DNA of 64,000 bases, from contig CM060183.1 in the NCBI GenBank assembly GCA_030549335.1, positions 20,348,552 through 20,412,551 of the forward strand. The letters run 5' to 3'. The stretch is from Pontederia crassipes (Eukaryota > Streptophyta > Magnoliopsida > Commelinales > Pontederiaceae). A program made the position numbers and the translations under genes. This document shows, piece after piece, positions 1-64,000 of this stretch. Numbering within the stretch: the first letter of the stretch is position 1; each line of letters starts with the position of its first letter. The notes under the pieces were generated by a model. That model saw nothing but the letters and a program-made list of their open reading frames with translations, was not told where the DNA came from and searched no databases.

Positions 1-2
1 TC

Positions 3-2198
3 CTCGGGCATATTATCAGTGAAAATGGAATATCGGTAGATCCTGCAAAGGTGGAAGCAGTTGCCAACTGGGCACAACCGAAAAATGCGTCAGAGATTAG
101 AAGCTTCCTTGGACTTGCTGGATATTACAGGAGATTCATTCATGACTTTTCCAAAATTGCATCGCCATTAACAAATCTCACTAAAAAAGGCATCAAGTAT
201 GAATGGTCACAGAGATGTGAAGATAGTTTTCAAGAGTTAAAGAAGAAACTGACAACGGCACCCATTCTGACCATACCTTCAGGCCAAGGAGGTTATGTCA
301 TATATAGCGACGCATGCGGCACTGGTTTAGGATGCGTCTTGATGCAACACGGGAAGGTAATTGCATATGCATCAAGACAATTAAAGAAGAATGAGAAGAA
401 TTATCCGACGCATGATCTCGAATTAGCAGCTGTGGTCTTCGCCCTCAAAATTTGGCGACACTATCTATATGGCGAAGAGTTCGAAATCTTCACAGACCAC
501 AAGAGCTTGAAATACATTTTCTCTCAAAAGGACTTGAATATGCGTCAGAGAAGGTGGATTGAGTTTCTAAAGGATTATGAGTTCGCTATCAGCTATCATC
601 CAGGGAAGGCAAACTCAGTTGCTGACGCACTTAGTAGAAAATGGGGAGGATCACTCGCATGCCTGAGAGTGAGTCGTTGGAACATGATTGACTGCATTAT
701 CCAGGTCAGTCTAGTGACCAGCAGCGACGGTATACGAATTATGGCACACCTCGGCATGCAACCCGAGCTACTATTGAAGATAGGCAAAGCACAACCAAAC
801 GATAACGAGTACAACCACCTACTCAAGTTGTGCGAAAAGATTCCCACAGATTTTACGGTCACAGGTGGAGTGATCAGATATAGGGGACGATTGTGGGTCC
901 CTGAGTATGAAGCATTGAGAAGACAAGTGTTGGATGAGTGCCACAAGTCGGAGTTCGCCATTCATCCTGGAAGCACGAAGATGTTCAAATACTTGCAACG
1001 GACCTTCTGGTGGAATAATATGAAGAAGGATGTGGCTGAGTACGTTGCAAGATGTCTAGTATGCCAACAAGTGAAAGTGGAACATCAGAGACCTTATGGT
1101 GTACTACAAGAACTTGGAATCCCACAATGGAAATGAGAAAAGGTGACTATGGATTTCGTCACTGGGCTTCCAAGAACTCAACAAGGCCATGATGCGATAT
1201 GGGTGGTGGTGGACCGGTTTAGCAAGGCAGCTCATTTCATCCCCATCAAATGGAAACAGTCTGTCGAAAGTCTGATGGACGTTTATATTAAGGAGGTTAT
1301 CCGACTACATGGAGTGCCAGTCTCCATTGTGTCGGATAGAGATCCACGGTTTACAGCCAAATTTTGGCGGAGCATCCAAAGTGCTTTTGGAACAAAATTA
1401 AATTTCAGTACTGCGTTTCATCCTCAGACAGACGGACAATCTGAACGAACGATTCAGACATTAGAAGACATGCTACGTGCATGTGCGTTGGACTGGAGTG
1501 GCAGTTGAGACACGCATCTCCCACTGATCGAGTTCGCATACAATAACAGTTACCACTCCAGCATAGGCATGGCACCATTTGCAGCAATGTATGGAAGGCC
1601 TTGTCGCTCCCCCATCTGTTGGAGTGAGGTGGGAGGACGTCAATTCTTATCAGAGGAGTTAATGAAGCAAACCAAGAAAGATGCTGAAAAAGTTCGCCTT
1701 ATTAGAGAGAGATTGAAAACAGCATTCACAAGACAGAAAACATATGCTGACAAGAAGAGAAGAGAACAAATTTTTAAAGTGGGAGATCGAGTTATGTTAA
1801 AAGTTTCTCCAATGAAAGGGGTAATGAGATTCAGCAAGAAGGGTAAGTTGAGTCCAAGATATGTTGGCCCCTTCGAAGTACTTGCATTGATCGGAGATGC
1901 AGCTTGTAGGTTGGCGTTGCCTCCATCATATGGACACGTGCATAATGTCTTTCACGTGTCCATGTTGCGCAAGTACCAACATGATGATGCTAATGTGGTG
2001 AATATGGAGGAACCAAATTTGAATGTAGATCTGACATATGCTGAGCAGCCTATAGAAATCTTGGAGTACCAAACTAAGCATATGAAGAATAAAATGGTAC
2101 CCATGGTGAGGGTGGCTTGGACACATCATAGAGATGAAGATGCCACCTGGGAACTGGAAGAAGAAATGAGAAGAGATTTTCCAGAATTATTTAGGTGA
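3..2198 (+). pseudogene. Ty3/gypsy pol polyprotein, 3' part, two nonsense codons
   Basis: One frame runs from base 3 to the stop at 2196-2198, broken only by TGA at 1134-1136 and 1506-1508. Visible domains are the RT thumb ([17 protein letters not shown]), RNase H ([27 protein letters not shown]), the integrase HHCC zinc finger around 930-1075 (H..H, CLVCQQ), the integrase catalytic core from 1149 (MDFVTGLP; SDRDPRF; HPQTDGQSERT, giving D, D and E), and a chromodomain near 2040-2195 (PIEILEYQTK, WELEEEM). The enzyme copies element RNA into DNA and inserts it; the chromodomain is thought to guide insertion to marked chromatin. Both stops sit where Trp is expected (W-K-W-E-K; G-S-W-D-T), so each is a TGG to TGA change with no frameshift. 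Confidence 0.93.
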
Positions 2199-2240
2199 GA
2201 TAATATAACTTCTTTTATTCAAATTCGAGGACGAATTTAT

Positions 2241-2257
2241 TTTTAAGGAGGTTATGA
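2241..2257 (+). promoter_or_regulatory. Polypurine tract of the chromovirus
   Basis: A purine-rich stretch (AAGGAGG core) lies directly before the TGTAACG start of the 3' LTR. This is the usual place for the primer of plus-strand DNA synthesis. Confidence 0.7.
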
Positions 2258-2530
2258 TGTAACGACCCAGATTTTTTTTAGGTTTAATAAATAGATATTT
2301 TATTATTTTATTTTGAAGAAATATTGTTATTACTATATTTAATAATTCCGAAAATAAAAATAAAATAATTGAGAGGAGTTTGATTTGGGATGGGATTATT
2401 CAATTAATTTCGTAATTTATCTAATTAAATATTAGAATAAAATAGGGAGTGGTTAAAAGGATAAATTAGAGGATTTAATTTGATTGAGATTAGATAATAT
2501 GGTTAGAGAATAATTAAAAATCTATAAACA

Positions 2531-2541
2531 CTATAAATAAG
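2531..2541 (+). promoter_or_regulatory. TATA-like box of the LTR promoter
   Basis: CTATAAATAAG lies 274 bases into the LTR and is followed by a GC-richer stretch with the first long CpG-containing region. This is the expected U3/R arrangement. The call rests on motif and position only. Confidence 0.5.
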
Positions 2542-2865
2542 AGCAGGGGGGTACGAACGACTCGGTCTGCGTGATTTTCGGCTTCGTCTTCGGCGACCTC
2601 AGAGGACAAGGCTCGCAGGTACGTAGAGGGGATCCGTAGGTTTACTAGATTATGTTAATTTTTGTAAAGTCTATTCAGATCGACTTTGTCAAAAAATATA
2701 TATATATATAATGTTACGGCCGAAGAGTTAGATTTCGGCCGTAATGAAGTAGAAAAGGTAGAGAGAAGATGTCGGCCGTAATAGATGTCGGCGTCGACCG
2801 CAACAGGTGATTTTTACGGTCGAGAATGAGCGTTTACGCCCGTAAAAGAAAAAAAAATATATAGT

Positions 2866-3166
2866 GTTACGGCCGAAGAGTTAGGTTTCGGCCGTAATAA
2901 AATAATAGAGAGAGAGGAGAGTAGGGTTTTTACGGCCGAAGAGTTAGGGTTTTCGGCCGTAATGGAATTAAAAAGAAAAAAAAATTGGAGAGGAGGTTTT
3001 ACGGCCGAGAAAAAAAAATGTTACGGCCGAAGAGTTAGGTTTCGGCCGTAATGAAATAATAGAGAGAGAGGAGAGTAGAGTTTTTACGGCCGAAGAGTTA
3101 GGGTTTTCGGCCGTAATGGAATTAAAAAGAAAAAAAAATTGGAGAGGAGGTTTTACGGCCGAGAAG
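2866..3166 (+). repeat. Tandem 154-bp duplication of TTACGGCCG hairpins in the LTR
   Basis: Two near-identical units start at 2866 and 3020. Each holds hairpin-forming inverted repeats in which TTACGGCCGAA is followed after 7-9 bases by its complement TTTCGGCCGTAA. Further single copies lie near 2712, 2940, 3236 and 3260. The words are CpG-rich inside otherwise AT-rich DNA. Confidence 0.8.
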
Positions 3167-3724
3167 TTGGGAGAGAGAGAGAAAAGGAAGAGAGAGAAAA
3201 GGGGAGATAGATTGGCCGTAAAGAAAAAAAAATGTGTTACGGCCGAAGAACAGAGTTTTACGGCCGTAACGGATAGGCCGTAACGGGATGGCCGTAACGA
3301 AAAGGGAGTAAAAGTTGAAAGCCGTAATAGAATAGGGTGTAAAAGTTTATGGCAGTAATGAAATAGGGGGTAAAAATTTGGAGAGAGAATTTACGGCCGT
3401 AAAGATCAGAGAAGATTAAGAGAGAAAGAAAAATGATGTTACGGCCATAATGAACAGAGAATACCACCGAGAGTTATTATTTATTTTTGAGTAAATTTTA
3501 ATTACTGAGTATTATCGTTATTATTAATTAATTTGATGTATCAATGATATTGTTGGTGATTGATTTGTTTATACTATGATGAACTTTGATTTTGATTGTA
3601 TTGTTGACCTACTTAGTTTGGAGTTCAGAATTTATCTCATTGATAATTTATTTAAAGATAGACATTTTAGGTAAACAAGATAAAAGCCGAAAGCTACTGG
3701 GCCCATGTTCACTGATTGCCACTA

Positions 3725-4120
3725 AGCCGGGACCAATTGAATTGAATTGAATTGAATGGGGCAGATAGTGTAAAAACTATGGCTGTCCTGTGTATGGTCA
3801 CTCGTCCCCCACCATACACGAACTCATTGAATCGTATTGGGCTTGCCGTGGCACTGATCCCCCACTGGCCTGCATGAAAGTGGCATGGTGTCCCTTAATT
3901 GACCGAGCGCTCCCATTGAATTGGATAACTCCGAACATTGTAAATTGAATTGAATTAAATTAAAATCGAATCGAATTGAGTTGGATTGAAATCGAATTGA
4001 ATAGATCATGGTCATTTGGATATTGGCGTTGACTGACATTGCCACCGCCCATTGAATCGAATTGAATTGTAATTGACCAATGACCATTGATATTGAATTG
4101 AAAATTGTTGAATTGAATAG
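3725..4120 (+). repeat. Degenerate ATTGA pentamer tract in the LTR
   Basis: The words ATTGA, AATTG and GAATTGAATT recur dozens of times in both perfect and scattered runs, for example 3735-3757 and 3943-4000. The tract fades into ATTGAT-rich sequence up to about 4400. It is part of the LTR, not of a gene. Confidence 0.75.
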
Positions 4121-4772
4121 TGTCATAGTGATCAGACATTTAATTGCTAAATCAATATTGATTGATCATCTGATCTTTTTATGATCCTTCCTATTGATTT
4201 ATGATTTTATTGTCCTATTGTTATATTGAATCATCGATCCAATTGATTAGGCAATTATTAATTGCCATTTCTATTGATTGGTCTTTTGACCATAACTTGA
4301 TATAGTTGCTCATGTTGATAAATCGTTATATAATCAATTGATTATTGTATTGATTGCTCAATTGACTCATCATTGATTATATCTTATTTTTTTATTGAGC
4401 ATATTGATTGTTTAGTAGACCCTACGTACTGAGTATTTTTATACTCATGGATATTTCCCTGTACCTGGATCCGTGCAGGTGAAAGTACTTTGATAGAGGA
4501 TGATCCTACAGGTGGCTATGCTCGGTGATAGACAGATGTTGCACATGTTCTAGATTGAGTTGTCTAGTTTTTATTATTTCTGCATTTATTAGAATTGTGA
4601 ACTTATTAATATTTTAATTATTTTGAATATAATGGATTATTAGCTGTTATTATTGAAAAAGTCTTCCGCATTTATTGTTTATATTCCGCAAAAAATGTTT
4701 TATAGAAAATTGAGTAGCGCCTTTGGGACGACTCTGAGCACGTGAAAGTCACGTGGGTCTCAAGGCGTTACA

Positions 4773-6212
4773 CTCTTTCTCCTCCCCACCCCCAAGGCCA
4801 GCCAGATTCTCGAGTGAGCAACCCAACTAAAGTGAATAATTTGACTTCACCGTTTTCAAATTTAGTTTCTTGTGTATGAAAAAAAAAGAAAATAATAGTT
4901 AAACCCGTGTGATCTAAGATGATCCAAATCAACAATGTTAACTCTTTGCCACTAGTAGAATACAGAAGCTGCATAGTGAACATGCTCAATTGGGTAGGAA
5001 CACGCATCCTCTAAACTTAATCAGGGGCAAGGGTCATCATGTGTGTTCTTTTAGCTGCATGCCAACGTTGATTATTGGTTGTTAGACAGCAGGGGAAAGG
5101 CAAAATTAAGTAAAGAGCATAACGTTTAGTTCTTAAGCTTCTCTTTGAACAGGAGCGCTCGGTTATGCCTTGAGATCTTTAATACATCAAGTGCAGTACT
5201 GCAAGCTGTCTTCCTTTTGGATTTCAAGGTTTAGAGACACTCTCTTTTTGTTTTTTTTTTCTTTTTTCTAAAAAACATGGCATGAACAGGATCCTTTGTA
5301 GGAAATAAAGAAATATCTACTTTTGGGCTTCGCCTGGTTGCATCCTCTCCTTTCCATGGATAATAAATTTGGTGTTGCTTGTTTTCACATCACACTGTTG
5401 AGTGGTTTCGCAGTGTAATCACATTTTGTTATGGAAGTGGCGCTTTTAATCATGAACTGCTTTCTTTAGGGAGTTGGGCGATGTGCTTTATACCGTGGTT
5501 TCTATGATTCTTGGTAAAGTACGTGTACCTGGCCATGGACATGTGTTGACTTACTAATGGGAGAAAAAAGAAGTCCAACCAAGAGATGTGACGAAAAACG
5601 TTTCTTAAGATTGATTAAGAGATCACAAGTTCGCTCAACAGTCGGGGCGTTCGTACGTGTCCATTTATTCCTCCGCAATCGAAAACAAAAGACGATATAC
5701 ATCTTAAAGCGTTCAATTAGAGTAGTTTCCACAAAATAATTAAAATGCTTTCAATAAAATTTGAATGTTCTTCATCTGCTCAATCCATTCAAAATTCAAA
5801 ATTCAAAATTCAAAAATAAACATGATTAAACATCTTAGATTCCAAATGTGGTTCCTCATAGTATGTATCCAAAACAAGGATCAATTCATTTTGTTCCATT
5901 ATCGTAGGCATGTATTAGCAGCTAAAGGGGGTCGACAAATATTCATGTAATACAAGACTCTGGAAATGCCACTGATGTTGATAGCAAAAATGTAAACAGG
6001 CATGGATCTGATTTTTTTTTTACCACTTCGAGACAGCAGTTAAATGCTACTTAAATAATCTGCATGAGAAGGCAAATCTGAAGTTTCAGAATTACAAGTC
6101 TCCAAACAACTCAGAGAATGTCACACTCAGCTCACAAATTCTACCACATGACCTCTAAAATGCAGATCTGAAAACAAACATGCGCATGAAAGGGACATTG
6201 ATGGTAATGGGC
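4773..6212. other. Intergenic, no gene seen
   Basis: AT-rich DNA between the LTR and the 3' end of the HSBP gene. It includes a T-rich run near 5246-5270. Reading frames of 60-80 codons occur on both strands but show no family likeness or splice context. The last 200-300 bases (about 5950-6212) should carry the HSBP 3' UTR on the minus strand. Confidence 0.6.
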
Positions 6213-9200
6213 TTAAGCAGACTCATTAGAAGGTTTGTCTTCTTCGGGATTTGATTTAGTTGGATCTTCCGCACCCATCTCAGCTTTGAGGTCATTGATG
6301 CTCTGCTCCAGTTCATCAATTTTACCTCCCATTTCATCTAGTGAATTTCAGTTAAGAGAAACATCCTCCAAATGTGTAAGCAAGCATAAAGATGAAAGCA
6401 AGACAACAAGATCACAATTGAGTAATGGATGGGGATGTGAAAATCATATAGCAACAAATGATTTTCTCATCCTTTTAGAACAATAGTATTGTGGTGTTCA
6501 AGATCCAACTTAACAAAAGGATATTTTTCAAAATGATGTTGTCAGACATGGCCTGAAACCTGTCTTGCTGCATAGCAATATCGTTAGCAGTAAAACAAGA
6601 TCAATGAAAAAAGTTCCACTACAAAAACAAAATATTTCCGTGTCAGCAGGGAGAACATACCATTTGCGCAAGCAGGTTTTGTACCTGAAAGGACACAGCG
6701 ACATTCTTAAATTGCTTAGATGTTGAAAAGACATGAAATCTATAATATGCTATTCAGAACTAAAAATAGTACAACATGCACCATTTTCATAACAAGAGAA
6801 ATATCTAACTGCATTATAACAAACCAAATTGATGGCAATCCCTTAAGTCAGATCTTTTGATTCATTAGTGGCAAGTGTAATGAATTTCAACGTATAATCA
6901 GCCTTTTTTTCTGTATAAAATGGGAGGAAAGAGAACTCACAAAAGCTGTCATATCAGCAGTGCTCTGTGTTGAATCTTGGTCAGCCTATAATTAGCACAA
7001 CAAAACAAATTCAATATACAGATCATACATATCAAAACAATACTTATTTAATGCACATAAAGAATGAACTACAAATTAAGCAAAAATTAAAATAAACAAA
7101 CCATGACATAAAATGTCCATTAAAAAACATATCACAAGAATAAGCCTTGCAACAACATGATTTCATGGTTAACAATGATAACAATCATATACACGAAGAA
7201 ATATCAATAGAACTATATCCTACTTCAACAGGAGCATCATATAGAGATACCATAATTAGAGACAATTTACTATTTCAACAGACTTATATCCCACTTCAAC
7301 GTAAGTATTAGGCAGAGATTACCATAATTAGAGGCAAGTTATTATGCATGCCACATCACTTTAAGTTTTCTGACATCGACAAAAAACATTTTGTTCCATT
7401 TTGTCTTAATTTTGTTTTTCATAAGTGCATTTGGCGTAAAAGTTTTGTTTCCAATCTTTAGGTCACAAATGAAGAGATGGCAATTTATTAAATGAAAATT
7501 AAGAAAACATTAAGGTTGCAACAATGATATTACTGAAGGGAAGCTAAGAGAGTTGTAACCCGGATTATGCCTCTATTTCATGATAAAGAATCACAGCTAC
7601 AAGTCTACAATGGTCATGAAAGAATTTAAACCATGGTTTCCCTCTAAGGGGGGAAATGTATTTAAAATATAAAATAAAAACTAAAGTTATCTCACTACAG
7701 AAATTCTGTAGAGTTTCGTTAGACAATTGAAGGTGAAGCACAATGAGTTCTTAGAAGTGGTGCACTTTACTTAATTTTGTTTTTTGAAAAGAACTGGTGC
7801 CTTTTACTTAAATCTTTGTACAATAAAAAGGTACCACAGCCAAGATATGCTGCTTGCACAATTGCAATGTGACAGATAGAAAAGAAAGATCACCGACTTT
7901 ATATGCAAAAGCAGATGCACATCACCTTATGAACTAACAACATTTTCTGTTGCAATGAAATATCATGCATTTGCACTTAATACAAGAGATGAAGAGACCT
8001 ACAACATCACATTATCCTACTAGTCCACTTCCACGACTTTGATGCTGAACAAGAACAACAGCATTAAGTAACAGGACTTTACGCCAATTGTGAAATACAT
8101 ATGTTTTGTTGAATGCATTTGAAATGTGACATGCATTAGTTAAAGATAAACTATTTCCGGTAACAACTTTGCATTTAAAATTAGAACACTGTCTCTTCAT
8201 CAAATGCATTGAATATATGAATAATCACTTTGTGTTATTAATCATTACAACAACAACAACAACAACAAAGCCTTATCCCACTAAGTGGGGTCGGCTACAT
8301 GGATCATACGACGCCATTCCGCTCTATTAGTAACCAAACCTTTCGGTATATTATTCACCAATAGATCTTGCTCTATTAGTTCGCCAAGTGTCCGCCTTGG
8401 CCTCCCTCTCCCTCTTTTAATCAGACTCCAGATTATTTGATCTACTCTTCTTACTGGCGCATCTAATGATCTTCTCTGAACATGACCAAACCATCTCAAA
8501 CGATTCTCTACCATTTTCTCACTAATAGGAGCCACTTCGACTCGTTCACGTATATGGTCATTCTTAATCTTATCTAATCTTGTATGACCACACATCCATC
8601 TCAACATCCTCATTTCGGCTACCCCCACTTTACGTTCGTGTTGTCCCTTCATAGCCCAACATTAACTACAATATAACACTGCTGGTACGATAGAATTTTT
8701 CTTTAACTTTATTGGGTACTTTTCTATCACAAAGAACTCCAGTGGCTTTCCTCCACTTCCACCAACCCGCTTGAATTCTATGAACGGGATATTCTGATAC
8801 TGCCAATATAAGGTTTTGAAATTATGCCACCTCTCAAGAAAGTTGCTATAAGACTAACCCATTACTCCAAAAACGTTATTCAGAAACGATATCCAAGATA
8901 GACATATTTCAAGGTTACTCATGGAAAGAAGGGTCCCTTCAGTTCAATTTAACAAAAAAAGAAAGCAACCATCCTTCCAGATATTACACTTCGGCGTCAT
9001 TTTTTCTTTCAAAGGCTCTATCCAATACATCGCTACCATAATGCAAGTTACTTACGCCAATTTAACTTTCAATAAATTGGCTACCATATTATGCATATGA
9101 CTGGAGAAATCATTCCAGTTATAAATCTTTCGGCACCCTAGACTAATAAATACAATGATCAAACCTATGCATTTACAGTTTGAATAAAATTTCTTTATCT

Positions 9201-9457
9201 AGAACGGGATAAATCCCAAGAATGACGACGATTGAACCAAACACAGATCCAAGCGAGATTCAATATGTGCAGCCCTAGAAAAGTTGTGTACAGTGAAATC
9301 GAAAGAAGAACGAGAGTGTGTTTTTTTTTTTTTTTGACCCGATTGATTCGCTTGGATCCACGCGACGGATACAATAAATTAAGGGGGGAAAAAATCTGAA
9401 CAAGTTGTTTTTCGCGAGCGGACTAACCTTGGCACCTCGCGGATTGGTGGTCGCCAT
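6213..9457 (-). CDS. HSBP: Heat shock factor binding protein (HSBP)
   Basis: Minus-strand exons are 9457-9428, 6985-6941, 6684-6661, 6567-6525 and 6340-6213. They join to 270 bases, an 89-residue protein of normal family length. Residues 15-60 are the conserved HSBP coiled coil ([41 protein letters not shown]) with hydrophobic heptads. The acidic, charged tail ([16 protein letters not shown]) is variable in the family. HSBPs bind trimeric heat shock factors and damp the heat-shock response; in plants they also act in embryo development. The first ATG follows a GC-richer leader and is followed by a good donor (GTTAGT). Exon 3 is only 24 nt. The last intron (6341-6524) is AT-AC. Intron 1 is 2.4 kb and holds a LINE remnant. 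The frame is intact, so the gene is probably functional. Confidence 0.93.
6341..6524 (-). other. U12-type AT-AC intron of HSBP
   Basis: On the minus strand the intron begins ATATCCTTTT, the U12 5' splice site consensus, and ends TTCAC. A branch-site-like CTTAAC (plus 6351-6356) sits about 10 bases before the end, as U12 introns require. Only this AC junction restores the family sequence [16 protein letters not shown]. The GT-AG alternative, using the TAG two bases further on, shifts the frame. Length is 184 bp. Confidence 0.9.
8247..8800 (-). repeat. RTE-type LINE, 3' end fragment
   Basis: Minus-strand translation gives the C-terminal part of an RTE-clade reverse transcriptase [21 protein letters not shown], then [28 protein letters not shown], and the end [11 protein letters not shown] before a stop. 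The frame carries a stop near 8673 and is 5'-truncated near 8800, so it is dead. The 3' tail is a (TTG)n run, seen as CAACAA on the plus strand at 8247-8269. It lies inside HSBP intron 1 in the same orientation as the gene. The last ~60 bp match the SINE copies elsewhere in the window. Confidence 0.88.
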
Positions 9458-10589
9458 GGAGAGGGGAGGGGAAAGATGTCACTGTCGTTGTTGTCTGCTC
9501 TTTTCTGCTCCGTTCCGCTCCCTGCACTTTCCCCCGTTTAGCAACGAACCAAATAATAAGAAGTAAGAACGCAGAGGCGAACCAAGTTTGAGTGTCGTGA
9601 ACGGGGAGCTGGGTTTCTTATGGAGCCAACCAAGTTAACCCTAAAATTAAAGACACTGCCTTATCGGAGAAAAAATGTAAATAGAGAAAAAAAAAAGGCG
9701 GAGCCATAAAAAAAAAAGAGTATACAAACTCATTTTAAATTTATGTAAACACTTTTATGATCATGTGTAACGTTGTATGCTTCATTGCTCCAATTTTTTT
9801 AAAAAAATTGATGCCGAAATATATTATCGTCTAGAAAAAAAAAGAATAGAATGATTGGCATGATCTTTTATCTTATTTTTTTTGTTATTTCATCTTTTAT
9901 TTTATAATAATCGATAAATTAGTCAAATATAATTTAAGTTTATATCAATTTTGTGGGTATTGGTTGGAATCGAAGTAGATAGGCTGTATTTTTGTTTATT
10001 TATCTTTTTCATATAGAGAAAGGATCAAATGTTTAGTAAAACGTTGGTTGTTTGGTTGCTGAATAAAATTGAATGGACTAAAGTAAGAATATCATATTTT
10101 TGAAAAGATACATATATTCTTATTTGGTCTCATGTTTGATTTAAAGACAATAAAATTTTAAAACATAATATTTTTATAATCATTTTTTATTATAATAATG
10201 AATATTAGTCTATTATTATAATAGTAATAAAAATAAAATAATAATATACTATTTTAAATAAAAATAAAATGTGATCAAAATGTATGACAATATAGTTATT
10301 ATGCTAAATGGCGAGAATAACTATATTCTCGTTTGGGGGTTAAAAGTAGTGGGTTTTTCAATTTTCTATATGATTTTGATGAAAACCAAGGTTGATAAAT
10401 ATATTCTTATTCTATCTTATGTTTGGTTGTATTTCGAAAATATTTTAATACTTCAAAGTTTATTCACAAACCAATCACCCGGATTAAGTAACTTTGGACT
10501 ACTATTCCTAACGTTGTGTTTGGTTGGAAGATCGTTAAAGGGAAGAGAAGATAACAAGGAAAAGAATGGAGGAAAGGAAAAGTGAGGGA
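9458..10589. other. Intergenic; HSBP upstream region and AT-rich DNA
   Basis: The first 150 bases form the HSBP leader and promoter side, with pyrimidine-rich CT runs. No clear TATA box was picked out. The rest is AT-rich. Sequence at 10513-10589 (TTGTGTTTGGTTGGAAG, then GA-rich) resembles the ends of GTTTGG-type MITEs and continues after 12370, so the element at 10590 probably landed inside such a MITE. Confidence 0.5.
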
Positions 10590-12356
10590 TAAATTATGTC
10601 AAATATTCCTATACTTTTGGCACCTTTCTAGTGCTATCCTCAAACTTCATTTTGTAACAAGACTATCATTCGTCTTTTCACTTATTTTATTGACTATCAT
10701 TTTTCACTACAATAGGTCGTTTCCCAATTGATCTGTCGATATGGTATCGACGCGATGATTTTCTCTCTCCTCCACACAAACGATCGATCCTACGTGGTGT
10801 TTCTCCATCTTCCATGTGTCTAATACATGTTAAAATAATAATAAAATTTTTAAAAAATGAGGGGTTACCCTATCCTCTTCTCCCGTTGGCCGACGCAAGG
10901 AGCACCCACCCCCTCCCCATTTTTCTTCGACGCCAGAGAAGAGAGGGGGAGACCCCTATAACGCACGTAGAGAAGGAGGGGGCGGTGCCCCCCACCTCCG
11001 TTTTAGGCCTCGGCCCGTACGATTTTATCAAAATGTATCCTATCAAGTTAATGTTGCAGCTTTAAGCCTCGGTCCGCACGATTTTATCAAAATGTGTCAT
11101 ATCAAGTCAAGATTATGTTTCCAATTCCCATATATACCAAGTATCTTTCTTGTAATTTATGCATGTTGAACTAATTCAAAGAACACCTCATGCAAGCCCA
11201 CAAGGAGTGGCTTTGATATCATATGTAACGCACTTGCACTTGCGTAGGATTATTGTTCACTTTGGACATCGGTCCGTACGTTTTATCAAAACACATCATA
11301 CCAAGTCAAAGTCATGCTCTCATATATACCTAGCATATCTTTTATGACTTATGCATATGGAACTAATCCAAGGTACGTCTCATGCACTCTTCCTCCTTAG
11401 GGGACTCAATGCCCTCGTTGAGTGATCGCACCCCATCATGCACAGAGACTCACACGAAGTGACTCTAATATAATATGTAATACTCTTGCAGTTGCATAGG
11501 TTATTATCCACATAATTTTATCAAAATGTATCCTACCAAGCCAATGCCTTGATACCATATATACCCAACATTTCTATCATGAACTTGTGCATGTGGAACT
11601 AATTAAAAGCATGTCTCATGCATATGTAATGTGCATGACGCATGCCTTGGATTGGTCTCACATGCATCTCTAAGGTGCATAAGGCATGACCTTGACTTGA
11701 TAGGACATATTTTTAATAAAATCATGCGGATCGAGGTCCAAAGCGGATAATATCCTATGTAAGTGCAATGGTGTTACACCCCCTATCGCGTTGTGTGCCA
11801 ACGAGATGAGAAGGGTGGGCATCCCCCCCTCTGCGAACTTGTCGAATTGGGGGGGGGGGCGGGGGGGTGGGGTGGACGGGCATCGACACGAAAGGAGGCA
11901 TCACCCCCCTTCCGCGAACTCACGTCGCATGCTGGCGACACGAAAGGGGGGGGGGGGGGGTGGGGGGCATCGCACACCCCCCCCCCTTTTGTGTCGCGCA
12001 TCGGCAAAGCGAGAAGGGGGGCTTCCCTCTCTCTTTTTCAGGGCCATAGAGAAAAGGGGTGGGAGCATGCGCAAATCTCTTATTATTATATTCTTATTTA
12101 ATCTATTTTTATTAATTTTATATTTATTTTTTAATAGTTACTGACGTGGAAGGCAGTCTGTGTAGCGATGCCAAGTCAAACGATTGCCTGCATGGCAAAG
12201 AGAGAACGTCGCCATGTCAGCCGGGCAATCGGGGAACGAGCGTTCAACGGTGAAAAGAGCATTCTGTGAAATGAGTTAAAAGTTGGAGGACAAAATAAAG
12301 TTAGAGGGTAGCCCTGCAAAATGTCAAAGTTGGAAGATATTTGATAATATTTTTTC
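10590..12356. mobile_element. Inverted-repeat DNA element (1767 bp) between 13-bp direct repeats
   Basis: Imperfect terminal inverted repeats of about 80 bp match: the left end TCAAATATTCCTATACTTTT pairs with the complement of the right end TTGGAAGATATTTGA, and CTCAAACTTCATTTTGT pairs with CTCTAACTTTATTTTGT. The 13-bp GAAAAGTGAGGGA occurs directly on both sides (10577-10589 and 12357-12369) and looks like a target duplication, though Mutator-like elements usually give 8-11 bp. The interior has several copies of a GTAACGC...TTGCACTTGC...CCGCACGATTTTATCAAAA repeat (about 10995-11780, the last inverted) and a GC-rich part with long G runs (11851-11990). No transposase is visible. Confidence 0.7.
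10995..11785. repeat. Repeated segment: three direct copies and one inverted
   Basis: The motif CGTACGATTTTATCAAAATG with neighbouring TTGCACTTGC and ATATATACC words recurs near 11010, 11070, 11230-11330 and 11465-11600. It appears in reverse complement near 11690-11785. It lies wholly inside the 1.77 kb element. Its origin is unknown; it may be decayed LTR sequence. Confidence 0.6.
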
Positions 12357-12369
12357 GAAAAGTGAGGGA

Positions 12370-13286
12370 AGTGAGGAAAAATATTTAATCTTGTTTGGAT
12401 ATGAATGATGAAATATAATCAAACATCATAGAGAATAAGTATAAGTCGGTCAAACTCATTTTTATCAAAATTACATTGAAAGATACAATACCACTATTTT
12501 AGTTCACACAATCGAAAATATTTATATTCTTTTAAAATGAAAGAATAGTCATATTCTAATTGTTTTAATTATTTATTTTATTTTTATAATTGAACAATAT
12601 ATTATTATATTTATAATAATATTAATAAATGTCAAATATCTATAATAAAATATTATATTTTTACATCATGATATTCTCAAATTAAACACAAGTAAGAAGT
12701 AATTAAATAATAATATGTTTACTTTTTAAAAAAATATTTAGTTTATTCCAGTTAAAAATATTTTTCAACCAAATGCTTCGAAGTAATTAGGGGAAAAGAC
12801 AAAAGATAAATATAGTAAAAATTATAAATAGACAATAATACCTTTTAAAATTAATAAAATTGAGAGTAAATAAGTAAAGTTATTGTAAAATTTTTCTTTT
12901 CTTACGTTACAAAAATTATTCAAATGGAGAGAATGAAGGTAAATATTTTCTCCATTATTCAATTAAGATGTAATTCTATTTTATTCTGCCAAACATTTGC
13001 TTATTCCGTCGTAATGTGCATGGGTAATGTTGGCATTTACAAAAATATTATTCCTATGAATAGTAACTTTTCAAGAGATAAATTATTTCACCTTTTTTAT
13101 GAAATTGTTTATTCTTTACTCAAATTTAAAAAAAAAATATTTATTATATTAGAATTAATGCCTTTAATCCCTGAATAGTTATGCTTAAATCAAACACTGC
13201 CTTAGAAAATAGCACAAGAGAGCCAACATAGAGATATTGGTACGGTTGAGATGTGCTTGAGCCGCGTTTTGCCCGGCTTCTTTTTT
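12370..13286. other. Intergenic, AT-rich, no gene seen
   Basis: Very AT-rich DNA with short frames only. The first ~50 bases appear to continue the GTTTGG-type MITE interrupted by the 1.77 kb element. Confidence 0.5.
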
Positions 13287-13294
13287 CCTTCAAG

Positions 13295-13841
13295 TAGGAT
13301 TGAGGACGGTTAATCATTTCTTCGTTAACCGTGGTTAACCGACCGATTTTTTAACCGATTAACCCCGAATTATCCGATTTAATTTCGGTTCAGTTAACGG
13401 ATAATAAATTTGTTAACCGAATCAAAATGGTCGGTTATGGATAATTAACCGAAAATTCGGTTAAAAACTGAATTAACCGATATTTTTTTATGTATTTTTT
13501 TAGTATTTTGTTGTAAAAAAATTATTGCATGTATATGAATTTATACTTTTTTTGTTTAATTCCATTTGTATCGAAATTATTTAATAATTTGTATCTAATT
13601 ACCTTGTTAAAATTTAATATTTACCTTTATTTTGAAAATATATTTAATTGTTACTTTCAGATTTTGTGACTTTTATAATAATATTTTTTTAGTTTTTAAT
13701 TTTTGGTTAAAATGATGAATTTGCCTAACCGAACTGATTTTTTTAGATCGAATAATGATTAAACTTTTTTTTGATCAATTCGATTAATTAACCGAATTAT
13801 TCGATCGGTTAATTAACGGAATCTACCGCTGCTCACCCCTA
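13295..13841. mobile_element. hAT MITE (547 bp) built of TTAACCGA words
   Basis: The ends are TAGGATTGAGGACGG on the left and, reverse-complemented, TAGGGGTGAGCAGCGG on the right. An 8-bp duplication flanks them: CCTTCAAG (13287-13294) and CCTCCAAG (13842-13849), one mismatch. The subterminal 170 bases on each side are dense in TTAACCGA, GGTTAACC and TCGGTTAA words. There is no coding content, so it would be moved by a hAT transposase from elsewhere. It sits about 140 bp upstream of the BRCT-RING gene. Confidence 0.82.
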
Positions 13842-13980
13842 CCTCCAAGGCGCGTTTCAAATTTTAGGCCCAAATCACTTCCCCCGCTCTCGCCCTCCAT
13901 CGCTCCTTTCACTTTGCTTATCCCGACCCCGTCACCTTCCGATCGTGGCCCAAGCCCTACTCGAAGCCGATTCGGGCTCC

Positions 13981-16900
13981 ATGGCGCCGATCGATCTCGA
14001 AGACGAGTTTTCTTCTCGCCTCGAAGGTTTTTTGCTCCGATTCTCCACTTGACTGTTCCATGATACGCGTTCCATTTGATCTGTTTGAGCGATTTCGTGA
14101 AGATTTTGACTAAATGCTTGCCTTTCGTTGGTCTTTTTTACCGCTGTATCTCCGAGTCTTGGCATAAAGCCTCCCCTTCAAGCAGAAAATTTCATCTCCT
14201 GGCGATTCAAAAGTTCTGATTAGATAATTGTTGACAGGATTTGTGGAATTTATGCACATTTTTTTCTTTGAACAAGTGCCTTGAATCCTGTTTGATGTGA
14301 AATGTATTCGATGATTGAAAGTTTATCCATGTTTTCTCGGGTCTTCGGAAACTCTTCAGCACTGGACATCTGAGTTTCGGTGATGAGATTGTTCCTCATG
14401 ACTTTCTGTTTGATGATTAGATATTTCGATTTGATCCCTTTTATAATTTCAGGAGATGGACAAACGACAATTCACGGTATGGAATCCGTGGTCGCAACGG
14501 TCAGTGGTTACCATGGCGCTGAGCGCTTCAAGCTCATTAAGCTTATTGCAAATAGTGGCGCTAATTACGTTGGGGCAATGGGAAGATCGACTACACACTT
14601 GGTGAGTCTTCTAATTCTTATTGGGACTTCAAAATGTTGAGTTTAGTTTATAAATTCTTTTCATGGTACAAACATTTGGTGCTCGAATGGATGGACAGCT
14701 CACTATTATTCACTAATTCGTTGATTTGACTTCATCTAGGTGTGTTGGAGATTTGAAGGGAAGAAATATGATCTAGCAAGAAAAATTGGGGCAAATATAA
14801 TAAGCCATCGATGGTTTGAGGACTGCTTAAAGGAGGGAAAGCGTCTGCCTGAAGATCCTTACTGTATGCAGAGGTCTTAACTATTCCTTTGCCGTTGTCA
14901 CTTGAACATTTTATGCAATCAAGTATTTGCACACCATTAGGGTGATTAGGCAACATTTATTATAGCACTAGACAGAGGTAAACTTAGGCCTGTCTTTAAC
15001 CTTTATTTATTTGTTATTTGATGTTCTTTTGAAGTGGTCAAGAAGCTGGACCAATAACCTGGGAAGTGCCTATAAGTTTGGATACTAATGCTAAAGGAAA
15101 GTCCATCAGTTCTAGAGAGCAAGGATCACTGTCAGAGAAGTTGTATACCTCAAACTCCACTGAAGCTGCAGGGATAGAAACAAAGCATTCCAGGACTAAA
15201 AATCTTAACCAGTTGGACAAATGTGTGCTTAACGAAGTAAGTTTAGTATGTTTAATTATTTTTGATGGACATCTATTAAGGTGAAAGAATCATAATTGAG
15301 AAATCGAAAACAGTACATAAAATTGTCGCCATGTAGATAGATCATACATAAATGATGCTTCACAAGCATATTCTCTAACTAATATTGTAATGAGAAAATG
15401 AGATTAAATCATATGATTTTAGGTTTCTATTACAAACCATCCAACTCCTTTTATGGAGTTCCAAACATCTGGATTCTCAAACATATTAGGAAAAAGAAAG
15501 TACTAAAAAAAGAAAGCTTCACACATAAACTAGGATAACAAAAAGTCAAATAAAGGAAAATTGAATGGAAAAATATAATTAATAAAAGGAAACTAAAAGA
15601 ACTAAATTTTCTGACGTTTGTGCTCATAACAAATTAAAGGTTTTCATGCATCGCTTGCTCATTTCAACTTAATGTGTTTTCCTCTCAGAAGCATAAATGA
15701 TCTTGCTCGGGCTTAATCACTTCACAATTGTTTACATTTGTTTGTCATCACATTATTTCCTTCTATGAAACAATTAATATCAATCTTTCTTATTTCGGGG
15801 TCATGACTTGCCTTTTCCTAAAAGTATTCCAGTTTAGTGAAGATTAACATTGATACAACTTCAATGTTAGTTGTTAAATAGGACTGACAACAGGGAGGGC
15901 AGAAAGACAGATTGTTAGATGAAGCTTAAAATGAGTCAAGATGAATAAAATGTGCTATCAAGTTCCATATGTATTTCAGTGAAATCATTGTGTTTAATGG
16001 GATGAGGAAATTGAAATGCGGAGACTGTTATCAAAGGCAACATGTATGTCGGATTGCACCGAACTGTCAAAAATATTAAACTGAATTGTCAATGACCAAG
16101 TAGTCATTTTATTCATATCGATGTCATTTGTCATGACTCTTAGTGCATTGTACTTGAACTGATTCATCATAGATGCTCTGACCATTAGAACTTGAAAATT
16201 TTATTTGGATTAGTTAACATCAATATACTGACTATTTTTTTCTTTTATGAAAATCTTCTCTGCTCATGCAGAATTACCTTGCTGTGAAAGATTCAAGGAT
16301 GATGAATTCAAAGGTTTCAAGGAAACGTGAAAAATTTTTAGAAGAAAGTTGCAGATCAAGCAAAAGAGTTCTTGGTCCATCTGTTATTGACTTGAATATT
16401 TTGGTAAGAATCTCATACATTAATATCAGAATATGTGTAACTTATGCGAAACTAATCCAATACACTTAGATGAACTTGAATAGATGATATCATACCAGTT
16501 TTATTAGTTAAAAAGATAGCGAGCTAACTAGAAAAATAGTAGGTAGTTAGTTTATGTTTAGTTATATTAGTCCTAGTTTTACTATAGAGTCTTGGGAGAA
16601 ATGTGTTTATCACTGTGTAATTGTGGTGGTGGAGGAGGAGGAGGAGGATGGGGGGGGGGGGGGGGGGGGAGAAATGTGTTTATCACTGTGTAATTGGAGT
16701 TTGGTCCACTCCATATGGACTAATGAGATTTGTCCTCTCAAATGGACAAGTTTTTAGCTGTAACTATGTTTAAGATTCTTACACTTTTTACCGCTAGCAA
16801 CACCTATCTTGATTTTTTATAGTCCATTTCAGCTTCCAACAATAGATCTCTTGCTTAAATTGTGTTTTGCTTTGGAGCAATGAATTGGCTCATGAATGCT

Positions 16901-19382
16901 GCGAATTAATGCTCAATCTGGCATAAGCGTTTGATTATAACATTTGTGATATGACTAAACAAAACGCACCATGTAACTGTCATGAGACAAAAATAAACAA
17001 GTTCTCAATTTTGCATTATAGGATTCAGTTATGGAATGTACTTATGTTTGGTCTTCTGTTTTAGATTGTTTTCTGGATTGTTTAAACCTGAATATAGAAC
17101 TTTCAACTATAAGATTAATTATTGAAACCATCTTTTCAGCTACCTTGATATCCAGTCTAGTTTCCACAAGAACAGCCAGGAATGATATTCTGATACTGTC
17201 TAGTTTCCACAAGAACAGTAGGGAATGATGTTCGATTACTCCATAAATAGTTACAGGATTTGGTTAACAGCCCTTTCCCCGGAAGTAGCCCATGAAAGGC
17301 TGGTACATCAAAGGATTTCCCTTGCCAAAGAAATATAGTGTGCTATTTAAACTACTTTTCTTCTTTGTTTAATGGAATTTAGAATTTCATCTGATTTAAA
17401 TACCTGATAATCTTAATGGCATACAGTAGAATGACATCTTTTCTGAGTTCTGCTTGAAGCCATAATAGCTGTTGATATCAATTTTCAACTTGTTAAAGTT
17501 CTGTTTAACATCAGTAAACAGAAACCCAGTAATGCATAAATTTTTTAGATGGTTAACGCTGAATAAGCAATGCTGTCAAAATAGAAGGGAAGATGTATTT
17601 CCATATTGTTTCATGACAAGCAATAAAAGTTCATGATTTCTTTGTGGCTTTGATTTCTGGAATAAGTTCTATTTGTTTGCATGTTTACTTGTTTGAGTTA
17701 TATTTAGCTGTTCTTCTCAATGCATTATAAATCTTAGCGTCTGTCCAGATAATGCAATAACTTATTGTAATATATTCCTACTAAACTTGGTAGTCATCCT
17801 TTCTGCTCTCAAAAGAAAAAAACTTGAATCTTTATTTATGGTTCTATGTATCAAACACAGTATGAGGATTCTACGCCTTCCACACATTTATGCTCATCAA
17901 GCAGGAGTAATGTAAGTGATGCTAGCGAAGATGATGTGATCTGTGAACCAACTCGTAGAAGTCGTCGGCTTGTTAAAAAGAAAAGATATTGCGATCTTTC
18001 GAATTATACCATTCTGGATAAGAATCAAGAGGCTCCTTTTGAAGATAATAATAATTATCCTAAGTCAAACAATATAAGTGGTTCAAGGAGCAGATCCAGA
18101 TCATCGCTGGAGGCGATGACAGCTATGAGCACTATCTGTGATTATCAGGGAAGCAGGGCATCACCTGAACAAGTTGAAGGCATCAACCATTTGAGAAATG
18201 AATGTCCTTCAGAAAGCTGTAAGGGTTTGGCATCCTGTGATGCACTTTCTCATGAAATGACTTCAGAGAATGAGCATTCTCAACATCAAAGTGAAAAGGT
18301 TGTTTCTTCAGAATCTGATCTAATCCATATTGTACAAAGTGAAAAAGATGGCAACTGTGAACCAGAAAATGAGCACAGACAATCCGATATATCATGTGTC
18401 ATATGCTTGACGAACTTTTGTTCAAAGAGAGGTGTTTTACCTTGTGGCCATCGATTTTGTTACTCTTGTATACAAGGATGGGCTGAATGCATGGTAAGCA
18501 AACTTTTTCCCTATGAATCCATATGCTTTCAATCAAAATATTTTTCTTGTTATTATGTCCTTATTCACATATTAGAATGTCTTGCATGCCTATAGTTATT
18601 GCCTTGATGCCCTCTATACATTGTTATATATCAAGAAGTGCAGCTTATTGTTGAAAGAGAAATTAGGATGTGTGTAGAGGTTTCATTATGGTTTTTGGCT
18701 TTCTTTTTCCTTTAGATATTCACTTTTGTAACCTGCACAAGCAGCGTGCAGGAATCTTTCTTTGATGTTGTAACCGAATGTTGTTGATTGTTTGTAGGCT
18801 TCAAGCGGGAAGGTGACAACATGCCCTATATGTAAAGCAGCTTTCTCAGCTATCATAATGATGGATGATACCTTTCCTGATCAGAAGATATACTCCCAAA
18901 CAATTCCTTATGGATTGTCAGATGTGGATAGTTTGTTTCCCATGGACAAAGGAAAAGTCATGCCTGAAACTTGGGTAAGCCTTATTTTCCTACATCTGCC
19001 GATCTGCTTGATGTTATATAAGAAGTAATAATCATACATATCGTTCCTAATGTTCTCGATATATTTATCCTGTTTATAAAATCTATCCGTTATTTAGTTC
19101 CAGTAACTAATTCTTCTTATACTTCAATATGATATCTTTTTATGGTATTATTCTTCAGAGAGTTAATTTCATTTTTCTTTGTTTTTTTTAAACTTTGCTG
19201 ATGTGAAGTCCTCGGAGTGTATCTGTTACAAATGCCATAACCATGAGCCAGCCGACCTTCTGTTTTCATGCCATCTATGCAGCAATCGATGGGTACATTC
19301 CTATTGCTTGGACCCTCCATTGTTTCCTTGGACCTGCATTTCTTGCAGGGAAATCAAAGCGCTCTATCAACGTTTCCGTTGA
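13981..19382 (+). CDS. BRCT, RING and PHD-like finger protein (probable nuclear E3 ligase)
   Basis: Exons are 13981-14026, 14453-14601, 14740-14873, 15035-15236, 16272-16403, 17861-18493, 18798-18974 and 19209-19382. They join to 1647 bases (548 aa), all with GT-AG junctions and consistent phases. A BRCT domain spans about residues 18-105 ([57 protein letters not shown]). The middle is Ser-rich with a basic patch ([12 protein letters not shown]). A C3HC4 RING starts at Cys400 ([22 protein letters not shown]). A PHD-like C-rich module ends the protein ([20 protein letters not shown]). The order matches the Arabidopsis RING/BRCT protein I know as At1g67180. BRCT domains read phosphorylated partners, so a role in DNA damage or chromatin ubiquitination is inferred. 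The first ATG is used; it is not preceded by an upstream in-frame extension with homology. Confidence 0.9.
16594..16696 (+). repeat. 30-bp direct repeat around GGA and poly-G tracts (intron 5)
   Basis: Two identical copies of a 30-base sequence ending CACTGTGTAATTG (16594-16623 and 16667-16696) flank a GGT/GGA repeat and a run of 20 G (16650-16669). It lies in intron 5 of the BRCT-RING gene. Replication slippage is the simplest cause; G-quadruplex formation is possible. Confidence 0.8.
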
Positions 19383-21533
19383 TCCAGAGGCTCTTTATTC
19401 GTCGAAGTTCACTGCGAGCTTCGAGCCCCACCTGCTACTTAATATCTAAGTTACAGAGATTTCTTTTGGCACAACTCATGAACATTGAAGACATTTTCGT
19501 AACAGAAACTGATAGGTTCGGATGTGGGAACTTTTTAAGTGATTGCGCACTTGAAACTTCTATATCAATCATGAGAATCAAGTTCTAAACCAGTTTACAA
19601 TTAATTTGCCGTTTTGTTGTTCTTTTGCAAATATATTTCACTGTTTGGATATGAGCACTAATTTAGTCACAAAAATACATGTACGCTAAACTGTGTATAT
19701 TGAGTTCGGGATAAGTCACATTTGGTCCAATATTAACCAAGGCAATAAAGCATTGATCCCTCTGTTACTTTAAATTGACATAAAATTCAGAATATTTCTT
19801 TTAAGTAAAAAAATGAATTTTATAATGATTATTGAATGAAAATAACATTAATAAATAATTACATTGCTTGATTGATTATAGAAAATTGCATAAAAAGCTG
19901 TCACGACGACGATGTGTTTTTTTCTTCGTAAAAGTTATTCTCGTTCAAACTAACTTTAAATCAAGATTTTAAGATGTCTCCATTCCAATTTTAAATTGAG
20001 TCAATTTTCCCGAAACTCGGGATTGAAATGAATCGATAATATTGACCAAAATGTTGTCTGAGCATCGCACTTTTTGGTAAATAAATATTTTTTTTACTTT
20101 ATATATTTGATTTAATTTCCTTAACCAAAATAAAAAGAAGACAAACAAATAAATAAACACACTGAGATTAAGGCTGTTTAGCTAAGTAACTTATAAGTTA
20201 ATTTCTAAAAATCGTAACTTAAAAAAAAACTGATAAGAAAATATGAAATCTACTTAAAATTAAAAAAATAAGTCAATTATTTGTATCATAACCACTTAAT
20301 AACTATTAATATAAATAATTTTATCCAAATATATAATTACTTATTTTTAAAAATAAATTTTAATCAATAAAATATTTATTAGTATTTTAATTTATCAATT
20401 ATTTTGCATCACCTAAGCCAAATGAACCTAAGTAGGCAGCAAGAAATTGATTGCAGGCTGGTCCCATTTGATCCCATTTGATCGACGTTGTCCGATCATC
20501 GTCTTTATGAATTAAAGGTTTACATGAAGCCCTCGTGAACCATCAGCTACCTTTTCTTGGTTTTTTTTCTTATCCGGTTCGGCCTCATCCTCTCTCTCCA
20601 AAACGTAGTCTCCCCCAAACAAAAGTCTATTGCCGCCTACCAGGCTGCTCTCTCGCACTTCCTAGGAGAACTCCGGTGAACACACACGCAAACTGCACGC
20701 GAGTGTGTGTGGGTATTTGGTTAAGTTTATAAGTCAATTAAAATAATTTATAAATTATTTTGAAATTTTTTTTTCTGATTGGTAACTAAAAATATTGATA
20801 AGCACTTATTTTAATTTGATAATTAACTATTTTACTCTTATAATATACATATTTTTTCACATATTTTCTCTATTATAATATTAAAGATTTTTTTTTATAT
20901 TTTTATTAAAATAATAACTTATATTTTTTTTATTACCAAACACATAACTACTTATTTTTAAAATCAACTTTAGTTATTAAACCATTTGTCAGCACTATGA
21001 TACCATTTAATATTTCCAAAAAAAATACGAAATAAATAAATAAAAAACATTGAGAAAAAAGATAGATTCGCTGAATAATGAGGTAAGATTTTATATAAGT
21101 ATAAAAAGATATAATATAAAATGTTAAATACTTTAACTAAAAATAACTGGAGAAAATAAATAAATGGAGATAAAGAAGAAAAATAAATAAATGGATAAAA
21201 AATGGCTTCTCATCTCAAGTGTCGAATGTTTGCTCCACTTGAAAAAACTGGTGTAACAATGAATTGGAAGGAAATAAGCATTCCTTCATATTCCAAAAAG
21301 TAAGAAAATGAGGAAAAAATAAGTACCAAAAAAACTAGAAAAAAGATAACTATGAAAGGTGATAGGAGATCAATTTGAAACCTCCTCTTCTGCACGGCTT
21401 TATATAAATATAAAATTCATGAGCATGTTTGGTTTCATGCATGAATCGCTATAAACAAAGCTTTTTTCCTATATTCATGAACTATATATGCATATACACA
21501 CATGCATGTGTAATATATATATGGGAAAGGTAT
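19383..21533. other. 3' flank and AT-rich spacer with MITE-like repeats
   Basis: The first 250 bases should be the 3' UTR of the BRCT-RING gene. Two related AT-rich blocks follow, about 20170-20430 and 20705-21000. Both open with a GTT(T)AG/GGTTAAGT then AACTTATAAGT-type sequence and share ATTACTTATTTTTAAAA words, so they look like two copies of one MITE family, ends not resolved. Around 20535-20700 is a C-rich stretch with no supported gene. Confidence 0.5.
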
Positions 21534-22772
21534 GGGAAAGGTTCAGTGAGGTCAGTACGGCTGGCGTCACTAAACGGCCACCTAGTTTAAGCGGTCGAGG
21601 AATAGTTGTAAAACCTGTTTTAATGTCAGAAAGCGAATTGGATCTCAGCCCCTCATTCTTTTACATCACGATTGAAACAGAACATGATAAAACCTCATTT
21701 TCTCTCGCACACTCTCTCTCCTTGCTTAACACTCTTATGAACGAATGACGCCAGCGTCGCAGCTCCGACATCAATAGCATTGCCGACAGCATCGCAAGTC
21801 ACCATATCATCGTTCCGACGGCGAACGATTCCGCAGCTCCGATGGCGCAATTTCATGCTCCATCGTGTCTGTTAGCACCGTAGGTTGCCACATCACCGCT
21901 CCTCCAAAATTGCAGGGCCCTATTCCTCATGAACGGAGATTGAAGAGCACTAAAAAGGATATGAAGAATATTTTTTGCAATCTAATATATGAAGAAACTT
22001 TGATGTAGTTCATGTTGAAGTAGCCAGGGAATGCGAAAGAATTGTTTTGTGTTAAAAGAAAAAGATTTGTTTTGTAATGTTCTTTTTTTATTGTCCTCAA
22101 GCAAAACAATCTAACAAATAGAATCTAAAATCAAATCTATTTTCATATTCAACAAAGATCTATCGATAATCAAAATAGTTTTCATCATGTTTTTGTGTAA
22201 TTAACACAAAAAGAAAATTGAAAGGGAGAGCAGCAATGTGAACATCTCCAAGGCGCTGGTGCGGCAATGTCGTGATCTAGACACACCAAATTAACAAATA
22301 TGAAAGAGGTCGAGTCGAGCGTTCTTCAATCTCAGTTCGTGGGGAATCGAGACATACGTAGTGACGATGTGGCGACCTGTGGTGCTCACAATGACAACGG
22401 AGCCGTGAAATCGCACCATCATCAGAGCTGTGAAATTGCATCGTCGTCGGAACGATGACATGATGAGCTGCAATGTTGTCGGTGTCATGCTGCGGCTCAT
22501 CAGAACTGTAATGGTGGCGGCGTTGTTCATTCCCGAGAAGGTTGAAAGAGGAGAGAGATTGTGTGAGAGAAAGAGGGTTTTACTGTTTGGCTCTATTAAA
22601 CGGTGATGAGAAAAAATGGAGGGCTAAGATCTAATCCGCTTTTTTATTTTGGATGATATTTCAATACTGCTTCTGATTTTGGATGAAAGCAACCGCACAT
22701 CCTCATCTAGATGGCTTAAAATAGATGGCCGTTTAGTGAGGCCAGCCGTACTGGCCTCGCTAAACCTTTCCC
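21534..22772. mobile_element. Mutator-like foldback element (1.24 kb)
   Basis: Terminal inverted repeats begin GGGAAAGGTTCAGTGAGG on the left and GGGAAAGGTTTAGCGAGG (complement of the right end). They share CAGTACGGCTGGC and CTCACTAAACGGCCA. Weaker pairing continues for roughly 200-250 bp on each side (CTCTCGCACACTCTCTCTCC against its counterpart near 22540-22590). Long inverted repeats and a non-coding core are typical of non-autonomous Mutator-like elements. Both ends abut TA repeats, so the target duplication is ambiguous. The first 10 bases of the left end are duplicated (21523-21533). Confidence 0.75.
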
Positions 22773-22795
22773 ATATATATATATATATATATATA
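22773..22795. repeat. (TA)n microsatellite
   Basis: An uninterrupted AT/TA run directly beside the right end of the foldback element. It is probably the insertion target, expanded afterwards. Confidence 0.9.
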
Positions 22796-23150
22796 GGTTA
22801 ATAAATATGTAGAGCGACTATTTTTTATTATTTAATTAATTTAATAATTTTAATTCATCATCAAATTGATTATATACTTCTTAGATGAAATAATATATAT
22901 TTATTTGACTAATTTGATAATAAAAATGTATCATTTAAGACCAAATAAGTTACAACCGTTGAATTAGTCATATTTGTTAACATGATTTGATCACGATGAT
23001 CGGACAATCCAATGATCTTAATTTTAATTACCTTTAATATTTAACATATACTTTGAATTAATATATATATATATTAATTTAATAAGTAAAACTAATGCTC
23101 TACGTGTTCTACATCAAATGCTCTACATATACATTTTCCTCTCTCTTTCT

Positions 23151-23193
<43 letters not shown>

Positions 23194-23376
23194 AAGAAAG
23201 TGTTTCAGCATCACTAGTGTGGTCCAAACTTCATGTTCTACAATCCCTCTCACTTATATCACATTTCATTTATAAAGACAGTCATATCAATCTAATGATA
23301 ACTTTTGAGACTTAAAGGAAAATATTATTAATGATTAATATTGCGATTGTCTATCATAATATTTTGAGGATTTGGG
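22796..23376. other. AT-rich spacer with a (TA)n tract
   Basis: No gene seen. A TA microsatellite lies at about 23153-23185. Short frames here are made of low-complexity residues. Confidence 0.6.
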
Positions 23377-23523
23377 CACTACAAGAATTTTACGCATTTC
23401 CAAAAGCTAAATCCATCGAAAATCTGAGTAAAATCATCGGAATAGACACTTTTCGAGGGGTTTTCCGACGGGGAAGAGGCAACAGGAAAATTAGGCATTG
23501 GAAATCGACGGAACTAAAAAGAC

Positions 23524-23740
23524 TGTTAGAATTTTTGCACGAGAAAAATTATACACCACGAGAAAATTCGAGAAATTTAAGACGACGCAGAGTTTTATTA
23601 GATGAAAGAAACAGAAGAGGATTACAAGATCATATTACTTTCTCTTTGGACCCCTAGGGAGTTATATAGGCACTCTCTTTAATAGATGATAGGAATTATA
23701 GACCGACTGAGACTCTGAATTAATTCTAAAAAATAAGACA
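23524..23740 (+). repeat. Dispersed LTR-like repeat, copy 1
   Basis: It starts TGTTAGAATTTTTGC and contains AGTTTTATTAGATG and AACAGAAGAGGATTACAA. It is clearly similar over about 200 bp to 53528-53745 in the same orientation. The TGTTAG start and lack of coding suggest part of an LTR, possibly copia type. The full element is not recognised. Confidence 0.55.
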
Positions 23741-23929
23741 CCTATCTCGTGATAAAGAAATAAATCAAATCCAAATTACATACAAAAAAATTTTTTGCTT
23801 AGGGGGCAGCCCTGCAACCCCCGCAGGGGGATCCAGTTGAATCCCCCCTTGACCCCTCACAAGTTCACTGATCCTCCTAGGGGAAATCTACTGAGCGCCT
23901 GATTGCATAGGGAGGCACATTGGACTCAA

Positions 23930-24320
23930 ATTCAAGGCATTATCAATAAAGACCCTTCGAAACTTTCGGTGGGAAACTCCCGTCGAAAGGTCCGAAGGGG
24001 GATTCCCATCGGAAATTTCAAAAGGAGACAAGGAAGATAATCCTTTGAAAATTCCGACAGGACTCTCCTATTGGAAGGTCTGAAGGGTCTCATCCCTTTG
24101 GAGCTTCTGATGGGATATTTCGTCGGAAACTTTTTAAAAAAGTTGAATTTGAAGCTTCCGACTGGTGCTCCCCTCGGAAGTTTCAAAGCCCATCGAAAGC
24201 TCCGAAGGGTTTTTTCCCTTCAGAACTTCCGATGGGATGATCCTTTGAAACTTCCAAAGGGAGCACCCATCAGAAGCTTCAAATTCAATTTTTTAAAAAA
24301 GTTTCCGACTGAAACGTTTC
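23930..24320. repeat. Array of imperfect palindromic TTCCGA(C/T)GGG words
   Basis: About twelve variants of CTTCCGATGGGA / TCCGAAGGG / CCCATCGGAA alternate on both strands. Larger mirrored blocks (GAAGCTTCCGACTGGTGCTC against GGGAGCACCCATCAGAAGC) and two copies of TTTTTAAAAAAGTT are also present. This resembles CACTA subterminal repeats that bind transposase. It lies 550 bp inside the CACTA left end. Confidence 0.65.
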
Positions 24321-24689
24321 ATTTATTTTAAAAAATGAAATATTCAGTTAAAAAATATTCATATTCAGTTCAAAAACGTCTTCATACAACTTTCAGGCAT
24401 AATATTCATACAAAGTCTTCATACACAAGTCCAGGATTGATCAGTGAATGAGGGCAACTCCAGGATTCATACAAATGAGGGCCCTTCAGAGGGTTGATTT
24501 GGCCAGCTCCATAGGACAGTTCAGCATCCTTGTGCTTGGCAGGGTCCAGTGGAGTCGCTACATGAAAGCAACCACAATTTGTCAACCAAGCTTAGTATCC
24601 TCTTCACAGAATCATCATCATCGTCCTCATCATCATCTATGTATATACATGGTTAGCATCCTCTGCAATTACTTAACATCAGTGCAGAT

Positions 24690-24908
24690 CCAGACATGAT
24701 CATCAGTGCAGACATGATTATTGCAGGAAACCAGTCCATGTGGAATGACTTAACATAGGCTGCGGCTCCTGATACATGAGTGCAGGACATGGATGTTCCT
24801 GATTGGATACTGTACTTGACTCGGCGCTTATCATAATAGTCGGTTGATGGTGGTGAGTTCCCAGACCATGCAGCCAAGACATCGACACCTTGTACAGTAA
24901 TATCAGGC
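24690..24908 (-). pseudogene. Subtilisin-like protease, one-exon fragment
   Basis: The minus-strand frame reads PDITVQGVDVLAAWSGNSPP, then the catalytic serine block SGTSMSCTHVSGAAAYVKSF and HMDWFPAII, the core of plant subtilases (S8 family) around the active Ser. Plant subtilases are secreted serine proteases of about 700-800 residues. Here only one exon is left, entered by a plausible acceptor (CTGCAG before 24908). The usual SCPHV motif has become SCTHV, and the usual DWSPAAIKSALM has several changes. Past about 24690 the likeness ends. No other subtilase exon is visible nearby. I read it as a captured or decayed fragment inside the candidate CACTA element. Confidence 0.85.
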
Positions 24909-25042
24909 TGCAGGTTAAAAACATATTTAGATGATTAGCTACCATCTGATTTTAATTATCATGAATAAGATTTGGCAATTTAATTTGTACAATGACCTTA
25001 CATTATGAACAAAATAATATTAATTTGTAAATGACTCCTCTA

Positions 25043-25216
25043 ACTCCGCCTATGTTTTATAGCCGGTTCCAATTCCGGATAAAGGAGGAGGGTTGTGTTA
25101 GACCCCGACAGCCAGCGTAAAATTCTGTCGAATCTCATAAACATGGATCAACTAAACGTCGTATGATCCATGTAGCCGACCCCACCTAGTGGGATAAGAC
25201 TTTGTTGTTGTTGTTG
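25043..25216 (+). mobile_element. RTE-tailed SINE, copy A
   Basis: It begins ACTCCGCCTATGTTTTATAG and ends in (TTG)n after GTGGGATAAGACTTTG. Flanking 15-bp target duplications are TAAATGACTCCTCTA (25028-25042) and TAAAGGACTCCTCTA (25217-25231), one mismatch. Its final ~60 bases match the 3' end of the RTE LINE at 8247. It has no coding content. Confidence 0.85.
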
Positions 25217-25310
25217 TAAAGGACTCCTCTAAGTACTGAACATTCACTGAAGGAAAATATTAGACGCCAAGTGGAGATCAAAGATCGGGGGGTGCTAATA
25301 GCTTACTCTA

Positions 25311-25597
25311 CCGTCGAGTGGATTGGCTTCTCGTGATATAAGTTGTTGAAGGCTGAGAATCGCTAAAGCTGCCGGAATATGTGGGGCTGCCGCATGACCA
25401 CCCTTGCCTTGGATGGTTTCCACGAAACGGGAAGATGCTGCAAGAAGAGGTTCAGGTCTGGAAACAGTCAAAGAATTAGAAACAGTTGGATCCACATGCA
25501 TTGCAAAGACTGCATCATCAAGAACACCCTCTTCATAAAAATGATAAGCACCAACTCCACCCTCTTCTGCCGGTTGAAAAACAAGCTTCACGGTTCC
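25311..25597 (-). pseudogene. IAA-amino acid hydrolase (ILR1-like, M20), one-exon fragment
   Basis: The minus frame GTVKLVFQPAEEGGVGAYHF, LDDAVFAMHVDPTVSNSLTV, RFVETIQGKGGHAAAPH and AILSLQQLISREANPLDGRV is the middle of plant IAA-amido hydrolases. These metallopeptidases of about 440 residues free auxin from amino-acid conjugates. The exon is entered by an acceptor AG just before 25597 and leaves near 25311, where a GTAGAG donor is possible. The metal-binding residues of the N-terminal half and the C-terminal exons are absent. It lies 0.4 kb from the subtilase piece on the same strand, and the two come from unrelated genes, which favours gene capture. Confidence 0.87.
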
Positions 25598-26002
25598 CTT
25601 GACATAGGAACTTATGTTAGTGGCTAGCTCAAAATATATACATATTAGATTGAATCTTAGTGTTGAAAATAACCTGAATTACACTTCAAGATTATAATTC
25701 ACTTGTCTGGGTACTGCCAATTTTAAGGTCAATGATTATAACATGTACATCAACCAACAATGAGAAATGATTTGAATCGGATGGATGAACAATACCATAG
25801 ACTTTTTTTGAGGAGAGGCCATATACTTCTTATATTACACTGGATATAAAGGAATGTGTACACAAAAAAACAAACCAAAAGAATGAAAAGAATTGACATT
25901 TACAGTATATATGTAGGGTCTGTTTAATTCACACAACTGCAACAGCCAAAGGCTGCTAGACCTGATTGTCATTCCAAAGGAGCAAAGTATAATCCATCAA
26001 TC

Positions 26003-26162
26003 AACAACAAGATGGGGTCGGCTACATGGATCATACGACGCCATTCCATTCGTTGATCCATGTTCATGAGATTCGACAAAGTTTTACGCTGACTGTCGGA
26101 GCCTAACACAACCCTCCTCCTTTATCCGGATTTGGGACCGACTATAAAACATAGGCGGAGTT
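26003..26162 (-). mobile_element. RTE-tailed SINE, copy B
   Basis: On the minus strand it reads AACTCCGCCTATGTTTTATAG to a short TTG tail. It lacks the AGTGGGATAAGGCTT segment seen in other copies. A 19-bp target duplication, AAAGTATAATCCATCAATC, flanks it at 25984-26002 and 26163-26181 without mismatch, so this is a fairly young insertion. Confidence 0.88.
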
Positions 26163-26293
26163 AAAGTATAATCCATCAATCCCTCAAAAAAAAAGTATAA
26201 TCCATCAAAGGCTGATTAAGCTGTCACTAGGCTTGACTTGTGATACTGCTTGCTTGGGGCAAATATTTCTCTTTTTTCTTCTCATTTTCTGTT

Positions 26294-29200
26294 TTAAGCT
26301 CCTCGAAACGTTGACACCTAAAATTACACAAAGCAGATTAAGATGAAATTCACCAAAAAAACATTATGATAATTAGCATTTTATCAGCTCTTTGTATTGA
26401 TAAACAGAAGATCTAACAACTCATTTTAACACAGTCTGTTAATCATCTTCCTTTTTATGGGATTATATGCTCACAGGAGAGGCTGTCATTCAGTTACCAT
26501 TGGGATAGTAAAAAGGCGAATAACCACCGGCTTGAATTGAAAAGAGAATTTTCACATTTCGGAGCTTAAATTAAACTCAACTTTAGAATACATATTATCT
26601 AGGAACAATTGAATGAGAAAACTAATATGACAATTGGTTCATAACCATGAAGGTGTATAAAAAAAAGCTATACTGACCTTGATTGAGAAAGCTTGAGGTA
26701 ATAGTATGTCAGGATTCATCACATTCTCAGGGAAATTCTTTAAGGCGGGTAGAAGTTTCTCAAAAGGTAATTTGATCTGATAATAAAAGTTCACCGTGTG
26801 TAAACCATAAAGCTCAACAAATATAAAAAAACAAAATGCAGAATACAACTTACCAAATCATCATGGCGGAATCTTAACAAAGGCAACCCAACTTGGAACA
26901 CGATTTTAATTCCCTGAATTTAGAAAAGAGAAAAGGCTGCTGACTGACAGAGAAAAAAATACTCGCTAGTTACACAAAGCTAAATTCTTCTACAACACTA
27001 TCCACCAATGTCTTATGGCATTTGAGCATTTAAATAAATGACAGGTCACTAACCTCATATAGGAAAACATCCCAGATTCGAAGTGTAAGAGGAAAGGGGA
27101 ATGAATATGAAAAAACAGTTATGAACCATTGACTTGCATACATGCTTGGATTTATCATCTCCCTAGTAAAATGTTCTCCCAGCTTTGGCAAACACTCTTT
27201 TACCAGCTGCTCAAACCTAGACAAGTACTCTTGAACGAGAGGCAAACCGGGCTGTCCAATAAGGGAAGATTATTTGCATTAGCACACCATGTTATAGAGT
27301 AAAGAAAAATGTCACCATCAGTAAAAAATGCTTCAAAGACAAAAATGCCATATAATAACTCACAGCAACCAAAATTACAAGGTAACAGCAAAAATTGATG
27401 AAAATCCAATACAAAGTAATAACAAAAACTCAATAAAATCCAATACAAATAACATAAAAAACTGAACCAATACAAGGGAAGAGCAAAAACTGAATAAAAT
27501 CATTGACAAACATATTCAAACTTACTTTCCCCTCAAAAAAGAAATTCAAACTTACTTTCTTGTTCGAGTTTCATTCCTTAGGAGGCATTTCAACAACAAC
27601 AACAACAACAACAACAACAAAGCCTTATCCCACTAGGTGGGGTCGATTACATGGTTCATACGACGCTTGATCTATGTTCATGAGATTCGACAGAGTTTTA
27701 CGCTGGCTATCGGGGCCTAACACAACCCTCCTCCTTTATCCGGGCTTGGGACCGGCTATAAAACATAGGCGGAGTTAACTGAGCCCACCGATTACCTTGT
27801 TTATTTTGTTTTAATTTATAGGCAATCCGGATTGCTTAGCAATGCAGATTGCCTATGAACGTGGCAATCCACATTGAGCAGGAGAGGGTGTTCATTCAGA
27901 TTGTCACTCAAGTTTTTATCTTCTTTCTATTTCTGCCCTTTCCGGTCTCAAGCATAAACATCAAATAATAAAAAATTGCATAACGACAACAAAAAAAAAA
28001 TTATTACCATTGTTCCTATCATAGTTAACAATATTAATTTACTTAAATAATTTTATTATTATTATTCACATGAATATAATATTAGGATTTATATAGGGGG
28101 GAAGACCCCCCTCCCCCCATCCGCACCCGTCGGATGGAGATCCGATGGGCACGATTTTCTTTTCAAGGTACGATCGTCCGGTCCGCACAGCCGCGTGTGC
28201 TCCCCCTCCCTCGCGACAATCGGCAAGCGCCGGCAACCTCCTAGCAGCGGTGGCGGCAGCATCCTAGTTCGCGAGCGGCGACCTAGCTCGCAGTGGGCGG
28301 CCTAGGGCACGACCTAGGTCGCAGCGAGCGGCAGCGATCTCGCGTCTCGCATCGAAGATCGTCGCGAGGGAAGACGATCATTGATCGTGGCGGCGGCGGT
28401 GTGGGCCGGTCGTTGCGACAGATGACGTGTGGCGGCGGCGGTGCAGACCGATCGTCATGAGAGATGACGAGCGACAGTGAGGGAGGCCGATCGGCAACGA
28501 GGGAGGACGCACGACGGCTTGGGAGGCCGTTCGGCGGCAAGGGAGGATGCACGGCAGCGTGGGAGGCCGATCGGCGGCGAGGAAGGACTCCCTTACCGCT
28601 GTTGCTCGCTGCCGATGCCGTCACCGTCATCGCTGCCGCCGCTGCTCGTCGACTGCCCGCTGCTGCTGCCACTGCTCGCCGCCGACTCCGCTGCTCACTG
28701 ACGACGTCACTGCTGCTGACAACGCTGCCGCTGCTGTTGCTCGCTGCCGATGCAGCTGCCTCTGCTCGCTGCCACCATTGCTGCCGCCGCTGCTCCCCCC
28801 TCTTCGATTTTTTTCCATGCCGAACTGCTCGCAAAAGCAAACTAGCCGGCTGAACCGAAAGAAGAAAGCGCCCGTCGGATCTCCATCCGAAGGACGCGGA
28901 TGGGGGAAGGGGGGTCCTCCCCCCTCCATTAAATCCATAATATTATTAGTTATTATTTTGAATGTTACCTATATTTATTACCATTATTTCTATTTAAAAA
29001 ATATAAAATATTATAACTAGATTTATTTAATTTATCAATTTTATGAATTTTTATTCAAGTTTTTAGCCGGAGTATATAAACTTTAATATGATATTAGTGA
29101 CAAAGGGTATTTTAGTAAAAATAATACATTACCTAGTCATTATAACTTATAAGTAAACAATGCTATTTGAATCGCTGAAGAGATTACTTGTGCATAGTAA

Positions 29201-31651
29201 AAAAGGTAATGCACATTGTTGATAATCTAATAAGGGCCAATCTTTATGTCAGATAATGTAAATTGTTAGGTAGTGTGGAAATGTAATGCAGGAAACGCCC
29301 TCTTAGGGTAATCATAGTGTATACACTTTCAAGAATCTTATGAGAGAATTCACTTACCAAAATTGCATAAACAACAAAGTTTTTTTCAGTGCTCTAGAAA
29401 AAAGATTTTCAGTATAAGACTGGATACGAACATTCGTAACAAAGCAAGCAAAATCTTCCATAAAATAAGCAACTTGTTGTTCAATGTCAATCCTAAATAC
29501 TATGAACTTCAGAAGAAGATATGTTCAAATATAAAATAGCTGCTTTCAATTTAATGGATGATAAAACAACTTTGACAACGGGAGGGAGATCTCAAGTTCT
29601 AAAATTGTGCAAAACAAAAGTAAGCCTGTGGCAAATTGAAGGTGACAATGGTGACATCATATACAACTAATCACTATGACACATACACAGGGATAACAAA
29701 TATCTTAATGATTTTGCATAAAAAATCGATTTAGAAGTCAACATATCATATTTTTTTCTCTGTAGACTCCATGCATCTGAGTGTTGTCCGAGCATTAACT
29801 ACCCTCAGACCTTAATCCCTTTGGATTTAACCATTTCCAGGAACTTTTAATAGAGATCTAGCTTTGTATTGTGCACTTTGGATTGAATATTTCAGGCATT
29901 TCGAATTAATTTTTGTATCTCCAACCGATATACTACAATATGGAAGTTCTTTGTAGCACATACATCATAGTATTGTATTCAATCAAAACACAATTTGCAT
30001 TGTTATATTGGAGCAAGCTAAATGGCAAGCATGCAAATGACTAACTAGAATAAGGCCAAAAGTAAAAATAAAAATAAAATTACAGATATGTTAAAATGAT
30101 CCTATTACCTGATACAAACCCTCCATTGGTTCATGAATTGCACCCTTTAACAATGCAACTAACAGCCGAAAGGCATCCTCTTCACTCATATAGAGAAGCA
30201 ACAGACCAGTTAGAAAACCCATTCCCTGCAATTAACCAGTCTCCATATGGATATGATAAGCATGTTAGATTTGATGTATTGATGTTTGCACCATTCACAA
30301 TTCCATGCTTATCAACTAGATGACTTACATTTTGCTTTTGTAATAGCACCTACCTGCACATACCCAACATCTCTGTCATATACTGAATGTGCTTTTAAAA
30401 CGTTGTATAGTGATCTTTGTCCTGGTCCATGTCTCTGTTGGTAGAAAATATGCGTAGGAAAAGTACGGGATATGTCTCGGATTATTTCCAGCTCTGAAGA
30501 GGATGTCTCATAAATCACTATTTGCTGCAGAATTGTAAACAGCTTAAGCATAATTTAGGAGACACAAAGAAACATGGCATGTTGAGCAGACAAGAACTGC
30601 CTCAGCATTATTACACTACATAGACAATGCCAATGGTTAATTATAATTTACTTCAGAAAACTACAGCAGACTACCAAGACAAATAATGAGATCAATACCT
30701 TAATAACTGCAATTTTTATCCTCTGAATTCATATTTCTACATGTGGTTTAAATTTCAAGAGCAGTAAGTTTTTATTTCGAAGCATGTTGAGCACACAAGA
30801 AGTGCCTCAGCAGACAAGACGATGTCAATGGTTACTTAAAATTTACTTCAGAAAACTACAGAAGACTAGTGAGACTAAAATCATGAGATCAATACCCTAC
30901 TAACTGCAATTATTTATCCTCTGAATTCATATTTCTGCACATGGTTTAAATTTCAAAAGCAGTTAATTCCTTAAAATATGATTGCCTTTCCAAATTATTG
31001 TTTATTTCGAATCATAACATTAATAAAATATGTTTCCTCACAGGATACGTAATATGCACTGAATATTCTTGATAGCACCACTTTCGACCAGAAACAACCA
31101 TTATGACAAAATGTTCATTTTTCATGGGGATAACTGGGACTACCTCATAAACCCCTGGATTCATCAGCAGCAGGTCTCGGCTTCCAGAAATCAGTTGCCA
31201 AACAACTCCTCTCAAACAATCAGGGATTCCTTTCCTGATTCTCCTTTTAACAACATGGGGTTTTCTTCTAACATAGTGTTTCCAATCACTCCCACCAACG
31301 CCTATCATCTTCCTCCACTTCTTTATTCTTCTTTTTTCCCTGCAGAGAATTATGTAACCCAAATCTAGTAGCTAAGCTAAAAAGGCTAAACAGAATGCCA
31401 TAATGAAATCAACCCTTGAAAGATACAATTATGGTTCATAGCAATAGGGTGCAACAAAAGTACAATACTGATCCATCCCCTGTAAACTTATTTCTTCAAC
31501 CATACTTGTCATTATCATGATCATCGGTAGATTTTTCTTTCGCTATACTTTCCACGGACTCGATTTGCTCCAGCTTTAGGGATCCTAATTTTTCCACTAT
31601 CCTTGAAGGCAGATAAGATCCTGGATCCAGCTCTGCAGTTGCAAGTTTCAT
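26294..31651 (-). CDS. TBC-domain Rab GTPase-activating protein
   Basis: Minus exons are 31651-31506, 31339-31144, 30524-30354, 30225-30109, 27251-27054, 26913-26854, 26776-26678 and 26317-26294, joining to 1011 bases (336 aa), all GT-AG. The TBC domain fills residues 85-330. The RxW-type start RGVVWQLISGS, the arginine finger I128-x2-D131-x2-R134 (IIRDISR) and the glutamine finger Y169-V-Q171 are all present, so catalysis by the dual-finger mechanism looks intact. Such proteins switch off Rab GTPases in membrane traffic. A 5' UTR exon probably lies near 32010-32095. Intron 4 (2.86 kb) holds a SINE and a Mutator-like element. The last exon is odd: with the good donor GTCAGT the protein ends VSTFRGA, while a family-like charged tail (RFEELKTENEKKKEK) lies in another frame down to 26227. 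The locus is a degrading gene or has an alternative end. Confidence 0.85.
27591..27777 (-). mobile_element. RTE-tailed SINE, copy C
   Basis: Full-length copy on the minus strand, from AACTCCGCCTATGTTTTATAG to a long TTG tail (27591-27618). It sits in intron 4 of the TBC gene. No clear target duplication was found, so it is older or its flanks have changed. Confidence 0.82.
28085..28936. mobile_element. Mutator-like element (852 bp), GC-rich, 9-bp target duplication
   Basis: Termini GGATTTATATAGGGGGG and (complement of the right) GGATTTAATGGAGGGGGG continue as inverted repeats for ~70 bp, sharing ACCCCCCTTCCCCCATCCGC-like sequence and CGGATGGAGATCCGA. Perfect 9-bp duplications ATAATATTA flank it (28076-28084 and 28937-28945), as for Mutator-like elements. 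The interior is GC-rich with CCGCTGCTG trinucleotide runs. Open frames of 100-185 codons there are low-complexity Ala/Arg/Ser and I do not call them genes; the interior could be a captured first exon (Pack-MULE). It lies in TBC intron 4. Confidence 0.82.
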
Positions 31652-32720
31652 CTTTCACTCATTTAGGCGTCATTGCAGTCACAAAATATGGAGTAGTTCA
31701 TTATTCTGCATCCACAAAGCATTTGCGAATCAGAATGCATACAATACATTCAAACTCTGGATAAAAGATCATACAAAAATATAGCTCCAGAGAAACAATT
31801 CTCTGAAAAAAAAACTAGTGGGATCTCGCACTGACGAAATGCATACAAACCAGCTAGAATCAGAAAATTAGGGATGTAATACGATAATTCAGATATCAAT
31901 TCATGAATATTCCACAAAAGTTAAAAAAATGGAACTTCCAATCAAAATTTGTAATTTTCTAGCCGATTTATAAATTCCACCATGAGAAATGGGAACAAAC
32001 CTCCAAAATAGAAGTAGATCCTTGGGGAGAGCGGAGGTATCAAGTGGTTAGGGTTCCAGCAAAGGAGCATCACGTTGGAATTAGATTTCAAAGCATAAAT
32101 TTTGGAGGATTATTTATTATTTATTTATTTATGCAATGTGCGACCAAATAGATCTCCTTCTTAATTACCTGACAGGTAATTAAACTCCCTTCCACCATTC
32201 TTATATCGACGGTCTGGATCTTTTAGCGGAAAGTATTAGCCGTCAGATGCGCCACAGCTGCAGTGTATGATTAATTGGTTTGCTATTTAGGAAAAAGAAC
32301 AAGATACTGTGGGACTTAATTACACCGCAAATACCACATAGAATAAAGGGCCATTAAAAGGTCATATATTGGGCCTTTAGAGCCAATTAAGACGCCATCA
32401 TGTCTCTTCTTGGCTCTTGCTCTCTTTGTTTCAGGATAAGAAAAAAGTTCAAGACGAAGAGGAAGATTTATGCCTGATGGACAATATCTATGTTTGCAAC
32501 TTGCAGACACAAAATCTATCTTCTGATCTTATGCGACTTATGCTCTGCTACTTCTCACCTAACAGATTGCTTCTCTATAACAGTGATCAAGAAAGAGTGA
32601 CAACTTCTGCAAAGTTTGAGTCCACAATAAAAGGTAACAGTCGCACCAACGACTCATTTATGGACAGCAATAAGTGGTAGAAATTGTAAACAAATGGAGA
32701 TAAACAATGAAATACTGTAC

Positions 32721-32792
32721 CTTCGAGTGACGACCAACTAGTGGAACTGCTCTCCCAGAAAGAAGGTTATACAGTAGTAGCTCGTTAGGAGC
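32721..32792 (-). pseudogene. Orphan 72-nt exon, unidentified gene
   Basis: A minus-strand 24-codon phase-0 exon (APNELLLYNLLSGRAVPLVG then RHSK) is bounded by a good acceptor (TGGCAG) and donor (GTACAG). I do not recognise the parent gene. No matching neighbours are visible on either side within a few hundred bases. It sits between the TBC promoter side and the GC-rich block at 33424, all on the same strand, and may be one exon of a captured or chimeric transcript. Confidence 0.45.
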
Positions 32793-33423
32793 CTGCCATG
32801 TAAGTAAACATTAAACAAAAAATTTAGCTCATTGGTTCAGATGACAATCTGAAAATAAAAACTGATCTGCCATAATAGTATATAAAAAAAGAAGACATGA
32901 AGAAAATGATAATATAATGCAACTTCGAAAGGGATGACTACACAACTTCAATAGTCATCCTTCCTTTCGTCAAAATATAAATAATAATACACAATTTAAA
33001 ACTTCTGTCCCGTTCAGTTTCAAGTTGCACAAAACCATTATTGAAACTTTCAGTTCAATATGATATGATAGATGCACAACAAGAAGATGACAAGTTTTGG
33101 TATCTATGTTCCGCTGCCAAATTATTTGGGCTGTGCAAGCCAATTCTAAACAGGAGCTACAATATCCTGGTCCTAATCTACAAACAGAAGCCAAAAGTGA
33201 TAAAAGCATCCATTGGATTATATAATCCTAATGCTAAGTAGCACTAAGCAAATGCAGTTTCTCTCATAAGATGACATTTAATCATCAATTGCCTTGTGGT
33301 TCATTTGGGATCCAATTAACTAACACGTGAAAGATGCATAGTCAAAATAAACTTGTACACGGAGGAACCGACGACATACGATGAAGAAAAAGAAAAAAAG
33401 AACTATAGATCAATCAAAGCACA

Positions 33424-33925
33424 TCAACATGTACACTGCAGTAGCACAAAACTGCAGTAGGAAATCAACGCCGCGGCCGCCCGTTCTGGAGGGCGGCGGA
33501 GAGATCGCCGGAGCGGCGAGGCGCCGCACGTTCTGGAGGGCGGCGGAGAGATCGCCGGAGCGGCGAGGCGCCGCACGTTCTGGAGAGCGGCGACGGGCGA
33601 CACCCCGATCGGATCACTGCCGGGTCCGACCGCAAGCGGCGGGATCCGGCCGCTGGAATGCATCATCCGGCCGCGCCGTCCTGAAGAAGAGAGAGAGGGA
33701 GGGACAAGGGGCCGGAGAAGAGGAGGCGGTACCTCGTCCTCGGAATGGGTGACGTCGCCGGGCCGCAGTTCGCTGGGGCTGTCCAAACGCCGGAGTCGGG
33801 GATCGGTTCGTCGGAGCCGGGGGCGACACTGCCGAAGCCGCGAGTGAGAGAGAGGGAGAGACTGACCGGATGAGCTAGAGAGATCGAGACAAAGGAAAAT
33901 CGATAAGACATTACTGTGATGCATT
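33424..33925 (-). other. GC-rich block, first-exon-like, at the CACTA right end
   Basis: A sharply GC-rich island in AT-rich surroundings. It holds 2.5 copies of a 47-bp unit (33482-33600) and an open minus frame of 166 codons rich in Ser, Pro and Arg with no known domain. The 47-bp unit is not a multiple of three, so a conserved protein is unlikely. It may be the promoter and first exon of a captured gene. Confidence 0.5.
33482..33600 (+). repeat. 47-bp tandem repeat, about 2.5 copies
   Basis: Units start CGTTCTGGAG at 33482, 33529 and 33576. The first two are essentially identical; the third diverges after 12 bases. Confidence 0.85.
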
Positions 33926-34050
33926 CGAAAACGGCGAAGGATATCGTCCGTCGGAAATAGTCCGTCGGTAAATCACATTTTTCTTATAGTGGGGGTCATT
34001 AATTGATATTACTGTGACTACTTATTAGGAAATCTAGGTCATTTTATTTA

Positions 34051-34307
34051 CACTACGTTTGGATGAACACTCGTCAAGAGGAAGGAAAGAGAACGAGGGG
34101 AAAGAAAATGAGAGAGAAGGGAAGAGAATTTTTACACTTTAATTTGGAGTTGAAATAAAATAGCACAAAAGAAGGGGAATGGAGAGAAAAAAATGGATTT
34201 TTCCTTCCATTCTCCTCCTTTAAAATTTTATTCAAACAAAAGGAAATTTTTTGTTCCCTTCCCCTTCCACACTTTACCCTCCATTCACCTCAATTCAAAA
34301 CACAGTC
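34051..34307. mobile_element. Tourist-like MITE (257 bp)
   Basis: Ends CACTACGTTTGGATGAA and (complement) GACTGTGTTTTGAATTG are imperfect inverted repeats. TTA flanks both ends (34048-34050, 34308-34310), the target of PIF/Harbinger MITEs. GA-rich left and CT-rich right halves can fold back. Confidence 0.6.
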
Positions 34308-34749
34308 TTAATAAAACAAAATTTAATGTCCAATTTTAAGAATTCCGACAGTTAATATTTAGGAGATTAATATTGAATTCCAATGATAGAAAATTAGAAA
34401 TCGCCGAGAAACAGTCAGCCATTAATGAAGAATTTTTTGGGGGATAATTAATGATGATATTTAAAATGAATTTTTATTTCCTGATAAACCTTGGCGTCTG
34501 CTTTTATGGCAATAAGGTAAATAGCCAATGCTATCTTTGTGTACCTTTTTTGCTTGGCAGTAGAAGAGCATTAAAGTAAGGCTAAAAAAAGAGGAGAACC
34601 AGATTAAATTAGATAAAATATATCACATTTGAGAGAGAATCATTTTTCTTCTAAATTATTAAGCGATTCTGAGAGAAAGTAGCACCATTATAACACCTTA
34701 CCCCACAAAGAACAGAGGAAAAAAAAAATCAAAACCATCATCATTTTGA

Positions 34750-34790
34750 AGCTCCTCTTCTTCTTCTTCTTCTTCTTCTTCTTTTCCTTT
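34750..34790 (+). repeat. (CTT)n microsatellite in the TBL leader
   Basis: A pure CTT repeat of about nine units lies 400 bp before the TBL start codon. Pyrimidine triplet repeats are common in plant 5' UTRs. Confidence 0.85.
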
Positions 34791-35184
34791 CACTTCATCA
34801 GCAATTTAGAAGCTTTCATGAATTCTCTGCCAATCTTCTTCCTTCACCCTGTCTGCTTTCGTGATCTGTGAAGGAGATTTGGATATGCATGAAAGTCTTC
34901 AGGCTTGAAATTTCAGTCCCCGTTCGGCTTGACAGTTTGGTTTGGAGGTATTTCGAATCAAAGGCGTTAATATGTTCATGTTCCATATACTGCTGCACCG
35001 GGATCATGAACTGGACCTGCTGATGGAGTTTCATAACAGGAAAAGTTTGATGCATAGAAGGATCAGCCATGCAATCTTTGCAGTGCAGCAGATCTCATGA
35101 CTAGAATTGGTTTTGGCTATATATCCTTGCGTTAAATTGGCAGGTTCCTCTGATCGCGTGTCATTTGACGCTTCTGATTCCGCC

Positions 35185-36949
35185 ATGGACAGCAGTGCCT
35201 TCAAGCTTCTCCGTCAGACGCAGCATCAGTTGCAGAACATTCCCAAGCTGCTCTTGCTGCCGACAATATTCTTCGTCGTCGCCATGGTCGTCTTCCCTGA
35301 TCAGCCTTCTCTCAATCCGCTCAACATCATGTTTTACAATTCCTACCATGCAAATTCCTCCACGAACGCTACTTCGTCTGAGGCCACAGAAAGCAATAGT
35401 TCTGCTCCGAGTCCTTCTCCTCCAACCAGAGAAAGCATCGCAGATAGTTATTGCTCAAATTTTTCTTCCAACCCTTCCTCACGTTGCTCCGTGGAAGACG
35501 ACTTCGTCCCTGATACCCCGTCGACAAAGAATGATCCGACTAGTAAGAATGACTCCACTCCTTCCTCCAACCCTTCAAAGAATGATCATCCAATGGATGC
35601 GCCTGCGACAAATGACAGTAGGAACTACTCGAAATCCTCTTCGAACTCTCCTTCGATTCCTACTACTGTTAACAGTACGCCTACGCGTTTAAATCCTTCT
35701 CCGAAACCTTCGCCCACTGGTCGTTCTTCTTCCACCCCTAATGCCTCTGCAGCCGCGGCGGCAACAAAAAACAGAAGTACAACAATTACAGTCCGGGACT
35801 CGATCAAAACCTGCGACCTGTTTAAGGGGAACTGGATTCCTGATCCTGAGGCCCCCTACTACACGAACTTGACCTGCTTCATGATTCAGGAGCACCAGAA
35901 CTGCATGAAGTTTGGGAGGCCGGACACAGATTTCCTGAAGTGGAGGTGGAAGCCACAGGACTGCGAGATGACGCGATTCGACCCTCTCAGCTTCCTGGAG
36001 ACCGTAAGGGGGAAATCCATGGCGTTTGTTGGCGATTCCTTGGCCAGAAACCACATGCAGTCTCTGCTCTGCCTCTTGTCAAGGGTACGTGCGTACGCAT
36101 CTTTCTGACAGCATGCGACCAGATTACGTATGCGTACGCATCAAAACTTCCAGGTAGAACTTGACCAGCGCTTGATCTCTGCTTCATTCTCCTAATTCCC
36201 TGCAGGTAGAACTTCCAGAGGACGTGGATATGGGAGACATAGAGATCAAGCGCCTGTTCTACGCCAAGTACAACTTTACCATCACGATCTTTTGGTCCCC
36301 GTACTTGGTGAAGGCGAAGGAGCTGAAGAAGTTTGGCCTCTGGTACATCTACCTCGACGAGATCGACACCAAATGGGCGTCTCGCCTCGAGGAGTTCGAT
36401 TACCTGATCGTTTCCGGCGCGAACTGGTTCACCAGGCCGTCGCTGTACTTCACCGGCGGCGTCATACACGGGTGCAACTACTGCCAGGTGAGGAGGTACA
36501 CCATCAGGTCGCTGCACTACGCCAACAAGATGGTCTTCGAGACCGTGTTCAGGACCATCAACACGGCCGCCAAGTACAAGGGCCTGACCATCATGAGGAC
36601 CGTCTCGCCGTCGCACTTCGAGAACGGGCCGTGGAACCAGGGCGGCAACTGCAGGCGGACGCGGCCGTCCCGCCCGGGCGAGAGCAAATTCCAGGGGAGC
36701 GAGCAGGAGATGTACAAGGCGCAGCTGGACGTGTTCAAGGCCGCAAAGGCAGAGGGCAGGAAGAAAGGATTGGAGTTCAAGCTGATGGACATGACCAGCG
36801 CCATGCTGATGAGGCCGGACGGGCACCCCGACCGCTACGGCCACTGGCCGAACGAGTACGTAGCCATGCACAACGACTGCGTGCACTGGTGCTTGCCGGG
36901 ACCTGTGGATATGTGGAGCGAGTTGCTGCAGCAGATGATTAGACCGTAA
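35185..36949 (+). CDS. TBL: TRICHOME BIREFRINGENCE-LIKE polysaccharide O-acetyltransferase
   Basis: Exons 35185-36084 and 36206-36949 join to 547 residues. It is a Golgi type II membrane protein by family: a short cytosolic N-terminus, a membrane anchor at about residues 20-38 ([17 protein letters not shown]), then a Ser/Pro/Asn-rich stalk to about 205. The TBL domain starts [20 protein letters not shown]. The esterase motif GDS is at 283-285 ([10 protein letters not shown]) and the D524-x2-H527 motif is near the end (DCVHWCLPG). The catalytic Ser, Asp and His are all present. The family adds acetyl groups to wall xylan, mannan, xyloglucan or pectin; the substrate here is not decided by sequence, though the AXY4-like clade is a guess. 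ATG 35185 was chosen over the in-frame 35107 because the extra 26 residues lack family features and a 3' splice site-like TTGGCAG lies between them. Exon 2 is strikingly GC-rich. Confidence 0.93.
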
Positions 36950-37221
36950 GGAGCCACAGACACAGAGTAAGAATGCCGGTGCTTGTCATGGCTTCTAGCA
37001 AACCAGGTCTCCAAGAAAAGATACACAATTAGCTGCCAGATGAAACGTAAGAAATTTAAGTCCCTTAGATGTTTTCTTGATTATTTTATCTGTTTCATGG
37101 CAAATTTTGACGGAGAAATTATAGGAAGTACAGCTGCTTCAATTCATTCAAGTATCAAATCCGACTAATTGGATCATTTACATGAATAAGTTTGACATTT
37201 GAATGCTATTGGAATAGAAGA

Positions 37222-37227
37222 AATAAA
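37222..37227 (+). terminator. Possible poly(A) signal of TBL
   Basis: AATAAA lies 273 bases after the stop codon in T-rich sequence. Position and motif only. Confidence 0.35.
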
Positions 37228-40078
37228 CTCAGAATATAAGATATCAACATGAGATCCTTCATCCTTGCACCAAATAATTTCTTCTTATTTTACAAGATCA
37301 TCATAAAGTCATCTTAACTTCTTTTTCCCCTTCTTTCCATCTATCTTCTTTAAGGAGTCTCTCATGTGCACAAAACTGTAAGATTCTGTCACTAGATTTA
37401 TTGATGGGCCTTAGTAGACTCAATAATTTCATGCACTTCACTTCATGTGATACATAGAAATTAAATGCACCTAGAATGATATGGAGGTTAAAAATTTAAT
37501 TAGTTTAGTGAAAGTATCAGCATCTTAAGTTTAGACTTCACGTAAAGTAGGCATAATTGTTCATCATTATTGTTTTTATATATCTTTTTCCAACTCAAGA
37601 TGCTTTGTTTGGTTATATGGCACATGATTATTTGCACGACTGATTGATATTAATATCACATTATACAGTGGAGGTGTAACAAAGATGATGATGTTATGAA
37701 AAAGAAAATTGATCCTCTAAGCTAATTAAAAATTTGAACAAATGTTGTTAAACTCTCAAGTCAAAACGAATCAAATCAACATGAATTGTTAAATAACATA
37801 GATTTTGCATAAATAATAATTTAAATTTTTTTGTAGAATCTTATAAACTATACGTATTTATACAAATCTATACGTTTGCATATGATTATTTACTTTCTAA
37901 AATAAAAAATATTTATAAAATCTTAAAAATTTTATTCGATTGATGTATGCATTATTGAGAGTGAAATTAGTATCGTAATTGAAAATTTTGGTGCGATCAT
38001 TTTACTTTTTTGTTCTTTATAAGTTTTCTATCTTAATAAAAGTTAATTAGCATTTATTAATTGTAAATGATAGTACTTACTTTCACATTTGTTTCATATT
38101 AATAAAATATATTAGTTATTTGTGATTTATAAATCATAAATATGTGTTTGTAAGTTTGTATTAATTAGTTAAATAATTAAACTTATTTGGTACATGAACT
38201 CTATGACTTGATGATTCAATTAATACAAGTTATGAGACAAAAAATGAGTTTACGCAAACTTCACAATATTGATTTGAACTATATATATGTCTCTCTTGTT
38301 AAGCACTAGCTAAAAGAACACAAGACTATTGAACCAATAAAGATTGGCCCATTGGGTGCTTTGGAGCTGACGAATATCAATTACTGCTCTTTCTTCCACT
38401 TCAAATGATTTAGGTGTTAGTCACCTTGAATACCAACGAAGGAGTAAATTATTTTTTATTATTTAGCAAATTGATGAACTTCACATTTATTTTGGTAAAT
38501 TTATAATTTTAGCAATACTTTTTCAAATAGAAAAAGTTGTCCTAATCATGGTTCACAAACTCTCGAGTTTGAGGTTTAAACTCTTATGAGTTCATGAGTT
38601 TAGTCATGAAATCGAGTTAACTCGAAGTGGAATCAAACTTGATATTAAACTCTGGTGGACTCAGGTAGACTCGAGTAGATTCTAATAAACTCGTGTAAAT
38701 TCGGTCGAGTCTACGGGGAGAATCGTCGGACACAAAACTTAGGCATTTAACAAAGATTTGAGGTCAAAATTGAAATAAAAATAATATTGAACCTTCGTGA
38801 TCTAACAATTAATTAGAATACTTTATGTTTAATTTGTGTGACTAGTAGACTACTTTAGTAATTTGATGTATAATCTTTGAACACTTTATGTTTTAACGGA
38901 TTGCATTGATTTATAGAGTATATTTGTAGAGTGTGATGAATTGTTAAAAATGATGAATCCTTATGCAATTCATATATGAGAGTTAAAATATGACTAGAGA
39001 GCCTTGAAATTAACATACAGAAATTATTTTTCACAAATATTTTATAAACATATAATATGAAAAAATATATATAATAATGTACATAAATTCCACGAGTTTA
39101 CGTCTCGAGTTCATTGGACGTTAAACAAGTTTGAAAACATTAGCCCTAATTATCGCCACTTCATATCTTTTGATTAATTTGAAAAAAATATATTTACTTT
39201 ATTTTTTTATGAGCAACATTGAAAGCTCTCGAAACTAAAATAGTGAAATTGAAAATATTTAAATAATAAACTTTGGATTTAAATGTAACCATGTCAAAAC
39301 ATAAAAAACTTGGATTTGAAATTCCAAATGATATTTTGGACAAACAATTCCACCAAACTCATTTCTACTTTATGTTCTCATTTTAAACTTCAACTTATCC
39401 GAAAATCATCTCCAAATTTTAAAATTACAAACAAAAGGGAAGGAGGATATCAATCAATTCATATTCTTTGAGACCAAGGGTAAAATTAAGTAAATGATGA
39501 TATTATGCACAATAAGATTTTAAATAAACATGAATAATTCTAGTTCTAACAATAATGCACTTGAAACTTGTCAACAACACTATTTGATTCAAGTGTATAG
39601 TGATGAAAAATAGCATTACCCATCGTATGATCAACATTGTCCTAATGAATAAACCAATTCATAGTCTTACACTGATAATATACTCACCCAAGGAACTCCT
39701 AGTGAAGTGAATAAGATCTGGATTCCTCTTGCACTCATAATGTCCTTTATTTGAATATATCATGAACTCTACGACGACCAAGACATAACACAAAGAAAGG
39801 AGAACGAAAGAAAACATAAAAATCGGAAGACGAACATTATGGAATTGATCGAAATCCAACACCTCAGATAAATCTATTGACAAAGACGATGAGGATGAGA
39901 GGAGAGATGAGTGAGAGGATTTAGGAATAGAAAGCTACGTGCAGAAGGAGGTCAAAGTGGCACTCAAAATCGGCCTTACTTTTTGTTTGGCGCACACATT
40001 TTTTCTCCCCCCTAACAAAGAAAAGATTGGGGAGCTAATACTTACTAATTTTGTTAGCTAGTTTTGGACTTGGAATTA
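37228..40078. other. AT-rich intergenic region, no gene seen
   Basis: About 2.8 kb of AT-rich DNA with only short chance frames. A stretch at 38550-38720 repeats ACTCGAGT/AACTCGAGTT-like words. The 74-codon minus frame near 39660-39883 has no known likeness. Confidence 0.6.
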
Positions 40079-40687
40079 AGGGTTTGTTTGGATTGAAGTT
40101 TTTGAGGGGGTGGGTGGTATATGGAAGTATAAATTTTGTTTGGATAATAATTTTATATATTAGTTATGAGAGGTGGAATGAAGTAGCCTAAATTAACTTT
40201 ATATTACTTAATAATTTTAGACTAAACTAACTTTTCATCTTCCTTTTCTCTCTCCATCTCTCTTCTCTTCTCTCTCATCAATCTCTCATTTCTCTTGTAC
40301 TAATAAACATATTTTATGATGAAAATATTTTTTTATCTATTTTATTTTATCTATATTTATCAATCATTTTCAACTTTTTATATAAAAATAAATAATATAA
40401 TAAAAATAGTAAAAATATGTCAAACAAAAAATAAAAGAGAAAAATTAAGTAATAAAGCAATATGTGATAAATATTTAATAATCCTTAATCATTAGAAATA
40501 TTTTAAATATATAATGAAGAGTAAAAATAATTTTTAGATAAATAAAATCTTTGTTCCCTCACTTCACATTTTATATAATTTATTTGTCAAACAAATATTA
40601 AAGTAGGCGAAATTAACAGTCCAATAGGACTTTGCGAGATGGGAAAAAATAATTTCTTTGATTTTATGTTGTTCCCAAACAGGCCTG
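40079..40687. mobile_element. Tourist/Harbinger-like MITE (609 bp)
   Basis: Ends AGGGTTTGTTTGGATT and (complement) CAGGCCTGTTTGGGAA are inverted repeats with about 10 of 14 matches. TTA flanks both ends (40076-40078, 40688-40690). The interior is AT-rich and non-coding. It lies 300 bp upstream of the RBM25 start codon and could touch its promoter. Confidence 0.6.
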
Positions 40688-40991
40688 TTATTCCAAGTGG
40701 TACCGTGGGCTTATTGGGCCTTGATTTTAATTTGTTCCAAAACTAAATCGGATCGAGCACGCGCCGTCACGCGTGCTGTTCCTACGCCCTCGTCCTCTTG
40801 TTCTCTCTCCTGCCGATCTCATCACCGCCATACCTAAAAAAAGAACTCGACCGAGGGCTCTGTCGGCCAACGGCCCAATAAAACCCCTCGAGCTCGATCA
40901 TCGCCGGTGCCGTCCCCCGAATCCGATCGCCGGAGGTCATCGCCGTTCTTCTCCTTCCTTCCCTCGGCGGAGCTCTCGAGGACTCGCTCCT

Positions 40992-43900
40992 ATGGCGGTC
41001 GTCGCCCCTTCCTCGTCCTCCCCCACCGCTAGAAACCTGGATCCCGACAAGTCCGACGCTGGCAATCCCTCTCCCGAGACGCTCCAGGAAGCTGCCTCCA
41101 ACTCTGCTCCGGACTTGGCATCAGCAGCCGTAGATGCCCCTCCGGCCCCCTCCAACCCTAACCCTAATCCTGTCCTTCAGATAAACCCTGCCCCTGTCGT
41201 CACCCCGCCTCCTCCTCCCGCCGCTCCGTCGTTCCGGCCGCTGGGAGCCCCTCCAGTTCCGCAGTACTCCTCAATCCCGAATCCTGGCTTCCAGGGAGTG
41301 ATCCAGCCGCCTGGGGTGTCGGCTGCGCCAGTCCCTATGATGCCTCCCGGAGGGGTGTACAGGGCGGCCGGTCCCGGGCAGCCTATGGGTGCCGTTCCGA
41401 TGGCTTACGGGCAGGTTCCCAATGGATATCCACCCAATCCGATGGCTCCACCTCAGGGGCCGATGGGCATGATGCCTCCTCCAGGTGGGACTTCTACATC
41501 GATCATTGTTTGTTCCCTCATTTGATTTTGGTTGTTTATGGCTTAATTTGTGCGTTTTTCTTTTCATATTATAAGTTAAGGTTCTTCCTTTTATTACAAT
41601 TCTTGTTCGGTTTGTTGAAACTTCTGACGTAAACGGTAATAGAAGTATAGCTAGCATGGACGTTTCACTAATTTAGGTTGATGCCAAAGTTGTAAGCTTG
41701 CTTAGTCAGAATGCGACCAGTGGAGACAAAAAAATGTTATTTAAGACAAAAAAGAAGAGAGAGAATTAGTGTGTTTGTTTTTCTGGTGTTGTGGTAACAC
41801 AATTTAGCTTAGCTGCTGGTGGGTTATTGAGATTGGGTCTGAGGAGGAATATAACATTGAGAGAAGAAGAAAAGGGATGCATTTGATGTGATGAATGGCA
41901 TTTTGTCCTACAGCGGCGTCCTATGGGTCATGGTGAAAAAATCGGCTGGCTTCTTCACCTAGTGCTTAAAAGACTACTACTATGCATTGGTATGCGTAAA
42001 ATTTCAGTCATGTTGAATTTTTCGTACAAATTGGTTTGTACTTTGAGGTGCTCATCAAATTGAATTCACAAAGCCTAAAAGGTTTTGGGTAGTTATTGTA
42101 CTCCTACAATTTGCTGTCCATTTATTAGATGTAATGTTGTTTCCTCCTTTCTGGATTTCATGGGTACTTAAATCTTTCAACAGTGGATCATTTTGTCATG
42201 TGAGTGGTCGATGCGTAATGTCACGAGGTACAATGATCTTTGTTTATGTATTTTATTTCTCTTGCTATTTCCCTTGCATACAATTAAGTGATTATTTTTT
42301 CTTAATTAAGAATTTTAATCATAGTGATACACCATAGTGCTGTCAATCTGACTAAAGCATACTCATGTCCTGAGCTCTGGAAAAATCAAGATGTTCAATA
42401 TCCCCTCTTAGTTCTTGGGGTTAGTTTTGGAGATTGTATGCAAGAATGTAGATAAGGTAAGCAAAATTTCATATATTTATGGTTTGGATCAAACAGATTC
42501 TATTTGTGTGCATGTTCCCCCAGGTTTCAGTTTCAGCTGGTGGTAGTTGCTACCTCTGTGGTGCGCATCTCTTGTGTGCTTTATTGTTGTGGTAAAATTG
42601 TTTTGTTTATTTTACATTTTTTACCATTAAATCTGTAGAAAATGCCATGAACAAACAGTGTACTTTGTCTTTCACATTTGGGAACTTTGTCTGATATGTT
42701 TGCATAGCTATTTTTAATGTTTCTCCAGGAATGCCCCGTTATCCTTATCCTGCAATGATCCGTCCTGGATTTCCTCCGCGCACAATTCCACCTATTGGTA
42801 TGATGCCCCAAGTTTCAAGGCCTTTGATTCCTGGTGTTCGTGGAGTTCCACCTGCCCCTCTTGTTATCAGACCGATTGGTCCTGTTGTTCCGCCAGCTGA
42901 GAAGCCACAAACAACTGTTTATGTTGGCAAGATTGTTCCCACTGTGGATAATGATTTTCTCCTTTCTATCCTTAAGGTGTGTTTCTACTTTACTATGCAT
43001 CTCTTGGATCAATTACAAAGGTGTGTTTTCTATCCAAATTCGTGGACAAATGATGATTTCTTCCTGACTTTCTATTTATTTGGTCTGAGCACATAGCTTT
43101 GTGGGCCTGTAAAGAGCTGGAAACGTGCTCAGGATCCTTCTGATGGTACTCCTAAAGGATTTGGCTTTTGTGAATTTGAGTCTGCGGATGGAGTTCTTCG
43201 ATCATTGCGCTTGCTGAGTAAATTGAGCATCGATGGGCAAGAGCTGGTGGTATGATTTTTGTCGTATATGTTCCTTTTCAAAAATAAAATATTGCAATCC
43301 TGAGCTAAATTATTGTGATTAAGTTGTCAGTTTATTGATGAAAATCAAGGAATCATTCTCCACCACTATGTTTTTGTGAAGCACTTTCCACAACTTTGTT
43401 TATCGGTGACACATATTCTTAAGCTTTTTTCCTCATGAGACAATACAGATACTCTTTCTCCTTATTGTTTCTATGTTGTTGACATGCAGATTTAGTTGGT
43501 GTCTTCCTAGTTTCTGATTGTATCTGACTGTATTAGGGCCTTAATATGGACCTCATTATTCATTACTTTTACAATTAAGTTGAATTTGCGCTTCACTTGG
43601 TTTTTGTTGTTGGATAAACTTAAGTTTCTATGATGTGATGTCTAAGTGCAAGCGAAGTACCATATGTTGAAGCTTTATTTGTCAGTAACATTTGTTTTTT
43701 ACTCGTTAAATTTAACATGGTACACTGTGTACAATATTAATTAATTTAACCCTGTCCATGTTTGTATGACTTGCATTTTACCCACATTATCAAGTTTGTT
43801 AATGTGATTTCATTCTTCAGTTAAACATAAATCAAGCCACTAGGGAATATCTGCATCGATGTGTTGAAAAGAAAACTGAGGCGGAAAAGCTCAAGGAAGC

Positions 43901-46138
43901 AGAATCTGGAGGCACTGACAAAGAGAATGGAAGTACTGCAGATGATGAACCTAAAAAGGCAGATGCAGAAGAAGGTAAGAAAGATTCAGAAGAATCTGGG
44001 GATAAACAAAACCAAGAGAATAGCGAGAGGTTTGGCATTGTCACAGAGGAAGATCGTGAGGCTGATAAGGTTGCTTTAGAGAAGCTCACAGTCATGATTG
44101 AAGATAGAATAAAGAATAAACCTTTGCCGCCTCCTCCACCTGTACCAGCACCTGCTGACGCCCCTGTTAAGTCCAACTCTGAAGTACCTTTGAGGTCCAG
44201 AGATGGTGACTCAGATGTGGACATCACAAAAAATGGTGAGTTGACAATTTTAGTTCTGCTGAATTTTGCGATCATCATGTTTTCTTCTTAACAATATAGT
44301 TTCCCAAACATTCATTGGTGTTGCAGAAGATAAAATCAGTGATGAAACCAGCAGTGAGAATAAAGCAGCAACTGAAAATGATAAGCCAGAAACCAGCTCA
44401 CCTGACAGAGGTAGGAGGCATGATAGCAGAAATAAGGAAAGAGATAGAGAGCGTGATTTGAAAAGGGAGAAAGAGAGAGAACTTGAGAAAGCTGAAAGGG
44501 AGAGAGAACGGGAGAGACTTAGGAGGGAGAGGGATAGGGAGTTGAAACTAAAGGAGGCTGAACGGTTTTTTAAGGACCGTTTGAAGGATTGGGAAAGTAG
44601 AGAAAGGGAGAAAGAACAACAAAGGAAACTTGAGAAAGAAAGGGAGAAGGAAAGAGAGAGGGAACGGCGGAAAGAGATATTAAGACAAGAAGATGAAATG
44701 GATGATGATGATTCAAGGAGAAGAAGGCGGAGGAGTGATATGATTGAGGACAAGAGGAGAAAAAGAAAACGCGAGAAGGAAGATGATCTGGATGACAGAT
44801 TAAAAGAAGAGGAAGAAATCTCTGATGCTAAGAGGAGGGCAGTAGAGGCTCAGTCAATTAAAGATGAACAAAAATCTCCAATCCATGTTTCTGTTGAGAT
44901 AGAAAAATGTGTTTCACAAGAAGCAGTTGGTTACATGGAAGATGTACAAGCAGTTGCAGTTCATGATCACAAGATTGCATCCACTAATGTTGACAGCATT
45001 GGTAAGCTATCCAGTACTTTTATTTAAATATACTTGTATCTATTCATGCTCTTGAGATATACATGGTTAAATTTTCCCTTCCCACAGGAGATGAAAATTG
45101 CAGAAAGAACAGCGGCAGTGATGAAATTATGCTTACCACTTCTGATACAAAGCAGAACAATACTGCTCCAGCTCGAAAACTTGGATTCGGACTAATAGGA
45201 TCAGGGAAACGTACGGCTGTTCCTTCAGTCTTCCATGATGAAGATGATGAAAATGTGGATGAGAAAAAAATGAGACCTTTGGTGCCAATTGATTATTCTA
45301 CAGAGGAACTGCAGGCTGTCCAATCAAATTCAACTGGGGCACAAGCAAATTTGGTAGCAGCTGCTGAATTCGCCAAACATATATCTGGTGTTAACACAAG
45401 AGAAGAGAAATTTGAGGCAGAGAAAGAAAGAAATAGGCATTCTGGTGAGAGATCCAGTCTGAGAGAACGAAATCGAAATGATGGTGATAATGGCCACAGA
45501 GATGATATTCGGGAGAAGATTCACAAAAGCTCGAACCGGGAGAAAGATCAAGATGATAAGCCAAAAACAGAAAATAGGAAGCTTTTAGATGCCAAGCAGT
45601 TGATAGACATGATTCCAAAGACCAAGGAGGAACTCTTTATCTACGAGATCAATTGGGAGGTTTATGACAAGGTGAGGAAGATTTATTTGATAATCATTTG
45701 CTAGGGCCTTCTAATCCATGCCCCACATTCCTAAATTCTTAATATGACAATAAATTCAAATTGCTCTTCATTTCTTTGTATATGATTTGTGAATAGTTAT
45801 CTGTGCGACTTTTCTGGTGGTATATAACACATTTCTGCTAGTCCAGGTGACTTTAAATTTTATTAATTTTGTGACACTGTATGCAGCACAAGCTGCATGA
45901 GAGGATGAAACCATGGATTTCAAAGAAGATAACTGAATTTCTCGGGGAGGAGGAAGAAACATTGGTCGAGTATATTGTTTCATCCACCAAGGAACATGTG
46001 CCTGCTTCCCAAATGTTAGAAATTCTTCAGGCCATCTTTGAGGATGAGGCGGAAATGTTCGTCCTCAAAATGTGGCGGATGCTGATTTTTGAAATAAAGA
46101 AAGTGGAGAGTGGGCTGTCTGGGAAATCGAAGCCCTGA
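40992..46138 (+). CDS. RBM25: RBM25-like splicing factor (RRM and PWI)
   Basis: Exons are 40992-41484, 42729-42976, 43097-43249, 43821-44235, 44327-45001, 45088-45671 and 45887-46138, joining to 2820 bases (939 aa) with consistent phases. The N-terminus to about 220 is Pro/Gly/Met-rich (FRPLGAPPVPQYS, MGMMPPPG). An RRM spans about 225-298 (TVYVGKIVP as RNP2; KGFGFCEFE as RNP1). An acidic linker follows, then a long RE/RD/ERER charged helix in exon 5. The C-terminal PWI domain is at about 840-925 (KPWISKKITEFLG, VEYIVSS, FVLKMWRMLIFEIKK). RBM25 proteins join spliceosomal RNPs and affect splice-site choice; plant RBM25 acts in ABA responses. ATG 40992 was preferred to the in-frame 40773 because it has the family-like start, and the upstream part is probably leader. 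Confidence 0.95.
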
Positions 46139-46223
46139 TTTTGTGCTTTCCTTCCACCTCAATCTCAATCTTGATTTCCAGTGATGGTTTATGATTTCAT
46201 GTGTAACAGTGATAGCCAGGAAC

Positions 46224-46229
46224 AATAAA
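46224..46229 (+). terminator. Poly(A) signal of RBM25
   Basis: AATAAA lies 86 bases after the stop codon and is followed by T/GT-rich sequence. A likely cleavage signal. Confidence 0.55.
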
Positions 46230-49200
46230 CAATGTAATCATGGTGGTTATTTTAATGTGGTTGTTAATGACTTCTCCCATGTAAAAATATTTGTGCCTCC
46301 GATGAGAGGTCTCCCAATTTTTTTCCTGTAGCTTATTCCAAAACCAAACTTTTCTGTTGTTAGTGAGAAGGTTCTTTTTCCCCTCTTACTATACATCTAG
46401 CAATTAAATGCGACCATTTGTTCGTGTTTCGAATATGAGCATACCTAAATGTTTAATGCCTTCCTTTTGGCTAGTGCCATGCTTACTTTTCTTTCTCCCA
46501 TGACCATCCTGCTTGTTTTCACTGTGACCCAGGCTTCAGTTCAAGGCTCATTGTGGGAAATGGAGTTCCCCGAAAGAGTTAGTGAAGGTTTGTGTTATAA
46601 GATAAAGTGCAAGTTAAAATAGTTCTTTTGGGCAATAGGAAATCTGTTTTATCTTGGATTCTTTATGTTTGATCCATTAAAGATAACCGAGTATCTCTTG
46701 ATTGTGAATTTTAGAAGTAAAAAAGATACAATTTATGCATTCACAGAGGGATAAATTGGTTTTTGAATTTGGGTAATTTGAAAAAAAATGAAGATTATAA
46801 TTATTTTCCTCTACTCAGTTTACATCCGGATTAAGAGAACTAACATTAGCCCCCTGCACGCAAGTGTAAAAACTAAAAAGTACTACACAGAATTAATAGA
46901 AAAGATCCCATCTTGCACCTTTGTATGTAAATTTTTTTTTTCACTTTGATTTGTTTGAACGAAACATAGTGTGGAATGTAACATCATAACCAACATACAA
47001 TTTAAAAAAAAAAATGCCGTCACTTACGATAAATTGTTCATAATTTTCAGACATAAGATTAGGATAATTCATTTTTCATCATTTAGAGGAGGATGTTACA
47101 AGAAAAATGAACGACAATTCTTTACATTCCTTTCAATCGATGGAGAATCTCGCTACTTCATAGCTTTCGGTGTCGGATGTTAATTCAATTAAAAATAGGA
47201 GGAACATTTATAAATCAATACAACGAATCCTTATGTTTCTGTTGTTCTCCCTAACTTGTTGGCTAGAGATCTAGTTTTTTCTTTTGTTTTAAATTGTCCA
47301 CTTACATTACTTGATCTCCCACAAGAAACTCATGAACTTGTTCTTTAAACGTATAAATCCAACAGAATCTTTCAGAAAAAAAATTCCCATGGCAATTACA
47401 TTTGTTTGTTTGGATAGTTAATCCCCTCACAACAGTAAGTTTAAGCATGTTTTTTTCTTCTTGTGAATGTTAAAAGCTACAGACACTAGAGATAACATGA
47501 GCATCCATGTATAAAATTCAATTTTTCACAGGTAAACATATATGCATGGTGTGTAAGAGAACCAAGAGCAACTTGTATTCTACAATACAATTTAGTTAGC
47601 AGAAAACAACATATGATTGTAAAGCTAAATAGGAAGAAGTGTTCTTCTCTCCATTTCAGCTTGGTTGCACAGAAGAAGCCTTGAGCTGGATTGGCTTCCC
47701 GCTGGGGACAGTGGAACATCCTGTGACTTTTTTCATGTTCAGTGATTCCTCTTGCCCTTCTGTTTCCAGTATGTGCACTTGTTCTTATGTAGCATCTTTT
47801 TTTTTCTTTATGGGCCTTCACAACATAGCAAAAATGTACAACTTGGCATGGAGGTGTGTATCAACAGCGGTTTGGATAAGAAATGCATGCAATTAATTAA
47901 CTGGAATCTCCTGATTCAAATGCACATATGGGCTTATATATGCCACCATATTTAATTGTATATATTATATATGCACGGACAAATTGATATTACTTATAAG
48001 AGGCCAGTGGAAGTCCCCAACACCTAGATTTGGCACTTATTTATCTTTATACATACATATATTTATTTATATATATATATATATCTTATTTCTTTTCTAA
48101 CTTAACTAGTCATCATAGTTCCATTGATCTACCTAGGAGATAAAGCTAGACATCACTAATCTAATGCTTAAATATCTTCCACTTCTGCTACTTTTCTAGA
48201 GGACCCTGAAAGCCCAGTTAAAGTATGGCCACTTTTTTGTTGACAAGATCACTGCATTAGGGAAAAATAAAAAGGAGAGTGGAGAGCACCATCTTTAGCT
48301 TTTTAGCACCCCTGTGTCTAATCTCAAAAGCATCCTTCTTGTTTCCTTGTGCTTTGCTTTCCCTCACCACCCCCCTTCTTTTGCCCCTTCACAAAGTTCC
48401 CCTGGTCACCCACTCTCTTTTGATCTTTGAAAGTGGAAGTGCCCAATCTCCATTGGACTGCAAAAGATGCCAACATCTCTTAATAGCTAAGAAAAAAACA
48501 GAATAAGAGAAGAAAACAAGAGATGCTAATCTATTTTTTTTCCTGGCTGCAAAGAGCATGCAGACATCTCCTGTACACAATATTCTAAAGCATGGATCTT
48601 AAAGAAAATAATTTACCAGTTTGTTTAGTTGATGAGATTGTAGATCCAATTCATGGTGGTCCATCTAGATGTTGATACAACAGTACCTTCTTCAACCCCC
48701 GAAAAAAAAAAGGGTTCATGCCTCAGATCTCTCTCCAAATTAAGTACAGAATGACCAGTTTGGCTGTCTCCACTTGCTTAGCATTTAGCTTAACTCAGTA
48801 GATCTACCAGTCTATCTGTCAACGTGGGCAGAAGAGACACCAAAACTAAAAAAGAGTGATCTCTAAGATAAACTTGGCAAGGAAAGGTTGATGATTTTTT
48901 AGCAACTTGGGATATTTAAGATCTGTACTTTAGTTACTGATCACGATTTGGATAGTATTGGTTTTGCTAAATGCTTTATATATTCCGCCTCACATGGCTC
49001 GATTCGTATACCTTTGCATGTGTCCACCAGTGGTGCTCTGCAAAGTGCAAGCTGCAAATATCTACCTCACAGTTCACTACATAATATGAATGTTTTGCAA
49101 TCTTTCCTGTGAATTATCGCTCTCTTATTTTCAGTTTCTTTTTTCATGTCCTAGAACTTGGAAACGTGAAATAAAAGCCAATACAAAATGAGTAAAATGA

Positions 49201-49258
49201 GTATACTCTAAATAATAGGTTGATCAACTTACTATACGAGTCGAATACTCGATGACTC
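46230..49258. other. AT-rich intergenic region, no gene seen
   Basis: Three kilobases without a supported gene. Short frames near 47486-47955 and 48279-48506 overlap on both strands and lack homology. I looked for the plant miRNA sequences I know and found none. Confidence 0.55.
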
Positions 49259-49272
49259 AAAACTATGAAATA

Positions 49273-49461
49273 CAACAACAACAATAAAGCCTTATCCCAC
49301 TAGGTGAGGTCGACTACATGGATCATATGACGTCGTTCTCTCATTCGTTGATCCATGTTCATGAGATTTGACAGGGTTTTACGCTGACTGTCGGGGCCTA
49401 ACACAATCCTCCTTCTTTATCCGGACTTGAGACCGACTATAAAACATAGGCGGAGTTACTT
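49273..49461 (-). mobile_element. RTE-tailed SINE, copy D
   Basis: Full-length minus-strand copy, from the ACTCCGCCTATGTTTTATAG end to a short TTG tail. A perfect 14-bp target duplication AAAACTATGAAATA flanks it (49259-49272 and 49462-49475). Confidence 0.9.
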
Positions 49462-49475
49462 AAAACTATGAAATA

Positions 49476-50855
49476 TATAAAGAAAAAAAAAGGAGAAGAA
49501 GTGGTGTGAGGAACTCAAAAGAGTTCACACATGTCAAATTGGGAGTCTACCCCTGAATTTGTTATTCAAGAATTAGTGTCAATTTTCATAAAGAAAAGGC
49601 AAGTGGACACATTCCTAAATCAATCCCTTTAAGAATACGCTGGAGATATAAATTAAATACTTGGCCCTCCACTTTAATTCTCCAACTGTTGATTCCAAGT
49701 AGACGATGAATCATTATTGTTCTTCTGGCAATGTATTAGCTACAAAGACTGCACAAGATCAATTGGGCCAAGAACCATTGAACCAATGTACATGGTGCAC
49801 TCCTGCCATCTATGTACACCTTTTGTGAGCTTTGTGGCTTTCACCCCGAGTACAGTTGACTTTGTTCATAATTGAGCACTTGAACCGTCCGATTTCACTT
49901 GTTGCATGCAGTTTATGAAATCAAATGACCCATATTAAATAAAAAAAATACATCAATTTATAAAGTTAAGATTACGTTTCATATAATATTATCAATTCGG
50001 TCCGATATTGATTTTTTTTAAAAAAATATTTTGGCCCCGATTCTATTTATATTTGAAATTTGAAAACTCAACCCGATTTCAAATATGTTTTCTTTTTCTT
50101 TTTCCTATTTAAGGGCAGAACGAAACATCATGGTGCAGCTCCATGCCGAGTTACTTAGAAATCAGTGAATTTTTTGGATGTCTGATTGTGCCAGGCAAGT
50201 GGAAAGTGGAAATGTTGGCATTGGAGAGAGAAAAATCAATGGTTGTAGGAGTACAGCTCTTCCATAGTTGGTGTTCTTGCTGGTGGCAGCGCCAATGGTG
50301 GATGGTGCAATGCTGGACAACTAGTCATAAATGGAATGGGCATGCTATGTAGGCATAGTCAGTGTCCTCTTGCTTTAGGACACATGCAATTAATTGCTGA
50401 CAAAGAGTTTGTACATTGCATGTATTGAAGGAAGAAAGTTGTCACTCATTTTTATCATGTTCAGTTACATCAATCATCAAGGATTGATCTTGAGATGTTA
50501 AATCAAGACATCTATTTCTTTTTTTTTTCTAACTAAAAATTCAATGAATCCTTAGGCACCGTGACTATGAGTTGATCAATGGAGGCTGGAGCATCTAATC
50601 TCATTAATATGTTAACTGAATTATCAAAATCATGTTAACTTTTATTTCTTGATCAAATTCCATAATAATATAATATATATATATTATTATATAGTATAAT
50701 GCATGGCTTCCTATTTGTTATCTCATATGGTCTAGATTCTTAGAATGAATGGTAGTAGAAGTTGATAAGACTTTTTAGCACATTAGAGCTGTTTGGACTT
50801 GGTGCATGCATGGTAGTAGAAGTGATTCTTGAATGTGCACTTGCCCAATGGCATT
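49476..50855. other. AT-rich intergenic region, no gene seen
   Basis: Only short frames; the 69-codon plus frame near 50143 is Trp-rich with no family likeness. An AT repeat lies near 50673-50695. Confidence 0.55.
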
Positions 50856-50863
50856 GTTGACTT

Positions 50864-51359
50864 TAGGGGTGAGCACCGGTCGACCCGGACCGCACCGACC
50901 CGGATTTTCGAAAAATATTTTCGGCTCGGTTATAAGTCGGACCGGGTCCGGGTCCAAAAATAAAAAAACCCGGTGGGTTCCGGGTCGGGATCGGGTCCAA
51001 CATATAAAAACCCGACCCGATTATAATAATAAAAACTTATTAATAATATTTATATAGTTCTAATTAATTGATAATTTAATCATTACTTGTCCATTTTTGA
51101 AGTGTTAAAAAAATTCTATTGTATTATTATGTGATATATTGACATAATATTTTAATAAGTTGATGTTTAGTTGATTATATTATGATTTAAATTTGTTAAT
51201 TCTCACGAGTTTTCTATATTTCTTTATATTTTTAAATATTTTTTGATCCGGTTCCATTTCTGATTTCATTCCCAGTTTTCCCGAACCGACCCGGACCCGG
51301 TACCGGTCGGAATCGGGTCCGGTACCGGGTCAAGTCGAACCCGGATTTGCTCTCCCCTG
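50864..51359. mobile_element. hAT MITE (496 bp) built of GACCCGG words
   Basis: Left end TAGGGGTGAGCACCGG and right end (complement) CAGGGGAGAGCAAATCC are inverted repeats. The 8-bp duplication is GTTGACTT (50856-50863) and GTTGACTC (51360-51367). Both subterminal ends are packed with GACCCGG/CCGGGTC words around an AT-rich core. It has the same end sequence as the MITE at 13295 but a different internal word. Confidence 0.85.
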
Positions 51360-51367
51360 GTTGACTC

Positions 51368-52162
51368 GAATCTAAATAAATCGGGTAAATTACACGTTCT
51401 CCACACTTTAAGTCAATATCTCAATTGTCTCTCTCAACTTTAATTTATAATTAGATTATCTTCGAATTTATTTTTCTTGCATGCGTCGTCTCTCAGACCG
51501 ATAATATTCAAATTTTCGATTATATTGCTGACGAAATTTTTGAGCGACGATTGATGTAATTTACCCAAACAAATCCTAGAGAAGGAAAAACAAAAGTGCC
51601 AAGTTTCAAGCACTTTGCTAGATCCAAGATTTAACTGATGCATGCAATATAAAAAAAAGGAAAATGTTGTGAGGTCACATACGCTAAAGTTAACTATATA
51701 TGTATTTATTCATTTGTGCTGGCCCCATGTCATGCATATATAGCTTGTTTCTTTATGTTATGGATGCTTTCATGTGACCTGATGAAATATGTCATTAGGC
51801 AAATTAGCTTATCATGTTGCATCAGAATCATATGCATAAATTGATATTTACTTTTTTTATGTATAGTTTTAAAGTTACACTTCGCTCTCACTTTTTTTTT
51901 GGGTTACTTTTCTCTCACTAGTCATACATTATGTGCCCCCCTCCTCCATGGAGATTGAGCATCACGTAATTAGACTCCGTCAAAAAAGATGTGGCATAAG
52001 ATTCTAATTAGATGCAAAGAATAATCTTCTTTTTTTTCATATTAATTGATAGTGTTCTTATTCTTTTTTATTTATAAATTAAAAAAATGATTTGTTACAA
52101 TAAATAAAAATTTAAAAAATCAGATGTGATCCAACTACTCTTCGTTAAAGGAGGTTGCAAAA
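51368..52162. other. AT-rich spacer, no gene seen
   Basis: No supported gene or complete element. Poly-T runs near 51888-51900 and 52027-52037. Confidence 0.5.
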
Positions 52163-52597
52163 GAAATGAGTTAATGTGACTTTTATATTATTTATGGGGT
52201 TCATTGTTAATTTATATTTTTAACTTTTAATGTGAATTTAATTGGTACAGAGTTTATTTTGCAATGTCGATTTCATCCTCTTTAGGGCACCATTTCCAAT
52301 AGGCACGTTTCGTAAATGCTTCTTTAAAATTTATTATCACAAGTTGTAATATACAAAATTATTTTTTCTCGGATCGTTAAGAAATGAGTTAATGTGACTT
52401 TTATATTATTTATGGGGTTCATTGTTAATTTATATTTTTAACTTTTAATGTGAATTTAATTGGTACAGAGTTTATTTTGCAATGTCGATTTCATCCTCTT
52501 TAGGGCACCATTTCCAATAGGCACGTTTCGTAAATGCTTCTTTAAAATTTATTATCACAAGTTGTAATATACAAAATTATTTTTTCTCGGATCGTTA
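52163..52597 (+). repeat. Perfect 218-bp tandem duplication
   Basis: The unit beginning GAAATGAGTTAATG at 52163 repeats at 52381 with no difference seen by eye up to ATCGTTAA. It contains no coding frame. Identity implies a very recent duplication or an assembly join error. Confidence 0.9.
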
Positions 52598-52634
52598 ATG
52601 TCTAAACGATGTGATATTATTATAATATAATTAA

Positions 52635-52825
52635 AGGTTTCCTACGAAATCGAGGTCGGACCTTCGGATCGAGATCCAACGGCCATCGAGGCGTGGGCGA
52701 CCAATGGGAGCGAACCTCCCACCATGTGCCCAACGTGCAAACGTCACGATCGATGGGGCCCGCGAAAGGACACTTGTCGACAAACGAGTCGCACGAGGGA
52801 TTCCCCATTGTTCTCCCGAATCATC
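52635..52825. other. Small GC-rich island of unknown origin
   Basis: About 190 bases rich in CpG (GAGGTCGGACC, CACGATCGATGGGGCCCGC) between AT-rich flanks. Frames are open on both strands but short and unlike known proteins. It may be a captured promoter or exon piece. Confidence 0.4.
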
Positions 52826-53124
52826 GAGCACCATCTATTATTCATAAAATAATCATTAAAAAAAAACTAAGAATGGTTACTTCGAGTTGAATTTCGTATT
52901 ATGGAAAGTGTAAAAATAAGCATGATCTTGTTTTTAACAGCTTTTAAGTCTTTGGAATTATTAATAATTCATCTATGATAAGGAGCGATCTGATGATATA
53001 TAAGAATGAAAACATTTTGGTTAAGAACATTATGCAACATAAAGAGTGTAGTGTAAGGATGTTTCAATTTGCTTCTTGTTATATTGGTCTTGTTAATTTC
53101 ATAACTATTTTTTATGTTTGCTCC

Positions 53125-53129
<5 letters not shown>

Positions 53130-53163
<34 letters not shown>
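53130..53163. repeat. (TA)n microsatellite
   Basis: An uninterrupted TA run of about 34 bases in AT-rich spacer. Confidence 0.9.
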
Positions 53164-53167
<4 letters not shown>

Positions 53168-53527
53168 TACTGTAGGGTCTATTAAACTATGCTACCATTT
53201 TTAATTTAATTCATCCGTCATATTTTGTTAACTTTTATATTATTTTCAATTTTTATTTATTAAATGACTAAATTGCTCTCAGCAAATAAAAAATGAACAT
53301 TTATTCAAAGTCATAAAAGGACAATTTAGTCATTTAATAAATTTTTAAAAATAAAAAATAATAAAAAACTTAACAGAATAAAGTGAAAATTACAACATAA
53401 TTTAGGAGGGCGCTACGATAAATTCATATATTAGGGGTAAATACAAAAACTCAATATAATTCAAAGGACTTTTAAGGAATTAATCAAATAATTTATTTCA
53501 TAAATACTTTACATTTTTTTTGTAGAA
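53164..53527. other. AT-rich spacer, no gene seen
   Basis: No gene. It contains a loose inverted repeat (GACTAAATTGCTCTCAGCAA near 53267 against GACAATTTAGTCATTTAATAA near 53320). Confidence 0.5.
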
Positions 53528-53745
53528 AATATTAGTCTTAGGATTTTCGCCGAGAGAAATTATGCAATGTAAGAAAATTCAAAAAATTTAAGGCGATACA
53601 AAGTTTTATTAGATGGAAGAAACAGAAGAGGATTACAATATCATATTATCTTCTTTTTGAACCCCTAGAGAATTTATAAAGGCATTTCCTTCTACAGACG
53701 ATAGAAATTTCAAACCGATTGAGACTCTGATTAATCTATTATAGT
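53528..53745 (+). repeat. Dispersed LTR-like repeat, copy 2
   Basis: Similar to 23524-23740 in the same orientation, sharing AGTTTTATTAGATG, AACAGAAGAGGATTACAA and GATTGAGACTCTGA-type blocks. It lies 60 bp left of the hAT element. The parent family is not identified. Confidence 0.55.
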
Positions 53746-54436
53746 GCGAGAGCACATTTTAATTCGAAGTGTCTTGAGTCCAGACGGGTCTTTAGTTGGG
53801 GTAGGATTCAAAGCAATGTTGTCACGACCGGACCGGACAACGAATCGAAAAAAGCTCCGTTTCGGGTCGGACCGGCCGAATCGGTCGGACCGGTTAGTAA
53901 TAAAATATTATTATTTAATATAATCCATTAAATTTAGACATGTACCAAAAAAATTTAGACATAATAAGTTAAAAGATTATAATGAAACAACATCATAATA
54001 TTTTAAATTCTAACAAGTAATACCAAAATAATAGACATTAATAACTAACAACAAGACAACAAATAATTCATATGTCATAACTTCAAAATTAAAATTCAAA
54101 GTTCACAACATGACATAACTTCAAATTCACAATCACGTCATAATTTCAAAATCAAAATTCAAAGTTCACAATCACATGCCATAACTTCAAGTTCACAATC
54201 ACATGGCATAACTTTAAATTCAAAGATCAATTAAATTCTAACACGACCTACAAGTTCAGTAGTTCACATATCCATGACTTTAAATTCAAAATACAATCTC
54301 AAATATCATTCTCTTCTCAAATAATCTTTATCTTCTCGTGGAAAAAAATCCAAGTTAAAATCCATACCTTCAATCCTTTCTTCTTGCACATCATCTTGTA
54401 CAAAAAAGATAATTCATAATATACAATAATCAATTA

Positions 54437-56885
54437 TTATAATGATGCATAAAAGAAATAATCATTTAAATTTTTACCTTCTTGTGTACAAACTTTTGGA
54501 ACATCCAAATCATTATAAATCATTTTTTCTAACTCATCATAATCAAGTAATGGAGTATCTTCATCTTTTACAATCCAATAATCAATCTTTTCTATACTTT
54601 CATAATCAATTGGATCAAGAAGAGATTTCTCCTCGTTAAGAGCCCTATAAAACAAAGAAACATATATAATCAATCAAATATGAATTATAGTTTTTTTATA
54701 AATAATAACTTTTTTATAACACGTACCTATTTTTCAATCCCAAGTTATAATGAACATACACAAGATCATTTAATCTCTTATGTTCTAACTTATTTCTTTT
54801 CTTTGAATGTATCCTTTCAAACACACTCCAATTTCTCTCACAACCAGAAGAAGATGCAGTTTGGCTTAGTAGTCGAATTGCCAATTGTGATATTATTGGA
54901 GCATTGAATCCAAAACTACGCCACCATTTATAGAAATATTAGTAACACTTAACAAAGTTAATAATATAAAAAAAATTAAAAAAATGATATTATTACCTGG
55001 TCTTAACTCTTTAGCTGTTTCAATAGCTAAATGATTAACGAAGCTTAGCATTCGATTATGATATAGCCAACTTTGTTTCAAGTCTTCAGTTTTTCTATAT
55101 GTAACAAGTGTATCCAATACATCAAGCCATCCTTGTTGCACTTCTGGTTTGATACAAAAGTTCTCTTTGTTATAAAAAAATGCGGGATTAAAAAAATATG
55201 CAGCACAATGAATCTTTTTGCGAAGTTGATTATCTCGTATATTCTTGATGATTCTTGTATAAGGATTGTATAAAGATCTTTTCATCATAAATATTTTCTT
55301 AATTATTTTCTTTGCTCTGTAGATGCCATCGTATACATAACCAAGTGAAGGTCTATCATCTCCATCAACAATTCTTAACAATCGAACCAAAGGAGCTACA
55401 ACTTGCACAATAACACCACAATCATTGCAAAACCTACTATCCAAGATAATGTCTATGACAACTCTTGCTTTCTTATCCTTGTAGTATCTTGAATTTGAAA
55501 AGTCTGAACTTGTGACTAGAGCTTGCAAATCAATTTTATAATCATAAATACTTTTCAATTCAATAAAGGTTGTAGCAAAACGAGTTGCTCCAGGACGTAA
55601 AATTTCAGTCCACTTTGATCTTTTTCTTAACCAAGCAAGTAAAAATGGATGATTATAAACAAACTTTGTCACCTTACTTGTTTTTTCTGTTAAAACAGTC
55701 ACAAGCTCCATTTTTCCAAGATCTCCTAAGATCAAATTCAAACAATGTGCAGCACAAGGAGACCAAAAGATAGTAGGATACTTTTCATTCAATAGTCTAC
55801 CTACAGCTTTATAATTTGCAGCATTATCTCTAACCAAGTGCACAATATTTTCCACTCCAACAAATTCAACCAATTCCACAAATAAATTACAAAGAGTTTG
55901 AGCAGCATAACTGATCTAACAAAACAAATTTCTTTTGGAGAATAAATGAGAAAATTAATTAGTTGTCTATTCTTTCGATCTTGCCAACCATCACCCATGA
56001 TAGTGCAACCAGTTTCTTTCCAACCATTTCTAAAAGTTTCAACCAATAATCCTACCTCCTTCTTGATATCATATAATAATTTGGTTCTAATAGAATGATA
56101 AGTTGTATCCTAGACCAATAGCAACAATAGCATCTATCATGGGTTGATAATAAACTGAATTTGCACAGTTAAATGAAATACAACAATCATAAAAAATCTA
56201 GCAACAATCAAATCAGCTCGATATATAGCATCTTTACCTGCCATAGCACTTCTACTAGAAGGTTGTGCACTAGGACTTATCCTTAGAACAAAAAAAGTGG
56301 TTGCATTTGTTACTTCCTTTCCCTTCCCTTTTGCAACTTGTTCTTGTGAACATTGTACACCTACATGTGACTGTTGATTAGAATTTTCTTCATCTCTTTG
56401 ATCAAGTCTTCTTTTCTTGGATGCAGATGCCACTTTCAATTGTTCTCCAAGAAGATACTTCACCTCATAATTAACTTTAGGACAAGGCATTACATCTCCT
56501 TTTTGTCCTGCAAGATGCATCTTCATTCTATGTATTCCTCCACCTTTAAAAATTTTTGCACAATATAAACATTTTAACCATTTTATGCCACTTTCAATTG
56601 TTCTCCAAGAAGATACTTCACCTCATAACTAATTTTAGGACAAGGCATTACATCTCCTTTTTATCCTGCAAGATACATCTTCATTCTATGTATTCCTCCA
56701 CCTTTAAAAACTTTTGCACAATATAAATATTTTAACCATTTTTTTTCTTCGGCATCATAACAAATTTGACAATGTTCCCATGCAACATCAGATTTTAGTC
56801 TCACTGATTGAGTACTAGCAATTGCAGATTGAGTGTTCGGTGCTACTGTTTGAGATTCACCAGTACTACTTCCGACAGATGCCAT
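54437..56885 (-). pseudogene. hAT transposase (BED finger, DUF659-type), broken
   Basis: From the start at 56885, the minus strand gives a Ser/Thr-rich N-terminus, a BED-type zinc finger (HCQICYDAEEKKW, GGGIHRMKMYLAG), the catalytic core (GCTIMGDGWQDRKNRQLINF; VRDNAANYKAVGRLLNEKYP; WSPCAAHCLNLIL) and the C-terminal hAT dimerisation block (near 54728-54918: SSSGCERNWSVFERIHSKKR, LNDLVYVHYNLGLKNR). A separate acidic final exon follows (54437-54650). Damage includes a 158-bp tandem duplication in the zinc-finger exon (units at 56428 and 56586), a CAA to TAA stop in one unit, and a frameshift near 55915 between the two core pieces. The transposase would bind the element ends and cut; this copy cannot make a full protein. 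Confidence 0.9.
56428..56743 (-). repeat. 158-bp tandem duplication inside the transposase
   Basis: The segment starting TGCCACTTTCAATTGTTC at 56428 repeats at 56586 with several point differences. The length is not a multiple of three, so it shifts the zinc-finger exon's frame. Confidence 0.88.
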
Positions 56886-58187
56886 GATTTAAGCCTACAT
56901 AGCATAATCAAGATAACAATATAATCAATAAATAATCAAGACAAAAATAATATCACATCCACATTTCACATAGCATCACATTTCACATTGCATAGCTTAG
57001 TAATTAGTACACAACTACGTTTACTACTCTATATCACATTTTTTACAAGTAATCAATAATCATCATTCACATCAATATAATTAATTAAAACTGTTATCAT
57101 CAATATGATAATAGTCTCAGCCGAATTACAAATTTACAACAATTCATCATTCTTCTGTATCATCCGCTCGGCCGCATTACAACAATCTCAAGATCAAAGG
57201 ATTTAGAGCCAATCCGCATTACAACAATCTCAAGATCATTCAACTTTGGGCCTTTGGCTTGCACGACTGACGATGACGTTCGACAGGGGATGTACACCGT
57301 GAGGCACGACCGCGCGAGCATCGTTGCCGGACAGAACCTCCGTCGGCCATGCCACCGTGATCGGGAATGTCCACGGCCTGGCCTCAGGGACGGCATCACG
57401 CGCGCACATGGCAATGTACAATGCGGTCGGAGATGGTTACGGTCTGAGATGGCGGTCGGAGAAGGTCGGAGTCAGACGATTGGAGATCGTGGATGAAGAT
57501 GAGAAGAAGGGAACTGAAATGAAACTAAAAATAAAAATATGAGATTGTTTACCTTTTTTTGTTGGTTGCAGCCTTGCAGGTGCTCGTCGATGGCCGGCAA
57601 CTGTTGGAGTCATCGAGTCGCGCACGCCGGACAGGAGTTGCCTTCACCTTCGCCGGCGTTCGGGACCTTTGAGTTTGCCTTCACCACCGTCGGAGTCGCG
57701 CGCGTCAGCCACCGATTTGCCTCCGCCACCGCCGAATTTCCTCCGCCACCGCCGGAGTCGAGTCACGCGCGTCAGCCACCAAATTCGATACACCTCCCGC
57801 CTCCGCCATCGCCGAAGTCATGCGCATCAGCCACCGTCGTGTGTGTCAGCCATCGTCGTCCTGTTGTGTGTGATTCGATCGTTCTGTCGCCGTCGGCCGG
57901 AAAAGGGATTGCGGAGTGCGGACTGCGCGGCGCTGTCGATGTTTAGGTCATTTAGGTTTAGGTCGTTTAGGTAGTTTTTTTGGTCGGCCGTTTTGGCTTT
58001 TGTGTTTTGGTTTTTTTATGAACCGGCCGGTCTAGCAAAACGCAATTTGATCCGGTTTTTTCCGGCTTGATCCGGTTTTTGGGGTTCCCAGTTTTAGGGG
58101 TCGATATGGACCGTGTTGTTGCCCGGTCAACGGTCTGACTGGTCCGATCGACCGGTCCGGTCCGATCGTAACAACACTGATTCAAAG

Positions 58188-59100
58188 GTATTATTAACAA
58201 TTGCAATATAATTTTAATCGTATGTTCTATTTGGTATGGCTAACTAGTGTTTAATAATGTATTATTATTACTATTATTATTGGATGTCATTTTTTGTACA
58301 AAGTGGTAGATGTAGTTAATTGTTTGTATAATGAGTCAAGCAAGTTGGGTTTGTTGTGTTATGGGAACATGACAAGACCAGACTCAGGATGGGTGGGTGT
58401 GCAACACATGATTGCATGTATGATTGAGTGGTACAACTAAAGAAATAACATTATATATGTGTTACCTTGTGTATAGATACATACTTGTTTTCAGGTACCA
58501 CTACAACTTTCTTTTTCGATTTATATTTACAAAATAACATACTTTCTTTATTGATGATTTGTACATATTAAGTGAAGTGTCAATTTAAGAATATATATGG
58601 TGTCCCTATATTCTCTTGCAGCATATATGCGTATGTATGAAAAATGATGCATGGTATATTTACAAGCAAATATTCGAATATCTACTTGGTCAAATTAATA
58701 CCCCACCCATCTTCCTCATATGCTATGTGCCTTTTCATATAAAGCATCTCCCCAAGAGGGAAAAAATGTCTTGCAGACATTGCTAGTAATTTTTATGCTT
58801 ATGCAATTTTTTTAAGCAGCCTAAACTTCGTATTAACGGATCGAATTAAACAACCTTGCTAAGAAAGAGTTAACATTTTATACTCTGATCGGATTAGTCA
58901 GATGTTGATAACTTTTTAAATATCGGATTTTAACCTTTACTTAATAACTTTTAGCTACTAGAGTTTATTTTCAATGACCATTTCATCTTATAAAGTCACT
59001 TTTCCTGTATAAGGAATCATAATGTTTCATCTAAGTACCAAGAAAATAGAAAGAAAAGGTTATATATAGTTTCGAATATTGGTAATGAAAAAAGAAAAAA
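58188..59100. other. AT-rich spacer, no gene seen
   Basis: No supported coding or element ends in this stretch. Confidence 0.5.
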
Positions 59101-59124
59101 AAAAGATGAGAAGGAAAGAAAGAG

Positions 59125-59589
59125 ATTGAAATGGCCGCATCTATTGTTGCCAATTGCCATGTGCGAGAATATGATGGATGGCTTCATTTGCATAGTTGAC
59201 GGAAGTGCAAGTGAATGGTGTCCACTTGTTTGAGATATCATCATCAGTGTAGGAATTAATTTTTGCAAAACTTCTACGTGAGAAATTATTAATAGTTTAA
59301 ATGCTTCTTCTTCTCATTTATTGGTTTGACAAAGCCATGGAAACACTTTCTCAACATGCATCTTCTTGTCCAGATATATATGTAGCTTACAACATCCCAC
59401 AACGTTGGAGTCCAAGGCATGCAGTTCAGCATCAGAAAGCGTAAGTGGCTGAAGATGATTAATCCACACTTCTTTATCAAACTCAAGCTGATTTATTGAT
59501 GATTTTTGCAACTTACCCTTGCCCAGCCATAGAGGAAAAAGAATTGATATGTTGGAGGAGCATGCATGATCCAATATTTTTTGAATCAA
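59125..59589 (-). pseudogene. Possible gene remnant, two exon-like blocks, family unknown
   Basis: A minus frame at about 59490-59327 reads LEFDKEVWINHLQPLTLSDA, then ELHALDSNVVGCCKLHIYLD and MHVEKVFPWLCQTNK, preceded by an acceptor-like AATCAG. A second block at about 59255-59136 reads SYTDDDISNKWTPFTCTSVN, then YANEAIHHILAHGNWQQ and a stop. Both have protein-like, mixed composition unlike the chance frames nearby. I cannot name the family. No start exon is visible, so this is probably a fragment. Confidence 0.35.
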
Positions 59590-60299
59590 TTCTTTTTTTT
59601 TTGTTTTATTATGAGCAGCTTTATCACTATATTATGGGGTTAATTTTGTACACTTTATTTTGGGAAAAATATTATATGAGGTTGAAGAACTCAAGTAGTT
59701 TTGATTAGCTTTTTCATCATATATATTTTATTACTTTGAGGTTGAGAACATTACCTTCCCTAATTCGACACAAAAGAGGTCACATAATTTCCCCACATAA
59801 ATTGTTCCCATTTTTTACATTTAAATTATTTTAAATATCATGCAAATTTTAGTGGCTGGTACCGGATCAAATTAAAACCTACAGCTAGCAACCTCAGGAT
59901 TAATTGAACTACAAAACATACAGAAACAAACACATAAACATTATAATAATTTTTCTTTAAAAAAGTTCGCAATCTAATTTTGAAGTTATTTTATTCATAA
60001 TAATTAAATTTTGGAGGAAGAAGAATTAAAGAGGGCCCACTTCCATCATCGATCATCTCAGCCACAGTAGTTGCAGGTTATGACCTTGTCTACATTTGTT
60101 ACAATGATAGCCACAGGACATGCATTCACATGCTCCTCGTCAGAGATGGAGACGCATCTAGACAAAGCTTTATTAGCCACTCATCAACATATTTATATCA
60201 GTGATTTTTGTTATTTCACACAAGTGTTAATGGAAATTAGAAGCATATATAAAAATGGTAGCACTATCCGATCACGCTTCTAGAGCCATTTGATCTGAG
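59590..60299. other. AT-rich spacer, no gene seen
   Basis: No supported gene. Short plus frames near 59496-59708 and 60071-60283 have no likeness to known families. Confidence 0.5.
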
Positions 60300-60890
60300 A
60301 TATACGTTAATCGACGGATGAGATGAAGGCGTTTAGTTCGCAAGGGGTTTGAGCGGTTCGTCAGGTCTGTGGTGTCTGTGCGTCTCCTCTCCTCTCTGCG
60401 CGACGACACCAAACGACAATGGCTCCACTCTAGCAGCGTTTGGGCTGCGACGATGAGATCTGGTGGCTACTCTCTCTGCCGCCGCCGATCGAACGAGTGA
60501 TCTTCAGAGGCACTCCTCCCTCAACATCAACTAGATCCGTTCGTTGACACTCCTCCCTCGCCGTCGTGACTACGATCAATGGACGAAGGAAGAGATCCTC
60601 CTCTGCCTGTTTGGTCGCCGCACTCGCGCTCATCCTCTCTCTCTTGACGTCGTCCTCTCGGTTGCCATTCCTCCCTCGCTCAGTTGCTTCTCGTCCCCAT
60701 TGCTCACTGCTGCCCTAAGAACTCTCTCATCGCTGCCATCCACCCTCTGCCCTCTTGCTCGTCATTGACCTTAGAACTCGCTCGTCGCCACCACGCACCG
60801 TCACTGCCATCCACCCTCTTGCTTGCCGCCCGAACTGTGCTGAATCGTGCACCCAAACTGTCACTCCTTTGTGCTGAGGTCCGAATATGA
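60300..60890. other. GC-rich island, no clear product
   Basis: A block rich in CTCCTCTC, CGCCGCC and CTCGTCGCC words in AT-rich flanks. Three frames of 67-74 codons overlap here and none has a domain. Repeated CTCCCTCG/ACTCGCTCGTCGCC phrases suggest low-complexity or captured 5' exon DNA. Confidence 0.4.
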
Positions 60891-61118
60891 TGTCATCGCA
60901 GTGATCAAAGATACAAATAGATAGTCATCATTTATCTAAATGCTAATTGTTACGGATGAGAATAAGTGACATAATTATGAGTACATTTATTTTATGGTTG
61001 TTAGGCTTTACGAGAGATATTACATACCGAATAAACACATGAGAATTTTAAGACAACACATAATTTTTTAGATCAAATAAAATACATAATAGTTTATTTC
61101 ATTTATTATTATTATAAT

Positions 61119-61121
<3 letters not shown>

Positions 61122-61149
<28 letters not shown>
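61122..61149. repeat. (TA)n microsatellite
   Basis: An uninterrupted AT/TA run of about 28 bases. Confidence 0.9.
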
Positions 61150-61153
<4 letters not shown>

Positions 61154-62101
61154 TGTACAACCAATATGCATCCAATGAATATGAACTATTGGATGATGAT
61201 TAAATGATTGAGATTAAATTTAATAACCTAACATTAGATTCAATAAAGGTTAAATCTCGAACATATAATCATGATCTAACGGTGCTAGTTTGGTGGTTGC
61301 ATATTAGTTGTACACAATTTGATTATATATATATATATGCATACTTGTTGTATGGTTGTATATAGGTAATCGTACTACCTTTTCCCATGAATGAAGAAAT
61401 GCATCCATGGAACGAGATGTCCTTTCCAACTTATTGGGGTTGTTTGGCAATTGGAACTAGAGTTCCACTAAGTTCCCGTAGTTGGGGGTGTGTTTGGATG
61501 GAGTGAAATTTGATGATGAGAAATAAAATAGTTGATGTGATATGAAAGAAATAGATGTGATGAGTTAATTTTTGGTGGGTTTTGAAATAAAAATTGATAT
61601 TATAAACATAAAAATATTTTTAATAAATGAAAATTAAAAATTTTGTTAAAAAATATATTATTTAAATATAAAAATGGGGTTTTAATAAATTATATGCAGT
61701 TCAATATTAATTTTTTTAATGAAATAAAAAGTAAGAAATAATATTATATTAATATGTTATAATAAATAATTTATGTTTAATAAATAAAATATTTTATAAG
61801 ATATATGCGTGCGAGAGAGAAAATAAAGAAGAAAAAAAGAATAAACGAAATTGAAAAAAAAATGTTAACACGTCAACTCAAAAAAAAAGTTATCGACTAT
61901 TATAATGTTTGGTTCCACCAAAATGATGGACCATGAAAAGAAGAAAAAAGGGATCACGTGACCCTTTTTTTTGAAATCCGACCGATTCTACATCCGATTT
62001 CATCAAATGTCGCATCGTTTGACGAAATCGATTGGAATCAACGCCTGATTCCGGGCCATTGAAATTATTCTAAATCCTAATTTGAGGTAAATAATTAATG
62101 A

Positions 62102-62102
<1 letters not shown>
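61150..62102. other. AT-rich spacer, possible MITE end
   Basis: No gene. Near 61487 GGTGTGTTTGGATGGAGTG resembles the GTTTGG-type MITE ends at 34051 and 40079, but I could not place its partner end. Confidence 0.4.

Positions 62103-62148
<46 letters not shown>
62103..62148 (+). repeat. Compound (TA)n(TG)n microsatellite
   Basis: About 11 TA units followed by about 12 TG units, useful as a length marker. Confidence 0.92.
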
Positions 62149-64000
62149 ATCATACTACTATACTAGAGGTAAATTTTAGTTACATGTCATTTGGACCATG
62201 TCATAAAATTTTTCCTACCGTAGTCCTCGTATATAATTCTAAAGCATAAATTTAAGAATTATCTCCTCGTACTTTTTTTATTCTGTTATCATAAATGGAA
62301 AATTTGCTAACCCTTTGTTTTGGTTGGGATAAGGCAGAACAAATTAAGTCTTCGTCAATCATATTCGTGTCAGCATCTCTCTCTCTCTCTGGGGAAAGGC
62401 CACCTTTACCATCAGTTTAATCTCATTCTAGATTGGATCCAGATTCCTTATTCCCTTGGATGCATATCGAAGTAGTTTCTCCCGGTCGTCGTTACTGTTA
62501 CTAGGGCTCTTTGTCATCGTGCATATCTTTATATCTCAACTCGCCTAGTGATCAAGCGGACGCCACGAAGTGTGGAATCACTTTAATGGTGATGTGATGA
62601 AATCACCAATAAGATTGCACCTCAAAGCTTTTGATCGCATAGAATTTTTTATTTGTATCTCCATATGTTGAAGTAGGAATTGTCCAAAATTTTTGTATCT
62701 CATTATGCTCATGTCATCAAATTTAACTTGTAAAGGCAAACTTTATAAATTTGATGACATGATCATTATATGCACATAAGTTATTAAAGTTTATTTACAT
62801 TTTTTAATGCAATATGCAAATGCTCGCATAAATGTGCGAACTTCTCCTCACTCTAGGATCATATGATTTTAACACATCCAGTGTAACCAATTTATACTTA
62901 TCCTTTCTTCATCATTTTTTTATTAAACTTTAGCATCTTTATAATATAAAAATACTAGCCTCTGTGACGAGATAGTCCTTGGAAAATGAGAATAAATTCA
63001 TATGCTAATGTTATATTTTTTTTGGGATACCCACTTGAGACCTCGATATTCCAAAAGTATTAGCACATGATTAATACGGAGTTGGAATAAAAAATAAAAT
63101 AATATTCTTCTAATCAAGTGATGATTTCAAGAAACGATCTTAGGACTATTAACTCCCAGCGACTCACTGCGACATAACTTTGTGTTCATCAAACTCCAAA
63201 CTTGATTAATGTTAATGATATATGTAAACTACGAAATTGAGTGATATGACACTAGGACAAGACTTCTGACCCAGCCCCAAGCTCTCCTTGAATCGAGCCA
63301 AACTCGGGCATGAGCGACGAGTTGATCGGTCTAACATATTTTTGCTTTGAGAATATAATCAAATATCAAATAAAAGTTCAATTCATAAAATTATTCATTT
63401 TAAATCAAAATTTTTTGCATTGTATTTTTCAAAACCTAATTTTTGTGTAATTATTTAAACGAGGTGATTCCTGTTTTTTTATAAAAAAAAAATTGTTTAA
63501 AAAATATCTATAATTTTTGCTCTTAATTCAACTATAATGAAAATATAGACAAATACTAATAAGAAGTTAAGTAAATAAAATTATATATTTAAAATTATTT
63601 TTTTGTACGCCAAATCGATAAGGGTAAACACTTGAATTTTGTATTATTAAAATATAATTGATTAAATCATAAAGCTTAGGTTCCAACACTCTCACCCTTT
63701 TTCATGAGTACAAAATGAGAAATATGAAAAGTATGAAAGTTGAAAAGAGAAAGATATTATAGTTAAAGTTTTACTTCTTAAACTCAAACTCTCCCTTACA
63801 ATATAAATATACAAATTAACATGATTTTAAGATACTTTTCATATATTTTAAGAGCTCCATAATATTTCTAAATGTCTTAAAAAATCCTATATATTGAGGA
63901 TCATTTTTCTCTTATACTTCTCATTTTTTTAACAAAAAATAGTTTATGAATAAAACATATATAAAAGACAAAAGTTTACTTCCTATAACCATGTGTTTAC
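62149..64000. other. AT-rich intergenic region, no gene seen
   Basis: No open frame of note, no element ends and no RNA gene recognised up to the end of the window. A short (TC)n run lies near 62377-62391. Confidence 0.55.

Follow-up and report, generated by a model that had tools for sequence, protein, structure and literature searches.

Does the last intron of the HSBP gene in this 64 kb window (the whole stretch of DNA that was analyzed) belong to the minor, U12-type class with AT-AC ends, and is it functional? We conclude that HSBP intron 4 is very probably a genuine and functional U12-type AT-AC intron, its splicing being something that we infer from the sequence. The basis of this reading consists of the sequence itself, the reading frame, the fit to Pfam, a duplicate of the gene elsewhere in the genome, and the genes for small nuclear RNAs (snRNAs) and splicing factors. 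A U12-type AT-AC intron in this gene had been proposed in a preliminary description of the window, and that proposal is now backed by frame, Pfam score, splice signals, intron phase, the duplicate, and genes of the minor spliceosome.

The HSBP gene and its product

The HSBP gene occupies five exons on the minus strand of the window, and its product of 89 amino acids (aa) ends with NESA and a stop codon. Exon 1 (9428..9457, encoding 10 aa from an assumed start codon) is followed by a GT donor; exon 2 (6941..6985) encodes 15 aa; exon 3 (6661..6684) encodes VQNLLAQM; exon 4 (6525..6567) encodes 14 aa and contributes the first base of a split Ile codon; and exon 5 (6213..6340) opens by completing that Ile and runs to NESA and the stop. 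The numbers of bases identical to those of the duplicate on C2 (described below) are 30/30, 45/45, 23/24, 43/43, and 125/128 for exons 1 to 5, respectively. Introns 1-3 are GT-AG introns that lie between codons (phase 0), unlike intron 4, which interrupts the Ile codon after its first base and is therefore of phase 1.

Without exon 1, the product (79 aa) scores 80.7 bits against the Pfam HSBP1 profile (PF06825; cut-off 28.6), covering profile positions 2-49 of 51, and phmmer aligns it with the solved human HSBP1 (3ci9; E 1.5e-10) free of gaps across the exon 4/5 junction. The window protein has the coiled-coil core in common with the HSBP1 family (PF06825), which includes human HSBP1, Arabidopsis HSBP, and rice OsHSBP1. 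The part of PMC12582567 cited here describes binding of trimeric heat shock factors by Arabidopsis HSBP and their attenuation, and the part of PMC12922113 cited here describes better heat survival in rice OsHSBP1 knockouts; we regard the window protein as a putative attenuator of the heat response. The same part of PMC12922113 names coding exon 5 of OsHSBP1 as a guide-target site, which fits with five exons annotated elsewhere and is silent on the type of intron.

Choice of the exon 4/5 junction

We tried 1,103 pairs of donor and acceptor around exons 4 and 5 (449 AT-AG, 261 AT-AC, 175 GT-AG, 112 GT-AC, and 106 GC-AG). Four of them are in frame and reach GGKIDELEQ, and their products score against Pfam HSBP1 as follows: AT-AC 6524-6341, 80.7 bits; AT-AG 6524-6338, 66.9 bits; GT-AC 6509-6341, 65.9 bits; and GT-AG 6509-6338, 64.8 bits (the form that reads on into intron 4 scores 43.6 bits). 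NIILK and IDEMGG are both present in two of the four in-frame products, and the GT-AC product has NILLL inserted between them. One pairing among the 1,103 thus gives an unbroken core, in agreement with the earlier claim that the AT-AC splice is the only one to yield the conserved core of HSBP.

The remaining in-frame pairings that end in AG represent distinct accounts of how the gene is spliced. The U12-type donor might be joined to the TAG that lies three bases on (AT-AG, 6524-6338), either alone or as a second isoform, so that N replaces ID. This pairing keeps the frame, and AT-AG minor introns are listed among the human A-type introns in the cited part of PMC8280824. Its product nevertheless scores 13.8 bits worse than that of the AT-AC junction and is one residue short in the core, where human HSBP1 aligns ungapped; sharing the U12-type donor, the AT-AG form could occur as a minor isoform, and overall we consider this account very improbable. 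The only in-frame GT-AG alternative (6338..6509, minus strand; weak donor TAA/GTTGGA, acceptor TAG) would make this a major-class intron, with NILLLN replacing ID at the junction. Its product is still recognizable as HSBP1, as the score given above indicates, but its donor agrees with the consensus at 4 of 9 positions, where the donors of introns 1-3 agree at 8, 6, and 7; the product is 15.9 bits worse in Pfam than the AT-AC product, against which human HSBP1 aligns without gaps; and a net gain of four residues would shift the register of the coiled coil within the conserved core. Use of this GT-AG intron is accordingly most unlikely in our judgment.

Splice signals of intron 4

The consensus of U12-type 5' splice sites is ATATCCTTT, or RTATCCTTT, and that of U12-type branch sites, which lie close to the 3' end of the intron, is TTCCTTAAC. 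Intron 4 (6341..6524, minus strand; 184 nt, phase 1) has AT-AC ends and starts ATATCCTTTT. This 5' splice site (6515..6524) matches RTATCCTTT at 9 of 9 positions, and the branch site TCTCTTAAC (6351..6359) matches TTCCTTAAC at 7 of 9, retaining CTTAAC and departing from the consensus at two positions. The 3' splice site CAC (6341..6343) is a YAC end that restores the reading frame. An AT-AC intron at 6341..6524 of the minus strand, with a CAC end and a CTTAAC branch site approximately 10 nt from it, had been described previously; the coordinates proved exact, and the branch site is present, its branch A lying 11 nt from the final nucleotide of the intron. The optimal branch distance for minor introns is given as 11-13 nt in the cited part of PMC6717393.

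The GT-AG introns of the same gene served as controls: introns 1, 2, and 3 match the U12-type 5' signal at 2, 4, and 6 of 9 positions (9 for intron 4), and the U12-type branch site at 4, 4, and 6 of 9 (7 for intron 4). In its 5' site, branch site, branch distance, and 3' AC, and also in its non-zero phase and its GT-AG neighbors within the gene, intron 4 is like the known U12-type AT-AC introns of plants and animals, to which it very probably adds a member. The sole difference that we saw is that its branch site TCTCTTAAC is weaker than the consensus.

How often such signals occur by chance can be estimated from the window itself. On both strands of the 64 kb, RTATCCTTT is found 3 times (2.54 expected) and TCTTAAC-N5-12-YAC once (1.60 expected), and there is no occurrence of the strict form TTCCTTAAC-N5-12-YAC (0.17 expected). 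A 9/9 5' signal stands at 3 of the 19,135 AT or GT positions in the window, and a comparable branch site lies 9-14 nt from 15 of the 12,965 AC or AG ends (the intron 4 site being counted in both cases). From these window frequencies, which include the intron 4 site, we obtain a joint frequency of about 2e-7 for both signals at a single specified junction, a figure that is applicable here because the protein fixes the junction. Either motif alone is unremarkable; the improbable part is that both are found exactly at the junction that the protein requires. A genome-wide search for ATATCCTTTT followed by CTTAAC within 30 nt was set aside as uninformative (46 matches, compared with 68 in a reversed control), because the allowed gap is shorter than the intron and the reversed control was the richer.

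The AT-AC ends do not by themselves imply the minor class, given that the major spliceosome, too, can remove introns with such ends (U2-type AT-AC). U2-type AT-AC introns are not known to carry a full U12-type 5' site and branch site. Intron 4 has the full U12-type 5' site together with a branch site at a U12-typical distance, and we give its removal by the major spliceosome very little credence, although the cited part of PMC8280824 mentions 85 human introns of the major AT-AC kind or of related subtypes.

A duplicate of the gene on C2

The peptide encoded by exon 5, the query on which our count of copies rests, was found at two places in the genome (1.13 Gb, 43 contigs), namely the window and C2:18637502-18637627. 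The C2 duplicate has the same five exons with one amino-acid difference, and it has kept the AT-AC intron. Between the two copies intron 4 differs at 4 of 184 bases (intron positions 24, 102, 142, and 148), none of which falls in the 5', branch, or 3' site. The coding bases differ at 4/270, compared with 125/2,503 aligned bases in a non-coding set made up of introns 1-3 plus 300 bases of 3' flank (3' UTR; Fisher p 0.006), and the coding part is therefore under constraint; the comparison supports the view that this would be a working gene. That neither HSBP copy is expressed, the signals being relics, is thus hardly credible, given this difference between coding and non-coding bases and the open frame that is kept in both copies.

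Intron 4 (4/184) is not significantly slower than the other non-coding sequence (125/2,503; Fisher p 0.11), and the idea that intron 4 is unusually well conserved between the two copies was abandoned on these grounds. The C2 copy is a recent duplicate and hence a poor guide to whether the intron is constrained.

A search that tolerated up to 3 mismatches turned up no retrocopy containing the spliced junction. The Pfam HSBP1 profile, searched over the genome, gave no match, nor did it give one in the controls, which we attribute to the splitting of the 51-position domain over short exons. Within HSBP intron 1, a segment of about 540 bases (window 8255-8797) is without counterpart at the matching place on C2. 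The minus-strand end of this segment is TAGTGGGATAAGGCTTTGTTGTTGTTG, its last 69 or so bases have inverted copies elsewhere in the C2 stretch, and it includes an open frame (8281-8661, minus strand) that we take to resemble the terminal part of a LINE reverse transcriptase.

Minor-spliceosome components in the genome

The genome has three matches to U12 snRNA, one of them over the cut-off (93.4 bits), 15 matches to U6atac over the cut-off (best 92.2 bits), and three to U11 over the cut-off (best 70.8 bits); some of these matches could be pseudogenes. U4atac was not found in the genome with the Rfam model when 49 of 53,043 first-look candidates were scored, nor did any control give a match. This result does not show absence; most likely the search was too limited, or U4atac has diverged in plants. 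Among the proteins, pieces of CCDC84/CENATAC are found on C11 and C12 (6 matches), and the DIM1 family has 10 matches, eight of which pair into four loci on C7, C8, C11, and C12 (166 to 52 bits) that we take for the general U5 protein. The other two DIM1 matches are on C9 (C9:599450-599849, minus strand; 45 and 37.8 bits), where one matched piece contains an in-frame TGA, perhaps an exon edge. Compared with the PDB, two pieces of the C9 locus match three sequences each (E <= 0.001), every one of which is named TXNL4B (one also Dim1-like protein). A TXNL4B/DROL1-like locus is seen once (on C9), in comparison with four higher-scoring DIM1 loci. No match for any of the five matched families (U12, U6atac, U11, CCDC84/CENATAC, and DIM1) was found in any of 14 control genomes, and the genome searches for these families are therefore without a positive control. 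Depletion of CENATAC in human cells affected 92% of A-type and 24% of G-type minor introns, according to the cited part of PMC8280824, and AT-AC minor introns are reported, in the portions of the literature drawn on here, to be dependent on CENATAC (human) and DROL1 (Arabidopsis).

We predicted the pairing of these snRNAs with the signals of intron 4. With the 5' site ATATCCTTTT, the 5' end of the genome's U11 (its first base having been set by eye) would form 8 consecutive pairs and U6atac would form 7; with TCTCTTAAC, U12 would form an interrupted helix of -7.2 kcal/mol, as against -14.0 kcal/mol for the consensus branch site. The fraction of shuffles of the same bases that score at or below the observed pairing is 0.025 for U11, 0.24 for U6atac, and 0.13 for U12. 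Because the U11 pairing is the only one that stands out against the shuffles, the pairings fit the proposed class but prove little.

For a U12-type AT-AC intron we would expect the following course of events: the 5' end, ATATCCTTTT, would be bound through base pairing by U11 and the branch site TCTCTTAAC by U12, U6atac would then take the place of U11, and the intron would leave as AT...AC, probably aided by CENATAC and TXNL4B/DROL1-like factors. The joining of exons 4 and 5 would reconstitute the interrupted Ile codon and give an HSBP core without a break. Judged from the DNA, transcripts would thus be spliced at 6525/6340 by the minor spliceosome, and the output of HSBP would depend on that splicing.

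One of the U11 matches (C1:20098729-20098861, minus strand) lies downstream of HSBP on the strand of that gene, some 250 kb away from the window. Another (C2:18977157-18977289, plus strand) is likewise downstream of the duplicate and on its strand, at a distance of some 340 kb. Because the arrangement is the same on C1 and C2, U11 and HSBP seem to lie within one duplicated block; that they are neighbors is probably a coincidence.

Intron retention and the heat response

If intron 4 is retained, then a stop is predicted at 6477 after 63 aa, with a hydrophobic tail at the end, and the product would lack the latter half of its coiled coil. Inefficient splicing of intron 4 is plausible because its branch site is weaker than the consensus (-7.2 compared with -14.0 kcal/mol, as given above). 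A heat-regulated splicing switch in HSBP is speculation, and we regard it as improbable that intron 4, through its weak branch site, acts as a temperature-sensitive or stress-sensitive valve on HSBP. Were this so, heat or reduced minor-spliceosome activity (CENATAC/DROL1-like) would lead to retention and to HSBP of 63 aa or none, and heat shock factors would be active for longer. Intron 4 being the most downstream coding intron that was found, a message that retains it would have no later exon junction (unless the 3' UTR has one) and might therefore escape decay; with such a valve, the truncated coiled coil might even affect the full-length protein.

With intron 4 read as U12-type, a putative damper of the heat response joins those genes of this plant whose expression would require the minor spliceosome. 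HSBP would fall in the AT-AC subset reported to be tied to CENATAC (human) and DROL1 (Arabidopsis), and this would provide a testable link between minor splicing and the shutting off of the heat response; we infer, as did the preliminary description, that heat feedback may depend on minor-spliceosome activity. Gene models that allow no introns other than GT-AG would get the best-conserved region of HSBP wrong. Among the papers that were searched, we found nothing that joins HSBP or HSBP1 with U12 or minor introns; HSBP may well be present already in the Arabidopsis or maize lists of U12 genes, and because such supplementary lists lay outside the search, no novelty is claimed at the level of the gene.

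Other searches and contents of the window

Relatives of HSBP were sought in viral contigs, where 9 and 137 pattern matches were obtained and none was confirmed by tblastn, and in bacterial and archaeal genomes, where none of 282 pattern matches was confirmed. An Rfam search of the window yielded nothing over the gathering score.

Several further frames were recognized in the window. The region 35101-36949 (plus strand) encodes PMR5N and PC-Esterase domains and is presumably a trichome-birefringence-like gene. Open frames at 40731-45704 (plus strand) are Pro-rich and then consist of Arg/Glu repeats; the two frames tested had no Pfam match, and we suppose that the region resembles an RBM25-type splicing factor. 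A RING-finger frame is located at 17828-18595 (plus strand) and a Peptidase_M20 frame at 25295-25678 (minus strand). Two more frames are, we assume, derived from mobile elements: that at 54893-55915 (minus strand), with DUF659, would be hAT-transposase-like, and that at 1509-2198 (plus strand), with a Tf2-1-like SH3 domain, would be part of a Ty3-type element.
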